A stretch of 64,000 nt of DNA from assembly GCA_025362735.1 (NCBI GenBank), contig JANYFL010000065.1, forward strand, positions 1-64,000, in the 5' to 3' direction. This document shows, in pieces, positions 1-64,000 of the stretch (position 1 is the stretch's first letter; the number at the start of each line of letters is the position of its first letter). The position numbers and the translations under genes were made by a program. The stretch is from Betaproteobacteria bacterium. Lineage in GTDB: Bacteria > Pseudomonadota > Gammaproteobacteria > Burkholderiales > Burkholderiaceae_D. The notes under the pieces were generated by a model. It saw only the letters and a list, made by a program, of their open reading frames with translations. It had not been told where the DNA came from and did not search any database.

Positions 1-69
1 GCAATGGAAGATGAAAGAGGGGACACCACAGCGCCTTGAGAAGTGAGTGTCTGATTATAGAACCGGAGC

Positions 70-804
70 TTAAATTGTGGGCAGCAGTTCCAGTAGTTCC
101 AGCGGTGCGTGGATCAAGGCATCGGCCCCCCATGCGGCAGGGTCATCGTTTTCACAGTAACCATAAGTCGCTGCAACGGTGCGCATGCCTGCCGCATGAC
201 CGGCCTGGATGTCGCGCAGATCGTCGCCGACATAAATGCAATCGGAAGGTTCGATGTCCATTTCCTGACAGGCATGGAGCAAGGGCGCAGGATGCGGTTT
301 TGAATGAGCGGTGGTATCGCCACTGACAACCACGGCTGCACGCGTGGCAAGCCCGATCGCTTCTACAAAAGGAATGGTGAAACGGGCGAACTTGTTGGTG
401 ACGATGCCCCATCGCAAGCCTCGGGATTCCAGGGTTTGCAGCAGTTCGGGAATGCCGTCGAACAGATGGCTGAGCACGCACAGACTGGCCGCGTAAGTAT
501 CGAGAAACTCATCACGCACAGCGATAAAGTCTGCATCTTCCGGATGCTTGCCCAACGCGACGCGTATCAAGCCGCGCGCACCTTGTGAAGCCAACGGTCT
601 AAATACGGAATAGGGCAAAACTTCAAGGCCACGAGCACTACGCAGCGCATTCGCTGCAGCGGCCAGATCAGGCGCACTGTCGGCCAATGTGCCGTCCAGA
701 TCGAACAGCACCGCTTGCACGGATTCGAAACGCCTGGACTCGGGTTTGTTGCGCAAGGAAGGCAGATTCAACTCTGCGCTCTGCGGCTCAAGATGGCTGT
801 TCAA
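70..804 (-). CDS. gph: Phosphoglycolate phosphatase (HAD family)
   Basis: Dephosphorylates 2-phosphoglycolate in the cytosol, a by-product of DNA repair and oxygenase reactions. HAD motif I ([12 protein letters not shown]) lies at about residue 32, motif II at VVSGDTT, and the motif III/IV part at [12 protein letters not shown] and [12 protein letters not shown]. The start used here is a TTG whose bases overlap the ubiG stop (TTGA), which suggests translational coupling. A GTG at 720, directly before the HAD motif, is a plausible shorter start, because the first 28 residues are not typical of the family and neither start has a clear ribosome site. It follows ubiG, as in many Burkholderiales. 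Confidence 0.9.
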
Positions 805-1538
805 ATTTCAGTGCGCGTCGTCGCGATCATGTAATTGACGTCAAGATTCGGCGCGAGCCAGTAACGCTGGCTCAGCGGATCGTGATGCAGACCGGTCATT
901 TCATCCACGTTCAAGCCTGCGGTGCGGCAGTGTCGGGTCAATTCAGCCGGCGTGATGAACTTGGCGTAATCGTGCGTACCCTTGGGTAACATTCTCAGCA
1001 GATATTCGGCGCCGATCACAGCGAACAAATAGGATTTGGCGTTGCGATTGAGAGTTGAAAAAAATATGCGACCTCCCGGCTTGACCAGAGCGGCACAAGC
1101 GCGCACGGTTTGGGACGCGTTGGGCACGTGCTCCAGCATTTCCATGCAGGTGACGACATCAAACGAGGCCGGTTCACGCCGGGCGAGATCTTCCGCGGCA
1201 ATTTTTTCGTAATGGAGATTTTTGACGTCACACTCGATACTATGCAACTCAGCAACAGCGAGTGCTTTGTCAGAGAGATCAATACCCGTGACTTGTGCGC
1301 CCAGTCGCGCCATCGATTCAGACAGAATGCCGCCGCCACAGCCGACGTCGAGCACGCGTTTGCCAGGAAGGGTGGCGCGGGCATTGATCCATTCCAGCCG
1401 CAGCGGATTGATTTCATGCAACGGCTTGAACTCGCTGCCCGGGTCCCACCAGCGATGCGCGAGTTCGCTGAACTTGCGCAGCTCATCGGCATCCGCATTG
1501 AGGGTGTGAGTTGGGGTTTCCAGAGTCGAAGCATTCAT
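801..1538 (-). CDS. ubiG: Ubiquinone biosynthesis O-methyltransferase UbiG
   Basis: Performs the two SAM-dependent O-methylations of ubiquinone biosynthesis at the inner membrane. The SAM-binding motif I is [14 protein letters not shown], preceded by the UbiG-typical [19 protein letters not shown], and followed by [12 protein letters not shown]. At 245 residues the length is normal. The ATG at 1538 was chosen over an upstream in-frame start at 1562, since that longer form would begin inside the terminator of ompA. No strong Shine-Dalgarno sequence is visible. Gene gph follows with a 4-base overlap, so the two are probably one transcript. Confidence 0.95.
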
Positions 1539-1562
1539 GTCGCGAGGATAACAAAAAAGCAC

Positions 1563-1589
1563 AAAAAAGCCCCGCCTAGGCGGGGCTTT
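1563..1589 (-). terminator. Rho-independent terminator of ompA
   Basis: An 8-bp perfect GC stem (GCCCCGCC / GGCGGGGC, 1569-1586) with a 2-base centre is followed on the minus strand by six T residues. It lies 46 bases after the ompA stop and just before the ubiG start, so it separates the two units. Confidence 0.9.
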
Positions 1590-1634
1590 GATTCGAGGGC
1601 TTTAATTCGGTGGCTTTAAATTCAGCCGAACCGA

Positions 1635-2375
1635 TTATTTCTTTGGAGCCGCTTTGGATGTACCAACGACTTCAATTTCAACGCGACGGTTCAGAGCACG
1701 GCCGGCAGGGTTGTCCTTGCCGTTGACGGTGTTCGGAGCAACCGGTTGTGTTTCGCCCTTACCTTCGGTGTAAACACGGTTGCTATCGACGCCCTTGCCA
1801 ACGATATAGGCCTTGACGGCTTCGGCGCGGCGGACCGACAACTTCTGGTTATAGGCGTCGGTACCTTTGCTGTCGGTATGACCAACTGCAATGATGACTT
1901 CGAGATTGATCGAACCGAGTTTGCTGACCATGTCGTCGATCTTGGCTTTGCCTTCGGGCTTCAGAACAGACTTGTCGAAATCGAACAGAGCGTCAGCGGC
2001 CAAGGTCACTTTCTCGGCAACTGGAGCAGGTGGAGGTGCAACCGGAGCTGCAGCGGGTGTTGGAGCTGGAGCGGGTGCAGGTGGGGGTTCGCAAACGGCC
2101 TTGCTGGCGGCAGGAATCAGTTCCTTGTCGCAGAAGCAGGCGGCGGGATAGCTGCTACCGACAACTTTAGTTTGCAAAGCCAGATCGATGCTCCAGCTGC
2201 CGGTGCGCCAGCACAGACCGTACGGATCACGAACGATAACGTTGCGTTGGTCAATCGTATAGGCGGATGTGGTGGGGTTTGCCACGACGATGTCCGTGAT
2301 TTGCTGGGCCGTCACCGCTGTGCTTGCCGAAGCAAACAGGGTCACCAAAGTAAGCATTCTGATCGACTTGTTCAT
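1635..2375 (-). CDS. ompA: OmpA-family outer membrane protein
   Basis: Periplasm-facing outer-membrane protein that anchors the envelope to peptidoglycan. Residues 1-23 form a signal peptide (cut near VTA-QQ). A middle part of about 75 residues without an obvious large beta barrel is followed by a Pro/Ala-rich linker (about residues 98-122) and a C-terminal OmpA domain (about 125-240) with the peptidoglycan-contact pattern GHTDSKGTDAYNQKLSVRRA and the ending ALNRRVEIEV. The start has a good ribosome site (AAAGGAAA). With 246 residues it is of the short OmpA type of Burkholderiales rather than the E. coli eight-strand barrel. Its own terminator follows. Confidence 0.92.
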   Translation of the reverse strand: MNKSIRMLTLVTLFASASTAVTAQQITDIVVANPTTSAYTIDQRNVIVRDPYGLCWRTGSWSIDLALQTKVVGSSYPAACFCDKELIPAASKAVCEPPPAPAPAPTPAAAPVAPPPAPVAEKVTLAADALFDFDKSVLKPEGKAKIDDMVSKLGSINLEVIIAVGHTDSKGTDAYNQKLSVRRAEAVKAYIVGKGVDSNRVYTEGKGETQPVAPNTVNGKDNPAGRALNRRVEIEVVGTSKAAPKK

Positions 2376-2639
2376 ATTTTTCCTTTTGATTCAAAGTAAC
2401 TGCAATATTCTTGCGCTCGAAAACAATCTGAATTTATCTGTAATCACAGCAGCGTGTGCCTGGCTCGCTGTTACAGGAATGGTCCGATTTCATGGAGTGA
2501 TCGGATAGCGCGGCTGTCCAATGAGATTGGTCCGCGATTATGTTGTCATTACATGACATGATCGTGACACTGAAAAGAACTGCAACAACTTACGGTTTGA
2601 TCCAGATCGCTCTTCTCAAAACCCAAGCAACTCAGACCA

Positions 2640-3980
2640 TCAATTCATTTGCTTCGGTAGATTCTGCCACAGCGAGATAGTGGCTGCACCATTGGACTGG
2701 ATATCTCGCACTGCTTGCCTAGAAAAATGTTGCACCTGCACAACACGCTCCCCGCGGACCCACACATCGCTGACATTTCCGCGGCCGAGAACAAAAATCA
2801 GGTGCGAAACTGGGTCAAAACAGGGTTGGGTGCTCAAATCGCTGTAGTCAAAAGCGGTCAAATCGGCTTCCTTGCCGACGCTGATTGAGCCTATGCGTTG
2901 TTCCATGCCCAGCGCTTTCGCTGCATTCAACGTGGCGGCTCGCAAGACTTCATGAACCGGAAACACATCGGCCCGTCCACTGGAGCCTTTGGCCAGCAAG
3001 GCGGCCAGACGCATCTCGGACATCAGATCAAGCCGGTTATTGCTGGCGGGTCCGTCGGTGCCGATGCCAATGTTAATGCCAGCATCAAGGTAACTGGCGA
3101 GCGGTGCAATGCCTGACCCCAGTTTCAGATTGGACGCCGGGCAATGGGCAATACTGACGTTGTTGCGGGCAAACAGGGCAATTTCCTGCGGTGTTAGATG
3201 TACGGCGTGCGCAGCAATCAACTGCGGCCCGATCAGGCCAAGACGATCCAGACGTTCAATCGGCCGACAACCATACTGGGCCTGACTATGTCGAATCTCC
3301 TCCTGTGTTTCATGCAAATGGAGATGTACTGGCAGCCCGATTTGTTCGGAGAGGATGGCAATCCGTTCGAAACTGCCGTCGCCGATGGTATACGGCGCAT
3401 GCGGAGCGAGACTGAACGACAGCAGTGGTTCACCTTTCAACAGGTCATACTGAGTCAGACCCTTATCGAGATAATCGTCGGCGTCGTTGGCCCAAGGGGT
3501 CGGAAAGTCGAGAACGGTAATCCCAAGGTTGGCACGCATTCCGGTTTCCTGAGCGGCCTGCGCTGCGGCATCGAGGAAAAAATACATGTCGGCAAAACAG
3601 GTAATGCCGCCACGGAGCATTTCCAGGCAGGCCAACCGGGTTCCATCGAGTACGAATTGACGAGACAGCCGGGCTTTTTCCATCGGCCAGACCTTCTCGT
3701 TCAGCCATTGCATCAAGGGCAAATCGTCGCCGATGCCGCGCATCAGCGTCATGGCGGCATGGGTATGGAGATTAATCAGGCCTGGCGTGACTGCGTGATG
3801 CGGCAAAGAAGTGACGCGTTTCGGTGCAAACGCCGCACGCGCTTCCTCGACGGGTAAGAGCGCCCGAATATGTGCTCCCGCAATCGCAATGGCGTAGTTT
3901 TCGAGCACCTCGCCCGCAGGTTCAACCGGAAGGACCCAGCGGGCTTCGATCAATTCGTCAATCGGCGTTTTGAGGGTCAT
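2640..3980 (-). CDS. mtaD: TRZ/ATZ-family amidohydrolase, MtaD-like deaminase
   Basis: Metal-dependent amidohydrolase likely to deaminate 5-methylthioadenosine or S-adenosylhomocysteine, or a related aminated purine or triazine. Visible metal and catalytic motifs are NLHTHAAM, HLHLHETQEEI, AAHAVHL and GTDGPASNNRLDLM, in that order. The start at ATG 3980 gives MTLKTPIDELIEARWV and 446 residues, normal for the family; an upstream TTG at 4052 would add 24 low-similarity residues. Exact substrate cannot be decided from the sequence. It stands alone, opposite to gyrA. Confidence 0.85.
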   Translation of the reverse strand: MTLKTPIDELIEARWVLPVEPAGEVLENYAIAIAGAHIRALLPVEEARAAFAPKRVTSLPHHAVTPGLINLHTHAAMTLMRGIGDDLPLMQWLNEKVWPMEKARLSRQFVLDGTRLACLEMLRGGITCFADMYFFLDAAAQAAQETGMRANLGITVLDFPTPWANDADDYLDKGLTQYDLLKGEPLLSFSLAPHAPYTIGDGSFERIAILSEQIGLPVHLHLHETQEEIRHSQAQYGCRPIERLDRLGLIGPQLIAAHAVHLTPQEIALFARNNVSIAHCPASNLKLGSGIAPLASYLDAGINIGIGTDGPASNNRLDLMSEMRLAALLAKGSSGRADVFPVHEVLRAATLNAAKALGMEQRIGSISVGKEADLTAFDYSDLSTQPCFDPVSHLIFVLGRGNVSDVWVRGERVVQVQHFSRQAVRDIQSNGAATISLWQNLPKQMN

Positions 3981-4122
3981 GGAGTCGAGGTTCGCTTTCC
4001 GGTTTTTGCCTACTGTTTGAAAGGTTTCAGAGACTGTCTTCGGGGAATTCAATGATTCGTCATCACGCTGCCAGTTTGGAATATAGCCTGAGCCACTAGT
4101 GAAGGGTCGGACAGGTTTGGCG

Positions 4123-4131
4123 TGGTAAAAT
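4123..4131 (+). promoter_or_regulatory. Possible extended -10 promoter of gyrA
   Basis: TGGTAAAAT matches an extended -10 element (TGN followed by TAAAAT) about 135 bases before the gyrA start. No clear -35 box is visible, so this is a weak call. Confidence 0.35.
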
Positions 4132-4264
4132 TAAGGGTTAAACATTAAGTCAGCAAAAAGTCTGTCATGGTGCTCAAAACACGCGGTCAAAATGGTTTCC
4201 AAGTCTTCATTTTGTCGGGTTTAGAGCAATCCTTATTCGTACACAACAGATAGAACAGCCACGC

Positions 4265-6877
<2,613 letters not shown>

Positions 6878-6933
6878 GATTGAGTACACGTGCCCCGATG
6901 TTCGGGAAACATGACAACTACGAGGGGCAAACG

Positions 6934-7554
6934 ATGGACAAGTTTCGCAAATCTTTTTGGATGACAGGATTGACCATGCTGATCACTTCAGGCGCGATCT
7001 ATGCGCAAAATTCCACACCTTCAGTTTCACCAGCCGCGACTCCTACAACAGCGCCAGCCGCTCCGGTAACCGTGACACCAGAAATGCGTGCGGCCATCAA
7101 AGAATTGCTCGACACAAGCAAATTTAGAGACAGCTTGAGTCAGACCTATCAGGGCTTAGTCCCAAGCTTGCCCGCCCAGATGGCACAAATGCTTAACTCA
7201 GAGATTCAAAAGAACCAAAAGCTATCTGAGGACCAGAAAAAGCAAGTGCGTGAACGACTCAATAAATCCTTTGATGCAGCGGCCAAGTCGGGAATTGCAA
7301 TATTGCAAGATCCGAAGATGGTGGATGAGATTGTTGAAAAGGTTTATCCCATTTATGCGAAGTACTTCACGCTTGCCGAAATCAAGCAGCTGACCGCCTT
7401 TTACAAATCACCGGTTGGGGCCAAGTCCATTACCACAATGCCCCTGGTGGTCGGCGATACGATGCGCTCGACCATGACGCTTTTGCAGGGGCGCATTTCT
7501 CCGATTCTTGACAATCTGCTCAAGAAGGAAGTTGACGCCGTTCAAGGAAAGTAA
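6934..7554 (+). CDS. DUF2059 domain secreted protein
   Basis: Small exported protein of unknown role. Residues 1-25 form a signal peptide ending in IYAQ, followed by a Pro/Ala/Thr-rich spacer (about 26-46) and a helical DUF2059 domain with the recurrent pattern YPIYAKYFTLAEIKQLTAFYKSPVGAKSI (shown in parts: YPIYAKYFT, then FYKSPVGAKS). The ATG at 6934 has a strong ribosome site (GAGGGG) 7 bases upstream; the longer frame that overlaps the gyrA stop lacks one. It lies between gyrA and serC, as in many Burkholderiales, and probably shares their transcript. 206 residues. Confidence 0.85.
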   Translation: MDKFRKSFWMTGLTMLITSGAIYAQNSTPSVSPAATPTTAPAAPVTVTPEMRAAIKELLDTSKFRDSLSQTYQGLVPSLPAQMAQMLNSEIQKNQKLSEDQKKQVRERLNKSFDAAAKSGIAILQDPKMVDEIVEKVYPIYAKYFTLAEIKQLTAFYKSPVGAKSITTMPLVVGDTMRSTMTLLQGRISPILDNLLKKEVDAVQGK

Positions 7555-7569
7555 TCGGCGACCTCAAGG

Positions 7570-8655
7570 ATGAACCGCGTTTTCAATTTTTCTCCGGGCC
7601 CGGCGGCCTTGCCGGAAGAGGTGCTAAGTCAGGCTTCCGGAGAAATGCTTGACTGGCATGGCATCGGCATGTCGATCATGGAAGTCAGTCATCGTGGCAA
7701 GGATTTCATGGCACTGGCCCAGCAAGCTGAGGCTGATCTGCGCGACTTGCTGGACATTCCATCGAACTATAAAGTCCTGTTCATGCACGGCGGCGCCATT
7801 GCGCAGAATGCCATCGTTCCTCTAAATTTACTGCGTGGCAAAACCGTCGCCGATTATGTCGATACCGGTTCGTGGTCAACCAAATCGATTAACGAAGCGC
7901 GCCGTTATTGCACAGTCAACGTCATTGCCAGCAGCAAGGGCGAAGACTACGTGCGCGTGCCAAAGCAAAGTGAATGGCAGCCGAGCAAGGACGCTGCCTA
8001 TATTCATGTCTGTACCAATGAAACGATTGGCGGTCTGGAATATCAATGGACGCCGACCTCAAGCTTTGATGTGCCCATCGTGGCCGATATGTCTTCTCAC
8101 ATCCTGTCGCGTCCGATTGACGTTTCCAGTTATGGGCTGATCTACGCTGGTGCGCAGAAAAACATTGGTCAGGCCGGTGTGACCATCGTGATCGTGCGCG
8201 AGGATTTGATCGGGCAAGCGCATTCCCATTGCCCGACTGTATTCGACTACAAAACCCAGATCGAGAACCAGTCGATGTTCAACACGCCAGCGACCTATGC
8301 CATTTATATGGCGGGACTAGTCTTTCAATGGTTGAAACGTCAGGGCGGTCTGGTAGCGATGGAGCAACGTAATATCGAAAAAGCAGATTTGCTCTACGAT
8401 GCATTGGATCACAGTGATTTTTACATCACCAAAGTTTGCAAGGAAGATCGTTCGCGTATGAACGTGACGTTTTTTCTCGAAGACGATGGATTGACACCGG
8501 TCTTTCTCGCAGGAGCCAGTCAACGTGGTCTGGCGAATCTGAAAGGCCACAAGCTGGTGGGTGGGGTGCGCGCATCAATCTACAACTCGATGAGCGTGGA
8601 AGGCGTGCGTGCCCTGATTGCATGGATGAACGAATTCGAGCTTATACATGGTTGA
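7570..8655 (+). CDS. serC: Phosphoserine aminotransferase
   Basis: PLP enzyme that converts 3-phosphohydroxypyruvate to phosphoserine and also acts in pyridoxal phosphate synthesis. The N-terminal FNFSPGPAALPEEVL and the PLP lysine in YAGAQKNIGQAGVTIV are clear, as is the C-terminal GGVRASIYNSMSVEGV. 361 residues, normal. It begins 15 bases after the DUF2059 gene, with AAGG close to the start, and ends 5 bases before pheA, so it belongs to an aromatic/serine amino acid operon. Confidence 0.97.
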   Translation: MNRVFNFSPGPAALPEEVLSQASGEMLDWHGIGMSIMEVSHRGKDFMALAQQAEADLRDLLDIPSNYKVLFMHGGAIAQNAIVPLNLLRGKTVADYVDTGSWSTKSINEARRYCTVNVIASSKGEDYVRVPKQSEWQPSKDAAYIHVCTNETIGGLEYQWTPTSSFDVPIVADMSSHILSRPIDVSSYGLIYAGAQKNIGQAGVTIVIVREDLIGQAHSHCPTVFDYKTQIENQSMFNTPATYAIYMAGLVFQWLKRQGGLVAMEQRNIEKADLLYDALDHSDFYITKVCKEDRSRMNVTFFLEDDGLTPVFLAGASQRGLANLKGHKLVGGVRASIYNSMSVEGVRALIAWMNEFELIHG

Positions 8656-8660
8656 TTCGC

Positions 8661-9785
8661 ATGGCTGATTCACTCGCTTCAAAACTGGCTCCTCTGAGAG
8701 AGAAAATCGATGCGCTCGATATCCAGATTGTCGATTTGCTGAATCAGCGTGCGCGCGTCGCTTTGCAAGTCGGTGAAATCAAGAAAGAAGTCGGCGCGCC
8801 GGTTTATCGCCCTGAGCGCGAGGCCGAAGTCCAGCGTCGCCTGGCGGAGCACAATCAGCATTCCGGCGGGCCATTGCCGAATGAGGCGATTGCCGCCATT
8901 TATTGCGAGATCATGTCGGCCTGCCGCAATCTCGAGCGCCAATTGGTCGTTGCTTATCTGGGTCCGGAAGGGTCGTATTCAGAACTCGCTTTAGTGACCC
9001 AGTTTGGACATTCTGTTGCTGCTGAGCCATGCGCTTCGTTTGATGAAGTATTTCGGAAAGTCGAAGCGGGCGGTGCTGATTTTGGCATTGTGGCCGTTGA
9101 AAATTCTACCGAAGGTTCGGTCAATCGTACGCTCGATTTGCTGCTGCAAACACCGTTGGTCATTCGCGGCGAAGTGTCGATCAAGATTGAGCATCAGCTG
9201 CTGACTAAAAGCGGAAGCATGGACGGAGTGAAGCGTATTTCTGCGCATCCTCAAGCTTTGGCTCAATGTCTGAACTGGCTCAATAATCACTACCCGCAAC
9301 TTCCGCGCGAACCGGCTTCAAGCAATAGTGAAGCGGCGCGATATGCCGCCAATGACGCGACCACGGCTGCGATTGCCGGTGAATTCGCGGCGCGGCGCTA
9401 TAGTTTGCAAGCGGTCGCCACGCAGATTCAAGATGAAGCACACAACGTCACGCGTTTTGTGGTCATTGGGCATGATGGTGATTATGGCCATGGTCATCAG
9501 GCCGCGCAGGCTTCTGGTGTCGATCACACTTCACTTGTTCTGTCGGTACCGAACAAACCTGGAGCGGTGCATGCGATGTTGGCGCCATTGGCCAAACATG
9601 GCGTGTCCATGACGCGCTTTGAATCCCGTCCAGCGCGTAACAAGGAATCGGGCGGCGTCTGGACCTATTATTTCTATATTGACCTTGAGGGTCACCAAAG
9701 CGATCCCAAAGTGGCTGCGGCCCTGGCTGAGCTGAAAGAGCTGGCAGGCTTTTTCAAGATACTCGGTTCCTACCCGACTAGTTGA
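8661..9785 (+). CDS. pheA: Bifunctional chorismate mutase / prephenate dehydratase (P-protein)
   Basis: Converts chorismate to prephenate and then to phenylpyruvate, the committed route to phenylalanine. Chorismate mutase domain: about residues 8-90 (LREKIDALDIQIVDLLNQRA). Prephenate dehydratase: about 98-275, with the TRF catalytic motif in NVTRFVVIG. ACT regulatory domain: about 290-370, containing the ESRP motif (FESRPARNKESG) that binds phenylalanine, so allosteric feedback inhibition is expected. The ATG at 8661 is 6 bases after serC. An open frame extends upstream inside serC but lacks family similarity. 374 residues. Confidence 0.97.
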   Translation: MADSLASKLAPLREKIDALDIQIVDLLNQRARVALQVGEIKKEVGAPVYRPEREAEVQRRLAEHNQHSGGPLPNEAIAAIYCEIMSACRNLERQLVVAYLGPEGSYSELALVTQFGHSVAAEPCASFDEVFRKVEAGGADFGIVAVENSTEGSVNRTLDLLLQTPLVIRGEVSIKIEHQLLTKSGSMDGVKRISAHPQALAQCLNWLNNHYPQLPREPASSNSEAARYAANDATTAAIAGEFAARRYSLQAVATQIQDEAHNVTRFVVIGHDGDYGHGHQAAQASGVDHTSLVLSVPNKPGAVHAMLAPLAKHGVSMTRFESRPARNKESGGVWTYYFYIDLEGHQSDPKVAAALAELKELAGFFKILGSYPTS

Positions 9786-9802
9786 GAAGCGAAAGAAACT
9801 TC

Positions 9803-10966
9803 ATGAATGCTTTACCCCAGATTCTAAAGTCGGGTTCATCGGTGCCTCTCGAAGAAATTGCTCCTTCATTCATTCGTTCCCTTTCTCCCTATGTGGGCGG
9901 AAAACCGATTGAAGAAGTCGCGCGTGAATTCGGCCTTGATCCTGAGCGCATTATCAAGCTCGCATCGAACGAAAATCCATTGGGTTTTCCTGAATCGGCG
10001 CGGCAGGCCATTCTGAAGGAAATGAGTGATCTGATCCGCTATCCGGATGGCAATGGTTTTCAGCTCAAATCGGCTTTATCGCAACGTTATGGTGTACCGC
10101 AAGAATGGATCACGCTAGGCTCGGGTAGCAATGACATTCTCGAACTCGTTGCGCAGGTATTTTTGCAAAAAGATCCGGGTCAGACTTCAAGTGCGATCTA
10201 CTCGGAATATGGCTTCATCATTTACGAGTTGGTTTCACAGGCACGCGGTGCGCGGCTGATCCGCACACAGGCGCGCGCAGGCTATGGGCATGATCTGGAT
10301 GCAATGGCTGCAGCGATTGCGCCGGATACCAAAGTCATTTTTGTAGCGAATCCGAACAATCCGACCGGTACCTATGAAACACCGGACAAAATTGAAGCGT
10401 TTCTCAACAAGGTGCCGAGCCGCGTCATCGTTTTGCTGGATGAAGCGTACAACGAATATCTGGAGCCAGAGTTGCGTTACGACTCGACTGAATGGGTGCG
10501 CCGTTACCCCAATCTGGTGGTCACGCATACCTTCAGCAAGGCTTTTGGTTTGGCGGGATTGCGCGTGGGATTCAGTATCGCTCAACCAGCCGTTACGGAT
10601 CTGTTGAATCGCGTCCGTCAACCTTTCAATGTGACTTCACCTGCAATGGTGGCGGCGACTGCGGTGCTGAATGATCAAGACTATCTGAGCCGGAGCTATG
10701 CTTTGAATCGTGCTGGGCTGGCGCAATTAAATACGGCTTTCGAGAAATTGGGCCTGGAATATGTGCCGAGCTTTGGCAATTTTGTGCTGGTCAAGGTGGG
10801 AGCTGATTCTGGCGCGGGGGCAGTCAATCTGGAATTGCTCAAGCGCGGCATTATCGTTCGCCCGGTTGCGGGCTATGGGTTGCCCGAGTGGTTGCGTATT
10901 TCAGTGGGCACAGCGGAAGAAAATAATATGCTGATACGCGCATTGACCGAAGTGTTGACCGCATGA
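9803..10966 (+). CDS. hisC: Histidinol-phosphate aminotransferase
   Basis: PLP fold-I aminotransferase of histidine biosynthesis; in this gene context the enzyme often also serves aromatic amino acid transamination. The motif NPNNPTGTYE, the Asp-Tyr region LLDEAYNEY and the PLP lysine in THTFSKAFGLAGLRVGF are all present, followed by Arg in LRISVGT. The ATG at 9803 is preferred to the TTG at 9782 that overlaps the pheA stop. Length 387. The gene ends within the ATGA overlap that starts tyrA, indicating translational coupling. Confidence 0.93.
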   Translation: MNALPQILKSGSSVPLEEIAPSFIRSLSPYVGGKPIEEVAREFGLDPERIIKLASNENPLGFPESARQAILKEMSDLIRYPDGNGFQLKSALSQRYGVPQEWITLGSGSNDILELVAQVFLQKDPGQTSSAIYSEYGFIIYELVSQARGARLIRTQARAGYGHDLDAMAAAIAPDTKVIFVANPNNPTGTYETPDKIEAFLNKVPSRVIVLLDEAYNEYLEPELRYDSTEWVRRYPNLVVTHTFSKAFGLAGLRVGFSIAQPAVTDLLNRVRQPFNVTSPAMVAATAVLNDQDYLSRSYALNRAGLAQLNTAFEKLGLEYVPSFGNFVLVKVGADSGAGAVNLELLKRGIIVRPVAGYGLPEWLRISVGTAEENNMLIRALTEVLTA

Positions 10967-11829
10967 TGTTTAGGCGAGTCGCAATATTCGGCGTCGGCCT
11001 GATCGGTGGTTCGTTTGCCCTCGCGCTCAAACGTGCCGGGATGGTGCAGGAAGTGGTTGGTGCTGGACGCAAACGTGAAACCCTGGATCAGGCTTTGGCT
11101 TTGGGGATCATTGATCGTATTGCCCTGAAACCTGAAGAAGCTCTCGCCGGATGTGATCTGGCCATGATCGCAGCGCCGGTGGCTCAAACCGAAAATATCC
11201 TGAGCTCTATTTCGCCACATCTGGAAGCATCAACCGTCCTGACCGATGCAGGAAGTACCAAGTCCGATGTCATCGCTGCAGCGCGTGCGGTGCTCGGCGA
11301 AAAAATTGTGCAATTTGTTCCAGGCCATCCGATTGCCGGACGCGAATTGCATGGCCCTCAAGCGGCTCTTGCAGAGCTTTATCAAAACAAGCGCGTCATT
11401 CTGACGCCCCTGCCAGAAAACAGTGCTGCGAGTATTTCTGCGGTCACCCAAGCCTGGCAGGCCTGTGGTGCACAGGTCGATACACTTTCAGCAGTTCAAC
11501 ATGATGCGGTACTGGCAGCAGTCAGCCATCTGCCGCATGTCCTGGCCTATGCACTTGTGGCCCAGATCGCTCGTGCGGAAGACGCGCAACTCAAGTTTGG
11601 TTTGGCCAGCAGTGGTTTCCGTGACTTCACCCGCATCGCCGCGAGCAGTCCGGAAATGTGGCGCGATATCGCCCTCGCAAATCGTGATGCCTTGCTGAAT
11701 GAGTTGAGTACCTATCAGAAAATGCTGGAACATCTGCATGGGCTGATCGAACGTGGCGACGCAGCTGGACTCGAAAAACTGTTCACACTCGCAAGCGAAA
11801 AGCGCTTGAGTTTGAACTTGCCCAAGTAA
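10963..11829 (+). CDS. tyrA: Prephenate dehydrogenase
   Basis: NAD-dependent oxidative decarboxylation of prephenate to 4-hydroxyphenylpyruvate for tyrosine. Rossmann motif VAIFGVGLIGGSFALAL at the N terminus, HPIAG-type segment PGHPIAGRELHG, and the catalytic helix around SHLPHVLAYAL. 288 residues, the single-domain form without a fused chorismate mutase or ACT domain. Starts in a 4-base ATGA overlap with hisC. Confidence 0.95.
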   Translation: MMFRRVAIFGVGLIGGSFALALKRAGMVQEVVGAGRKRETLDQALALGIIDRIALKPEEALAGCDLAMIAAPVAQTENILSSISPHLEASTVLTDAGSTKSDVIAAARAVLGEKIVQFVPGHPIAGRELHGPQAALAELYQNKRVILTPLPENSAASISAVTQAWQACGAQVDTLSAVQHDAVLAAVSHLPHVLAYALVAQIARAEDAQLKFGLASSGFRDFTRIAASSPEMWRDIALANRDALLNELSTYQKMLEHLHGLIERGDAAGLEKLFTLASEKRLSLNLPK

Positions 11830-11847
11830 CTGCTGATGTAACCGGCA

Positions 11848-13902
11848 ATGAGTGCAGAACAGCGCCCCCCATTTTTAGACCTGCCCCCCATTCATCACGC
11901 GCAGGGCGTGATGCAATTGCCTGGCTCGAAAAGCATTTCAATTCGCATGCTCTTGCTGGCCGCATTGGCCGAGGGTAAAACTGTGTTGACCGGTGTGCTT
12001 GACTCCGACGATACGCGTGTGATGCGTGGTGCTCTGGAGGCTTGTGGTGTCCGTATCGAAGCGCAAACAGGCAAGCGGGTCGAGGCGCAACTGATCGTTC
12101 ATGGTGCTGGACGATTCCCCAAAACCGAGGCCGATATTTTTCTGGGTAACTCCGGCTTGTCGGCGCGAACTCTGGTCGCTGTGCTGGCCTTTATGGGTGG
12201 TCGCTATCGCTTGTCGGGTGTGCCGCGCATGCACGAACGGCCGATCGCTGACCTCGTTGATGCGCTATTGCCGGTCGGCGCAAAAATCAGTTACGAAAAG
12301 CAGCAGGGATTTCCACCGTTGAAAATCGAACCGGGCCAACCGAAACTGGAGCAAGCAATCCGGGTACGTGGCGATGCCTCCAGCCAGTTTCTGACAGGTT
12401 TGCTGCAGGCGGCACCATTGCTGACTGCGAAGCAGGATCTGGTGATTGAGGTTGAAGGCGAACTGATCTCCAAGCCCTATATCGATTTGACTCTGGCCTT
12501 GATGCAACGCTTTGGCGTCAAGGTACAAACCGGTGTGACGGCGGCGGGTTCACCGCGTTATGTGGTTACCGCAGGTGCGCGTTACGTCAGTCCTGGCGCT
12601 ATGGCCGTTGAAGGCGATGCTTCATCGGCTTCCTATTTCCTGGCACTTGGCGCGTTGACGGGTGGCCCGATTCGCGTGCAGGGCATGGGTAGAACCAGCC
12701 TGCAAGGCGACGTGCGTTTTGCCGAGGCATTGAGCATGATGGGCGCGAGCATCACCCAAGGTGACGCCTGGACCGAGGCGATTTCGCCGGGCGCAGTGAG
12801 TACCAACGCCACAGGCTTTCGTCTCAAAGCGATTGATGCCGATTTCAACCATATTCCCGATGCGGCCATGACCCTGGCTGTGCTGGCTTTGTTTGCCGAC
12901 GGCTCCAGCACCTTGCGCAATATCGGTAGCTGGCGCGTGAAGGAAACCGATCGCATCGCTGCGATGGCAACCGAATTACGCAAACTCGGTGCCGATGTCT
13001 ACGCTGGCGCTGACTTTTTGCGCGTGACCCCGCCAGAGGGAGGAATCGCCGCGCTAAAGTCCGCTACCATCGATACCTATGACGATCATCGCATGGCGAT
13101 GTGTTTTTCCCTTGTCACCTGTGCCGGTATTCCCATCCGCATTAACGATCCGGCCTGTGTCGCCAAAACTTTCCCGACTTACTTTGATGAGCTTGCCCGC
13201 TTGACTCAGCCCGTAGTCCAATCGACCAAAACGGTTTCCGCGAACAAGACGGTACCCGTGATCGCTATCGATGGCCCGACGGCGTCCGGCAAGGGTACGG
13301 TGGCGCAACGGATTGCTGCCGCCCTGGGTTTTCACTATCTGGACAGTGGCGCGCTCTACCGACTGGCAGCGTTGGCGGCAAAAAATCGCAACATCCGACT
13401 GAATCAGCCGAACGAAATCGCTGCAGTGGCTCGTAACCTCGAAGTTGAATTTCAGGACGGACGGATTTTTCTGGACGGCGACGATGTTACCGACCTGATC
13501 CGGGCTGAATGGGTCGGCAACGCTGCTTCAACCATTGCCGTGTTCCCCGAGCTGCGCGCCGCTCTGGTACAGCGCCAGCATGCATTTCGTCATGCTCCCG
13601 GGCTGGTGGCCGACGGGCGCGACATGGGTACCGTGATTTTCCCGGACGCCTCCCTCAAAGTGTTTTTGACAGCGACCGCCGAGGCGCGTGCGCAAAGACG
13701 ACATAAACAGTTGATCGAAAAAGGAATTTCGGCTAATATCGACATCCTTTTGCGGGATTTGCAGGAACGGGATGCGCGCGATGCTTCGCGTAGCTCAGCG
13801 CCTCTGATTCCGGCTGAAGATGCGGTAAAGATCGAAACCTCCAATCTTGGTGTGGACGAAGTCGTAAACAAGATTTTGGATCTGGCCCGCAAAAAAATGT
13901 AG
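11848..13902 (+). CDS. aroA-cmk: Fused EPSP synthase / cytidylate kinase (AroA-Cmk)
   Basis: One 684-residue reading frame carries two enzymes. About residues 18-455 are 5-enolpyruvylshikimate-3-phosphate synthase (shikimate pathway): PGSKS with Lys28, [20 protein letters not shown], the catalytic Asp in NHIPDAAMT, Lys-Glu-Arg in [18 protein letters not shown] and [10 protein letters not shown] are all kept. About 467-684 are cytidylate kinase, with the P-loop GPTASGKGT at 476 and [12 protein letters not shown]. The fusion is known from several Burkholderiales. Unusual residues: the normally NAGTAMRP-like loop reads NSGLSARTL (Leu104, Thr108), and SKSISIR has Ile where Asn is usual. The start has only a weak ribosome site. 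Confidence 0.95.
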
Positions 13903-14013
13903 CAAGGTTTGGCCTCCGGTTTTCCGGGCCCCACTGTTTTACCTGACTTTTATTAACCGTTTTTTCAACCCTTATCAACCCCTAACAGGCCCGCTGCGGC
14001 GGTGTTCAACCAC

Positions 14014-15738
14014 ATGTCTTCTGTAACCAGTTCCACTTCAACCTCCACTCCTCCCGCCCCCGGTTCTTTTGCCGCCCTCTTTGAAGAAAGCTTGATGCGC
14101 CATGACATGCGCGTCGGCGAAGTGATCACCGCTGAAGTCGTTCGCGTCGATTACAATTTCGTGGTCGTCAATGCCGGTCTCAAGTCGGAAAGTTTTATCC
14201 CCGTCGAAGAATTCAAGAATGACCAGGGCGAAGTCGAAGCCAAGCCTGGTGATTTTGTCAGCGTTGCCATTGAAGCGCTGGAAAACGGTTTTGGCGATAC
14301 GCTGCTCTCGCGCGACAAGGCCAAGCGTCTGGCATCGTGGATGTCCTTGGAAAAAGCCCTCGAATCTGGCGAAATGGTCACCGGTACCGTGACCGGCAAG
14401 GTCAAGGGCGGTCTGACCGTCATGACCAATGGCATTCGTGCCTTCCTGCCCGGTTCGCTGCTCGATACGCGTCCGGTCAAGGACACAACGCCGTTCGAAG
14501 GCAAGACCATGGAGTTCAAGGTTATCAAGCTGGATCGCAAGCGCAACAACGTCGTGGTGTCACGCCGTGCTGTGGTCGAAGCCTCGATGGGTGAAGAGCG
14601 CGCCAAGCTGCTGGAAACACTGAAAGAAGGCACGGTTGTCACCGGTGTCGTCAAGAACATTACCGATTACGGCGCATTCGTTGACCTGGGTGGTATCGAT
14701 GGTCTGTTGCACATCACTGACCTCGCATGGCGTCGTGTGCGTCACCCGTCCGAAGTCATTTCGGTCGGTCAGGAAATTACCGCCAAGGTTCTCAAGTTCG
14801 ATCAGGAAAAGAATCGTGTTTCGCTGGGTGTCAAGCAACTCGGCGAAGACCCATGGGTCGGTCTGGCTCGTCGTTACCCACAAAATACCCGTCTGTTCGG
14901 CAAGGTCACGAACCTCACCGACTACGGCGCATTCGTTGAAGTCGAGCAGGGTATCGAAGGTCTGGTGCACGTTTCCGAAATGGACTGGACCAACAAGAAC
15001 ATTGCTCCGAACAAGCTGGTGCAGCTGGATGACGAAGTCGAAGTCATGGTGCTCGAGATCGACGAAGAGCGTCGCCGTATCAGCCTCGGCATGAAGCAGT
15101 GCAAGCCGAATCCCTGGGATGATTTCTCGCTGAATCACAAAAAGGGCGACAAGGTGAAGGGCGCAATCAAGTCGATTACCGACTTTGGTGTCTTCATCGG
15201 TCTTCCTGGTGGCATTGACGGCCTGGTTCATTTGTCCGACCTGTCCTGGAACGAGCCGGGTGAAGAAGCCGTGCGCAAGTTCAAGAAGGGTGACGAACTG
15301 GAAGCGATTGTGTTGGCCATCGACGGCGAACGTGAACGTATTTCTCTGGGCGTCAAGCAACTTGAAGGTGATCCGTTCAACAACTTCGCTTCGACGCACG
15401 ACAAGGGCGCGATTGTCGATGGCAAGGTCAAGTCGGTCGATGCCAAGGGCGCCGTGATCCAGATCGCTGATGAAATTGAAGGCTATCTGCGTGCTTCGGA
15501 AATTACCCGTGATCGTGTCGAAGATGCGCGTACTCACCTCAAGGAAGGTGACAGCGTCAATGCGATGATCATCAATATTGATCGCAAGAATCGCGGCATC
15601 AATCTGTCAATCAAGGCCAAGGACAGTGCGGATACACAGGACGCAATGGCCAAAATGGCAGCCGACAGCAGCGCGGCCAGCGGTACCACTAATCTGGGTG
15701 CTCTGCTGAAAGCCAAGCTGGACAATAGTCAGAACTAA
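14014..15738 (+). CDS. rpsA: 30S ribosomal protein S1
   Basis: Binds mRNA leaders and the small ribosomal subunit, needed for translation initiation on structured messages. Six S1 repeats can be followed, for example [71 protein letters not shown]. Residues 2-20 are a Ser/Thr/Pro-rich leader typical of the Burkholderiales protein, then FAALFEESL. The ATG at 14014 has no recognisable Shine-Dalgarno sequence upstream, as is known for rpsA elsewhere, where S1 represses its own translation. 574 residues. Confidence 0.98.
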
Positions 15739-15773
15739 GCAGTCAGAACTCAGCCTGAATTTGTTGAGTCATT

Positions 15774-15812
15774 CCGGCATATATTCATCTGTCCGCAGAC
15801 GATGTATGCCGG
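15774..15812. repeat. Inverted repeat between rpsA and ihfB
   Basis: Arms CCGGCATA and TATGCCGG enclose about 23 bases. It may be a weak terminator or mRNA-stabilising hairpin after rpsA; the following bases (ATTTCCTTTC) are only moderately T-rich. Confidence 0.5.
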
Positions 15813-15863
15813 ATTTCCTTTCAGTAAAACTTTCAGTCTTTTCAGATCCGGCAAACGTTCATC

Positions 15864-16208
15864 ATGACTAAATCAGAATTGATTGCACGACTGGCAGAGC
15901 GTTATCCTCAACTGATTGCCAAAGACGCTGATTACGCCGTCAACACCATTCTGGATGCGATGGCGCAGGCTCTGGCCGATGGGCATCGGATCGAGATGCG
16001 TGGGTTCGGCAGCTTTGCCCTGAACCGTCGGCCTCCCCGGGTTGGTCGTAATCCCAAGTCTGGCGAGAAGGTAATGGTGCCGGAGAAGTGTGTGCCGCAT
16101 TTCAAACCTGGCAAGGAATTGCGTGAGCGGGTTGATCTGAGTCTGGCAGCAGATAACGAAGCGGGCCATAAGCCCGTTCCATCCAGTTCAAATTCCAATG
16201 GTCTATAG
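15864..16208 (+). CDS. ihfB: Integration host factor subunit beta
   Basis: DNA-bending nucleoid protein that pairs with IhfA. The HU/IHF fold is clear: [17 protein letters not shown], the DNA-contacting arm [22 protein letters not shown], and [14 protein letters not shown]. At 114 residues it carries a short variable tail after residue 95. It follows rpsA, as in most beta- and gammaproteobacteria. Confidence 0.97.
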
Positions 16209-16325
16209 TTGTCTGGCAGTTCTCTGAAACAAGAATAGGGCTTGTGATCGTGCGATCATAAGCAGTCCGGCGCGGTGCTGATAGTATCCCGATACCGAAT
16301 GCCGTGAACCAGCGAGGAGGATGTC

Positions 16326-16658
16326 ATGCGTATCATCGTTTGGGCCATGTGGTTGTTGTTGTTTTTACTGTTCTTCGGTTTTGCGCTCAACAATACCGAG
16401 CCCACTATCCTTCATTTCTTTTCCGGCTGGACCTGGACCGCACCGCTGGTGGGCTTGCTTGTGGCTTTCTTTTTTGCCGGCGTGGTCTTCGGTTTCCTTG
16501 CCATGTTGCCAACCTGGCTGCGCTTACGTTTGCAGATTCGCCGCTTGAAAAAGTCTCAGGTCACTCAGACCAGACTGGCTTCGGACACCATCACGCGCAC
16601 GACTGCACAGGCTGAAGCCATTCAGAACGTGGCTCAAGGCGCGCGCACCACAACATGA
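16326..16658 (+). CDS. lapA: LapA-family membrane protein (DUF1049)
   Basis: Small inner-membrane protein, partner of LapB in controlling lipopolysaccharide synthesis. Two hydrophobic segments (about residues 4-22 and 39-62) are followed by a basic region LRLRLQIRRLKKSQ, typical of the LapA domain. A strong ribosome site (GAGGAGG) lies 6 bases before the ATG. Length 110. lapB follows after 24 bases. Confidence 0.85.
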   Translation: MRIIVWAMWLLLFLLFFGFALNNTEPTILHFFSGWTWTAPLVGLLVAFFFAGVVFGFLAMLPTWLRLRLQIRRLKKSQVTQTRLASDTITRTTAQAEAIQNVAQGARTTT

Positions 16659-16682
16659 TTCATCCCAACGGTCTGAACTGAA

Positions 16683-17858
16683 ATGGTTTTCGAGCAATGG
16701 TGGTTGCTGATTGTCCCGTTGTTTTTCGCATTGGGCTGGATCGCGGCGCGCGTCGATATCCGTCAGCTCCTGGCTGAGTCCCGCAGTCTGCCGCGTTCCT
16801 ATTTCAAGGGACTCAATTTTCTTTTGAATGAACAGCCGGATCGGGCCATCGACGCCTTTGTTGAAGTCGCGACACTCGATCCTGAAACCATCGAATTGCA
16901 CTATGCCTTGGGCAACCTGTTTCGTCGGCGCGGCGAAACCGAGCGCGCCATCCGCATGCACCAAAATCTGTTGAGCCGTCCCGACTTGCCCGCCGAACAG
17001 CGCGGTCATACCTTGTTTGAATTGGGTCAGGATTATCTCAAGGCTGGTTTGCTGGATCGTGCCGAAGAAGCCTTTCATCAGCTCAATGGCGGAACCTATG
17101 CCAGTGATGCCAAACGCAATCTGCTGGAAATCTATCAACTGGAAAAAGAATGGCAAAAGGCCATCAGCGTTGCCGAAGAACTGCAGCAATCGGGTGCCGG
17201 TTCGAATCAGGTTCGCATTGCCCAGTTTCACTGTGAACTGGCTCAAACGGCCATCAATGAATCCAGGCTGGAAGATGCACTGACTTATCTGGAACACGCT
17301 TTAAGTGCCAATCGCAAAAGCGTGCGTGCGCTCGTGTTGAGCGGAGAGATTGCCGTGCAGCAGGGCCGCGACGAAGACGCCATTGCGATCTGGAAGCGTA
17401 TCGAGCAGCAAAGCGTTCCGCATATTGCTTTGGTAGGACAACGTCTGATGGATGCATATCTCCGGCAGCAACGCACGGAAGAGGGCTTGAAATTGCTCAA
17501 GTCCTATCTTGAAAGTAGTCCCTCGATTGACTTGGCCGACGTGGTTGTGCGTACGACGCTGGATACCGAGGGGGCTGATGCGGCTAATACTATTGCGCGT
17601 GAGTTGCTGCATCGTCAACCCAGTTTGTTGATGCTGGGCCAATACCTCGATACACGTGCACGCGTAGCCAATCCGAATGAACGCGGCGATCTCGAAGTGG
17701 TCAAGAATCTGGTGCAGAATCACACGCGTTTAATTGGACGTTATACCTGTGCCAATTGCGGTTTCAAGGCACGTCAGTTCTATTGGCAATGTCCCGGATG
17801 TTCGCAATGGGAAACCTATCAACCGCGCCGCAGTGAAGAGCTGGGCGCGTTGCAATGA
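16683..17858 (+). CDS. lapB: Lipopolysaccharide assembly protein B
   Basis: Inner-membrane anchored TPR protein that, in E. coli, presents LpxC to the FtsH protease and so limits lipid A synthesis. An N-terminal transmembrane helix (LIVPLFFALGWIAARVDIR) is followed by about nine TPR units (about residues 35-330) and a C-terminal rubredoxin-type zinc or iron knuckle with two CxxC pairs (YTCANCGF and WQCPGCSQW). 391 residues against 389 in E. coli. Placement after lapA and before LPS sugar genes fits the role. Confidence 0.93.
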   Translation: MVFEQWWLLIVPLFFALGWIAARVDIRQLLAESRSLPRSYFKGLNFLLNEQPDRAIDAFVEVATLDPETIELHYALGNLFRRRGETERAIRMHQNLLSRPDLPAEQRGHTLFELGQDYLKAGLLDRAEEAFHQLNGGTYASDAKRNLLEIYQLEKEWQKAISVAEELQQSGAGSNQVRIAQFHCELAQTAINESRLEDALTYLEHALSANRKSVRALVLSGEIAVQQGRDEDAIAIWKRIEQQSVPHIALVGQRLMDAYLRQQRTEEGLKLLKSYLESSPSIDLADVVVRTTLDTEGADAANTIARELLHRQPSLLMLGQYLDTRARVANPNERGDLEVVKNLVQNHTRLIGRYTCANCGFKARQFYWQCPGCSQWETYQPRRSEELGALQ

Positions 17859-17881
17859 ATTTGAATCAATAAGCACGCAAT

Positions 17882-19261
17882 ATGAAAATTACGATTGTTG
17901 GAAGTGGATATGTTGGCTTGGTAACAGGGGCATGTATGGCCGAAGTGGGCAACAATGTCCTGTGTCTGGATGTCGATGCCAGCAAGATTGATGTTCTCAA
18001 CAGCGGTGGCATCCCGATTCACGAACCGGGTCTCCTGGAAATGGTGGCACGTAATCGCGCCGCAGGCCGACTTGCTTTTACAACCGACGTCGAAAAAGCA
18101 GTCGCGCACGGCGAGATTCAGTTTATCGCCGTGGGAACGCCGCCAGACGAAGATGGCTCGGCTGACCTGAAATATGTAACTGCAGCGGCGCGCAATATCG
18201 GACGCTATATGACCGGCTTCAAGGTCGTCGTCGATAAATCGACAGTGCCCGTGGGAACGGCCGACAAGGTGCGGGCTGCGATTCAGGATGAACTCAATCA
18301 GCGCAAGCTCAGTACGCCTTTCACGGTCGTGTCAAATCCTGAATTCCTGAAAGAAGGCGCGGCTGTCGAAGACTTCATGCGACCGGATCGAGTTGTCGTT
18401 GGTTGTGCCGCTGATGCCGAAGGGGAGCGCGGCAAGCAATTGATGCGCGCACTCTATGCCCCGTTTCAGCGCAATCACGAGCGCATGTTTTTCATGGATG
18501 TGCGTTCGGCCGAGCTGACCAAGTACGCCGCCAACGCGATGCTGGCGACACGTATTTCATTCATGAACGAACTGGCTAATCTGGCCGAAATCCTCGGTGC
18601 CGATATTGAACTGGTACGTCAGGGTATTGGCTCCGATCCGCGCATCGGTTATCACTTCCTTTATGCCGGTTGCGGCTATGGCGGATCCTGCTTTCCGAAA
18701 GATGTGCAGGCCTTGAAACGTACCAGTGAAGAAGCGGGCAGTGGCTCACGCATACTGGCCGCCGTTGAAGCATCGAACGATGCACAAAAGCATGTGCTGG
18801 CGAGAAAGCTGGTGAAGGAATATGGCGAGGATTTGAAGTCGCGTTGTTTCGCGATTTGGGGCCTCGCATTCAAACCGAATACCGACGACATGCGCGAAGC
18901 GCCCAGCCGTGTTCTGATTCGTGAACTGCTCGAACGCGGTGCTCGCCTGCGGGTACATGACCCGGTCGCAATGGAAGAAACTCAGCGCGTATTAAAGCTG
19001 GATTTTGCCGATCATCCCGATTGGTTGTCGCGCGTTGAATATACTGATACGCCGAATAGCGCGCTGGAAGGGGCCGATGCCTTGGTGATCGTGACTGAAT
19101 GGAAGGCCTTCCGCAGTCCCGACTTTGAATTCATTCGCAACACGCTGCGCGATCCCCTGATCGTTGATGGTCGCAATCTCTATGATCCGGCCACGGTTGC
19201 CAGTTATGGTCTGCGGTACATCCCGATCGGCCGACCTATCGTGACGCCACAAACAGTCTGA
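17882..19261 (+). CDS. ugd: UDP-glucose 6-dehydrogenase
   Basis: Oxidises UDP-glucose to UDP-glucuronate with two NAD molecules, feeding surface polysaccharides or lipid A modification. N-terminal Rossmann motif [19 protein letters not shown], catalytic Cys in [16 protein letters not shown], Lys in [19 protein letters not shown]. 459 residues. It begins 23 bases after lapB and ends 12 bases before the heptose kinase gene, forming an LPS precursor cluster. Confidence 0.96.
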
Positions 19262-19273
19262 AGATAGAAGCGC

Positions 19274-20227
19274 ATGACAGCCAATCCAAATGCGCAAGAT
19301 CTACGCCGTGCCCGTGTGCTGGTTGTCGGTGATGTCATGCTGGATCGTTACTGGTTTGGCGATGTGCATCGGATTTCCCCCGAGGCACCGGTACCGGTTG
19401 TCCATGTGTCCAAACAGGAAGACCGTCTCGGTGGCGCGGCCAATGTGGCCAAGAATGTAGCTGAACTGGGCGCAACAGTGGGTTTGCTCAGCGTAGTCGG
19501 TACCGACGAACCGGGTGAGCGCATTGATGCCTTGATCCGCGAGACGGGCATTCGCCCGCATTTGCATCGCGATGCCGGATTGCCGACGACAATCAAGCTG
19601 CGTGTGATCGGACGTCAACAGCAATTGATTCGGGTTGATTTTGAAGATGCACCCAGTCATGAAGTTCTGGCCGACAAGCTGGATGAGTTCCGCACTTTGT
19701 TGAGCGACTACGATGTTGTGCTGATGTCCGATTACGGCAAAGGTGGCCTGACCCATATCGGCCCGATGATCACTGCGGCCCGCGAAGCCGGGCGTAAGGT
19801 GCTGGTCGATCCCAAGGGCGAGGACTACACGCGTTATGCAGGCGCAACGGTACTCACGCCCAATCGAGCCGAGTTGCGTGAAGTGGTAGGCCGCTGGCGC
19901 GACGAAGCCGATCTCGAAATACGTAGTGAAAAACTGCGTCAGTCTCTTGGACTGGAAGCTTTACTGCTGACCCGTTCCGAAGAAGGCATGACCCTGTTTG
20001 AGATCAAAGATAGCAAGCCTGCGCGCTTCGATGTACCTGCGCAGGCGCGTGAAGTTTTCGATGTCACCGGCGCGGGCGATACCGTGATTGCGACCTTGGC
20101 TGTGACACTGGCTGCCGGTTTCGATCTGCATCAGGCGGTCACGCTTGCTAACCGTGCAGGCGGTATCGTGGTCGGTAAACTGGGTACGTCCTTTGTCACA
20201 CCGGAAGAACTGTTCACGAATCACTAG
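19274..20227 (+). CDS. hldE1: D-glycero-beta-D-manno-heptose-7-phosphate kinase
   Basis: Phosphorylates heptose-7-phosphate to the 1,7-bisphosphate in the ADP-heptose route to LPS inner core. This is the ribokinase-fold half only: RVLVVGDVMLDRYWFGDV, GGAANVAKN, and the anion-hole/base motif DVTGAGDTVIATLA. The adenylyltransferase half found in E. coli HldE is absent (317 residues), so it must be encoded elsewhere (rfaE2), as is usual in betaproteobacteria. Confidence 0.93.
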   Translation: MTANPNAQDLRRARVLVVGDVMLDRYWFGDVHRISPEAPVPVVHVSKQEDRLGGAANVAKNVAELGATVGLLSVVGTDEPGERIDALIRETGIRPHLHRDAGLPTTIKLRVIGRQQQLIRVDFEDAPSHEVLADKLDEFRTLLSDYDVVLMSDYGKGGLTHIGPMITAAREAGRKVLVDPKGEDYTRYAGATVLTPNRAELREVVGRWRDEADLEIRSEKLRQSLGLEALLLTRSEEGMTLFEIKDSKPARFDVPAQAREVFDVTGAGDTVIATLAVTLAAGFDLHQAVTLANRAGGIVVGKLGTSFVTPEELFTNH

Positions 20228-20236
20228 GAAATTCAC

Positions 20237-21229
20237 ATGACCATCGTCGTTACCGGTGCAGCCGGATTTATCGGTTCCAATCTTGTCAAGGCACTCAACG
20301 AACGCGGCGAGACCGATGTGATCGCCGTCGACAATCTGAAGCAGGCCGAAAAATTCAACAATCTGGTTGATTGCGAAATGATCGACTATCTCGATCAGGA
20401 CGATTTTCTACCGCGTCTCGCTCAGAATCAGTTTGGCAAAGTACGCGCCGTGTTTCATGAAGGCGCTTGTTCCGACACGATGGAAACCGATGGTCGCTAC
20501 ATGATGGCCAACAACTATCGCTACTCGCTCGATCTGCTGGACATCTGCGAGGCGCACGGCATTCCTTTTCTTTACGCATCTTCGGCGGCTACTTACGGAG
20601 CCGGGCCTCAGTTTGTCGAAGATCCGGGTATCGAAAAGCCGCTGAATGTCTACGGCTATTCCAAATTTCTGTTCGACCAGATCGTGCGCCGCCGCCTGCA
20701 GGAAACCAAGATTCGCATCGTTGGCTTTCGCTACTTCAATGTTTACGGCCCGCGTGAAAATCACAAGGGACGGATGGCATCGGTTGCCTTTCACCATTTC
20801 AACCAGTTTCAGACTGAGGGCAAGGTCAAACTGTTCGAAGGCTGGGCAGGCTACGGCAACGGTATGCAACAGCGTGACTTCGTTTCGGTAGAAGATGTTG
20901 TTAAGGTCAACTTGCACTTTCTCAAGCACGGCAAGCCCGGCATCTACAACCTTGGCACAGGTCGCGCGCAGACCTTCAACGATGTTGCGATTGCGGTCGT
21001 GAACACGCTACGGTCCGAACGCGGTGAGACGGTGCTTTCACTTGATCAACTGGTTGAAACAGGTTTACTGCAGTACATCCCTTTCCCCGATGCACTGAAA
21101 GGCAAGTATCAAAGTTTTACCCAGGCCGACATGAGCCGTCTACGTTCTGCGGGTTATGAAGATGATTTTCTGACCGTTGAGGCGGGTGTGGCGCGCTATT
21201 GCCGCTGGTTGTTGCAGAAGGGGGGGTAA
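20237..21229 (+). CDS. hldD: ADP-L-glycero-D-manno-heptose 6-epimerase
   Basis: Last step of ADP-heptose synthesis for LPS core. Short-chain dehydrogenase fold with the NADP motif [25 protein letters not shown], the YSKFLFDQ catalytic Tyr-Lys segment (YGYSKFLFD), and [12 protein letters not shown]. 330 residues, normal. It is 9 bases after the kinase gene, hence the same operon. Confidence 0.97.
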
Positions 21230-21234
21230 ACCTC

Positions 21235-21531
21235 ATGCTAAAAAAGTTGTGTTTCGCTTTTGCTTCTGCGTATTTGGCAGCCAGTCTCGCCTGGGCTGAT
21301 GTTGACATCAACAAGGCCGATCAGTCTCAGCTTGAAAGCATCAAAGGCATTGGCCCGGCAATGTCGCAAAGAATTTTGGACGAGCGCAAGAAAGTCGCTT
21401 TCAAAGATTGGGCAGATCTCGAAGCTCGGGTCAAAGGAATTAGTGAGAAGAATGCTGCTAAATATTCGGATGCTGGGCTCACGGTGAATGGAAAGCCAAA
21501 ATCCATCAGCACCGATCCCGCCAAGAAATAA
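21235..21531 (+). CDS. ComEA-like helix-hairpin-helix protein
   Basis: Short exported DNA-binding protein. Residues 1-19 look like a signal peptide (cut near AWA-DVDIN), then VDINKADQSQLESIKGIGP begins two helix-hairpin-helix motifs (to about residue 80), and the tail is hydrophilic. The ATG at 21235 is 6 bases after hldD with a run of G residues as ribosome site. Proteins of this size next to hldD are common in Burkholderiales; a role in DNA uptake is inferred only from ComEA similarity. 98 residues. Confidence 0.85.
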   Translation: MLKKLCFAFASAYLAASLAWADVDINKADQSQLESIKGIGPAMSQRILDERKKVAFKDWADLEARVKGISEKNAAKYSDAGLTVNGKPKSISTDPAKK

Positions 21532-21552
21532 CGCGATCTGAATTCCAGTCAA

Positions 21553-21579
21553 ACCCCGCCTCGGCGGGGTTTATTCTTT
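21553..21579 (+). terminator. Rho-independent terminator after the LPS operon
   Basis: Stem ACCCCGCC / GGCGGGGT with a 2-base centre, followed by TTATTCTTT. It closes the ugd-hldE1-hldD-comEA unit, and cysM starts 58 bases later. Confidence 0.85.
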
Positions 21580-21636
21580 CCGTTAAACTTTGCGAATTAA
21601 GAACATTTCGCCATAGCTTTGGCATAGCAGATCAAC

Positions 21637-22575
21637 ATGAAACCATCGAATACGAAGCAGGCTCAGAAGCCCGTTCAATACCTCACCCTTGAAGACACCG
21701 TGGGTAACACGCCGTTGGTACGTCTGACTCGTATCCCCGGCGCTGAGAACGCGCGTCGCAACAACATCATTCTGGGCAAACTCGAAGGGAATAATCCGGC
21801 CGGCTCGGTCAAGGATAGACCCGCACTTTCGATGATCAAACGTGCTGAAGCACGCGGGACCATCAAGCCGGGCGATACGCTGATTGAAGCAACCAGCGGT
21901 AACACTGGCATCGCACTGGCGATGGCGGCAACGATGCGCGGTTACAAGATGGTGCTGATCATGCCCGAGCATCTGAGTATCGAACGGCGCCAGACCATGC
22001 GCGCATTTGGAGCCGAGATTGTGCTGACGCCCAAAGAAGGCGGCATGGAGTTCGCGCGTGATCTGGCTGAACGGATGCAGTCCGAAGGCAAGGGACTCAT
22101 CCTCGACCAGTTCGCCAATCCCGACAACCCCTTGTCGCACTACGAAACCACGGGCCCGGAACTGTGGCGTGATACCCAGGGAACGATTACGCATTTCGTT
22201 TCCAGTATGGGAACAACCGGCACGATCATGGGTGTGTCGCGTTATCTGAAGGAAAAAAATCCGGCGATCCGCATCGTTGGCGCGCAACCCGAAGAGGGTT
22301 CGCAGATTCCAGGAATTCGCAAATGGCCAGAAGCTTATCTGCCCAGGATTTACGATGGCAGCCGTGTCGATGAGATCGTTTATGTCAGTCAGAGCGATGC
22401 CGAAGTGATGGCGCGTCGTATGGCCGCAGAAGAAGGTATTTTTTGCGGCATCTCCGCTGCAGGGGCACTGTGCATTGCGCTGCGTGTGGCGGAACAAGTC
22501 GAGAATGCCACCATCGTTTTTGTCGTCTGCGACCGCGGCGACCGCTATCTCTCGACTGGGGTTTTCCCGGCCTGA
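21637..22575 (+). CDS. cysM: Cysteine synthase B
   Basis: PLP-dependent O-acetylserine sulfhydrylase, the CysM isozyme that can also use thiosulfate. PLP lysine in NPAGSVKDRPALSM, substrate loop EATSGNTGIALAMAA, phosphate-binding SSMGTTGTIMGVSRYL, and the CysM-typical QPEEGSQIPGIRKWPEAYLP. 312 residues. The N-terminal 12 residues are polar and variable. Confidence 0.95.
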   Translation: MKPSNTKQAQKPVQYLTLEDTVGNTPLVRLTRIPGAENARRNNIILGKLEGNNPAGSVKDRPALSMIKRAEARGTIKPGDTLIEATSGNTGIALAMAATMRGYKMVLIMPEHLSIERRQTMRAFGAEIVLTPKEGGMEFARDLAERMQSEGKGLILDQFANPDNPLSHYETTGPELWRDTQGTITHFVSSMGTTGTIMGVSRYLKEKNPAIRIVGAQPEEGSQIPGIRKWPEAYLPRIYDGSRVDEIVYVSQSDAEVMARRMAAEEGIFCGISAAGALCIALRVAEQVENATIVFVVCDRGDRYLSTGVFPA

Positions 22576-22625
22576 ACAGCAGTCCCTAACCGAGTTGTTT
22601 GGCGATTGCCGACGCAATAGAAGGA

Positions 22626-22738
22626 CCAAACCAAAAAGCTCGACACAGAGGTCACAGAGAAAAGCAAGAGTACACAGAGCAAAGCCCCAAGATTTTCTCT
22701 GTGCATCTCCGCGTCTCTGTGTTGAGAGGTTTGGTTTT
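22626..22738. repeat. Palindromic repeat, family R3 (copy a)
   Basis: Imperfect inverted repeat of about 110 bases: left arm with GACACAGAGGTCACAGAG, right arm with CTCCGCGTCTCTGTGTTGAG, outer ends AAACCAAA / TTTGGTTT. Two more copies are at 39719-39839 and 61419-61604. Here it lies between cysM and a sirtuin remnant. Confidence 0.8.
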
Positions 22739-22740
22739 AA

Positions 22741-22967
22741 GACAAGGTAAATCCCCGGTTATCGCTGTGCTCTAACCGGGCTACGCGCTGCAGGTGATGA
22801 ATCGAACCATGGCCTTCGTGAATGCGCTCAGGGGCAAATCCATCATGCGGCTGCGTGCCGCGAAAATCCGGGAGGCCTGAATCCACGCCCATGCCTGCGC
22901 CTGCGGCGATGATCAGCGCATCGGCTTGATCAATCAATGCGGCGGCTTGTTCTATCGGGGATCGCAT
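22741..22967 (-). pseudogene. Sirtuin (Sir2-type deacetylase) remnant
   Basis: The minus-strand frame starts like a full SIR2-family protein (ADALIIAAGAGMGVDSGLP then DFRG), then jumps directly to a segment resembling the later catalytic-histidine region (ERIHEGHGSIHHLQ). In intact sirtuins about 80-100 residues lie between these parts, including the NVD motif, so an internal deletion is inferred. After HHLQ the reading frame runs into a palindromic repeat (22746-22785) and stops. Only about 60 residues of sirtuin sequence remain; no activity is expected. Confidence 0.75.
22746..22785. repeat. Short palindromic repeat, family R4 (copy b)
   Basis: CCCGGTTA and TAACCGGG flank ATCGCTGTGCTC-type centre, with GTAAATCC at one end and CTACG at the other. 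It resembles the larger palindrome at 39842-39928 (GTAGGGTGGAT / GCGCTCATCCGCCCTAC) and truncates the sirtuin remnant. Confidence 0.6.
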
Positions 22968-22969
22968 CC

Positions 22970-23368
22970 TCAGTTGTTTTCATTACCTGGGTGTATCAAA
23001 CGATGAACGATGTCACACAGTTCATCTACCGCATTTGGTTTCAAGATCAATTCACTGACACCGGCTGCAAGTGCCTGAGCTTTCAATTCTTCAGTGATGA
23101 AGCCGGAAATCACAGCAATGGGCAGATCGAGTCGGATCGCATGCGCTTCTCGCGCCACTTCCAGCCCTGATAGGCCCGGCATGTTGAAATCGGTCAAGAC
23201 CAAGTCAAAGTCATTTGGATTTAGCTTCAGGGCAGCGAGTCCTTCGCGAGGATCGAGATAGCCACTGACACGATAGCCACGTCGTTGCAGGATGCGCTTG
23301 AACAAATCCACCAGCAAGTGGTCATCATCCATGTAAAGCACGTGCTTGGCATTCGCCTCACTTGTCAT
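22970..23368 (-). CDS. Single-domain response regulator
   Basis: Receiver domain only, 132 residues, no output domain. Acidic pocket in YMDDDHLLVD, phosphoacceptor Asp in LVLTDFNMPGLSG, Ser switch residue in AVISGFI, conserved Lys in ELILKPNAVDEL. The ATG at 23368 has a good ribosome site (AAGGAAG); a longer open frame upstream overlaps the divergent neighbour and has no family similarity. Such proteins usually act as phosphorelay intermediates or protein-interaction switches. No kinase gene is adjacent, so its partner is unknown. Confidence 0.88.
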   Translation of the reverse strand: MTSEANAKHVLYMDDDHLLVDLFKRILQRRGYRVSGYLDPREGLAALKLNPNDFDLVLTDFNMPGLSGLEVAREAHAIRLDLPIAVISGFITEELKAQALAAGVSELILKPNAVDELCDIVHRLIHPGNENN

Positions 23369-23515
23369 CCGGACTTCCTTATCTTTTGCTGACTTCAATA
23401 TAGACTTCGTCCATCGATTCGTATTTCTTGAATTAGATGCCGCACGCTGATTCTTTTGCAAAATGGCGATCTGCAATAAAACGCTGCCAGTATATCGATC
23501 TACCCTGTTTTTATA

Positions 23516-23971
23516 ATGAACACCGAAATGAGCTGGCAAGAAAATTTACTCACGCAATCTGAACAAATTTCCGCGTTGCTGAAACAGACACAACGCATTG
23601 CCGTGCTGGGTATCAAAACCGAAGCGCAATTCGATCAACCCGCTTTTTATGTGCCCGAGTATCTGGTTTCGGTTGGCCTCGAGGTTATTCCAGTGCCGAT
23701 CTATTACCCCGAAGTCACGCAAATATTGGGACAGAAGGTGTATCGCAAATTGGCAGATATACCAGGACCTGTCGATATGGTCGATGTGTTTCGTAAATCA
23801 CAAGACGTTTCCAAACATCTGGAAGACTTATTATTGAAAAAGCCCAAGTCCGTATGGCTGCAGCTCGGTATCCGGAATGATGCGGTCGCCGAAACATTGG
23901 CAAAAGCGGGCATCAAAGTCGTTCAGGATCGTTGTTTGATGGTCGATCATCGACGCATGCTTAGGACTTGA
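23516..23971 (+). CDS. CoA-binding domain protein (YccU-like)
   Basis: Rossmann-fold CoA-binding protein of about 150 residues, comparable to E. coli YccU. RIAVLGIKTEAQFDQPAFYVPEYL gives the nucleotide-binding start (RIAVLGIKTEAQFDQPAFY in part), then VIPVPIYYPEV, VDMVDVFRKSQD, WLQLGIRNDAV and the characteristic VQDRCLMVDHRRM near the C terminus. Cellular role not known. It is divergent from the response regulator. Confidence 0.85.
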   Translation: MNTEMSWQENLLTQSEQISALLKQTQRIAVLGIKTEAQFDQPAFYVPEYLVSVGLEVIPVPIYYPEVTQILGQKVYRKLADIPGPVDMVDVFRKSQDVSKHLEDLLLKKPKSVWLQLGIRNDAVAETLAKAGIKVVQDRCLMVDHRRMLRT

Positions 23972-24707
23972 TTGAACTCTGCGATTTGAGTTTCGTAATT
24001 TTTGGTTCTGGTGTACCGGCCCAGGTCAGGCTGTAACTGGCGCCTCTGCGGACGTTGCCGACCAATGCAGGCCTGAAGCAGGCGAGGTTCATGCCCTCAG
24101 GGCGCCGCACACTCGGGTAGAGAATGCCCATCGATCCTGCTTCGAGTAATTGTCCTGCCAGCTGCTGCGAATGGATATAACTGGCCGGGTCAAGGCAATT
24201 AGCAAAGGCTTTGGCTGTTCGTTTCGGTCGCAAATCATGAAAGCTGCTGTTGAAATCAGCCAATAGATTTTGATACTGCACGCTGTCGTCAAAGCGATGG
24301 ATTTCCTGATACTCCACATTCTTGTGGAAGATGATTTCAGCCAGCGCCGTTTCGATATCGAAAGCGCAATACCAGGCACCACGCTCACCATCGTTGAAGC
24401 GGCTGCCTTCGGGACGGGGATACGTGAAGGCGGCGTTGATGACGCGAAACTGCGGTACGCCAAATACCAGTTCATCGATACCAATCCCGGGAGTTCGTCC
24501 GTGTTCTGCCATTAATCGCGCATTGGTGGCGTTGTCGAGATCAAACAGCTGATTCAGATGCGCGATGTCTTCCGAAAGCGGAGCCAGAACGGAATCTTCC
24601 TGATCGGCAAAACGTGAGGGAATCAGTCGACAGGTGTCGAATTGCCGTAGTGGGGAAACGGGAGGAAGCTGCACCGCTAAGAACTTATAAGCCGCCGCGT
24701 CGGGCAT
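23961..24707 (-). CDS. RES-domain toxin (NAD+-degrading)
   Basis: Toxin component of a RES/Xre toxin-antitoxin pair; characterised RES toxins (ParT, MbcT) degrade or modify NAD+ or its use. The RES core is visible: FRVINAAFTYPRPEGSRFND in part (SRFNDGERGAWYCAFDIETALAEIIFHK, split here as SRFNDGERGAWYCAF and DIETALAEIIFHK), carrying Arg, Tyr and Glu at the family positions, and LYPSVRRPEGMNLACFRP at the end. Its ATG overlaps the antitoxin gene by 23 bases, antitoxin first, as usual. 248 residues. It overlaps the end of the convergent CoA-binding gene by 11 bases. Confidence 0.85.
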   Translation of the reverse strand: MPDAAAYKFLAVQLPPVSPLRQFDTCRLIPSRFADQEDSVLAPLSEDIAHLNQLFDLDNATNARLMAEHGRTPGIGIDELVFGVPQFRVINAAFTYPRPEGSRFNDGERGAWYCAFDIETALAEIIFHKNVEYQEIHRFDDSVQYQNLLADFNSSFHDLRPKRTAKAFANCLDPASYIHSQQLAGQLLEAGSMGILYPSVRRPEGMNLACFRPALVGNVRRGASYSLTWAGTPEPKITKLKSQSSIKS

Positions 24708-25125
24708 CGACTAGCTTGCGCACTGTCTGCATCGCCAGCAGTCCTCCGGCCAACATGGTATCCAGAGGCGTACGTCCCGCAAAAATCGTATTCTGATTCG
24801 GCAGCTTCACCCATTCATCCGCCAGCTTGTCGCCATAGAGAATGTGTAGTGCCTTGTAGATACCAATCAGATAAGAAATACGCGTGATCCGGTCGACTTC
24901 AAGCACGCGTTCAGGATTCTTTTTCCACTCGTAAAAAGCGCTGCTCGACAAACCGCCCAGCAGCTCGCGCGCTTCTTCATCGCGCAGCTTCCATTGTTCG
25001 GCCAGCTTGAAAAAGCCCTTGAGTGCCGCTTTCGACAGCCGCTCGCGCTCGGCCTTGGCATTCAGGTCAACCAGGACGGCAGGTTCAAAACGGCTGGCAG
25101 GATAGGTGTAAGCGAGTGCAGACAT
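24685..25125 (-). CDS. Xre/MbcA/ParS-type antitoxin
   Basis: Partner antitoxin of the RES toxin. An N-terminal helix-turn-helix-like part (about residues 25-75: RLSKAALKGFFKLAEQWKL, LGGLSSSAFYEWKK) is followed by the C-terminal DUF2384 toxin-binding domain (RITRISYLIGIYKALHILYG in part, WVKLPNQNTIFAGRTPLDTM in part), whose tail inserts into the toxin. The ATG at 25125 has GGAG 9 bases upstream. 146 residues. It probably represses its own promoter, located in 25126-25250. Confidence 0.85.
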   Translation of the reverse strand: MSALAYTYPASRFEPAVLVDLNAKAERERLSKAALKGFFKLAEQWKLRDEEARELLGGLSSSAFYEWKKNPERVLEVDRITRISYLIGIYKALHILYGDKLADEWVKLPNQNTIFAGRTPLDTMLAGGLLAMQTVRKLVDARRGGL

Positions 25126-25252
25126 ATGTTCTCCGGATATGGACAATATAGACTCCATTTCAGGAAAAGCAAGTCTGCGCCTCCCAATAGCCTGAATGGC
25201 TTGCCATGGCCCTGTTCGCCAACTAGACTGATTAAGCGGGTAGAGGGGTGAT

Positions 25253-26422
25253 ATGAAAAAAATAGTCGTTCTGTTTCTGGGCATTTTCCTGAGTGCTTGT
25301 GCAACGCTGCCCGCGCCGCAGAGGACGGTTGATCTGTTCCATGACAATTGGTTTGCGCCGCCAAAAGAACAGATGAATCCAGCCGATGTCTTCGCTCTGA
25401 ACGACGAAATGCGCAAATTTCTAAAGACTGAGATTGAAAGTCAAGCAGCGACTAAAGGTCCCCGGAAGGCCCTGTTCGACGCCCTTTACGATAAGAAGCT
25501 GCTCCGTCTTGAATATGACACCAGCTTTACGCGCAATGCATCAGAAGCATTTTCGGCACGCACCGGAAACTGTCTGTCGCTCGTAATCATGACCGGAGCA
25601 TTCGCCAAACAGCTTGGCTTGCAGGTCGTTTATCAAAATGTACTGGGCAATGAATCCTGGAGTCGTCCCACGGAAGATCTTTATTTCGCCAGCACTCATG
25701 TCAATCTCAGCCTGGTTGAACGGCCCGCGCAAATTATTAGACTCGCTGATGGCTCTTCGGCACAGCAAAATTTTCTGGTCACGATTGATTTTGTGCCTCC
25801 GGAAGAAATTCTTAAACAACGCCGCCGCGTACTGAAAGAAAATACCGTGGTCGCCATGTTCATGAATAACCGTGCGGCAGAGACCCTTGCGCTTGGACAA
25901 GTCGACGAGGCTTACTGGTGGGCACGAGCAGCAGCCAAACAGGACCCACAGTTCATGACCGCCTATAACACGCTAGGTGTGATTTACCGCAGGCATCGGC
26001 ATCTGAATGAAGCGGTCGAGTTGCTTCGCTACGTGCTTGAAATCGAACCGGAGAATATCCAGGCGATGTCGAATCTGTCTTTCACCCTTGCTGATCTCGG
26101 CCAAAACACCGAAGCTCAAGCACTCGCAGCCCAGGTCAAACAACTACGCGCCAATCCCCCTTATTATTTCTTCGACCAAGGTATGGCCGCGATGAAAAAA
26201 GCGGATTACCGTACCGCCAAAGAGATGTTCACCAAAGAATTGAGTCGGGATCGGTCGAATCATGAGTTCCACGCTTGGCTCGCCGCTGCCTATGCCGGCC
26301 TGGACAATATGGAGCTGGCACGTCGACATCTGGGCCTTGCCATCGAAAACAGTCCAACCCGCGCCGAGCGTGAGCTTTACTCACACCAACTCGCCCAGAT
26401 TGGGTCAAGCAATTTGCATTAG
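25253..26422 (+). CDS. TPR lipoprotein with transglutaminase-like domain
   Basis: Exported lipoprotein: signal peptide with lipobox LSAC, lipidated Cys16. About residues 50-190 look like a transglutaminase/protease-like fold with Cys in ARTGNCLSLVIMTGAFAKQL and His in ASTHVNLSL, possibly followed by Asp in TIDFVPPEE. About residues 205-385 are TPR repeats (ALGQVDEAYWWARAAAKQDP, YNTLGVIYRRHRHLNEAVEL). A clear ribosome site (AGAGGGG) precedes the ATG. Known as a family of uncharacterised envelope lipoproteins; the catalytic role is unproven. 389 residues; it ends one base before the convergent sigma factor gene. Confidence 0.82.
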   Translation: MKKIVVLFLGIFLSACATLPAPQRTVDLFHDNWFAPPKEQMNPADVFALNDEMRKFLKTEIESQAATKGPRKALFDALYDKKLLRLEYDTSFTRNASEAFSARTGNCLSLVIMTGAFAKQLGLQVVYQNVLGNESWSRPTEDLYFASTHVNLSLVERPAQIIRLADGSSAQQNFLVTIDFVPPEEILKQRRRVLKENTVVAMFMNNRAAETLALGQVDEAYWWARAAAKQDPQFMTAYNTLGVIYRRHRHLNEAVELLRYVLEIEPENIQAMSNLSFTLADLGQNTEAQALAAQVKQLRANPPYYFFDQGMAAMKKADYRTAKEMFTKELSRDRSNHEFHAWLAAAYAGLDNMELARRHLGLAIENSPTRAERELYSHQLAQIGSSNLH

Positions 26423-26423
26423 T

Positions 26424-27698
26424 TCAAACTTGCTTCGACAGCGCCGCACGATTCAGTAACAAGCTGCGCTCCTTGTCGTTCTGCGCCAGTCCTGCTGCGC
26501 GTTCAAATTCGGCGCATGCTTCGCTGTGCCGTCCCAGCTTCGCCAGAAAATCACCGCGCACGCTGGGCAACCATTGATAGTTCTGCAGCTGAGGATGGTC
26601 ATTAAGCGCATCGACAATTTCCAGAGCCGCTTCAGGGCCGAACGCCATGCTTACCGCCACCGCCCGATTGAGTTGAACCACAGGCGTTGGCATGACTTGG
26701 GCGAGTGCGTCGTAAAGTGCAACAATACGCGCCCAATCGGTGTCCTTGGCCGCGTGTGCGCGAGCATGACACGCAGCGATAGCGGCCTGTAACGCATACG
26801 GACCTAATGTGCCACCAAGTTGTTCTGCCCGCTCCAATGCGTGCAGCCCGTTACGAATCAGCAGGCGATCCCAGCGACTGCGATCCTGATCCATCAGCAG
26901 TACCGGATTACCGGACGCATCAATGCGCGCATTGGCCCGTGATGCCTGCAACTGCATCAACGCAGACAGGCCATGCGCTTCAGGTTCCGAGGGCACCAAC
27001 TCAGACAAGATGCGTCCCAAACGAATCGCTTCATTGGTCAAGCCGGGCCGCATCCAGTCAGTGCCGCTGGTAGCGGTATAGCCCTCGTTGAAAATCAGAT
27101 AGAGCACTTCAAATACTGAAGCCAGACGCTGAGAGCGGTCCTCTTTGTCGGGGATCTCGAAGGGCACACGGGCTTCAGTCAAGGTCCGCTTGGCGCGGAC
27201 GATGCGTTGCGCAATGGTGGGCTCAGAAGCCAGAAATGCGCGGGCGATTTCTTCGGTCTTCAGGCCACCCAACAGCTTCAGCGTCAGCGCCACGCGGGCC
27301 TCGGTTGAAAGCACCGGATGGCAAGCCGTGAAGATGAGTCGCAGCAGATCGTCGCCAATGTCATCGGCCTGTGCAGCCTCCAGCGCATCGACAAAGTCAG
27401 GCACGACCAGCGCTTCCTGGGCCTCAAGGTCATGGCCGATTTCCTCATGCTTCTCGATCAGCATTTTGGCGCGGCGCAAATGATCCAGCGCCCGGTTTTT
27501 GGCCGCAGCCATCAGCCAGGCTCCGGGGTTGTCGGGAACGCCGACAGCTGGCCAATGTTCAAGCGCCGTGACCAGCGTATCCTGTGCAAGTTCTTCAGCC
27601 AGACCCACGTCGCGCACCAGCCGCGCCACCCCTGCGATGATCTTCGCGCCTTCAATGCGCCAGATAGCGGAGAGGGCCTCATCGGTGATTGATTGCAC
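26424..27698 (-). CDS. ECF sigma factor, ECF42 type, with long C-terminal extension
   Basis: Alternative sigma factor of 424 residues. Sigma-2: AEELAQDTLVTALEHWP and NPGAWLMAAAKNRALDHLRR (about 10-80). Sigma-4: LKLLGGLKTEEIARAFLASE (about 140-185). The remaining 230 residues form the TPR-like extension of ECF42 (FNEGYTATSG, LNRAVAVSMAFGPEAAL, FLAKLGRHSEACAEFERAA). No anti-sigma gene is adjacent, as expected for this group, in which the extension is thought to regulate activity. It starts with GTG and a CAGGA ribosome site. The upstream genes on the same strand encode YCII and VOC proteins, the hallmark neighbourhood of ECF42. Confidence 0.9.
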   Translation of the reverse strand: MQSITDEALSAIWRIEGAKIIAGVARLVRDVGLAEELAQDTLVTALEHWPAVGVPDNPGAWLMAAAKNRALDHLRRAKMLIEKHEEIGHDLEAQEALVVPDFVDALEAAQADDIGDDLLRLIFTACHPVLSTEARVALTLKLLGGLKTEEIARAFLASEPTIAQRIVRAKRTLTEARVPFEIPDKEDRSQRLASVFEVLYLIFNEGYTATSGTDWMRPGLTNEAIRLGRILSELVPSEPEAHGLSALMQLQASRANARIDASGNPVLLMDQDRSRWDRLLIRNGLHALERAEQLGGTLGPYALQAAIAACHARAHAAKDTDWARIVALYDALAQVMPTPVVQLNRAVAVSMAFGPEAALEIVDALNDHPQLQNYQWLPSVRGDFLAKLGRHSEACAEFERAAGLAQNDKERSLLLNRAALSKQV

Positions 27699-27722
27699 GG
27701 AAGTTCCTGAACCGTTCTACTT

Positions 27723-28136
27723 TTAGCCGGGTTGAGCAGGCATTGCGGACATATCCATATACGCCAGTTCCCAGATGTGACCGTCCAGATCTTCGAAACC
27801 ATGGGCATACATGAAGCCATGATCCTGTGGATCGTTGGGCGCGGTACCACCTGCAGCAAGGGCCTTGGCGACCAGAGCGTCGACCTCTGCGCGGTTTTCG
27901 CACGACAGACAGATCAACACCTCTGTACTTTTGGTCGCGTCCGCCACCGGTTTCTTGATGAAGGTCTGGAAGAACGGTACGGTCAGCAACATGGCGAAAA
28001 TGGTATCGCTGATGACCATGCAAGCGCCATCATTATTGGTAAATTGCGGATTAAACGTAAAGCCAAGTTGCTCGAAGAAAGCTTTGGATTTCTCGAGGTC
28101 CTTGACGGGAAGATTGACAAAAATTTGGCGGGCCAT
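27723..28136 (-). CDS. VOC-family protein (glyoxalase/bleomycin resistance fold)
   Basis: Small metal-binding-fold protein of 137 residues with a single glyoxalase/bleomycin-resistance module: QIFVNLPVKDLEKSKAFFEQ in the first beta-alpha unit and HGFMYAHGFEDLDGHIWELA at the end, keeping the usual His and Glu positions. The ATG at 28136 has AAAGGA upstream. It lies 24 bases before the sigma factor gene and is likely co-transcribed with it. Substrate unknown. Confidence 0.85.
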   Translation of the reverse strand: MARQIFVNLPVKDLEKSKAFFEQLGFTFNPQFTNNDGACMVISDTIFAMLLTVPFFQTFIKKPVADATKSTEVLICLSCENRAEVDALVAKALAAGGTAPNDPQDHGFMYAHGFEDLDGHIWELAYMDMSAMPAQPG

Positions 28137-28220
28137 GATTCGTCCTTTCAATAGATATGTAGTGAAGAAGGGTTAAGAAACTAGCAGCGGGATCGCACTG
28201 ATCAAGATCAATGGTTGGGG

Positions 28221-28367
28221 TCAGCGATTAGCCGCGGCTTGCGCCATCACGCGTTCCTCCTGTTCGCACAATTCGGGCGTGAAAGACTCGCCGAAATCTT
28301 CAGCCTCGAATACCTGGCGGATTTCGATTTCGCTATCTTCATAGTGCGGATTCGGACAACGTCTGAT
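28221..28367 (-). pseudogene. YCII-family protein, C-terminal fragment
   Basis: The minus-strand frame from 28367 to the TGA at 28221 reads RRCPNPHYEDSEIEIRQVFE, then AEDFGESFTPELCEQEERV and on to AAANR-stop. This matches the C-terminal third of DGPF/YCII proteins (compare RRFPNPAVDEGVGEIEVRQM in the intact gene at 29656-30060). An in-frame stop at 28368-28370 and the loss of everything before it show that it is a remnant. A small inverted-repeat element (28383-28515) lies 5 bases further on, after its flanking direct repeat. Confidence 0.7.
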
Positions 28368-28371
28368 TCAA

Positions 28372-28526
28372 TCAAACCAGAGCCGAATGGCACTTACTTA
28401 AGCACCGTCATCCCCGCGAAGGCGGGGATCCAGTGTCTTTCTCTACCTGAAGTCGCTGGATTCCCGCTTTCGCGGGAATGACAAAATTGCAAGGCAAGCT
28501 TTAAGTAAGCGCTATTCAAACCAGAG
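28372..28526. mobile_element. MITE-like element with dRS3-like palindromes
   Basis: The 11-base direct repeat TCAAACCAGAG occurs at 28372-28382 and 28516-28526. Between them are imperfect terminal inverted repeats (GGCACTTACTTAAGC at 28389; GCTTTAAGTAAGCGC at 28498) and two inner palindromes: ATCCCC-N8-GGGGAT (28410-28429) and ATTCCC-N8-GGGAAT (28460-28479). The second fits exactly the neisserial dRS3 consensus. The element has no coding capacity. Interpretation as a transposed miniature element is inference from the flanking direct repeat. Confidence 0.65.
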
Positions 28527-28534
28527 TCCTCCTA

Positions 28535-28999
28535 TCAACACATCTTGGCCACTGCGGCTTGCATCTCCTCGTGACTCACATCACGGATATGTGTGGCAAC
28601 CGACCAGCTATGTCCGAACGGATCGGTCAATACGCCATAGCGGTCACCCCAGAAGGTATCAGCAATCGGCATCTTCACCGCCGCTCCGGCAGCGATCGCT
28701 TGAGCAAACACTTCGTCTGCGTTGGCCACTTGTACATGAATGGTGACCGATGAACCCTTCAATGCATTCGGACCGAGTACGCCCCAAGCCGGGGCCTCAT
28801 CCATCAACATCACGGCTGAATCACCAATACGCACCTCGGCATGAATCAGTTTGCCATCCTTTGCCGCAAGTCGGAATGCTTCCTCAGCGTTGAAGGCCTT
28901 CTTGTAAAACTCGATGGCCTCTGCGGCACCGGCGCAAACGAGGTGCGGGGTCAGATTATGCATGTGAGCGGGAATGGGTTCAAAGGCTGCTTGGGTCAT
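28535..28999 (-). CDS. VOC-family protein, PhnB-like
   Basis: 154-residue single-module VOC protein: HNLTPHLVCAGAAEAIEFYK and FNAEEAFR in the first unit, GDSAVMLMDEAPAWGVLGP in the middle, DPFGHSWSVATHIRDVSHEE at the end, which is typical of the PhnB/YjdN branch often annotated as glyoxalase. A strong ribosome site (AAAGGAG) precedes the ATG. Part of the ECF42 gene group. Function unknown; metal dependence is inferred from the fold. Confidence 0.87.
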   Translation of the reverse strand: MTQAAFEPIPAHMHNLTPHLVCAGAAEAIEFYKKAFNAEEAFRLAAKDGKLIHAEVRIGDSAVMLMDEAPAWGVLGPNALKGSSVTIHVQVANADEVFAQAIAAGAAVKMPIADTFWGDRYGVLTDPFGHSWSVATHIRDVSHEEMQAAVAKMC

Positions 29000-29037
29000 G
29001 GTGGTTCTCCTTTATAAAATGTTAGCGTTTCTATGAA

Positions 29038-29098
29038 ATTTTCCGTTCGTCCTGAGTGCCGCACGAAGTGCGGTGTATCGAAGGATGAATGGAAAATG
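29038..29098. repeat. REP-like palindrome, family R1 (copy a)
   Basis: TTTTCCGTTCGTCCTGAGT ... ATCGAAGGATGAATGGAAAA, with an inner stem GCCGCAC / GTGCGGT. Other copies: 30200-30248, 30283-30338, 36414-36470, 50374-50434. Confidence 0.8.
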
Positions 29099-29134
29099 AC
29101 CAATAAAAATCGGGTTATTCAGGTTTGTTCGGTG

Positions 29135-29602
29135 TTATTGTGAGGCGCGTTCCAACGCCGCAATATCGATCTTGCTCATGCTAAACATCGCTTGCATGAC
29201 GCGCGAGGCTTTGGCGGTGTCGGAATCTTTGAGCAGCTTCACCAGCGCGCGTGGAACGATCTGCCATGACAGGCCGAACTTGTCTTTCAGCCAACCACAT
29301 TGCGAGGGAGTTCCACCTTCGGTCAGACGCGTCCAGAGTTGATCAACTTCAGCCTGATCTACGCAATCCACGCTCAAGGAAATCGCCTCAGTGAAAGGGA
29401 ATTGCGCTCCGCCGTTGAGTGCCAGAAACTCCTGCCCTTCAATTTCAAAACGCATGGTCAATACTTTGCCTTTGAACTCAGGCATCGCATCGCCGTAGCG
29501 TGAAACTTCCAGGATTTTGGAATTCTTGAATATGCTCAGATAGTGATTCACCGCTTCTTCAGCATTGAAGTTGAACCAAAGGCATGGAGTAATTATTTGC
29601 AT
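29135..29602 (-). CDS. VOC-family protein (3-demethylubiquinone methyltransferase-like)
   Basis: 155 residues, PhnB fold without an SAM site despite the common database name. Typical features are TPCLWFNFNAEEAVNHYLSI, FKNSKILEVSRYG, MRFEIEGQEFLALNGG and DKFGLSWQIVPRAL. Ribosome site AAAGGAG 7 bases before the ATG. Lies in the ECF42 group, between the other VOC gene and a YCII gene. Substrate unknown. Confidence 0.87.
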   Translation of the reverse strand: MQIITPCLWFNFNAEEAVNHYLSIFKNSKILEVSRYGDAMPEFKGKVLTMRFEIEGQEFLALNGGAQFPFTEAISLSVDCVDQAEVDQLWTRLTEGGTPSQCGWLKDKFGLSWQIVPRALVKLLKDSDTAKASRVMQAMFSMSKIDIAALERASQ

Positions 29603-29655
29603 GGGATGCTCCTTTAAAAAATCAATGAATGGTTGGTCGTGACTTGATATTTCGG

Positions 29656-30060
29656 CTACACACCCATTTCGCGAAAACGCTCAACCGCTTCGCCAGGTTC
29701 AAAGTCCTCAAGCTCAAACATCTGACGCACTTCGATCTCACCAACGCCCTCATCCACAGCGGGATTCGGAAAGCGTCGCGTCCATTCCAGCGCTTCTTCA
29801 CGCGAGCGCACCTGGATGATGGTGTAACCCGAAATCAGTTCCTTGGTTTCCGTGAATGGCCCGTCAACGAGCCTGCGTTGCTTGCCGTCAAAGTGAATTC
29901 GCCAGCCCTTGTTGCTGGCTTGCAGACCGGATGCGTCGAGAAGTACGCCTGCCTTGAGCAGTTCCTCGTGATAGCTCGCCATGGTGGCCATCCGGCTTTC
30001 TTCCGGCATCACGCCAGCCTTACTGTCGTGCGTGGCTTTGACAATAACCATGAATCGCAT
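29656..30060 (-). CDS. YCII/DGPF-domain protein 1
   Basis: 134-residue ferredoxin-like-fold protein with the diagnostic segment LVDGPFTETKELISGYTIIQ and the C-terminal GEIEVRQMFELEDF. YCII proteins of this type are the standard partners of ECF42 sigma factors; their chemistry is not established. A very good ribosome site (GGAGGGG) is present. A candidate ECF42 promoter lies upstream at 30146-30172. Confidence 0.9.
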   Translation of the reverse strand: MRFMVIVKATHDSKAGVMPEESRMATMASYHEELLKAGVLLDASGLQASNKGWRIHFDGKQRRLVDGPFTETKELISGYTIIQVRSREEALEWTRRFPNPAVDEGVGEIEVRQMFELEDFEPGEAVERFREMGV

Positions 30061-30145
30061 GTCGCCCCTCCATTTCGTTGATCAATGCGAGGCCGCTTTC
30101 CGACTCCCAAAGTTTGGCGTCGATAAATTCAGCCTTCAAAGACAC

Positions 30146-30172
30146 GACGAATGAGCGACAGCGATTTCGACA
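30146..30172 (-). promoter_or_regulatory. Candidate ECF42-dependent promoter
   Basis: On the minus strand TGTCGA (30172-30167) is followed after 17 bases by CGTC (30149-30146). This fits the target motif known for ECF42 sigma factors (-35 TGTCGA, -10 CGTC-like). It lies about 85 bases before the start of the YCII gene at 30060. The other genes of the group show no such match just upstream. Confidence 0.6.
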
Positions 30173-30199
30173 GATTGTTTTAAAAAAATGTTAAAAAAC

Positions 30200-30248
30200 T
30201 TCCGTTCGTCCTGAGTAGGCAAGCGCGCTTGCCGTATCGAAGGATGAA
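30200..30248. repeat. REP-like palindrome, family R1 (copy b)
   Basis: TCCGTTCGTCCTGAGTAGGC ... ATCGAAGGATGAATA, inner stem GGCAAGCGCGCTTGCC. Same orientation as copy a. Confidence 0.8.
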
Positions 30249-30282
30249 TAACCACAGAGTGATGGCCGGTGCTTTGCGACCT

Positions 30283-30338
30283 GTCCTTCGATACACCTGC
30301 TTATTGGACACAATAAGCAGGCACTCAGGACGAACGGA
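30283..30338. repeat. REP-like palindrome, family R1 (copy c, inverted)
   Basis: GTCCTTCGATACA ... CACTCAGGACGAACGGA, inner stem CCTGCTTATTG / CAATAAGCAGG. Opposite orientation to copy b, 35 bases away. Confidence 0.8.
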
Positions 30339-30389
30339 TTAAGTGAGCATCGACTTTTCGGCAGGCAGTATGTTCCGTCCTACAAAAAA

Positions 30390-30743
30390 TCAGGCGAAAC
30401 ACGGTCCCACTTCCCTGACTTCAACCGTACACCACTGCGCGGCAGGGCATTCTGCGGCAATGGCGATCGCCTCTTCTTTGCTCTGACAAGCCAGCAAGAA
30501 AAAGCCGCCGATCATCTCCTTGGCTTCCGCAAACGGACCGTCCATGATTGAAGACTTGCCGTTGCGAACCTGCACGCGAGCAGCATCGTTCTGCGATTTC
30601 AAAGACTCCACACCCAGCAGCAGTCCTTTGGATTTGAGATTCTCCGCAAACCCGACCATGCGTGCATAGACCTCGCGGCCCTCCGCTTCGGTTCGGGTTT
30701 GGCGTTGGTCTGTGGGTTCGATGATGGCTAGCATGTAAGTCAT
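30390..30743 (-). CDS. YCII/DGPF-domain protein 2
   Basis: 117 residues with the motif IMDGPFAEAKEMIGGFFLLA and a C-terminal CPAAQWCTVEVREVGP, the shorter YCII type found beside ECF42 genes. It is the first gene of the minus-strand group. AGAGGAG precedes the ATG. Biochemical role unknown. Confidence 0.9.
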   Translation of the reverse strand: MTYMLAIIEPTDQRQTRTEAEGREVYARMVGFAENLKSKGLLLGVESLKSQNDAARVQVRNGKSSIMDGPFAEAKEMIGGFFLLACQSKEEAIAIAAECPAAQWCTVEVREVGPCFA

Positions 30744-30866
30744 AAGGCAGCTCCTCTTGCTCGTTGGTTGCGCTAAGTTACGCGCATTCTACGCAACGCT
30801 TTGTTGACAACGGATAGATCGTGACATGCCGAAAAATATTTCAATCTCGAAACAACCCAGCTAGCT

Positions 30867-30949
30867 TGCGGAGAATAAATCGGTATTCGCCGCACAATAT
30901 GCGGTGAATATATTGCTTATGCGGAGAATAATGGCCATAATCTCCGCAT
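30867..30949 (+). promoter_or_regulatory. Operator array upstream of the first Fic gene
   Basis: Five copies of a motif close to TGCGGAGAATA: forward at 30867, 30900 and 30920 (the second reads TGCGGTGAATA), inverted at 30884-30894 (TATTCGCCGCA) and 30939-30949 (AATCTCCGCAT), the last one overlapping the Fic start codon. The arrangement suggests a repressor site; the protein that binds is not known, but the Fic protein itself ends in a winged helix. Confidence 0.65.
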
Positions 30950-32063
30950 GAAACGCGGTGATTACCCTTATATCTGGCAGGACGGCGACTGGCCAAATTT
31001 TCAGTACGACCTCGGAACACTCGCGGGGTCACTGTCCGAAGTCAGTCGTGCCCAAGGATTACTTCACGGTCGCTTGGCCGATGTCGGTCTGGACTTTCGT
31101 GATCAAGCCAGTTTAGCGGCGTTGACAGAAGACGTGGTCAAAACCAGCGAGATCGAAGGCGAGAAACTGGACGTCGAATCGGTCCGCTCATCCATTGCCC
31201 GCCGCCTTGGTGTGGACATCGGCGCACTTGCACCCGTAGATCGTCACGTGGAAGGCGTCGTCGAAATGGTGCTGGGTGCAACGGCACGTGGTGATGTAGA
31301 GCTGACTCAAGATCGCTTGTGTGGCTGGCATACGGCTTTATTTCCGAAGGGCTCAACCGGACTTGCCTCGATTCAGGTTGGCACCTATCGCAATGATGCC
31401 AGCGGCCCCATGCAAGTCGTGTCGGGTCCCATCGGTCGTCAGCGCATTCACTTCGAAGCGCCACCAGCGAATCATTTGCACGCCGAGATGGCGCGCTTTT
31501 TTGATTGGGTCAACACCGGCACCAACGATCATCCCATTCTTAAAGCAGGCATCGCGCACTTATGGTTTGTCACCGTGCACCCATTCGACGATGGCAATGG
31601 CCGCATCGCGCGCGCCATCGGTGATCTGCTGCTGGCCCGTGCCGATGGCAGCCCGCAGCGCTTCTATAGTTTGTCGGCGCAGATTCAACGTCACCGGCAG
31701 GATTACTACAATATTCTGGAACGCACCCAAAAGAGTTCGATGGATGTAACGCCCTGGCTCCAATGGTTTCTCGAAAACCTGACTATGGCGATTAACGCCG
31801 CGCAACACAACCTCGATGCCGTACTGGTTAAAACGCGCTTCTGGCAACAATGGGCCACTACACCGCTGAACGAGCGGCAAGTTAAACTGATCAATCGTTT
31901 GTTCGATGGCTTTGAAGGCAAGCTCAACAGCAGTAAGTGGGCGGTTATTGCCAAGTGTTCCCCCGACACGGCGTTGCGCGATATCAATGAATTGCTGGCT
32001 CTTGGCATTTTGCGCAAGTCAGGGGCGGGTGGGCGTAGTACGAGTTATGAGCTGAATGCATAA
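30948..32063 (+). CDS. Fic-domain protein with DUF4172 and winged helix
   Basis: Fic enzymes transfer AMP (or related groups) to Tyr, Thr or Ser of target proteins. About residues 5-85 match the DUF4172 N-terminal region, including the inhibitory motif with Thr66, Glu70 and Gly71 (KTSEIEGEKL) that blocks ATP until released. The complete active motif HPFDDGNGRIAR is at 211-222. About residues 305-371 form a winged helix (LNERQVKLINRLFDGF, SPDTALRDINELLALGIL). Class II Fic by motif position. 371 residues. Its promoter carries a repeated operator that reaches the start codon, so self-regulation is plausible. Target unknown. Confidence 0.92.
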   Translation: MKRGDYPYIWQDGDWPNFQYDLGTLAGSLSEVSRAQGLLHGRLADVGLDFRDQASLAALTEDVVKTSEIEGEKLDVESVRSSIARRLGVDIGALAPVDRHVEGVVEMVLGATARGDVELTQDRLCGWHTALFPKGSTGLASIQVGTYRNDASGPMQVVSGPIGRQRIHFEAPPANHLHAEMARFFDWVNTGTNDHPILKAGIAHLWFVTVHPFDDGNGRIARAIGDLLLARADGSPQRFYSLSAQIQRHRQDYYNILERTQKSSMDVTPWLQWFLENLTMAINAAQHNLDAVLVKTRFWQQWATTPLNERQVKLINRLFDGFEGKLNSSKWAVIAKCSPDTALRDINELLALGILRKSGAGGRSTSYELNA

Positions 32064-32162
32064 AACACTACCGAAACACTTTACGCTGTTCGATCTGTCG
32101 GTTGAACCGTCGCTTTAGGACGAGCAGCGAGCCAGGCTTGTATAGATCGAGCGCAAATCAAT

Positions 32163-34331
32163 TTAGTTGAGGCAGCATTTCTTGAATTTGCGTCCGCTGC
32201 CGCATGGGCATGGGTTGTTCCGGCCAATCTTTTTTGCTCGGTTTCGTCCCTTCATTAATGCCTCAAGCGCCTGATCGATAGGCACTGGCGCTTGCATCTC
32301 TTTAGTTTTCTCATCCATGTTCACATCTTGAGTCCACGGAAAGACCAAAGATACCCCGAACCGCAGGTCCGGTCCCTTAGAACTCATGCAGAGACCAAAC
32401 CACTCCTTAGCCTTCTGCTTATATTTACGAAGCTCGCAGTAAGACTCTAAGCGAGGGCCAGCCACGTGAGTCGGCTCATCAGTGCAGTGGAAGGTAATGC
32501 CAGAACCCTCCTTGAATGCGAATGTGGCGTCATGCAACTTGCCGTCAGCGCGAGTCCGAGCAGACAGCCTGTTTATGGCGCGGCTCATTTCGATCACAGC
32601 CTGTTCGTTCATTGCTAGGAGTAAGAAGCCGAGATCGATAGTTGCAGGGTTTGGTCGAGCTTCAATTTCCTTCACCACTCGACCAACTGTCGTTTCTGCA
32701 AACCGAGTAAGGACACCATCGGGTGTAGCGGCTCCTTGCACACCAGTCCGTCTAACTGTCATCGCAATGTCTAACCCGACCGAAAAGCTATCGTCTAGAT
32801 GCATAAGGTTGATGTCAGGCTGCACCCAAAGATTTTTCGCAAGGTGATAGCCAAGAATCGTCAGCTCCTGTGACGCTATGAGTTGCTCGGCATAGTTAGC
32901 CCGGCGGTTCACGTAGCTAAGAAACTGTAAAGGCGACTGCAGCATTTCGGTCATGGCATCAACCGCGAATACGTCCATAACCAACGGCGCTTGCACCTGA
33001 TCGAGATTTTCTGTCTGCAGGAACTGCCTTGTCTGAAAGCTCAAGGCTGGGTAGTGATCGATGACGACACAGAAGATGTAGATCTCCTTGATGTCCTGCG
33101 GCAGTATGACATCGCGCCCGTCAGGGGTTACCAACTTGTAGCGCTTGTCGAGCAGACACTTGGCGCACGCGGTCCCTTGGTCGTAGGCCATCTGCACCGC
33201 TTTCTTGAAGTCGTCGCGGATAACCTGATCATTCCCTTTTCTCGATTCCAGAGTCAGGCGCTTTGATTTAGCCTGCACGATAACAACCCTATTACCCCAT
33301 ACGACAAGCACGTCGATGTCAGAAACCTTTATCGCTTTGGTTTCGAAGACATCAACGTTCAGATGAACATACTCGTTCCCGAAGACCAAGCCGAGGCGCT
33401 CGGCTACAAAATTCTCAGTGAAGTCGCCTCGGTTCTTGGCGAGCGTTGGACGATATGCATCGTCTTGGTACATCCAGTGGTGGGGGGCTTCGTAAATGGC
33501 CTCGGCAAGCGAATAGAACTGCAGTGATAGGAACTCTCCGTTTGGCATCCGCAGTAGGGGCGTAGCCGTGATGACGTTGAAGTCGTGCAGCGCGTTGAAC
33601 CCTTCATTGCGTTCTGTAGATGGCAGTTCAAATGCGCCGAGCACTCGTTCCACCACGTCAGTAGTAAGGTTTACCTTCACTGCAATCTCATCGGCAGTGA
33701 AGGTAAAGAGAGGGAGCATGGTCCATTCGTCTGGGTGTTGCTTTCGCATGCACTCACGAATTGCGTCTAAGTGGTCGGCGTGTACCTGCTCTACTGCTTT
33801 GGCGACACGTGAGGCTAAGTCGATGGTGAAGCCTCGATTTGCGTGGAGCCATGGCGCGTCAGCCGCGTATTTACGAACGGCCAGGCCCATGTACTGGAAG
33901 TTGTAGGCTGCTTCTCCGCTGTAGAAGATCGGCTCTCGCAGGGCCTCTCCTCGCTCAAATGGGTCGAAGCCGTTCTCCACCGCTTCCTTGGTCAGGCTTG
34001 ACCAGAATTCTCCAGATAGGCAGTGATGTAACTCTTCAAGGAGCTGCTCAGTCATATCCATATACTCCTGCACTGTCTTCGGCGCAGGTAGGCTCCAGTC
34101 GATCTCAGCCTTTATCATCAAGCCGAGCAAAGTATTGATCTCTGTTCGGATGAGCCGAGAGGGGGAGAACCTCTTCCTCATATCGGCTTCCTTCATGTCA
34201 CCAGCGTAGAGGATTACGTTGTCACGGAAACAGAGATGGGCTACGGCATGGACGTAGCCAGGCCGACAACATTGCGCTGCCAGCTCGGCAAAGACTTCTT
34301 GCTCTGTTCGCGTGGCTATATTCTCAGTCAT
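32163..34331 (-). CDS. Large predicted nuclease-like protein with SEC-C tail
   Basis: Not a recognised named gene. 722 residues from the ATG at 34331 (AGGA upstream; an upstream frame would add 19). About 300-380 resemble a PD-(D/E)XK or NERD-type nuclease core: DFTENFVAERLGLVFGN with Glu306/Glu311, SDIDVLVVWGNRVVIVQAKS with Asp338, Asp340, Gln353 and Lys355. The last 20 residues are a SEC-C zinc motif (NPCPCGSGRKFKKCC) as in SecA, which often causes misnaming as SecA. The flanking parts are mostly helical, of unknown kind. It lies between two Fic genes, and a defence or stress role is inference only. Confidence 0.75.
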   Translation of the reverse strand: MTENIATRTEQEVFAELAAQCCRPGYVHAVAHLCFRDNVILYAGDMKEADMRKRFSPSRLIRTEINTLLGLMIKAEIDWSLPAPKTVQEYMDMTEQLLEELHHCLSGEFWSSLTKEAVENGFDPFERGEALREPIFYSGEAAYNFQYMGLAVRKYAADAPWLHANRGFTIDLASRVAKAVEQVHADHLDAIRECMRKQHPDEWTMLPLFTFTADEIAVKVNLTTDVVERVLGAFELPSTERNEGFNALHDFNVITATPLLRMPNGEFLSLQFYSLAEAIYEAPHHWMYQDDAYRPTLAKNRGDFTENFVAERLGLVFGNEYVHLNVDVFETKAIKVSDIDVLVVWGNRVVIVQAKSKRLTLESRKGNDQVIRDDFKKAVQMAYDQGTACAKCLLDKRYKLVTPDGRDVILPQDIKEIYIFCVVIDHYPALSFQTRQFLQTENLDQVQAPLVMDVFAVDAMTEMLQSPLQFLSYVNRRANYAEQLIASQELTILGYHLAKNLWVQPDINLMHLDDSFSVGLDIAMTVRRTGVQGAATPDGVLTRFAETTVGRVVKEIEARPNPATIDLGFLLLAMNEQAVIEMSRAINRLSARTRADGKLHDATFAFKEGSGITFHCTDEPTHVAGPRLESYCELRKYKQKAKEWFGLCMSSKGPDLRFGVSLVFPWTQDVNMDEKTKEMQAPVPIDQALEALMKGRNRAKKIGRNNPCPCGSGRKFKKCCLN

Positions 34332-34590
34332 TGGTTCATCATTCCTAGTCTGCATTTTTAAGTTTTGTAGTCGTGGGAAATTAACCATTTTTCACTTGCC
34401 AAATTGGGATGGTTTCTCTGCCTACCAATGCCAAAAATCAACTGCTCGATCATCTGCGCGTCGCCCGTTGATAACGATGCCATTCTCGGCTTTTGCGGAC
34501 TTTGGATCACTTCTCTCAAGCTGATCGGAGCTAGGAATGGGAATCGGCCATTCTGACTAGTCAAGGCGCGAACTAACGTTCCACTGCTGT

Positions 34591-35640
34591 TCAGCGCAGG
34601 TCGTACCAGACACCTCGACCACTGCCATGCTGATTCAGCGTGCCGCGTTCGACCAATGCCCGGAAATGTTGTTTGAGCGTGTTGCGACTGGTATTGGTCA
34701 GCTTGATGGCCTCGCCGATGGTCACGCGACCGTGCTCTCGGGCGAACTCAACGATCTGAAGCGACAGCTCGGGCATGGTCGCCAGCACGATCTTCTCGCG
34801 CTCGACTTTCTTCTCCAGTCGCTGCACTTGTTCAGTCAGGGAGCGCAGGAAGAACTCGAGCCACGGCTGCCAGTTCGGCGACTCCGCGCGGATCGTTCCC
34901 TGCGTTTGTCGCAGCGCCAGGTAGTAGGCTTCCTTGCTCTGTTCGACCACGCTTTCCAGTGAGCTATAGGGCACATAGGCGTAACCCGCCTGCATGAGCA
35001 GAAGCGTAGTCAGCGCGCGGCTTAGTCGGCCGTTACCGTCCTGGAAGGGATGGATTTCCAGAAATACCACGACGCAAAGGGCGATGATCAGCAGGGGATG
35101 CAGGCGCGCTGCTTCTCGTTCGCCGTTGACCCACGCCACGAGTTCCGTCATCAGGCGAGGTGTGTCGAAAGGTGACGCAGTCTGAAATACGATGCCGATC
35201 TGCGTGCCGTGCTCGTCGAAGGCAACGACGCTGTTCGAGTTGGTCTTGTATTTGCCGCGATGCCAGGTGTCCTTCTCACTGTGACGCAAAAGAATCTGGT
35301 GGAGCTGCCTGATGTGGTTTTCGGTGAATGGAATGTCCTGCCAGGATAAGAACACCAGTTCCATCAGCTCGGCATAGCCAGCGACCTCTTGCTCGTCGCG
35401 GGTGGCGAAGGACTTGATCTCAAGGTTCAACAACAGTTGCTCCACTTCCCGGTCGGATAGCCTGCTGCCCTCGATGCGGGTGGATGAGCCAATGCTCTCG
35501 ATGGTGGCCACGCGAAGGAGGGCCGACAAGCGATCAGGTGCGAGCGCGCCCAAAGCGCGCCAAGCGCCTTTGAATTCGTCGATCCTGGCGATGAGGTTCA
35601 GGATTTCTGGCGTGATCTGGATGGTGTCGGTTCGTAGCAT
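34591..35640 (-). CDS. Fic-domain protein with winged helix (second copy)
   Basis: 349-residue Fic/DOC-type protein, only distantly similar to the first. Inhibitory motif with Ser53, Glu57 and Gly58 (SSTRIEGSRL), then YKTNSNSVVA region, and the full active motif HPFQDGNGRLSR at 197-208. The C-terminal 65 residues are a winged helix (VTIGEAIKLTNTSRNTLKQH). The ATG at 35640 gives MLRTDTIQIT, a normal start for the family; an earlier in-frame start at 35682 would lie inside a tandem repeat. It is in the opposite orientation to the first Fic gene. Modified target unknown. Confidence 0.9.
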   Translation of the reverse strand: MLRTDTIQITPEILNLIARIDEFKGAWRALGALAPDRLSALLRVATIESIGSSTRIEGSRLSDREVEQLLLNLEIKSFATRDEQEVAGYAELMELVFLSWQDIPFTENHIRQLHQILLRHSEKDTWHRGKYKTNSNSVVAFDEHGTQIGIVFQTASPFDTPRLMTELVAWVNGEREAARLHPLLIIALCVVVFLEIHPFQDGNGRLSRALTTLLLMQAGYAYVPYSSLESVVEQSKEAYYLALRQTQGTIRAESPNWQPWLEFFLRSLTEQVQRLEKKVEREKIVLATMPELSLQIVEFAREHGRVTIGEAIKLTNTSRNTLKQHFRALVERGTLNQHGSGRGVWYDLR

Positions 35641-35650
35641 CAACCAATAG

Positions 35651-35700
35651 TACACCCATTTACACCCATTTTCGGATTGCATCCATTAGGGCGCCCATTT
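35651..35700 (-). promoter_or_regulatory. Tandem repeat operator upstream of the second Fic gene
   Basis: TACACCCATT occurs twice in direct tandem (35651-35670), followed by the related TGCATCCATT (35678-35687) and GCGCCCATTT (35691-35700). On the transcribed strand this is AATGGGTGTA repeated about every 10 bases, one helical turn, ending 11 bases before the start codon. A repressor binding site is likely. Confidence 0.55.
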
Positions 35701-35799
35701 ATATCCAATCGGGGCAATCGGTGGAACAGCTTGTCCTGATTAACAGCCGTAGGCAAAAGCTCCGACCAAAACGTTCACCTCTTGTTGACGAATGGGAAT

Positions 35800-35902
35800 C
35801 GCCCTTGCAGGGCGCGGTTGCGCTGGCAGGCGCAACCCGGTTCGGCGGCGCGAAGCATGCTTCGCGAAATCCCGCCTTACCCCCGCGTCCGTACCGGACG
35901 CG
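35800..35902. repeat. Cluster of four consecutive hairpins
   Basis: CGCCC-TTGCA-GGGCG (35800-35814), GGTTGCGC-N6-GCGCAACC (35816-35837), the perfect 18-base palindrome CGCGAAGCATGCTTCGCG (35849-35866) and CGCGTCCG-TAC-CGGACGCG (35884-35902) follow one another. No coding frame with similarity covers them. Confidence 0.7.
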
Positions 35903-35929
35903 AATTCGATTCCCCTCAATTCAATCACC

Positions 35930-35966
35930 CAACAAAAAACGCCCCGCGAGGGGGCGTTTTTTGTTG
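35930..35966 (-). terminator. Terminator of the tmRNA gene
   Basis: CAAAAAACGCCCC-GCGA-GGGGGCGTTTTTTG is a strong stem with A/T tracts on both sides, so it can work in either direction. It starts directly after the tmRNA CCA end. Confidence 0.9.
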
Positions 35967-35968
35967 GG

Positions 35969-36346
35969 TGGTGGAGCCGGCGGGAATCGAACCCGCGTCC
36001 GCAAGCCGTCCACAGGCAGTTCTACATACTTATCCGATCAACTTGGATTTAACTTCGCACTTTGCCGGTCGGCAGGCCAGTGAAAAGCGAGTCACCTAAA
36101 TCTAGGAGTACGCCAAGTAACCCGACGGACTCCGATCCTTTGTGTATGACGCTGCTGTCGCTACGGCTTGCGCCGCTTTGACCTAAACCAAAGGCAATCT
36201 AGTGCAGCGGTCTCGCGAGTTTCTTAGGCTGCGAGAGCGAAACGCTCGTCGTTTGCGTTTAACGATTTCCAGTGGATTTACGAGCGAACTGGTGCTCGGT
36301 ATGCCCTACGCTGCTTCTTGACCCACGTCGAAACCGGGTCGGCCCC
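35969..36346 (-). ncRNA. ssrA: Transfer-messenger RNA (tmRNA)
   Basis: Rescues stalled ribosomes and tags the unfinished protein. The 5' end reads GGGGCCGACCCGGTTTCGAC (36346 downwards) and the 3' end is a tRNA-like TTCGATTCCCGCCGGCTCCACCA segment (GGTTCGATTCCCGCCGGC then TCCACCA, 35969). The tag reading frame resumes at GCA (36256-36254) and encodes ANDERFALAA followed by TAA (36226-36224). Length 378. The 3' ends of ssrA genes are common integration sites, and the neighbouring DNA (30.8-35.7 kb) looks acquired. Confidence 0.96.
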
Positions 36347-36355
36347 AAGACTTGA

Positions 36356-36361
36356 ATTCTA
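36356..36361 (-). promoter_or_regulatory. Possible -10 box of ssrA
   Basis: TAGAAT on the minus strand ends 9 bases before the first tmRNA base. A matching -35 box is not clear. Confidence 0.4.
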
Positions 36362-36413
36362 CGCGTAGTTGCGGGCGGACGGTCAGAAATCAAGTTTGGA
36401 TGTGGCCGAAGTG

Positions 36414-36470
36414 ATTTCCATTCATCCTCCGATACGCCGCTTGCGGCTACTCAGGACGAACGGAAAATGG
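36414..36470. repeat. REP-like palindrome, family R1 (copy d, inverted)
   Basis: TTTCCATTCATCCTCCGATA ... CTCAGGACGAACGGAAAATGG, inner stem GCCGC / GCGGC. Between ssrA and the AEC transporter gene. Confidence 0.8.
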
Positions 36471-36499
36471 ATCGACGACCAAGGTTAATAAGACATCGG

Positions 36500-37405
36500 T
36501 TAACGAACCAGCAACAACCACAGCGGTAAGGTGACGATGGAAAGCAGGGTGCTGGCTGAAATCAGGAAGGCGACGATGGCGCCGCTGCCACCGAGTCGTG
36601 TCGCGAGAATGAAAGCAGACGATGCGGTGGGCAGGCCGGTGAACAAGACGACGATCTGACGTTGCAGTGGGGGGAGGTCGTAATGCAGGGCCAGCATCCA
36701 GGCAATGGCCGGCATGATGAGTAGCTTGATGCAGAGCCACCACGTGATCATTCCTTTTTCCTGTGATGCGCCAGAGAGTCGCAGGCCTGCACCGACGCTG
36801 ATCAGGCCCAGTGCGATCGATGCGTTGCCAAGACGGGTGAGGGTCATTGCGGCAAACTCGGGTAGCTGCAAGCCGAGCACGTTAAACAGCAGGCCGGAAA
36901 GCGTTGCAATGATCAATGGGTTGCGTGCCATTTCGCGCAGGACATGATTGTTGCTGTGTTTGGCCAGTGCGTAGACGGCTGCGGCATTGGCGATGGGGAC
37001 ATGAATGCCAAGCAGTAGAGCCATTAGCGCAATGCCATCGTTGTTGCTGAGGCGCCCAGCGATGGCGAGGGCAATGTATGAATTAAACCGAAAGGAAGTT
37101 TGCACGCCCGAAGCAAACAGCATGGCGCGGTCACCAGAGCGCGCGTCAAATAGCCAGCGTGCCAGAAAGCCAAGGATGATTCCGCATCCAAAGGTGACCA
37201 TTCCACAGATCAACATATCGCCCGTCGTGCCGAAGTTGAAACGCGTTGTGGCGGTGGAATGAAACAGGAGTGCGGGAAACAACACAAAAAATACGATCCG
37301 CTCCATCCCGCTCCAGAAATCATCCCCAAACCGCAAATGGCGATAGAGCAGCTTACCGAGCAAGATCAGTAAAAAGTCAGGAAGAAGAAGCAGGGCGACG
37401 GACAA
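36500..37405 (-). CDS. AEC-family transporter (auxin efflux carrier fold)
   Basis: Inner-membrane permease of about 301 residues with roughly ten hydrophobic segments spread over the whole length. The pattern of the AEC/PIN-like family is seen in FFVLFPALLFHSTATT, NSYIALAIAGRLSNN, NPLIIATLSGLLFNVLGLQLP (in part) and the C-terminal GLPTASSAFILATRLGG, which is characteristic. The start is uncertain: the frame opens with TTG at 37405 without a ribosome site. Substrate is not predictable (malate, malonate or others are known for relatives). Confidence 0.85.
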   Translation of the reverse strand: MSVALLLLPDFLLILLGKLLYRHLRFGDDFWSGMERIVFFVLFPALLFHSTATTRFNFGTTGDMLICGMVTFGCGIILGFLARWLFDARSGDRAMLFASGVQTSFRFNSYIALAIAGRLSNNDGIALMALLLGIHVPIANAAAVYALAKHSNNHVLREMARNPLIIATLSGLLFNVLGLQLPEFAAMTLTRLGNASIALGLISVGAGLRLSGASQEKGMITWWLCIKLLIMPAIAWMLALHYDLPPLQRQIVVLFTGLPTASSAFILATRLGGSGAIVAFLISASTLLSIVTLPLWLLLVR

Positions 37406-37458
37406 GGCAGGTAGTAGCTATAAGAGTTGGCAACAGTCTAGTAAAGCGAAAAATTAGA

Positions 37459-37581
37459 TTGTCATTCTGATGGTGAGCTTGTCGAACCAGAAGAATCTCA
37501 GGTCATTGAGTGACACTGGCCATCGTAACGAAATCATAAGCTGAACCAACTGAGATTCTTCGCCGCACTCAGAATGACAAG
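37459..37581. repeat. Palindromic repeat, family R2 (copy a)
   Basis: TTGTCATTCTGATGGTGAGC ... AGAATCTCAGG on one side and CTGAGATTCTTCGCCGCACT ... AGAATGACAAG on the other. Related copies: 54907-55008, 61465-61558. Confidence 0.8.
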
Positions 37582-37626
37582 CTTGATGGTGTTTGAATTA
37601 TCCCGATGTTTGGCACAATCATGCCT

Positions 37627-38544
37627 ATGAGCGCAACTATTCTCAATCAAAGCCAGCAAAGTATCGACCATTTTTGCGATACGGTTTGGCTGGAAGACGG
37701 GCTGGCGAAGAATACACTCGAAGCCTACCGGCGCGATCTGTCGCTGTTTGCACAATGGCTGGCCGAGCGTGACAAGTCCTTGCTGCAGGTCACCGAGACG
37801 GATGCGACCGACTATTTTGCTGCGCGTCATGCACAAACCAAGTCCACCAGTTCCAATCGTCGTCTCACGGTCTTGCGGCGCTTTTACCGGCTGGCTTTGC
37901 GCAATCATCAGGTCAGTGAAGATCCAACACGCCGCCTGGCGACGGCGAAGCAATCGACTCGCTTTCCTAAAACGCTCAGCGAGAAACAGGTGGAGGCTTT
38001 GCTGGCTGCGCCGGATGTCAACAAGCCGCTGGGTCTGCGTGACCGGGCTATGCTGGAGTTGATGTATGCCAGCGGCTTACGCGTCACCGAACTGGTTGCA
38101 ATCAAGACTCTGGAAGTGGGGCTGAATGAGGGTGTGGTGCGCGTGATCGGCAAGGGCAACAAGGAGCGCATGGTGCCGATGGGTGAAGAAGCGCGCGCGT
38201 GGATCGTGCGCTATATGCGCGAGTCGCGGCCGGTGTTGCTGGATGGTCGTGCGCTCGATGCCTTGTTCATCACCGCGCGCAAGGACCAGGCCGACCACGG
38301 CATGACGCGCCAGATGTTCTGGGTGCTGGTCAAGAAATACGCCTTGCAGGCCGATGTCAATGTGCCTTTGTCGCCGCATACGCTGCGTCATGCCTTTGCA
38401 ACCCATCTGCTGAATCACGGGGCCGACTTGCGCGTGGTGCAGATGCTGCTCGGCCATGCCGATATTTCAACGACACAAATCTACACACACGTCGCGCGCG
38501 AGCGGCTGAAGTCATTGCACGCGCAGCATCATCCTCGAGGATAA
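37627..38544 (+). CDS. xerD: Tyrosine recombinase XerD
   Basis: Resolves chromosome dimers at dif together with XerC and FtsK. The protein follows E. coli XerD closely: VWLEDGLAKNTLEAYRRDLS, MLELMYASGLRVTELVAI with catalytic Arg, GKGNKERMVPMGEEA, LSPHTLRHAFATHLLNHGAD (His/Arg pair), LLGHADISTTQIYTHVARER with the Tyr nucleophile, and the ending HAQHHPRG. The ATG at 37627 was chosen; ATG at 37621 also fits, neither with a ribosome site. About 305 residues. It is housekeeping rather than an island integrase. Confidence 0.92.
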   Translation: MSATILNQSQQSIDHFCDTVWLEDGLAKNTLEAYRRDLSLFAQWLAERDKSLLQVTETDATDYFAARHAQTKSTSSNRRLTVLRRFYRLALRNHQVSEDPTRRLATAKQSTRFPKTLSEKQVEALLAAPDVNKPLGLRDRAMLELMYASGLRVTELVAIKTLEVGLNEGVVRVIGKGNKERMVPMGEEARAWIVRYMRESRPVLLDGRALDALFITARKDQADHGMTRQMFWVLVKKYALQADVNVPLSPHTLRHAFATHLLNHGADLRVVQMLLGHADISTTQIYTHVARERLKSLHAQHHPRG

Positions 38545-38566
38545 AATTAGTTTCATTTTTTGAATC

Positions 38567-39058
38567 ATGTCGAAGATCAAACACGTTTCCGAAACACCTG
38601 CGACCCAGTTTCTGAAAAAGCATGCGGTCGCCTATTCAGAACATCCGTATGAATACGAAGAACATGGCGGCACCGAAGTTTCTGCACGCGAACTGGGCGT
38701 CGATGAACATGCCGTCGTCAAGACGCTGGTAATGGAAGACGAGAAGGCGCAACCATTGATCGTGCTGATGCATGGCGACCGCAAGGTCTCGACCAAGAAT
38801 CTGGCGCGGCAGGCTGGTGTGAAGCGCATCGAACCGTGCAAGCCCGAGGTTGCGCAACGGCATTCGGGTTATCAGGTTGGTGGGACTTCACCATTCGGCA
38901 CGCGCAAAAAAATGCCGGTCTATGTCGAAGCCAGCATTCTTGAATTGCCACAGATCTATATCAACGGCGGGCGGCGTGGCTATCTTGTGGGGATCGATCC
39001 CATACTGCTCCCCACTCTAATCGATGCAAAGCCCGTACGGTGCGCCAGCGTTGAGTAG
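38567..39058 (+). CDS. ybaK: YbaK/EbsC-family Cys-tRNA(Pro) deacylase
   Basis: Hydrolyses mischarged Cys-tRNA(Pro), a trans-editing factor. Typical features are PATQFLKKHAVAYSEHPYEY, ELGVDEHAVVKTLVM with the catalytic Lys, HGDRKVSTKNLARQAG, VGGTSPFGTRKKMPVYVEAS and INGGRRGYLVGIDP. 163 residues. It follows xerD by 22 bases and is probably co-transcribed. Confidence 0.93.
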   Translation: MSKIKHVSETPATQFLKKHAVAYSEHPYEYEEHGGTEVSARELGVDEHAVVKTLVMEDEKAQPLIVLMHGDRKVSTKNLARQAGVKRIEPCKPEVAQRHSGYQVGGTSPFGTRKKMPVYVEASILELPQIYINGGRRGYLVGIDPILLPTLIDAKPVRCASVE

Positions 39059-39088
39059 AATGCGGCCATCGCATAAAAACAGAACATC

Positions 39089-39706
39089 ATGAACCCAACC
39101 ATTGCCACCATCCTTGCCGGAGTCGCCGCTTACCTGATTGGCTCCATTTCCTTTGCGGTCGTTTTCAGCAAACTGTTCGGTCTGGCCGACCCGCGTACTT
39201 ATGGTTCCAAGAATCCGGGCGCGACCAATGTGCTGCGCAGCGGCAGCAAAAAGGCCGCGATTCTCACACTGCTATTCGATGCGCTGAAAGGGTGGTTGCC
39301 GGTGTGGCTGGTTTCCGAATACGGTCATCTGTATGGCATTGGTGACGACGGCATTGCGCTGGCGGCAATCGCTGTGTTTCTGGGACACCTCTATCCCATC
39401 TATTTCAAATTTCAGGGCGGCAAAGGCGTGGCGACGGCGCTGGGTGTGTTGTTTGCGCTGTACTGGTGGCTGGGGCTATTTACGCTGATGACTTTTGGCG
39501 TGATCGTTTTCTTTTTTCGCTTTGTCTCCCTGGCGTCGATGGTGGCCGCGGTCTTTGCCGCTTTTTTCTATATGTTGTTGGTCGGTTCCGACATTATTGC
39601 CGGTGCCATTATCGTCATGGCGGGGCTGTTGATTTATCGCCACCGCAAGAACATTGCGAACCTGCTTGCAGGCAAGGAAAGCCGTTTAGGGCAGAAAAAA
39701 AACTAG
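39089..39706 (+). CDS. plsY: Glycerol-3-phosphate acyltransferase PlsY
   Basis: Inner-membrane enzyme that transfers acyl from acyl-phosphate to glycerol-3-phosphate, the first step of phospholipid synthesis. Three conserved loops are visible: YLIGSISFAVVFSKL, the NPGATNVLRSGSKKAA motif, GHLYPIYFKFQGGKGVATALG. Five to seven hydrophobic segments. 205 residues. Confidence 0.95.
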   Translation: MNPTIATILAGVAAYLIGSISFAVVFSKLFGLADPRTYGSKNPGATNVLRSGSKKAAILTLLFDALKGWLPVWLVSEYGHLYGIGDDGIALAAIAVFLGHLYPIYFKFQGGKGVATALGVLFALYWWLGLFTLMTFGVIVFFFRFVSLASMVAAVFAAFFYMLLVGSDIIAGAIIVMAGLLIYRHRKNIANLLAGKESRLGQKKN

Positions 39707-39718
39707 TGCTGCCTTAAA

Positions 39719-39839
39719 AACTAAACCGGAAAGCATTACACAGAGGCCTCAGAGAGAAACGGCGAGGCACAGAGTAAAAATTCAAGATTTTCTCTGTGGA
39801 CCTCCGTGTCTCTGTGCCTCTGTGTTGAGAGGTTTTAGT
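39719..39839. repeat. Palindromic repeat, family R3 (copy b)
   Basis: Left arm TACACAGAGGCCTCAGAGAG, right arm TCCGTGTCTCTGTGCCTCTG then TGTTGAGAGGTTTTAG. Lies in the convergent gap between plsY and tsaD. Confidence 0.8.
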
Positions 39840-39841
39840 GC

Positions 39842-39928
39842 CGTAGGGTGGATGAGCCGCAGCGTTATCCACCATCCTGAACACCCGACAGACCTCGGCG
39901 GATAACGCTGCGCTCATCCGCCCTACGT
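39842..39928. repeat. Long palindrome, family R4 (copy a)
   Basis: CGTAGGGTGGATGAGCCGCA then GCGTTATCC on the left; GGATAACGCTGCGCTCATCC then GCCCTACG on the right; about 28 bases of loop between. It may act as a bidirectional terminator for plsY and tsaD. Directly joined to the R3 copy. Confidence 0.8.
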
Positions 39929-39932
39929 CTAT

Positions 39933-41009
39933 TTATTTGGTGCAGACCGAGGCCAGATCCCAACGCGGTTTGACGCTGAAGGACTCGGTTTTCACCGCCT
40001 GATCAATTCCCGCCATTAGACGCATTGCGCCAGCAAAGGCAATCATCGCGCCGTTGTCGGTACACCATTGCAGTTCCGGAAAATGGACACGTGCTCCACG
40101 CTTGGCGGTCGCCTCTTTGAGGCGCGCCCGCAGAGCGCGATTGGCGCCGACACCCCCCGCAACGACCAGTCGCTTTAGTCCGGTTTGTTTAAGTGCCGTG
40201 ATGGACTTTGCCGCCAGCACATCCACAATCGCGTCCTGAAATGCAAGGGCAATATTGGCTTTGTCCTGCTCGCAAACATTTGCGCTGCCGATTTTTTTCA
40301 CCGCAGTTAGCGCTGCAGTCTTGAGACCGGAGAAACTGAAATCCAGATCACCCGAATGCAGCATCGGGCGCGGTAGCTGGATACTGGCCGCAGTACCAAA
40401 CTCCGCTAACCGCGCCAGCTCCGGGCCGCCGGGGTAGGAGAGGCCGAGCAATTTGGCGGTCTTGTCGAAGGCTTCACCTGCCGCGTCGTCAAGGGTTTCA
40501 CCGAGCATGGCATATTGGCCGACACCATCGACCCGCATCAATTGTGTATGTCCGCCTGAGACCAGTAGCGCGACAAAAGGAAATTCAGGCGGATCGTCCG
40601 ACAATAGTGGCGACAGCAGATGACCTTCAAGGTGGTGAATGGTAATGACCGGTTTGTCCAGTGCAAACGCGAGGCCGTGCGCAATGCCAGTGCCGACCAG
40701 CAAGGCGCCAGCGAGACCGGGCCCTTGCGTACATGCGATAACGTCGATCTCAGATTTGTCGCGCTGTGCCTCAGCAAGGACCTGTGTTAGCAGAGGCAGC
40801 ACACGCCGGATGTGATCGCGCGAAGCCAGTTCCGGCACGACGCCACCATAGGCCTGATGCATGTCGATTTGCGAGTGCAGTGCATGCGCGAGCAACTGAC
40901 CATATCGGTACTGTGCTGGGGCGTCCTGCACAGCCTCGGGGGCTGGAGCACTTTGATAGAGCGCAAGTCCGGTTTCATCGCAGGAGGTTTCAATGCCGAG
41001 TACAAGCAT
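39933..41009 (-). CDS. tsaD: tRNA threonylcarbamoyladenosine synthase subunit TsaD
   Basis: Transfers the threonylcarbamoyl group to A37 of ANN-decoding tRNAs, working with TsaB, TsaC and TsaE. ASKHA fold: [18 protein letters not shown], the metal-binding [74 protein letters not shown]. The ATG at 41009 is used; a longer frame to 41060 is not family-like. 358 residues. Confidence 0.96.
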
Positions 41010-41146
41010 GCGTGGTGTTGCGGAATCTGTGAAGGGGCATTGAGTATAACTTTCTTGCAAATGCTCTCGTCGTGTTCAGGATCGTATCTCGTGGCATAGT
41101 TTCTGCGTAGCCTTTATGCTGTTAAAAGATTAAAAAGAGGCACGAG

Positions 41147-42168
41147 ATGCTGGCATGCGCGCAATACATCAAGGAGATCGGGCGAGGCAAGGATAATCCA
41201 CGTCCCCTTTCCTATGAAAACGCGCGGACGGTCTGGACTGCAATGCTGGAAGGGGAAGTGTCAGAACTGGAGATGGGCGCCATCCTGCTTGCGTTGCGCA
41301 TCAAGGGTGAATCCGTCGATGAGATCGCAGGATTTCTCGATGCTTGCGAAGCGCAGATGACCAAGCTCAATGTGCCCTCAAGCGCATATCTGCCCGTGGT
41401 GATCCCGAGTTACAACGGTGCGCGCAATATGCCCAATCTGACACCGCTGCTGGCTTTGTTGCTCGCACGCGAGGGCGTGCCCGTACTGGTGCAGGGCAAA
41501 CTGAATGAGAGCGATATCTCGCCCGATATTCCCAATGCACCGTCGCCACGTGTGACTACGGCGCAGATTTTCGATGCGATGGGCTTTATCCCGGTACGTT
41601 GTGTCAAGAACACCGAAGTACAGATGGCACGCGGCGAACCCGTATTTTTGCCGATCCAGAATCTTCATCCCAAACTGGTGCATATCCTGTCACTGCGTCG
41701 CATTCTCGGCGTGCGTAATTCGGCACATACTTTGGTGAAAATTCTTCAGCCGTTTGCAGGGCCGGCGTTACGACTGGTCAGTTACACCCATCCCGAATAT
41801 CAGCAGATGCTGACGGCATATTTCAATCGCTATGGGACACTTGAACGTGGTGACGTGCTGTTGTCGCGCGGGACCGAAGGGGAAGCGGTCGCCAACGCGC
41901 GGCGCGCACAGCCGATCGAGTGGTTTCACCCTACGGCTGGCGGCATGAGTGTCAGTACAGTGGTGGCTAGCCAAAGCGGTAGCGTTTCCGAATTGCCAAT
42001 TCTGCCGGTGAGCCGTGATGCAGCCAGCACAGCGGTTTGGACGCAAGCGGTCGTGTCAGGTGAACGCCCGTTACCGGAAGCCATAGCGCACAGGTCGACG
42101 CGATCCTGCGTGTGCTTAAGGCCATGCGTTCAGAATCCGATTCGAAACCAATGGCGGATGTGGCGTGA
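41147..42168 (+). pseudogene. ybiB: YbiB-family DNA-binding protein, frameshifted near its end
   Basis: TrpD2/YbiB fold related to anthranilate phosphoribosyltransferase but acting as a nucleic-acid-binding protein in E. coli. Residues 1-313 are intact: YIKEIGRGKDNPRPLSYENA, EMGAILLALRIKGESVDEIA, NLTPLLALLLAREGVPVLVQ. After LPEAIA the frame continues as HRSTRSCVCLRPC, whereas the +2 frame from 42088 gives AQVDAILRVLKAMRSESDSK then PMADVA-stop at 42168, the proper family ending. One base is missing near 42085-42088 (sequencing error or real mutation). Ribosome site AGAGG before the ATG. Confidence 0.82.
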
Positions 42169-42253
42169 GATCCAAGGAGGGCCTTGCGCTTCCATCTTAA
42201 CCGATGCCTTGCCGTCTCAATGTACTGTTCACGAACAGCCTCTCATTGATCAC

Positions 42254-43117
42254 TTAAGACTTCAATGGCAAATAGATATCTGTGATCAGTTCATGGTCCG
42301 GCGTATCCGGGCGCAAGTTCAGATAATGGAAATACAAGGGAAAATCGCGTAGTTCTTCGCCACTTCCTGGCAACCAGTCGCGATAGAGGTAATAAGCACA
42401 CTCACCGATCCGGTCATGAGAACCAAGGTGGCGTACGACTGCACACCGGCCAGGGGGAATGACCTTGTTAACGACTCCTTGCGGGTTGTCAGTAATATCC
42501 TCAATTACCGAGCCGCATAGATCAAAACGAAATTTCTCCGCTTCTGTCGTATCAGGATTGTCATAAACAATTCCGAAAGTCTTACTCGATTGAACTGGAG
42601 ACAATCCAGTTGTTTTACGCCAATCGATAAAGATGCTGACCGAGTCATTGATTAATGCGGGCGCGCCACGATGTTCTAGCACCGCAACTTTGGTTTTTTC
42701 AAATTCAACAATTTTGACTTCCATGATCTGGGTTCTTTCTCTGGTTGGTAATTGATAGCGCTCGGTCCAGGGTTTCCAGGCGGGCGTTTTTCGAAATTCA
42801 GAAGGTGTTTGTCCAAACGTGTTTTTGAACGCACGGGAAAACGACTCCGGGTTTTCGAAACCGGCGTCCAATGCAATTTCTGTGATCTTCTCCAGCTTGT
42901 TGAAGGCCAGTCGATACGAAGCGCGTTTGAGCCGCATCAATTGGATATATCTGAAAACGCTGATGCCGGTGTACTCAGAGAACTGCCGATGAAAATGGAA
43001 TTTTGAAAAATTCGCCACTTGACTCAGCAGTTCCACAGTTAACACTTCGCCCAGATGCTGATCGATGTAATCGAATACCCGATTGAATCGCTTCGCATAC
43101 GCGTTTGCCTTCGACAT
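42254..43117 (-). CDS. AraC-family regulator with GyrI-like effector domain
   Basis: Transcription regulator. Two helix-turn-helix motifs at the N terminus (about 1-110): LLSQVANFSKFHFHRQFSEY and IALDAGFENPESFSRAFKNT then FGQTPSEFR. About 135-287 are a GyrI-like/SOUL-type small-molecule binding domain (VKIVEFEKTKVAVLEHRGAP, LYFHYLNLRPDTPDHELITD), an arrangement known from Rob/SbmC-like activators of drug response. ATG at 43117; a GTG at 43129 would add four residues. 287 residues. Ligand and targets unknown. Confidence 0.9.
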   Translation of the reverse strand: MSKANAYAKRFNRVFDYIDQHLGEVLTVELLSQVANFSKFHFHRQFSEYTGISVFRYIQLMRLKRASYRLAFNKLEKITEIALDAGFENPESFSRAFKNTFGQTPSEFRKTPAWKPWTERYQLPTRERTQIMEVKIVEFEKTKVAVLEHRGAPALINDSVSIFIDWRKTTGLSPVQSSKTFGIVYDNPDTTEAEKFRFDLCGSVIEDITDNPQGVVNKVIPPGRCAVVRHLGSHDRIGECAYYLYRDWLPGSGEELRDFPLYFHYLNLRPDTPDHELITDIYLPLKS

Positions 43118-43284
43118 GTTGATCGCCACATAGTCTTGATTGAAGCGAAACTATACTGAGTCGAAAAGTGGGTGTCTTGACTGAAATTGCGCAATTCAGT
43201 TCTTCATGAAATAAAAGTCCGCGTAGATCGCCAGACGCCCCCAAATTTTGAGAGCACATTCAGTGTGTACCGTAAAATGCCGCC

Positions 43285-44304
43285 GTGACCGATCTCGTTT
43301 ACTTCCAAAACCGCCTCTCGAAAAATGCCAAGCACCTGCGCAAGTGGGCCGCGCGCAACCAGATTCGTGCGTATCGCCTGTACGACTGCGATATCCCCGA
43401 ATTTCCGCTGATCGTCGATTTATACGATACCGAGTCGGGCCCACATATTCATTTGCAGGAAGTTGAAACGGGCTGGATACAGACACCCGAAGAGCATCGC
43501 GAATGGGCCGATTTTGTTGTGAACGCGACGGCGGAAACCTTGGCAATTGCCCCGCATTTCATTGCGACCAAGACCCGAGCACGACAGCGTCCACGCGGAT
43601 CATCGGAAGGGGATGATGAAAAAGCCGAGCAGCCAGCCCAGTATCAAGCGACCGGAAACCGCGGTGAAGAACTGATCGTGCAAGAAGGCGGTCATCGGTT
43701 CTGGATCAACCTCGAAGCCTATCTCGACACTGGCCTGTTTCTCGATCATCGCAATACCCGCAAGCAGGTCGGTGCCTTGGCATCCGGCAAACGCTTTTTG
43801 AATCTGTTCGCCTACACGGGTAGCTTTACCGTCTATGCGGCCATGGGTAATGGCCAAGGCGGAGCGCGCTCGTCCGTGACCGTGGATTTATCGAATACTT
43901 ATACCGAATGGGCGGGCCGTAACCTGGCTTTGAACGGAATCGACCCAACCGCACATCGCATCGAACGGGCCGATGTGTTCGCCTGGTTGCGTGATCGCGT
44001 TGATGTGGTTGCCGCTGATGCCAGCAAGCAGTTCGACCTGATCGTGCTCGATCCTCCGACCTTTTCCAATTCCAAAAAAATGCTCGGTGTACTCGACGTA
44101 CAGCGGGATCACGTCTGGCTGATTCGCCAGTGTTTGGCGCTACTGTCACGCGAAGGCCAATTGTTTTTTTCGACCAATCTGCGCAGTTTTCAGATGGACA
44201 AGCTGGTGCAGACCAAGGCGCGCTTCACCGAAATCAGCGCCAAATCGGTACCGGAAGATTTTCGCGACAAAAAGATTCATCGTTGCTGGCATATCCAGAA
44301 ATAA
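43285..44304 (+). CDS. Class I SAM methyltransferase, RlmK-like
   Basis: Likely 23S rRNA guanine methyltransferase corresponding to the C-terminal half of E. coli RlmL. The N-terminal part FQNRLSKNAKHLRKWAARNQ and YRLYDCDIPEFPLIVDLY are typical; then INLEAYLDTGLFLDHRNTRK, SAM motif FLNLFAYTGSFTVYAA, catalytic region LIVLDPPTFSNSKKM and LFFSTNLRSFQMD. 339 residues. Start is GTG; no in-frame ATG upstream. The specific rRNA position is inferred from similarity to RlmK. Confidence 0.87.
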   Translation: MTDLVYFQNRLSKNAKHLRKWAARNQIRAYRLYDCDIPEFPLIVDLYDTESGPHIHLQEVETGWIQTPEEHREWADFVVNATAETLAIAPHFIATKTRARQRPRGSSEGDDEKAEQPAQYQATGNRGEELIVQEGGHRFWINLEAYLDTGLFLDHRNTRKQVGALASGKRFLNLFAYTGSFTVYAAMGNGQGGARSSVTVDLSNTYTEWAGRNLALNGIDPTAHRIERADVFAWLRDRVDVVAADASKQFDLIVLDPPTFSNSKKMLGVLDVQRDHVWLIRQCLALLSREGQLFFSTNLRSFQMDKLVQTKARFTEISAKSVPEDFRDKKIHRCWHIQK

Positions 44305-44312
44305 CGCCCAGC

Positions 44313-44735
44313 ATGACCATGCATGTTTTTACCTATGGCTCGCTGATGTTTCCCGAGGTCTGGAACCAGGTCGTGCAGGGGCAATACCCGCAGGCGGTTG
44401 CTGTGGCGCGTGGCTATCGGCGCTTTGCTGTGCAGGACGAAACTTATCCCGGCATGATCGAAATAAGCGGCGCGGAAGTGCAGGGCGTCGTCTATTTTGA
44501 TGTGGGCTCGCCAGATTTGGCTGCACTGGACGCGTTTGAAGGGGAAGACTACCGGCGCGTTAGCATTCCATTAGATCTGGCCGATGGCAGCCCGATTCAG
44601 GCTGAGACCTATCTGTATTTGCCACTTGCCCGATTGAGTCAACGGGATTGGCGGCCGGAAAACTTCGAAATGCGGCGATTTTTGGAAACCTATTGCCGGG
44701 CCAGGTTGGGGAATGAGCCAGAAAATCAGGCTTGA
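44313..44735 (+). CDS. Gamma-glutamylcyclotransferase-like (AIG2) protein
   Basis: Small GGCT-fold protein: HVFTYGSLMFPEVWNQVVQG with the substrate-binding YGSL motif at the N terminus and the catalytic Glu in LDAFEGEDYRRVSIPL. 140 residues from ATG 44313, which is 9 bases after the methyltransferase stop, so co-transcription is likely. Relatives cleave gamma-glutamyl amines or peptides; the exact substrate is unknown. Confidence 0.85.
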   Translation: MTMHVFTYGSLMFPEVWNQVVQGQYPQAVAVARGYRRFAVQDETYPGMIEISGAEVQGVVYFDVGSPDLAALDAFEGEDYRRVSIPLDLADGSPIQAETYLYLPLARLSQRDWRPENFEMRRFLETYCRARLGNEPENQA

Positions 44736-44800
44736 GGCGCAAATCTGACGGAATTCCCCAAAGATCTGTGGAGGACTTTCCAAAAAATCGGATAAACCGC

Positions 44801-44806
44801 TATAAT
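44801..44806 (+). promoter_or_regulatory. Likely -10 box of rpsU
   Basis: A perfect TATAAT lies 95 bases before the rpsU start. The candidate -35 (TTTCCA at 44777) is poor. Confidence 0.45.
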
Positions 44807-44900
44807 CCGAGGTTCTTCGATTGCAATAGACCGCCGTACGCATTTTCGCGGCGTGATTTAGACTTATTTATCCATTAACCGAATTTGAATTGGCATCCCA

Positions 44901-45113
44901 ATGACAGCTGTTCGCCTCAAAGAAAACGAACCGTTTGAAGTCGCGCTCCGTCGCTTCAAGCGCAGCATTGAAAAAACCGGTCTGCTGACCGAGCTGCGTG
45001 CACGTGAAGCCTACGAAAAGCCCACAGCCGAGCGCAAGCGCAAGCTGGCCGCCGCCGTGAAGCGTCACTACAAGCGTATTCGCAGCCAGCAATTGCCGAA
45101 AAAGATGTACTGA
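44901..45113 (+). CDS. rpsU: 30S ribosomal protein S21
   Basis: Small basic ribosomal protein required for initiation. [40 protein letters not shown] and the Lys/Arg-rich end are diagnostic. 70 residues. It begins the macromolecular synthesis cluster rpsU-yqeY-dnaG-rpoD. Confidence 0.98.
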
Positions 45114-45248
45114 TGCAGGACTGATGCGAGCGATGAGTCCTTCGGGATTGATCGCTGCGTCAAGGTGCTGAAAATACTCTGAACCCGCTCCGGCGCTGCC
45201 GTTGCGGGTTTTGTTGTTTATACACTTCAATCCATTGCAGGAATTGCC

Positions 45249-45695
45249 ATGAGCCTAAAAGAACAGATCACCGAAGACATGAAAGCCGCCATGCGTGCCA
45301 AGGACAGTCTGCGTCTGGGCACGATTCGCATGCTGACGGCTGCGATGAAGCAGAAAGAAGTCGATGAGCGCGTGACCTTGACCGATGCCGATGTGCTGGC
45401 CATTGTCGACAAGCTGGTCAAGCAGCGGCGTGACTCGATTACCCAGTTTGAGGCCGGTAATCGGCAGGATCTGGCCGATAAGGAAAAAGCCGAACTCGAA
45501 GTCTTGATTGGCTACATGCCCAAACAGTTGTCGCCCGCGGAAATCGACGCAGAAATTGTTGCCGCGATTGCTGAAGCAGGCGTATCCGGCCCGCAGGCGA
45601 TGGGTAAGGTCATGGGTGCACTCAAACCACGCCTGGCTGGCAAAGCCGACATGACCCAAGTTTCGGCGCTGGTGAAGGCGAAACTGACGCAGTAA
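45249..45695 (+). CDS. yqeY: GatB/YqeY domain protein
   Basis: 148-residue protein like the tRNA-interacting tail domain of GatB. MSLKEQITEDMKAAMRAKDS, LRLGTIRMLTAAMKQKEVDE, LIGYMPKQLSPAEI and KAGLKPRLAGKAD-type end (MGALKPRLAGKADMTQVS). It is usually found between rpsU and dnaG. Function is not settled; a role in tRNA amidation has been suggested from the domain. Confidence 0.92.
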   Translation: MSLKEQITEDMKAAMRAKDSLRLGTIRMLTAAMKQKEVDERVTLTDADVLAIVDKLVKQRRDSITQFEAGNRQDLADKEKAELEVLIGYMPKQLSPAEIDAEIVAAIAEAGVSGPQAMGKVMGALKPRLAGKADMTQVSALVKAKLTQ

Positions 45696-45762
45696 ATCGC
45701 GGGGCAGCGCGGTTGGGCGCCAATCCAACCGCTACAATTTGCAGCTCTAACGCCCAGCGCTG

Positions 45763-47556
45763 ATGATTCCACAGTCCTTCATCCAGGATTTACTCAATCG
45801 CGTCGACATCGTCGATGTGGTGGGCAAGTACGTCAAGCTGAAAAAAGGCGGCGCCAATTTTATGGGGCTGTGCCCCTTCCATAACGAAAAATCACCGTCC
45901 TTCACGGTCAGTCCGACCAAGCAGTTTTATCATTGCTTTGGCTGCGGCGAGCACGGCACCGCCGTTGGCTTTTTGATGGAATATTCCGGGCTTTCGTTTC
46001 CGGATGCGGTCAAGGATCTGGCCCAATCAGTCGGCATGACTGTGCCGCAAGATGACAGTCGAATGGCTCCTGAGATTCGTGCCGAGTACCAGGCCAAAAG
46101 CCTCGCTCTGACAGAAGTTTTGACCCAGGCAATGAACTACTACCGCCAGCAATTGCGCGGCTCGCAGCGCGCCATTCAGTATCTGAAGGGGCGCGGTCTG
46201 AGCGGTGAGATTGCCGCGCGTTTCGGCTTGGGGTATGCGCCTGATGGTTGGCAGAATCTGGACGCCGCGTTTGAGGATTACGAAGAACCTGCGCTGCTCG
46301 AATCCGGCCTCGTGATCGAACGCGAGGCGGAAGATCCCAGTGCCAACCGAAAACGCTACGACCGCTTTCGTGATCGCATCATGTTCCCGATCCGCAACAG
46401 CAAAGGTCAGGTGATCGGTTTTGGCGGACGCATCATCGATGACGGTGAGCCCAAGTATCTGAACTCGCCTGAAACACCTGTCTTTCAGAAGGGCAATGAA
46501 CTCTACGGCCTGTTCGAGGCCCGCCAAGCCATACGCGAAGCGGGGTTCGCGATTGTCGTGGAAGGCTATATGGATGTGGTGGCGCTGGCTCAACTTGGCG
46601 TCGCCAATGCCGTGGCCACTTTGGGCACGGCATGCACTACGACGCACGTACAAAAGTTACTGCGCCAGACTGATCGTGTCGTGTTCAGTTTCGATGGCGA
46701 TAGCGCCGGCCGTCGCGCGGCGTGGCGTGCGCTCGAAGCCAGTCTGCCCTACGCCGCCGACAACAAGGTTCTGTCGTTTTTGTTTTTGCCCACCGAGCAC
46801 GACCCCGACAGCTACATTCGTGAATTCGGCGCAGAAGCCTTTCGGGAGCAGGCACAAGCGGCTTTGCCACTCTCTGCTTTTCTGGTTGGTGAAATGGCCT
46901 CTCGCAATGATCTGACCAAGTCCGAAGGGCGCGCCAAGGCCCAGTTCGATGCCAAGCCCTTGCTGCAAGCCTTGCCCGCAGGAGGACTGCGTTTGCAAGT
47001 CGTGCGCGAGTTGGCACGTCTTACCCTGACCACACCGGATGAATTGACCACATTGGCCGAGCTGTCACGGCCATCCGCTCAGCATTCCGGTGGTTCTGGC
47101 AAACGTGCGCCTGTTCGTACCAAACGCAGTCCGCCGACTTCGCTGGAAGTCCAGATCATGCGCTTGCTGTTGAGTTTTCCCGGACTGGTACAGGAGCTGG
47201 ATGCATCACGCCGCCAGACCCTTGATGTAGTGGGTCATGCTGCAATGGATACCTTGATTCTTGAATGCGCTCCAGAAGGTGGAGGCACTTCTTCGGCTGC
47301 TGTTTGCGAGGCTTTGATACGTGGACCGGAAGCTGAATTTTTTTCAGGCCTGATCAAGGAATGGATGCAAAGCCCGGAAATCGAACAAGAGAATGCACAG
47401 GCCGATTTGCATGCGGCCATCGGGAAATTGCGCGATCAGCAAATCCGATTCGAGCTGCAACAACTGGCTGCTGGCGATCTGGCCGACCCGGACAAGGCCA
47501 GGCGCTATCGGGAGTTGATGGCCGAACAAACGCGGCAGCGCACTGATTCTGCTTAA
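45763..47556 (+). CDS. dnaG: DNA primase
   Basis: Makes RNA primers at the replication fork with DnaB. N-terminal zinc-binding domain (CPFHNEKSPSF and YHCFGCGEHGTAVGF, residues about 37-65), then the RNA polymerase core with IRNSKGQVIGFGGRII, FAIVVEGYMDVVALAQLGV (Toprim Glu), and VFSFDGDSAGRRAAWRALE (Toprim Asp residues). The C-terminal 140 residues are the helicase-binding domain. 597 residues. No clear ribosome site. Confidence 0.96.
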   Translation: MIPQSFIQDLLNRVDIVDVVGKYVKLKKGGANFMGLCPFHNEKSPSFTVSPTKQFYHCFGCGEHGTAVGFLMEYSGLSFPDAVKDLAQSVGMTVPQDDSRMAPEIRAEYQAKSLALTEVLTQAMNYYRQQLRGSQRAIQYLKGRGLSGEIAARFGLGYAPDGWQNLDAAFEDYEEPALLESGLVIEREAEDPSANRKRYDRFRDRIMFPIRNSKGQVIGFGGRIIDDGEPKYLNSPETPVFQKGNELYGLFEARQAIREAGFAIVVEGYMDVVALAQLGVANAVATLGTACTTTHVQKLLRQTDRVVFSFDGDSAGRRAAWRALEASLPYAADNKVLSFLFLPTEHDPDSYIREFGAEAFREQAQAALPLSAFLVGEMASRNDLTKSEGRAKAQFDAKPLLQALPAGGLRLQVVRELARLTLTTPDELTTLAELSRPSAQHSGGSGKRAPVRTKRSPPTSLEVQIMRLLLSFPGLVQELDASRRQTLDVVGHAAMDTLILECAPEGGGTSSAAVCEALIRGPEAEFFSGLIKEWMQSPEIEQENAQADLHAAIGKLRDQQIRFELQQLAAGDLADPDKARRYRELMAEQTRQRTDSA

Positions 47557-47679
47557 AAAATAGGCGAAAAACCTTCAATTCTGCTCTTCTGATGCTCAGG
47601 AAAAGCTTGAATCTGAAGTGAATATCCTTATTTACTTAGTTATCTATTCACTAAGATTTAAGTGGAAAAATTGCTTTGA

Positions 47680-47694
47680 CTTGATATAATCAAG
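47680..47694 (+). promoter_or_regulatory. Extended -10 promoter of rpoD within a palindrome
   Basis: TGATATAAT (47682-47690) is an extended -10 element (TGN plus perfect TATAAT) about 160 bases before rpoD. It lies inside a perfect interrupted palindrome, CTTGAT-ATA-ATCAAG (47680-47694), which could be an operator. No good -35 is seen, as allowed for extended -10 promoters. Confidence 0.55.
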
Positions 47695-47849
47695 GGTTTC
47701 CCGTTTTATTGCTCAGCCATCATCGTGCGAATAGAAATTCCGGTTTCCGGATGCGGTAGTTGATCCGGACCAAGCGCCACAAGCCTCGTTTCCGGAGAAA
47801 TATCGCAACCCCGACTCCATTCTTCGACTGATTCCCATAAGGACCCATC

Positions 47850-50333
47850 ATGGCGCAGTTGTCCAAAACGAAAAATGCCAAAACTGCAGTAACGAAGGCA
47901 GTAACCCAGGCCAAGCCGACTGCAACTGCAAAGTCGTCGGCGAAGGCTGCGCCCGTGAAAAGTGCCGCAAAGCCGAAAGGCGTCGTTGCGAAAAGTCCGG
48001 TGAGCAAGACGGCTGGGAAAGTTGCGTCTAAAGCAATAAGCAAAACAGCAGCTACAAAGACTGCAACCACGAAAAAAACAACTCAACCCTCTTCTGTCAA
48101 AGCTGCTTCCAAATTGAAATCATCCGCAAGTTCGACATCAGCAAAAAAGCCAGCCAGCGCCAAGCAGGCTCCGAGCAAGACCACTGAACTCAAGGTCGTA
48201 AAAACGGTAGCCACCAAAGCTGCTGCAAAGAAAGCCGAAAAGCCGGTTGACAAGAAACTGGCAGCCGCCAAGCCAGAGGCTGTGGCAAAGCATGCCAAAC
48301 AGGTGAGCGTTGTTGCGGCGCCTGAGGCGGCTGCACCTGCGCCAATCAGCAAGGCCAAAGCTGAGAAAAACGAAAAAGCCAAAGCCAAGGAACGCAAGGC
48401 CAAGGAAAAAGCCTTCCTGAAAGAAGCGCTTGCTGCGCGTCAGCCGGGTACCGAAGAAGAACTCGAAGCGCGTCGCAACAAGCTCAAGAGCCTGATCAAG
48501 CTGGGCAAGGAACGCGGCTTTCTCACGTATTCGGAAATCAACGACCATCTGCCCGATGACGTGGTTGATGCCGAGGCCATCGAAGGCATCATCAGCACCT
48601 TTGGCGACATGGGCATCTCGGTCTACGACCAGGCGCCCGATGCCGAGTCACTGCTGATCAACGACAACGCGCCCGTTGCCACCAGCGATGATGACGCGGA
48701 AGAAGCTGCTGAAGCCGCGCTCTCGACCGTTGACTCCGAGTTTGGCCGCACCACCGATCCCGTGCGCATGTACATGCGCGAAATGGGTACGGTCGATCTG
48801 CTGACGCGCGAAGGCGAAATCGTCATCGCCAAGCGGATTGAAGAAGGTCTCAAGCACATGATCCAGGCGATTTCCGCCTGTCCGACGACCATTGCAGAAA
48901 TTCTCGAAATGGCCGCCAAGATTCGTACTGATGAAACGCGCATCGACGAAGTGGTGGACGGCCTGATCGATCCGAATGTCAATGAAGACGACGCAAAAAT
49001 CGCTGCTGCTGCTGCTGCGGCGGCTGCGGCTGCTGCTGAAGAAGCCGACGTTGAAGATGAAGCTTCGGATGAAGAGGAAGACGAAGACGGCGCCAACAGC
49101 GTCAATGCCAAGGCCTTGGCCGAGTTGAAGGCCAACGGTCTGGCCAAGTTCGACAACATCGCTTCGCATTTCGAAAAAATGCGTCGTGCCTTTGAGCGCG
49201 AAGGCTATCAGTCCAAATCCTATATGCGTGCGCAGGAAGCCATCTCGAACGAACTGCTGACCATGCGCTTCACCGCCAAAATGGTCGAACGTTTGTGCGA
49301 TACCTTGCGTTCGCAAGTGGATGATGTGCGCAAGATCGAGCGCCAGATTCTGGACATTGCCGTCAACAAGTCCGGTATGCCGCGCACGCATTTCATCAAG
49401 ACTTTCCCCGGCAATGAAATCAATCTCAAGTGGGCCGTTGGTGAAATCAACGCCGGTCATCCGTATAGCGTCACGATGGCACGTCATCTGCCCGCGATTC
49501 ATGAATTGCAGCAGAAGCTGATCGACCTGCAAGCGCGTGTCGTGCTGCCGCTGAAAGACCTGCGCGACATCAACAAGCAGATGGCCACCGGCGAAGCCAA
49601 GGCGCGTCGCGCCAAGCGCGAAATGACCGAGGCCAATCTACGACTCGTGATTTCGATTGCCAAGAAGTACACCAATCGCGGCCTGCAATTCCTTGACCTG
49701 ATCCAGGAAGGCAACATCGGTTTGATGAAGGCCGTGGACAAGTTTGAATTCCGTCGTGGCTTCAAGTTCTCGACCTACGCCACATGGTGGATTCGTCAGG
49801 CCATCACGCGTTCCATTGCAGACCAGGCGCGCACCATTCGTATTCCGGTGCACATGATCGAAACCATCAACAAGATGAATCGCATCAGCCGCCAGATTCT
49901 GCAAGAGACGGGTTCCGAGCCTGATCCAGCTACCTTGGCCATCAAGATGGAAATGCCCGAGGACAAGATCCGCAAGATCATGAAAATCTCGAAAGAACCG
50001 ATCTCGATGGAAACACCGATCGGCGACGACGACGATTCCCATCTCGGCGATTTCATCGAAGATCAAACCACGCTGGCCCCGGCCGATGCAGCGTTGTATG
50101 CAAGCCTGCGCGGCGTGACCAAAGACGTGCTGGATTCACTGACCCCGCGCGAAGCCAAGGTGCTGCGCATGCGCTTCGGTATCGAGATGAGCACCGATCA
50201 CACGCTCGAAGAAGTCGGCAAGCAGTTCGACGTCACGCGTGAACGCATCCGCCAGATCGAAGCCAAGGCCCTACGCAAACTGCGTCACCCCAGCCGTTCC
50301 GACAAACTCAAGTCCTTCCTTGAAGGAACCTGA
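47850..50333 (+). CDS. rpoD: RNA polymerase sigma factor RpoD (sigma 70)
   Basis: Primary sigma factor, 827 residues against 613 in E. coli. The extra length is mainly an N-terminal region (residues 1-195) made almost only of Lys, Ala, Ser, Thr, Val and Pro. Region 1.1 follows (about 200-265), region 1.2 ([20 protein letters not shown]), the non-conserved region with 12 consecutive Ala and an acidic run, region 2 ([40 protein letters not shown]), region 3 and region 4 ([20 protein letters not shown]). Ribosome site AAGGA. Lys/Ala-rich leaders are known in Burkholderiales RpoD but vary in length. Confidence 0.97.
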
Positions 50334-50373
50334 CCGGCGTTGTGCTCTGGTTTGGTTACGCCAACGGCTCAAC

Positions 50374-50434
50374 AATTTTCCGTTCGTCCTGAGTGTCGCG
50401 CAAAGCGCGATGTATAGAAGGATGATCGGAAAAT
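50374..50434. repeat. REP-like palindrome, family R1 (copy e)
   Basis: TTTTCCGTTCGTCCTGAGTG ... TATAGAAGGATGATCGGAAAA, inner stem TCGCGCAAAGCGCGA. Confidence 0.8.
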
Positions 50435-50499
50435 CACTACCCTGACGAGGGATAAGATGGTCTGGTTTGGTGAGCAAGTTCGCATGCGGTAAACTTCAA

Positions 50500-50527
50500 A
50501 CGGCTCGCAGTTCAGCGAGCCGTTTTC
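50500..50527 (+). terminator. Terminator after rpoD
   Basis: ACGGCTCGC-AGTTCA-GCGAGCCGT followed by TTTCTTT. Located 165 bases after the rpoD stop and 7 bases before the tRNA gene. Confidence 0.8.
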
Positions 50528-50533
50528 TTTATA

Positions 50534-50612
<79 letters not shown>

Positions 50613-50620
50613 AAAAATTA

Positions 50621-50649
50621 AAGGGCTAACGATAAGTTAGCCCTTTTTC
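50621..50649 (+). terminator. Terminator after the tRNA gene
   Basis: GGGCTAAC-GATAA-GTTAGCCC followed by TTTTTCTTTT, 8 bases after the tRNA CCA end. Confidence 0.9.
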
Positions 50650-50776
50650 TTTTCTTAATTATCCGCAAGTGTATTGAAGTAATGGCACCAATGCTGCCCG
50701 TATGAGTCGACAAAGTAGTTGCCAGGGAGTCGTCGCGTGACGGGCTATCCGGAAGACTTTCTCGGTGATTCATCTT

Positions 50777-51766
50777 TCAGAATAGCCGCGAGGATAGCTG
50801 TTCGCCCATGCGTAGCATTGTGTGGATAGGCAATGTACGGAAAGCTCTCGGAAAGCGCACTCCCAATTCTTGGGCTGTATCTACCTTAGCGCACCCTACA
50901 GTGATGAAAAGGTCGCGGTGTTGCGATAGAAACTCACATAGCTTTTGCCAGCGAGAGATGTTAAGCGAGTGTGGACGCAGTTGTTCAGGACCTTTCCGCC
51001 GCGAGTCAATGAATTCAAAGCTATGGAGGAGAACGACGAACTCCGGTTTTTGTTGTCGTGCGGCTTCGAGGAGCGCGTGTCGAAGTTCGTTAAACGAAAG
51101 CGCAGTGATTTGCGCAGGACGATAGTGGTCAGGATAATCCTCGACGTAAGACAAGGGAATTGTCTGGCACTCGGTGGCGTTAGGAGGTAAGTCGCGCAGT
51201 TCTTTTAGCATACGCCGTGTGACTGGTTGCGATGGATCGAAGCTCATATCTAATACCAGCCCGGCGTCTCTGGCTGCACGAAGAGTATCGCGATTGCCAC
51301 CCATGTTCCCTGCACGTAAGGCTAAGGGTTCAGGTACTCCTGCGGCTCGCAGATTCTCCAAAGCATGGCCGATAATTGCTGACTGTTCGTTTGCATTAAA
51401 GTCGCGCAAATTCTGGCGGTACCTCTTTGGCAGATTGCACGCTATTGTTTCCGTCAGCCACTCGGTATGAACATGTAACTGTATTTCTTGGCGGTACCCG
51501 TGAATGAGTTGAACCGTCCGTTCCAGCAACGTTCGTCCGACCGAAGATGCGAACAGCGATTCAACGAAGAACACGCCTTCAAGATCGTACTGGCGGAGGG
51601 TCTCGAGAATAAATCGTAGTCCGTAATCGCCTAAGGGTGTGCGGCCAAGTATGCAGCGCTCGTAGTCTTCCTCTAGATCGGGATGTGGGCAAGCGAGAGA
51701 ACGTTCAGGCCAATTTGGCGTACGTGGCCAAAGTTCGGTGTCAACTGTAAGCAAAACTTTGAGCAT
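50777..51766 (-). CDS. Polysaccharide-deacetylase-like protein, orphan
   Basis: 329-residue protein with a NodB-type barrel pattern: LLTVDTELWPRTP (motif 1, catalytic and metal Asp), EIQLHVHTEW (motif 2, HxH), LRAGNMGGNRDTLRAARDAG (motif 3), and a late VVLLHSFEF. Such proteins remove acetyl groups from surface sugars or peptidoglycan, but this branch is uncharacterised. No signal peptide is seen, so it would act in the cytoplasm. No partner genes are near; base composition is slightly more AT-rich than the flanks and it sits directly after a tRNA gene, so acquisition by transfer is possible. Confidence 0.75.
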   Translation of the reverse strand: MLKVLLTVDTELWPRTPNWPERSLACPHPDLEEDYERCILGRTPLGDYGLRFILETLRQYDLEGVFFVESLFASSVGRTLLERTVQLIHGYRQEIQLHVHTEWLTETIACNLPKRYRQNLRDFNANEQSAIIGHALENLRAAGVPEPLALRAGNMGGNRDTLRAARDAGLVLDMSFDPSQPVTRRMLKELRDLPPNATECQTIPLSYVEDYPDHYRPAQITALSFNELRHALLEAARQQKPEFVVLLHSFEFIDSRRKGPEQLRPHSLNISRWQKLCEFLSQHRDLFITVGCAKVDTAQELGVRFPRAFRTLPIHTMLRMGEQLSSRLF

Positions 51767-52095
51767 AGCGTGCGTTTATTCCACACTGGTATTCCCAGCG
51801 CTCCCAGGCACTCCGTAATGCGATTGCATAACGAAGTCTATCTATTGTTGTTGTGTAATTTATCTTACATATAAGTAGATGAATATAGCACGGTCCCTTA
51901 TACAGCAGTTGTTTGCGGTACAGCACAGCGAGACAGAGGTCCAAATCGAGGTAATATCATGGCACTGTCTTTTTTCATATTTAGTAGCTCGAGATGGTTA
52001 GCAGGCGTCAAAATAATCCACGCAGCTACAGTAATTAAAGTAACGAAGAGGAATAAGCAGGCTTTATAAGGTGGCTTGTTTTGTTGAGACGCGAT
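51767..52095. other. Gene-free AT-rich stretch
   Basis: 329 bases between two minus-strand genes. A minus-strand frame near 51900-52085 encodes one hydrophobic helix (ACLFLFVTLITVAAWIILTP) but has no start codon in place and no recognised family, so it may be the remnant of a small membrane protein. No other gene or strong terminator is visible. Confidence 0.5.
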
Positions 52096-53070
52096 TCAAG
52101 TCAATTTCTTGCGCGGTGCTAGATTGGACCCAGTACGTTTTATCTCTTTCATTCGTTCTTCCTGCTCCTGACACTTCGGTCCAGTGAATTCTTTTTGCAG
52201 AGAATCCAGAAACACCCGCGTTCGAGCTGGCATCAAGCGTCGACCGGGGAAGACGGCCCAGGCGGTCGTTGGGGGCAAAGTCCAGTCGGGTAGTACCGGA
52301 GCCAGTTTGCCGTTCAGCACATAGGCCTGGGCGAAATGGTCGGGGACGGTGGCGATGCCGGCACCGGCAAGCGCCATTTGCATCATCAAGTCGGGCGAGT
52401 TGGCCGTGGCCCGGCCGGGAGGGATGCCTTCCCAGCGCGCTTCGCCGCGTTTGAGCAGCCAGGGTTGCGGCTCACCATTCCGCAACAATAATCGCAATGT
52501 GTCGTGCTCCATCAGGGCTTCGGGTTCGGAGGGGAGGCCACGACGTTTCAGATAGGCGGGCGCCGCGTACAGGCTGGCTGAAATGATGGCGATCCTGCGT
52601 GCGACGAGCGAGGCATCGTCGGGCAAGGCGCCCATGCGAATGGCGAGATCAAAGTTTTCACCGATGAGATCGACGCGTCTGGGCGACAGATCGAGTTCGA
52701 GCGAGATGGCCGGATATTGCTCGATGAATTGGGTCATCAATGAGACCAGCACGACATTGGCGAAATCGTTCGGCATCGACACGCGCAGGCGACCGCTGGG
52801 TTCGACTTGCCGGTGTTGTGCGAGCGAGGCCGTAGCTTCGATTTCATTGGCGACCTGATGGGCGTGGATCAGCACGCTATGGCCGAAGTCGGTCACGGTG
52901 AGTTTGCGGGTGGTGCGTAACAGCAGCCGTTCGCCCAAGCTGGCTTCCAGCGCGGCGATGCGCCGGGAGATGGTGGATTTGGGCAGACCGGAACGCTCGG
53001 CGGCGCGACTGAAACTGCCGGTGTCAACGACGTGGGCGAAGAGTAAAAGGTCATTGGGTTCAAGGTTCAT
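52096..53070 (-). CDS. LysR-family transcriptional regulator
   Basis: Regulator of 324 residues. N-terminal winged helix (LEPNDLLLFAHVVDTGSFSR, AERSGLPKSTISRRIAALEA), then a periplasmic-binding-like effector domain (about 90-300). The gene is divergent from an azoreductase gene with 144 bases between starts, the normal layout for a LysR protein controlling its neighbour (compare QorR/AzoR-type regulators responding to quinones). The C terminus carries an extra basic tail of about 25 residues. Confidence 0.93.
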   Translation of the reverse strand: MNLEPNDLLLFAHVVDTGSFSRAAERSGLPKSTISRRIAALEASLGERLLLRTTRKLTVTDFGHSVLIHAHQVANEIEATASLAQHRQVEPSGRLRVSMPNDFANVVLVSLMTQFIEQYPAISLELDLSPRRVDLIGENFDLAIRMGALPDDASLVARRIAIISASLYAAPAYLKRRGLPSEPEALMEHDTLRLLLRNGEPQPWLLKRGEARWEGIPPGRATANSPDLMMQMALAGAGIATVPDHFAQAYVLNGKLAPVLPDWTLPPTTAWAVFPGRRLMPARTRVFLDSLQKEFTGPKCQEQEERMKEIKRTGSNLAPRKKLT

Positions 53071-53104
53071 GACAAGACTCCTGACGGTTCTATTATCCCG
53101 TTAA

Positions 53105-53153
53105 TGGAACAATGATATCCGTTTTGACGTCTTCCGGATTGATTGTGGAACAA
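53105..53153 (+). promoter_or_regulatory. Direct repeat in the LysR/azoR control region
   Basis: TGGAACAA occurs at 53105-53112 and 53146-53153, 41 bases apart (about four helical turns), in the divergent promoter region. It may be part of the operator. Confidence 0.4.
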
Positions 53154-53214
53154 CTAAAGTGACTCCATCGCTTTACGACAAACCGTTTCATAACCAACCT
53201 TGAAGGACATCATC

Positions 53215-53829
53215 ATGAACATTCTGCAAATCAACTCCAGCGCCCGCCCACTGATTAACGGCGAAGGCTCGCATTCCACCCGCCTGGCCAATTCGATTGT
53301 GGCGCGTCTGCGTGCAACCGAACCCAAGGCCATGCTGACGGTACGCGACCTGTCGCAAACGCCACATCCCAGCCTGGACGAATCGGCGCTGCAAGCCTTG
53401 TTTACGCCAGACGAACAGCGCACGCCGGAACAGGCGGCACGCGTCACGATTGATGATGTCTTGATCGCCGAGATTCAGGCCGCAGATGTAGTCGTATTGG
53501 GTGTGCCGATGTATAACTTCGGTGTGACCGCGCAGTTGAAGAACTGGATTGATGCCATCTCGCGTGCCCGTGTGACGTTTGCCTATACCGAGAAAGGTCC
53601 GGTTGGTCTGCTGCAAGGCAAGAAGGTTTATGTGGCGTTGACGCGCGGCGGCCAGTATCGCAATACGCCCGCTGATACGCAGGTGCCTTATCTCAAGATG
53701 GTTTTGGGATTCCTGGGAATGACCGATGTGCAGTTTGTGTATGCCGAAGGTTTGGCAATGGGTCCTGAAGCGGAGCAGAGTGGTTTGGCTTCGGCCCAGA
53801 GTCAGATTGAGGAAGTTGTAGCTGCTTGA
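53215..53829 (+). CDS. azoR: FMN-dependent NADH:quinone oxidoreductase / azoreductase
   Basis: Flavodoxin-like enzyme that reduces quinones and azo dyes with NADH, limiting redox stress. [20 protein letters not shown] is the FMN phosphate loop, [20 protein letters not shown] and ALTRGGQY are characteristic, with [11 protein letters not shown] near the end. 204 residues from the ATG at 53215 (GAAGGA upstream). Followed by pirin, which is linked to it in many proteobacteria. Confidence 0.95.
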
Positions 53830-53830
53830 G

Positions 53831-53943
53831 TTCCCTCCCTTTCAAGGGGAGGGGTAGGGTGGGGATGGGTTTCAATGGCTAGGCTAGTGTGCAATACCCA
53901 TCCTCACCTCAACCTAAGCCAACCTTCCCCTTGAAGGGGAAGG
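53831..53943. repeat. Long palindromic repeat, family R5
   Basis: CCCTTTCAAGGGGAGGGGTA then GGGTGGGGATGGGT on the left, ACCCATCCTCACC and CTTCCCCTTGAAGGGGAAGG on the right. Occupies nearly the whole gap between azoR and the pirin gene. Confidence 0.8.
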
Positions 53944-53986
53944 AGTTTATTTAGTTTGTTATGTTGTTAACCGAAAGGAGTTCGTC

Positions 53987-54898
53987 ATGACCACTACCAC
54001 TTTAACCAAACCTGTCAGCGTTCAGACTGGCGGTGAATTTGCCGTGCAGCAGCCGCGCGCGGTCGAGCGACTAGTGGTTGGACAGGCCACCTCGGACGGT
54101 GCGGGGGTCAAGCTCACGCGTGTGCTGACGCATGACCTGCAACAACGGCTTGATCCGTTCCTGATGCTCGATGCGTTTGGCACCGACAATCCGGATGACT
54201 ATATCGGCGGCTTTCCGAATCATCCGCATCGCGGCTTTGAAACCGTGACCTATATGATCGCCGGTCGCATGCGTCATCGTGACAGCGCGGGCAATGAAGG
54301 CTTGCTGCAAAACGGCGGTGTGCAATGGATGACGGCCGGTCGCGGTGTGATTCATTCGGAATTGCCTGAGCAGGAAGAAGGCAGCATGGAAGGCTTTCAG
54401 CTCTGGTTGAATCTGGCTGCGAAGGACAAGATGACTGCGCCCTGGTATCGCGATTTGCAAAGCGCGGACATTCCCGAGTTCACCACGCCTGAGGGCGTGA
54501 CGGCACGGGTGATTGCAGGAGCGAGTCATGGCGTAAATGGCGCGATGCAACGCGAGGTGACCGAGCCTTTGTATCTGGATCTGCATCTGGAACCGGGTGC
54601 TCGTTTTGAGCAAAAGCTGCCTGCAAGTTTCAACGCTTTCGTCTACGTCTATCGCGGCGAAGTCGAGATCGGTGATACTAAAGTGCCGGTGCAGCGGATG
54701 GCGATTCTGAAAAACACGGCGGGTAGCGATGGCGTTGTGTTGCGCGCGACAGATCGTCCAACTCGTGTGCTGATCATCGCCGGGCAGCCGCTCAAGGAGC
54801 CGATTGCGCAGTACGGTCCGTTTGTGATGAACACGCAGGAAGAAATTTTTCAGGCGGTTCGTGACTTTCAGTCGGGACGTTTTAAAGCGACGGCTTGA
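53987..54898 (+). CDS. Pirin-family protein (cupin)
   Basis: Bicupin iron protein of 303 residues; bacterial relatives show quercetin dioxygenase activity or bind metabolic enzymes. Metal ligands are in NHPHRGFETVTYMI (two His), GRGVIHSELP (His) and the following Glu. The second cupin covers about 170-290. Strong ribosome site AAAGGAG. Its place beside an azoreductase and LysR gene suggests an oxidative or quinone stress unit. Confidence 0.93.
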   Translation: MTTTTLTKPVSVQTGGEFAVQQPRAVERLVVGQATSDGAGVKLTRVLTHDLQQRLDPFLMLDAFGTDNPDDYIGGFPNHPHRGFETVTYMIAGRMRHRDSAGNEGLLQNGGVQWMTAGRGVIHSELPEQEEGSMEGFQLWLNLAAKDKMTAPWYRDLQSADIPEFTTPEGVTARVIAGASHGVNGAMQREVTEPLYLDLHLEPGARFEQKLPASFNAFVYVYRGEVEIGDTKVPVQRMAILKNTAGSDGVVLRATDRPTRVLIIAGQPLKEPIAQYGPFVMNTQEEIFQAVRDFQSGRFKATA

Positions 54899-54906
54899 TG
54901 GGAAGT

Positions 54907-55008
54907 TTGTCATCCTGAACGTAGTGAAGGATCTCAGGTCGGTGCTCATTGAGGATGGTCCTTAAATGCGCTACTAACTGAGATCTTTCGCTCTGCTCAG
55001 GATGACCG
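54907..55008. repeat. Palindromic repeat, family R2 (copy b)
   Basis: TTGTCATCCTGAACGTAGTG then AAGGATCTCAGG on the left, CTGAGATCTTTCGCTCTGCT then CAGGATGACC on the right. Confidence 0.8.
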
Positions 55009-55137
55009 GCGGGCCATAAATCGTGGGATTCCCGGTTCTGCGATAATGTAGAGTGTTGGTGGCTTGCCGTCCCGGGCAACGCGCATCAATCAGAGAACGG
55101 ATCAGCGCCACTTGCATGCAAGATTCAGCATGATCCA

Positions 55138-56637
55138 TTGATTCCGATTGCGATCCATTTTGACTTCATTGTTTTGAACCCACCCAGCGACACACCTGTC
55201 AGTTTTGCCTCGTTCGGCCTGCATGCCGATATCCTCCGCGCTCTAACCGAGCAGGGCTATGTCACGCCCACGCCGATTCAGGAACAGGCCATTCCGGTGG
55301 TGTTGACCGGGCGTGACGTGATGGGTGCTGCCCAGACCGGTACCGGCAAGACTGCTGGATTTTCTTTGCCGATCATTCAGATGTTGTTGCCACTGGCGAG
55401 TGCCAGTATGTCGCCAGCGCGTCATCCGGTGCGTGCCTTGATTCTGGTACCCACGCGGGAACTGGCCGACCAGGTTTACGACAACGTTGCGCGTTACGCA
55501 AAGCACACCCCGCTCAAATGCACGGTCATCTTTGGCGGCATGGACATGGCGCCACAGACTGCAGCCTTGCGTGCTGGCGTCGAAATCGTAATTGCTACGC
55601 CGGGTCGCTTGCTGGATCACGTTCAGCAGAAAACCCTGAACCTTGGTCAAGTACAAATGCTGGTGCTCGATGAAGCGGATCGTATGCTCGACATGGGCTT
55701 TCTGCCTGACCTGCAACGCATCATCAATCTGTTGCCCAAGCAGCGCCAGAACCTGATGTTCTCGGCCACGTTCTCGAACGAGATCAAGAAGCTGGCGCAG
55801 ACCTTCATGCGCGAGCCGCAGTTGATTGAAACGGCGCGTCGCAATGCCACCGCTGAAAACGTTTCGCAGGTGGTGTATCAAGTGGCGGGCGAGCACAAGC
55901 GTGCTGCCGTCGCGCATATCGTGCGTGAGCGCGGCATGACCCAGATCATCGTGTTTTCCAATACCAAGATCGGTACGTCGCGCTTGGCGCGCGAACTGAT
56001 CAAGGAAGGCATCAAGGCGGATGCGATTCATGGTGACAAGAGCCAGAAGGAGCGCATGGTCGCTCTGGACGCGTTCAAGAAAGGCGAACTGGATGTGCTG
56101 GTTGCGACTGATGTCGCGGCGCGGGGTCTCGACATCGTTGAACTGCCCTGCGTGATCAATTACGATCTGCCGCATGCGCCGGAAGACTATGTGCACCGCA
56201 TCGGCCGCACCGGTCGCGCGGGTGCATCGGGCGATGCCATTTCGTTGATGGCGCCGGAAGAAGAGCGTTATCTGACCGACATCGAAAAGCTGATCAAGAC
56301 CAAGATCGAGCGACGCGCGCTGGAAGGCTTTCATCCGGCTGAGCGCTCGCATCATCACGAACCGCGTGAGCATAGAGAACCGAGGGAACGTAGCGGGCGT
56401 GGTGGTTCACGGTCGGATTCACGTTCTGATGCGCGCCCGGATTCACGTCCTTCACGCAGTTACGCCAGCCCGAAAGCCAAGCCGGTCGACGAATGGTTCC
56501 TCAAACCTTACGAGTCCAGCTCGCCTGAACCGACTGAGGCGGCTTCTCCGGTTCCAACCGCGACCCCTTCGATTACCCGCAACGCGCCACGCAAGCCAGT
56601 TGCGGCTTTGCTCGGTGGTGCCAAGAAAAACAAATAG
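55138..56637 (+). CDS. rhlE: DEAD-box RNA helicase, RhlE-like
   Basis: ATP-dependent RNA helicase for ribosome assembly or RNA turnover. All motifs are present: Q motif (FGLHADILRALTEQGYVTPT), AQTGTGKTA (I), PTRELADQ (Ia), TPGRLLD, DEADRMLDMG (II, DEAD), SATFS (III), ATDVAARGLDI, HRIGRTGRAG (VI). The tail from about residue 395 is Arg/Ser/His-rich and disordered, typical for RhlE. The start is unsure: the frame opens at TTG 55138, another TTG is at 55174, and no ATG fits. 499 residues at most. Confidence 0.93.
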   Translation: MIPIAIHFDFIVLNPPSDTPVSFASFGLHADILRALTEQGYVTPTPIQEQAIPVVLTGRDVMGAAQTGTGKTAGFSLPIIQMLLPLASASMSPARHPVRALILVPTRELADQVYDNVARYAKHTPLKCTVIFGGMDMAPQTAALRAGVEIVIATPGRLLDHVQQKTLNLGQVQMLVLDEADRMLDMGFLPDLQRIINLLPKQRQNLMFSATFSNEIKKLAQTFMREPQLIETARRNATAENVSQVVYQVAGEHKRAAVAHIVRERGMTQIIVFSNTKIGTSRLARELIKEGIKADAIHGDKSQKERMVALDAFKKGELDVLVATDVAARGLDIVELPCVINYDLPHAPEDYVHRIGRTGRAGASGDAISLMAPEEERYLTDIEKLIKTKIERRALEGFHPAERSHHHEPREHREPRERSGRGGSRSDSRSDARPDSRPSRSYASPKAKPVDEWFLKPYESSSPEPTEAASPVPTATPSITRNAPRKPVAALLGGAKKNK

Positions 56638-56640
56638 ATT

Positions 56641-57573
56641 TCAGTACTTCACATTGCGCTTCTGCCAACTGGCAGTCGCTTGTGACCAGAATTGCGTGAT
56701 GCTCGTCGCACCGAATGCTTCAAGGCCCAGATGTTGTGCGGCCAGTCGCAATTCAGCCAATGGATGTTTGCGATCCAGAGCCTTTGCACCGGTTTGTTTG
56801 CTGAGCTTTTCGCCCAGTTTTGTCTCGACCACCGGGACATGCAGATAACGTGGTGTGGGTAGACCCAAAGCGCGCTGCAAATGAATCTGGCGCGGTGTGG
56901 AATCCAGCAAATCGCTGCCACGAACCACGTCGGTAATTCCCTGTTCTGCGTCATCGACCACGACGGCCAATTGATAGGCCCAGAAGCCATCGGCCCGCTT
57001 CAGGACATAATCGCCAACTTCCGTAGTGAGGTTTTGCTGCTGAGGGCCGAAGTGCCGGTCATCAAAGCGAATGACATTGCCCGAATCATTGGTGTGGGCA
57101 ACACGCATGCGCCATGCACGTGGAGGACGGCCTTCAGGCAGCCCTGAGCGACAGGTGCCGGGATAGACCGCCGCATTCGAGGTCGTAGTCGAAGCGGTGA
57201 TCGAGTCGGAAATTTCTTTGCGCGTGCAAGCGCAGGGATAAAGCCAGCCCGCCTGCTCAAGGCGATCAAAGGCAGCTTGATAAGCAGCCCCGCGCTGGCT
57301 TTGAACCATCACCTCCCCGCTCCATTCAAAACCGAAGTCCGTCAGGGTGGCGAGTATGTTTTCAGTGGCTCCGGCCACTTCTCGGGGCGGGTCGATGTCC
57401 TCGATCCGCACCAGCCACTCACCTTGATGCGCGCGCGCATCAAGCCAGCCGGCCATCGCTGCGGCCAGCGAGCCCAGGTGCAAAGGGCCTGTGGGAGAGG
57501 GTGCGAAACGACCGCGATAGCGTCCCGTCAGGGGGCTGGCATCGGAATTGGGCAAGTATTCGAGCTGGCTCAT
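56641..57573 (-). CDS. gluQ: Glutamyl-Q tRNA(Asp) synthetase
   Basis: Paralogue of glutamyl-tRNA synthetase lacking the anticodon domain; it attaches glutamate to queuosine 34 of tRNA(Asp). [20 protein letters not shown] contains the HIGH-type motif, [10 protein letters not shown] and YPGTCR supply zinc ligands, and [13 protein letters not shown] is the KMSKS counterpart. ATG at 57573 gives 310 residues; a GTG at 57600 would add nine. Convergent with rhlE, 3 bases apart. Confidence 0.95.
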
Positions 57574-57738
57574 GCGCTGGTATTTCGCTTGCTTAATCAC
57601 AACAAAGCCTTGATTCCACTCAAAATCTGGCTGAAAAGATTTAGATCGACGGTTTTGGGCCGTTAAAATGGTTGCCGTTTATCGATTGATCCTACAATCC
57701 ATTGAATTAAATCTTACGTAATTCCTACTCAACCGCCT

Positions 57739-60501
57739 ATGTCAGCAGATGGCCCCACGGCTAAATCCGTGACACGCTCATTCGGTTCGAACGCGCTTCC
57801 AGAACGAGGCACGGCTTCCATTTTTTCCGGCTCACGCATTATGCCGTTGAAAGATGTGAATCTGCGGGTGCGGCGCGAGTTGCTGCGGGTGATCATCGGG
57901 AATGCGTTCTGGCTCGGCGTAGTCAGTCTGGGCGTCGCACTGTTTGTGATTTATGCGGTGCATGACGCCGTGCCCATGCAGCGCTACCTGAGCTGGATGG
58001 TGCTGATTGTTCTGGGCGTCGTGTTTCATTTTGTCCTCAGCCATTCCTGGGGCCAGACCAGGGCGGACGCTGACTCCCAAATACTGAAATGGGAATTGTG
58101 GGCCGCAACCGTGGCACTGACCAAAGGCATCGCATGGGGATTCCTGACGACTTTTGTGCGGGAATCCGGCCCCACTCTGCAAATCATCTGTGCCCTGGTT
58201 TTGAGTTGTTTGATGGTGGCGCTGAATATCAGCTATGGACTGAGCCGTCGTATCTACCCGTTTTTCTTCGTACCCATTTTTCTCGCTCAAGCGCTGCTTT
58301 TTTATCACCACAGCGACAGCTATGCGGTGCCGATCGTCCCACTCTGGAGTGCATTCGGGCTGTTGCTGTTCCTGATGCATCGCCTGACCGCAGCGATGAA
58401 CGAGCGCCGTCTGGTGGAACGTTTTTCGCAGGAAAATATTGCCGCCGAGCAACGGGTTCTGCTGAACACCTTGTCTTTGGGCGTACTGGTGACCCAGCGC
58501 GACATCATTGTTGATTGCAATGACCGCTATCTGCAGATGTATGGCTATAAGCGCGAGGAGTTGATTGGTCAAAGCACGCGCATTTTCATGGATTCTGAAG
58601 AAGACTATATCGACTCGTTGCAGAGGAATAGTGACTTTTTCAACGGCCGCAAAGTCGAACGGATTGCGCGGCGCAAGCGTGCCGACGGCAGTCTGATTGA
58701 TGTGGAAATCAATCTGGGTCTGGTCGATCCGAGCAATCCTGATTCGCAGGTGGTGGGAACTTATGAAGACGTCAGCGAACGTCTGGAAACCGAGCGGCAC
58801 TTGCGTTCCAGTCAGGCGCGTTTCGGGATGGCTCTGGACGCGCTCCAGTCCGGTGTATGGGACTACGACACAGCGGACCAGAATTTTTTTATCTCGCGCC
58901 GCTTCAAGCAGGTGCTCGGCTACGATGAAGTAGCGAGTCTGGCTCCGCATTTGAAGCGGATTTTTTTCTATCACGACTGGATCGAAGAACAAGATCGGGC
59001 CGCAATGGCCGAGGCGCGTGCGGCTTTCCTGGCCGAAGGCAAACCGTTTGATCACCAGTACCGCTTGAAATTGCCCGATGAGCGTGTCATCTGGATTCGT
59101 GAAAGTGTTCTGGCGCAGATGGATGAGAACGGCAAGCTGGTGCGCTTTACCGGTTCGATTACCGACACGACCATCAGCAACAAGGTGCAGGAACAGTTGC
59201 GCGAGAGTGAACTCCTGCATCGCAGCCTGATTGAAACAGTCGACAGCCTGATCTGGCACACCGACGAGCAAGGTGTGCTGACCTTTGTCAATGAACGCGG
59301 TGCCAACAGTTTGTACGGCTATGAGCCCAGCGCCATGATCGGTCAAAAGATTACCGATTTTTCAGCGCCTGAATCTATGAGCATGGAAGTCAATCAACAT
59401 TTCCCCGGTTTGCGCGAAGGACTGCGTTTGCTCAATACCGAAGTCGTACATTTCCATAAAAACGGCAAGCGAATTTATCTGAGTGTGAACGCGGTTCCCT
59501 TATTTGATGATGCAGGTGACTTCGTCGGTGTGGTTGGGATCAATACCAACATCACCCCGATCAAGAAGCGTCAACGCGCATTCCAGGAAGCGGTCCGTTT
59601 GCAGCGCCTTATTTTTGACAGTGCGGGTGAGGGCATTGTGCTGGAGCGCACAGGCCGGGTGTTCCGCGCCAATCAGGCTTTTGTTGATCTCATTGGCGGA
59701 ACACTGGGTGACATCATTGCTCGTTCCTTGTCGACCTGGTTTGAAAATGCCGATGAATGGCGTCGCATCGAAGCTCAGTTGATGACGCTGGGTAACGTCA
59801 TCAAAGTCGAGCAAACCATGCGCTGTATTGATGGCAGGACGATCTGGGTATTGGCAACCGGTCGGCTTGCCGAAGTTCAGGAAAATGACGAAGCACAGGG
59901 CATGATCTGGGTCTTTTCCGATATCACCGCGCAGAAGCAACAGGAAGAACAAAGCTGGTATCGCGCCAATCATGACGAACTGACCGGCTTGCCGAATCGG
60001 CGCATGCTGCAGGATCGACTGGAGCAGGCGCTGGGGCATGCACGACGTGAGTCGGGACGTGTCGGATTACTGATGCTCGATCTCGATGGCTTCAAGGAAG
60101 TCAATGACAATTACGGCCATCGTTTCGGCGATGAGATGCTCAGGCAGATTTCAGAACGCATGTCCGCCGATGTCCGGCAGCTTGATACGGTGGCCCGGAT
60201 GGGAGGTGATGAATTCGTCGTGGTACTGCACAATGTCGATAACATTCACGACATCGAATTCATGGCGCAGCGCTTGATTGAACGTATTCGGCAACCGATG
60301 GAAATTGAAGGAGTCGAGCTGACCATCAGCACCAGTATCGGCATCAGCATGTTCCCCGAAAGTGATGAGAGTCTGGTGGGTCTGATGCACGCCGCCGATA
60401 TGGCGATGTATGCTGCCAAAGCGAGTGGCAAAAATGCCTACCGCATTGCCGAACCGATGCGGCGGTCCGGCGGAACGCAAACCAAGCTCAAGCTCAGTTA
60501 A
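57739..60501 (+). CDS. Membrane PAS-PAS-PAS-PAS-GGDEF diguanylate cyclase
   Basis: Makes cyclic di-GMP. Residues about 45-225 hold six or so transmembrane segments (a MASE-like sensor), then four PAS domains at about 235-345, 355-475, 485-615 and 620-745, and a GGDEF domain at about 748-915. The active site ARMGGDEFVVVLH is complete, and the product-inhibition I-site RQLD sits exactly five residues before GGDEF, so feedback control is expected. No EAL domain. 920 residues. The signal sensed is unknown. Confidence 0.93.
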   Translation: MSADGPTAKSVTRSFGSNALPERGTASIFSGSRIMPLKDVNLRVRRELLRVIIGNAFWLGVVSLGVALFVIYAVHDAVPMQRYLSWMVLIVLGVVFHFVLSHSWGQTRADADSQILKWELWAATVALTKGIAWGFLTTFVRESGPTLQIICALVLSCLMVALNISYGLSRRIYPFFFVPIFLAQALLFYHHSDSYAVPIVPLWSAFGLLLFLMHRLTAAMNERRLVERFSQENIAAEQRVLLNTLSLGVLVTQRDIIVDCNDRYLQMYGYKREELIGQSTRIFMDSEEDYIDSLQRNSDFFNGRKVERIARRKRADGSLIDVEINLGLVDPSNPDSQVVGTYEDVSERLETERHLRSSQARFGMALDALQSGVWDYDTADQNFFISRRFKQVLGYDEVASLAPHLKRIFFYHDWIEEQDRAAMAEARAAFLAEGKPFDHQYRLKLPDERVIWIRESVLAQMDENGKLVRFTGSITDTTISNKVQEQLRESELLHRSLIETVDSLIWHTDEQGVLTFVNERGANSLYGYEPSAMIGQKITDFSAPESMSMEVNQHFPGLREGLRLLNTEVVHFHKNGKRIYLSVNAVPLFDDAGDFVGVVGINTNITPIKKRQRAFQEAVRLQRLIFDSAGEGIVLERTGRVFRANQAFVDLIGGTLGDIIARSLSTWFENADEWRRIEAQLMTLGNVIKVEQTMRCIDGRTIWVLATGRLAEVQENDEAQGMIWVFSDITAQKQQEEQSWYRANHDELTGLPNRRMLQDRLEQALGHARRESGRVGLLMLDLDGFKEVNDNYGHRFGDEMLRQISERMSADVRQLDTVARMGGDEFVVVLHNVDNIHDIEFMAQRLIERIRQPMEIEGVELTISTSIGISMFPESDESLVGLMHAADMAMYAAKASGKNAYRIAEPMRRSGGTQTKLKLS

Positions 60502-61385
60502 GCCGTTGGGCTTTGCAGGTTTCTTTCAAGGCTCTTTTGATCCAGTGTTTCCGCGCATTTAGGACATGATTGTCCGGGAACATAACGCGCATCCTGTTGC
60601 TCTTCTGCAGTGACCACTGCACGGCAGGCATAGCATTGTCTGGTGGACGTTTCCTTCAGTTGCGGATTCAGCGCAACGCGATCATCGAAGACGAAGCAGT
60701 CGCCGCGCCAGTGTGCACCACCGACGTCCTCGAAATACTTGAGAATCCCGCCGTCGAGTTGCAACACGTTGTCCATACCGATTTCCTGCATGTACAGCAC
60801 AGCCTTTTCACAACGAATGCCACCGGTGCAGAACGTGACGACCGTCTTATCTCTTAGGCTGTCAGCGGTTTGCTGAATCGCCTGTGGAAATTCGCCGAAG
60901 TGATGAATATTGAATTCGCGTGCTTCCTCAAAAGTGCCGACCTCAACTTCAAAGGCATTGCGCGTGTCGAGCAGAACGATTTCACGTCCCTGATCGTCAT
61001 GTCCCTGATCCAGCCATTGCTTGAGCTGTTGTGGGGTAATCGCTGGGGCGCGCTGATTGTCCGGCCGTATGGTCGGATGGCGCATCGTGATGATTTCCTT
61101 TTTCAGCTTGACCAGCATTCGATTGAACGGCTGACGATCCGAATAACTTTCCTTGACCGTCAATCGGGAAAACTTGCCTTCGAACAGTGCGTCGTTGCGT
61201 AACCAGGTCAGAAAATCAGAGATGCTTTGTGGCGCGCCCGCAAGAAAAAGATTGATGCCCTCCGGCGTCAGCAGAATCGTTCCTTTGAGTCCGAGTTCGA
61301 CACATCGTGTTTTGACGGGTGCGCGCCACTCCGCCACGTCGGGCAGTGCGACAAACTGATAAGCGGCGATGTTGAGAATGTTCAT
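60498..61385 (-). CDS. trhO: tRNA uridine(34) hydroxylase TrhO
   Basis: Oxygen-dependent enzyme that hydroxylates U34 of certain tRNAs, first step to cmo5U. N-terminal ferredoxin-like part (AYQFVALPDVAEWRAPVKTR, GTILLTPEGINLFLAG), then a rhodanese domain with catalytic Cys in VVTFCTGGIRCEKAVLY, then a Cys-rich tail (RQCYACRAVV and SCPKCAETL) that probably binds zinc. 295 residues. It overlaps the convergent cyclase gene by 4 bases. Confidence 0.93.
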   Translation of the reverse strand: MNILNIAAYQFVALPDVAEWRAPVKTRCVELGLKGTILLTPEGINLFLAGAPQSISDFLTWLRNDALFEGKFSRLTVKESYSDRQPFNRMLVKLKKEIITMRHPTIRPDNQRAPAITPQQLKQWLDQGHDDQGREIVLLDTRNAFEVEVGTFEEAREFNIHHFGEFPQAIQQTADSLRDKTVVTFCTGGIRCEKAVLYMQEIGMDNVLQLDGGILKYFEDVGGAHWRGDCFVFDDRVALNPQLKETSTRQCYACRAVVTAEEQQDARYVPGQSCPKCAETLDQKSLERNLQSPTA

Positions 61386-61418
61386 AAGCCGACATTATAA
61401 AGTTTGTGAAAAATATTT

Positions 61419-61604
61419 CGACGCGGAGGCGCAGAGACGCAGAGAAAATCTAAAACACTGATTTTTGTCATCCTGAGCATCGCGAAGGATCTCAGTTGTG
61501 CAATAACTGCCTGCAGTTGGGAATGTCCTGAGATTCTTCGCTGAGCTCAGAATGACATGCCTTTCTCTGCGTCTCCGCGTCTCTGCGTCGAGATTCAAAA
61601 CGAC
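61419..61604. repeat. Palindromic repeat, family R3 (copy c), split by an R2 copy
   Basis: Left arm CGACGCGGAGGCGCAGAGAC then GCAGAGAAAA (61419-61449), right arm TTTCTCTGCGTCTCCGCGTC then TCTGCGTCGA. The centre is occupied by a whole R2 repeat (61465-61558), so one repeat appears inserted into another. Confidence 0.8.
61465..61558. repeat. Palindromic repeat, family R2 (copy c), nested
   Basis: TTGTCATCCTGAGCATCGCG then AAGGATCTCAG on the left, CTGAGATTCTTCGCTGAGCT then CAGAATGACA on the right. It sits inside an R3 repeat. Confidence 0.8.
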
Positions 61605-61622
61605 AAGCGTTAAAATGCCGTC

Positions 61623-64000
61623 ATGTCTCAAACAAGCTCATCTGACCCCGGTTTCATTCATTTACGCCTGCATTCCGAGTATTCGATTTCGGACGGCATG
61701 CTGCGTATCGATCCCTTGGTAGAAAGAGCCGTAGCCGATGGTCAAGGCGCGCTGGCCTTGACCGATTTGTCGAATCTGTTTGGGCTGGTCAAATTCTATA
61801 AACAGGCACGCGCCAGTGGGGTCAAGCCGATTGCGGGCTGCGACATCTGGATTAGTGATGATTCGGGTTCGCACCAGGAAGGGCGCAGCCAGGACAAGAG
61901 CCATCGCCTGCTTTTGTTGGTACGCAATCACGTGGGCTATCTGCGCTTGTGCGAATTGCTTTCGCGCGCGTGGCTGGAAAATCAGTCACGTGGTCGACCA
62001 GAATTCAGTATCGAATGGTTTGAAGCACTTGCTCAGGAAGGCGGTACCGATGGTTTGATTGCCTTGTCCGGCGCGCAAGGCGGCAATATCGGATTGGCTC
62101 TGGTGAACGGTCAGTTTGAACTGGCCGAACAACATGCCAAGCGTTGGGCCCGGCTATTCCCGAATGCTTTTTATATTGAGCTGCAGCGCTACGGACAAAC
62201 AGGTGCAGACCAGTACATTAATCGGGCGGTGAAACTCGCAGCCAAACTTGGTTTGCCCGTGGTCGCGACACATCCGGTTCAGTTCCTTGATGCAAGCGAG
62301 TTTCGCGCACACGAGGCGCGCGTCTGTATTGCCGAGGGCGAGATTCTGGCGAACCCTCGTCGCAGCAAACGCTTTACGCCAGAACAGTATTTCAAGACCC
62401 AGGCCGAGATGGCGGCGTTGTTTGCCGATCTACCCACGGCTTTGCAGAACACGGTGGAAATCGCCAAACGTTGTAACCTGAGCCTGGAGCTGGGCAAGGC
62501 CCGCCTGCCCCAGTTCCCGACGCCACATGGGGTATCGCTGAACGACTATCTGGTTCAGCAAGCCGGTGAAGGTCTGGAGCAGCGCCTGCAACAGCTTTAT
62601 CCCGATGCCGCAGACCGGGTACAGGAACGGGCGCGTTATCTCGACCGGCTGCAATTCGAGACCGACACTATTATCAAGATGGGCTTCCCGGGCTACTTTC
62701 TGATCGTGGCCGACTTCATTAATTGGGCCAAAAACAATGGCGTGCCGGTGGGGCCGGGGCGCGGTTCCGGTGCTGGTTCGCTGGTGGCTTATTCGCTCGG
62801 CATTACCGATCTGGATCCGCTTGCTTATGGACTTATCTTCGAGCGCTTTCTGAATCCTGAGCGGGTCTCGATGCCGGACTTCGATATCGACTTCTGTCAG
62901 GAGGGCCGCGACCGCGTCATCGACTATGTCAAGAAGAAGTACGGTGCTGAATCCGTTGCACAGATTGCCACTTTCGGCACTATGGCGGCCAAGGCGGCGG
63001 TGCGCGACATTGGCCGCGTGCTTGATCTGCCGTTCAATTTTGTCGATGGCATTGCCAAGCTGATTCCGTTCAAGCCGGGCAAGCTGGTGACGCTGGCCGA
63101 TGCGCGCAAGGAAGAACCGCTGTTGGCCGAGCGCGAGCGAAAGGAAGATGAAGTCCGGGAGTTGATCGAACTGGCTGAACGTGTTGAAGGCCTGACGCGT
63201 AATGTCGGCATGCACGCCGGTGGTGTGCTGATTGCGCCCGGTAAGCTTACCGATTTCAGTCCACTCTATACCCAGCATGGTTCGGACAGCATCGTCAGTC
63301 AGTACGACAAGGACGATGTGGAAGCCGCAGGCTTGGTTAAGTTCGACTTCCTCGGCCTGACCACGCTGACCATTCTAGAGTGGGCCAGTGCCAGCATTCG
63401 CAGACTCTATGAAGACCGGAATGACTTTGCGCTCGAACGCATTGCACTCGACGACAAAGCTGCTTACGAGGTGTTCAAGCGCGCGGATACTGTCGCCGTG
63501 TTCCAGTTTGAAAGTCCCGGTATGCAGCGCATGCTCAAAGACGCCAGGCCCGACCGTTTCGGCGACATCATCGCGCTGGTGGCCTTGTATCGTCCCGGTC
63601 CGATGGACTTGATTCCCGACTTCGTCGCACGCAAAAAAGGTGAGCGTTTCGAGTATCCCGACCCGCGTGTGCAGCCGATTCTGGAAGAGACTTACGGCAT
63701 CATGGTCTATCAAGAACAGGTGATGCGGATGGCCCAAATCATCGGCGGCTATTCGCTCGGCAGTGCCGATCTGTTGCGTAAAGCAATGGGCAAGAAAAAA
63801 GCCGATGAAATGGCCAAGCATCGTGTGATCTTTGGTGAGGGTGCGGCGAAGAATGGCATGTCGCACGCCAAGGCCAACGAAATCTTCGACCTGATGGAGA
63901 AGTTTGCGGGCTACGGCTTCAACAAGTCGCACGCCGCTGCTTACGCATTGCTGGCGTATCACACGGCGTGGCTCAAGGCTCATTATCCGGCTGAATTCAT
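61623..64000 (+). CDS. dnaE: DNA polymerase III subunit alpha (5' part, cut by window end)
   Basis: Replicative DNA polymerase. About 792 codons are present, the frame stays open to base 64000, and roughly 350-380 more are expected. PHP domain at the N terminus (FIHLRLHSEYSISDGMLRID, about 10-280), then the polymerase core: GFPGYFLIVADFINWAKNNG, PVGPGRGSGAGSLVAYSLGI, and catalytic Asp residues in MPDFDIDFCQEGRDRVIDYV. Later: RNVGMHAGGVLIAPG, ALVALYRPGPMDLIPDFVAR, KFAGYGFNKSHAAAYALLAY. ATG at 61623. Confidence 0.97.
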   Translation, partial: MSQTSSSDPGFIHLRLHSEYSISDGMLRIDPLVERAVADGQGALALTDLSNLFGLVKFYKQARASGVKPIAGCDIWISDDSGSHQEGRSQDKSHRLLLLVRNHVGYLRLCELLSRAWLENQSRGRPEFSIEWFEALAQEGGTDGLIALSGAQGGNIGLALVNGQFELAEQHAKRWARLFPNAFYIELQRYGQTGADQYINRAVKLAAKLGLPVVATHPVQFLDASEFRAHEARVCIAEGEILANPRRSKRFTPEQYFKTQAEMAALFADLPTALQNTVEIAKRCNLSLELGKARLPQFPTPHGVSLNDYLVQQAGEGLEQRLQQLYPDAADRVQERARYLDRLQFETDTIIKMGFPGYFLIVADFINWAKNNGVPVGPGRGSGAGSLVAYSLGITDLDPLAYGLIFERFLNPERVSMPDFDIDFCQEGRDRVIDYVKKKYGAESVAQIATFGTMAAKAAVRDIGRVLDLPFNFVDGIAKLIPFKPGKLVTLADARKEEPLLAERERKEDEVRELIELAERVEGLTRNVGMHAGGVLIAPGKLTDFSPLYTQHGSDSIVSQYDKDDVEAAGLVKFDFLGLTTLTILEWASASIRRLYEDRNDFALERIALDDKAAYEVFKRADTVAVFQFESPGMQRMLKDARPDRFGDIIALVALYRPGPMDLIPDFVARKKGERFEYPDPRVQPILEETYGIMVYQEQVMRMAQIIGGYSLGSADLLRKAMGKKKADEMAKHRVIFGEGAAKNGMSHAKANEIFDLMEKFAGYGFNKSHAAAYALLAYHTAWLKAHYPAEF

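Follow-up and report, generated by a model that had tools for sequence, protein, structure and literature searches.

Two Fic enzymes, a nuclease-like protein encoded between them and the tmRNA gene ssrA directly alongside raise the question of whether the three proteins act together as one mobile system or as separate genes. A preliminary description of this DNA had favored a mobile stress- or phage-related module, in which Fic modification and nucleic-acid cleavage could cooperate. We analyzed a window of 64 kb, the first part of a 185-kb contig in an assembly of 3.01 Mb. ORF and profile searches gave the gene order Fic1, NERD/SEC-C, Fic2 and then ssrA, with the 3′ end of ssrA pointing toward the block, and bore out the gene content, coordinates and motifs reported before (Table 1). 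We consider it probable that the block holds three independent single-gene modules, in which each Fic protein would read and repress its own promoter array and the nuclease-like gene would be unconnected.

Table 1. Features of the three-gene block and the adjoining ssrA gene, in positions of the window
Feature	Positions	Strand	Description
Fic1 promoter array	30867-30948	+	five TGCGGNGAWTA half-sites
Fic1	30948-32063	+	class II Fic enzyme, 371 aa: DUF4172, Fic and C-terminal winged helix
NERD/SEC-C protein	32163-34331	-	722 aa, PD-(D/E)XK nuclease-like
Fic2	34591-35640	-	class II Fic enzyme, 349 aa, C-terminal winged helix; ORF open to 35682
Fic2 promoter array	35651-35671	-	tandem AAATGGGTGTAAATGGGTGTA, 10-bp period, ends 10 nt before ATG
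ssrA terminator and inverted copy of ssrA 3′ end	35895-36001	.	51-nt arms, 82% complementary
ssrA (tmRNA)	35969-36346	-	sole copy found in assembly

An island integrated at ssrA would be marked by an integrase and a duplicated ssrA end. As stated before, none of the three block genes encodes an integrase, and the 27-nt 3′ end of ssrA, searched with up to three mismatches, is present as a single copy in the 64 kb. A recombinase at 37606-38544, which we take to be XerC/D-like, is found 5′ of ssrA. The 51-nt inverted repeat was considered as an att site and rejected, as it is a trailer common to relatives: the trailer with the inverted ssrA 3′ end also occurs in L102, L108, L126, L127, L128 and L210, and no Fic gene was found at it in these six. 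REP-like repeats around the block were tried as transposon ends and also rejected, since they have 82 matches genome-wide (43 forward, 39 reverse, at up to two mismatches; reversed control 3) and those at the block are therefore not special. Base composition in the block is ordinary compared with the rest of the window. The names gph, ubiG, GMP synthase (guaA), XerC/D, YCII/DGPF and LysR-type are presumptive assignments of ours. In 22 of 52 relatives the gene gph is no more than 200 bp 5′ of ssrA, and in 29 it is within about 5 kb, while in the window it ends at contig base 70, 35 kb from an ssrA that adjoins a transporter gene. This separation, together with the absence of a second ssrA from our searches of the assembly, suggests that the ssrA locus was rearranged or that the contig break hides something. 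Classical integration at the ssrA of the window thus found no support.

In the window's order, Fic genes show a preference for the 3′ side of ssrA: of the 34 relatives with enough sequence, 4 have a Fic ORF no further than 5 kb from that end, versus 0 of 46 for the 5′ end, and the remaining 602,674 bases of the same ssrA loci contained none. These counts rest on 59 relatives searched for tmRNA, of which the 52 with a clear gene were used, the window, L020, L026, L076 and L119 (odd tmRNA end) being left out. Three of the six NERD/SEC-C homologues with at least 79% identity (L020, L026 and L076, as a set a Pseudomonadales, a Nitrospirae and a Nitrosomonas MAG) also sit 3′ of ssrA and start 0.4-1.0 kb from the tmRNA, and in L020 a serine recombinase lies beyond or next to the gene; the search for tmRNA covered 60 of the 80 NERD/SEC-C loci kept from the genome collection. 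Because half of the close relatives are found there, NERD/SEC-C seems to travel on ssrA-targeting elements elsewhere. All three genes of the block are patchy, and this part of the earlier proposal stands. However, L020, L026 and L076 carry no Fic motif, and a Fic motif was found in the flanks (up to 10 kb) of only 3 of 88 NERD/SEC-C loci, a doubtful match in L040 (HVYAEGNRR, obtained with a permissive regular expression) being left uncounted. Comparison of the locus in relatives thus upheld the patchy genes and the Fic hot spot, but the trailer occurs also at sites without Fic, and the co-occurrence search that had been recommended revealed no recurrent Fic partner of the NERD/SEC-C family. 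A joint mobile Fic-nuclease-Fic defense island, integrated at ssrA and with three cooperating proteins, is largely refuted by these observations, and we regard it as very unlikely.

The middle protein is nuclease-like, as had been noted from its Asp/Gln-x-Lys motifs and SEC-C tail. The SEC-C match has an E value of 3.5e-8, and residues D340, Q353 and K355 are invariant across 33 homologues, which fits a PD-(D/E)XK nuclease. The NERD profile (PF08378) scored the window protein at 7.6e-4 and 20.4 bits, versus a Pfam cut-off of 22.1, and matched 28 of the 33 homologues at E ≤0.01. An AlphaFold2 model built from the 33 homologues was confident (mean pLDDT 88.2, pTM 0.86), and its architecture comprises a helical N-terminus, a wHTH-like part (~168-280), the nuclease-like domain (~297-475), an alpha/beta part and the SEC-C tail (~704-721). 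For this model, of the kind advised earlier for 32163-34331, the sole Foldseek match with E <0.001 was Upx (9wuf, 6.6e-6); the VIA alignment to Upx had a Z of 12.0 over 402 residues with an rmsd of 4.7, and the next VIA matches, aligned over the nuclease core, were nickases, Can2/Card1-type nucleases and McrBC. Upx is named among anti-phage systems in the available parts of two reports (PMC12629846, PMC12824646), but its chain has 1212 residues versus 722 in NERD/SEC-C, identity is 11-12%, and the match is that of a predicted model, so that membership in the Upx family is putative. NERD/SEC-C looks like a solitary PD-(D/E)XK nuclease with Upx as its nearest structure, and it could possibly serve in defense.

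NERD/SEC-C is widely scattered. With the SEC-C tail removed from the query, its core matched 4 of 369 class genomes, including the window's own and one weak partial match. Among the 99 relatives drawn for comparison, none of which shares the genus of the window's genome, one (G067) has a homologue that matches more than the SEC-C tail and is split over two reading frames. The gene was confirmed at 112 genome-collection loci, 80 of them kept, with Proteobacteria, Nitrospirae, Acidobacteria, Bacteroidetes, Planctomycetes and Cyanobacteria in the locus titles; it is also carried by 42 plasmid records out of 72,556, Agrobacterium accounting for 19 of them, and by 2 viral contigs, and a search of 50,697 phage records found none with the gene. 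For the 88 homologue loci, with flanks of up to 10 kb and some shorter, the most frequent neighbor family reached at most 8, and such families were common ones at scattered distances. Neighbors are shared in small related sets, namely a convergent gene in L014, L027 and L028 and another in L077, L078, L082 and L096; a small recombinase-linked protein lies beside NERD/SEC-C in L020, L024 and L076, and serine recombinases do so in five loci. No enrichment of defense genes was seen, as at most two members share a PADLOC family (AbiEi) among the matches listed (101 of 136 nearest neighbors, 25 of 57 matched families). Three near-duplicates (L070, L082, L096) were left out of the neighbor list, and L030 (stop codon), L045, L077 and, for size, further loci were left out of alignment A2. 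The broad spread and the lack of a recurrent neighbor family indicate a widely exchanged, mostly solitary gene. No partner is common to the 88 loci, which supports its independence in the block, where it would have no functional tie to Fic.

The motifs of both Fic proteins are intact, confirming the earlier reading. We counted as class II Fic AMPylases those proteins with HPFx[D/E]GNGRxxR and an N-terminal inhibitory [S/T]xxxE[G/N], and by motif Fic1 (HPFDDGNGRIAR, with HPFDDGNGR and TSEIEG) and Fic2 (HPFQDGNGRLSR, with HPFQDGNGR and STRIEG) are assigned to this class. Fic1 combines DUF4172 (PF13776, 1.7e-30) and Fic (PF02661, 8.4e-17) with a C-terminal winged helix, whose helix region was read from the alignment, Fic1 having no Pfam HTH match; its best solved relative is PDB 8cil (E 6.6e-91, residues 8-369). 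Fic2 matches Fic at 5.8e-18, carries a winged helix, most likely starts at the ATG at 35640, and has 8uqu as its best solved relative (E 1.5e-39). The PADLOC SoFic model PDLC03963 matches both Fic1 (4.5e-42, 19-367) and Fic2 (3.8e-50, 27-357). Fic-winged-helix proteins are common in the window's order, where 27 of 119 relatives have a DUF4172 match.

What distinguishes both genes is a set of operator-like repeats in their own promoters. In the window, the Fic1 half-sites occupy 30867-30877 (+), 30884-30894 (-), 30900-30910 (+), 30920-30930 (+) and 30938-30948 (-), five copies in 82 bp with gaps of N6, N5, N9 and N7, and the last takes in the first base (A) of the start codon. The typical lattice in relatives is > N7 < N5 > N9 > N7 < followed by the start codon, so the first gap is N6 in the window and mostly N7 elsewhere. 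In many promoters of the family one or more of the five half-sites are missing, and the distance from the array down to the start codon is greater in the more divergent promoters. Among Fic1-family promoters with at least 50% identity, window included, 36 of 38 have at least two copies of TGCGGNGAWTA with one mismatch allowed, and at least three copies of one 10-mer occur in 30 of 38 versus 17 of 411 control upstreams (Fisher 1.9e-27). The controls were upstreams of ORFs of at least 200 aa in L102-L141, with starts called mechanically; the homologues were drawn from the order and class and counted as distinct promoters, leaving out matches that start beyond residue 12, score below 120 bits, have less than 140 nt upstream or share an identical upstream. 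Below 50% identity the word becomes TGAGNCGAWTA, present at least twice in 8 of 15 homologues; in the other 7 the TGAG word occurs once or not at all, and one of these carries five TGCGG words instead. A clear array was absent from L257 and L252. A strict sigma-70 scan found no promoter at Fic1 or Fic2, and a candidate, TTGC-N17-CATAAT, was read by eye.

The exact Fic1 dyad is rare and mostly tied to Fic1 genes. A search of 274 class genomes, which gives the complete count for the exact dyad, found 24 sites in 19 genomes (reversed control 0). Seventeen abut Fic1 genes by coordinates, one lies with a Fic1 start at a contig end (L555), and another precedes a Fic2-type gene by 89 bp (G125). No Fic was found near the other five, four judged by tblastn and G235:C1:1844772 only by its absence from homologue coordinate lists. 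The window's own genome has the exact dyad at the Fic1 site alone. When 119 relatives were scanned with up to two mismatches, 10 of the 14 exact sites listed abutted DUF4172-Fic genes and three more, two in G034 and one in G470, were Fic1 promoters next to which the contig ends or the Fic reading frame is broken; the exact dyad in G050, among the sites listed, had no Fic gene.

The Fic2 family has a different operator-like layout, with 10-bp direct repeats ahead of the gene that include the words AATGGGTGTA, TAATCCGGTA, TTATCGGGTA and others. Self-match at lag 10 averaged 11.13 in 30 Fic2 promoters versus 6.37 in the 411 controls, and reached at least 12/14 in 12 of 30 versus 0 of 411; lags 8, 9, 11 and 13 were near the control level, and lag 12 was mildly raised (8.40 versus 6.61). 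In the Fic1 family the word changes with the recognition helix: promoters of proteins with SxDTA carry TGCGG in 33 cases, TGAG in none and neither in 2, and those with SxAT[AS] carry TGAG in 8, TGCGG in none and neither in 3. This count, uncorrected for phylogeny, covers 48 of 53 Fic1-family promoters that could be tied to a helix, two of them unreadable, and the link may reflect one phylogenetic split. By eye, and likewise uncorrected for phylogeny, the Fic2-family helices SRNTLKQHF, SPNTLK, NQNTLKVRL and NRNTVKKHL each tend to their own word. Three promoters are junction-like: in L202, at ssrA, a Fic1 gene is preceded by a Fic2-type word, and in L171 and G125 Fic2-type genes are preceded by a Fic1-type dyad. 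Because helix and word vary in step, self-repression is probable for each of the Fic proteins. The C-terminal winged helix of each AMPylase would bind the array in its own promoter, with a lattice of inverted half-sites as the putative Fic1 operator and head-to-tail 10-bp repeats as that of Fic2, and array-bound Fic might, by analogy with CbFic2, be held in a safe state and released under stress or phage attack.

The Fic1 dyad is also found in viruses. At least 120 viral contigs carry it exactly; the matches listed comprise 121 dyads from 120 contig stretches, a non-random sample of a higher true number. One control pattern, a permuted half-site of the same composition, occurred in no viral contig, and another, with the correct half-sites at one wrong spacing, in 8. 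No Fic lies within 600 bp of 107 of the 121 listed dyads, and 14 have a Fic match. The 107 form 73 flank clusters, and an extra half-site stands head-to-head at N4/N5, a distance of the lattice, in 26 of the 107 (17 of 73 clusters), versus 2 matches in 6848 tests at other distances. Positions 11/19, outside the search pattern, are A..T in 61 of 109 listed viral dyads (earlier Fic filter) and in 45 of the 73 clusters, so viral bases beyond the pattern follow the Fic motif. Proteins beside viral dyads had a PHROG match in 6 of 10 scanned, and nearby phage genes include a Holliday junction resolvase, a helicase loader and a NinI-like phosphatase. Blastn of four viral sites against named phages gave partial matches for L321 and L408 and none for the other two. 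Fic2-type words were found in 4, 5 and 0 viral contigs for three patterns, with a Fic match in 5 of 9, which confines the viral excess to the Fic1 word. Close to viral Fic1 dyads, Fic2 words reached 0.19-0.22 per kb, versus 0.02 at a distance, but this was set aside as evidence, the words having been chosen post hoc and the contigs being few and perhaps related. A 17-base pattern related to these words, searched alone and without a control pattern, occurs in 89 viral contigs.

The Fic-less viral dyads leave room for another binder, and one could suppose that the arrays are bound by a different regulator while the winged helix of Fic does something else; the five Fic-less bacterial dyads point the same way. 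However, it is with the recognition helix of Fic itself that the word varies, the exact bacterial dyads lie mostly at Fic1 genes, and in the 120 listed viral stretches, searched as stretches rather than whole contigs, relatives of the Fic1 wHTH occur only inside Fic proteins (tblastn E 0.01), so we judge such a regulator unlikely. Nor do the arrays look like structured RNA or DNA hairpins, such as terminators or leaders. The dyads are palindromic, a terminator scan flags the one in the Fic1 array at 30883-30911, and the free position N6/N24 is complementary in 44 of 109 listed viral dyads, more than the quarter expected, but the W position is complementary in only 33 of the 109 (AA 39, TT 37, TA 21, AT 12), positions 11/19 are A..T or G..T and never T..A or C..G in these dyads, and the Fic2 family has direct repeats, which together make hairpins extremely improbable.

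Autorepression by each Fic, our preferred reading, admits an extension to phages that we regard as speculative and rather unlikely. A one-gene toxin would carry its antidote in its own promoter array: Fic bound there would be a harmless dimer and free Fic an AMPylating toxin, and phages would have acquired Fic-less array copies as DNA decoys or would exploit the host Fic as a regulator. The number of viral contigs, the share of listed dyads without Fic and the lattice-spaced extra half-sites speak for decoys. Against a simple decoy, 47 of the 73 listed clusters, some from related phages, overlap an ORF of at least 100 aa, only 5 of the 17 extended ones are intergenic, and Fic2 words show no viral excess.

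Autoregulation by one Fic-HTH protein is already published: CccR of Yersinia pseudotuberculosis represses its own promoter through inverted repeats that footprinting placed near -35 and -10, according to the accessible text (PMC9755527). Like CccR, Fic1 and Fic2 join a C-terminal HTH to own-promoter repeats, their repression being putative, but CccR has two 10-bp repeats 26 bp apart, while Fic1 has five half-sites and Fic2 10-bp tandem repeats, with other words, and secretion is not part of the picture here. The authors of CccR describe its toxic and regulatory activities as independent, which speaks against a DNA-bound safe state. CbFic2, a DUF4172-Fic-HTH protein with the domain order of Fic1, binds random DNA tightly, and in the available excerpts its DNA binding through the HTH changes activity, with a deAMPylating dimer on DNA and a switch from AMPylation to deAMPylation proposed, and the existence of a specific DNA sequence left open (PMC10628234). 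The Fic1-family arrays are candidates for such a site. SoFic is described, in the portion available, as a class II single-protein Fic with an inhibitory helix and anti-phage activity (PMC12249575). Fic1 and Fic2 share its class, inhibitory helix and PADLOC model, their anti-phage role being putative, but differ from the SoFic equivalog NF046030, scoring 52.6 and 59.6 bits, far below its NCBIfam cut-off of 550. In the literature on Fic proteins, operators and decoys, as far as it was accessible, we found no description of the Fic1 and Fic2 arrays.

In conclusion, what is new here are the own-promoter arrays of two apparently self-regulating Fic families, together with viral contigs in which the Fic1 word stands with no Fic gene nearby. 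As some Fic proteins defend against phages, the arrays bear on how such an enzyme is kept safe, and they provide exact, subfamily-specific DNA words for studying binding, repression and the AMPylase/deAMPylase switch. If the viral copies are decoys, they would be a counter-defense made of DNA alone.

A similar sequence flanks the 3′ end of ssrA, the tmRNA gene, in ten loci (CCCCAACC..GGTTGGGGTTTTTTCTTG.. and variants, compared by eye; L202, L104, L110, L111, L117, L135, L139, L200, L020, and L076). These loci come from different hosts, including one Pseudomonadales and one Nitrosomonas MAG, and the common flank suggests one family of ssrA-targeting elements.

Directly past the ssrA terminator, the window carries part of the ssrA 3′ end a second time in inverted orientation, and so do L102, L108, L126, L127, L128, L137, L201, and L210. 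The inverted copy scored above all 100 of 100 shuffles in 9 of the 51 ssrA loci tested, although barely so at L201. At L128, L137, and L210, the copy matched the variant ssrA end of its own locus better than all 50 others, as expected if the terminator hairpin had undergone template switching or if the copy pairs with that end.

In 22 of 52 relatives, the gene gph lies within 200 bp of ssrA on its 5′ side. In the window's contig, which carries both genes, ssrA (35969-36346) is 35 kb from gph; either the region was rearranged, or the contig is broken where ssrA used to lie. The REP-like palindrome found around the Fic block is dispersed, with 82 genome matches to its core at ≤2 mismatches versus 3 for the reversed control, and occupies ~78 further places in the genome.

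Other elements of the window and their positions
Feature	Window position	Details
gph side	1-804	gph end at contig base 70
RES/Xre-type toxin-antitoxin pair	23961-25416	RES 4.9e-34; Xre-like HTH with MbcA/ParS C-terminal domain
REP-like palindrome, TCCGTTCGTCCTGAGT core	29042, 30201, 30323, 36449	four exact copies around the block
Inverted partial ssrA 3′-end copy	35895-36001	directly past the ssrA terminator

The dyad of Fic1-type promoters also occurs without a Fic gene in bacterial chromosomes (L543, L545, L552, and L554). By eye, L545 and L554 have an additional half-site, head-to-head with N5 spacing, and L543 has a second head-to-head pair 10 nt further.

Promoter words were also found swapped, the Fic1-type or Fic2-type word preceding a gene of the opposite type, at L202, L171/L213, and G125:C4:52601 (a site in a class genome), as if Fic modules might substitute for each other at a common spot.
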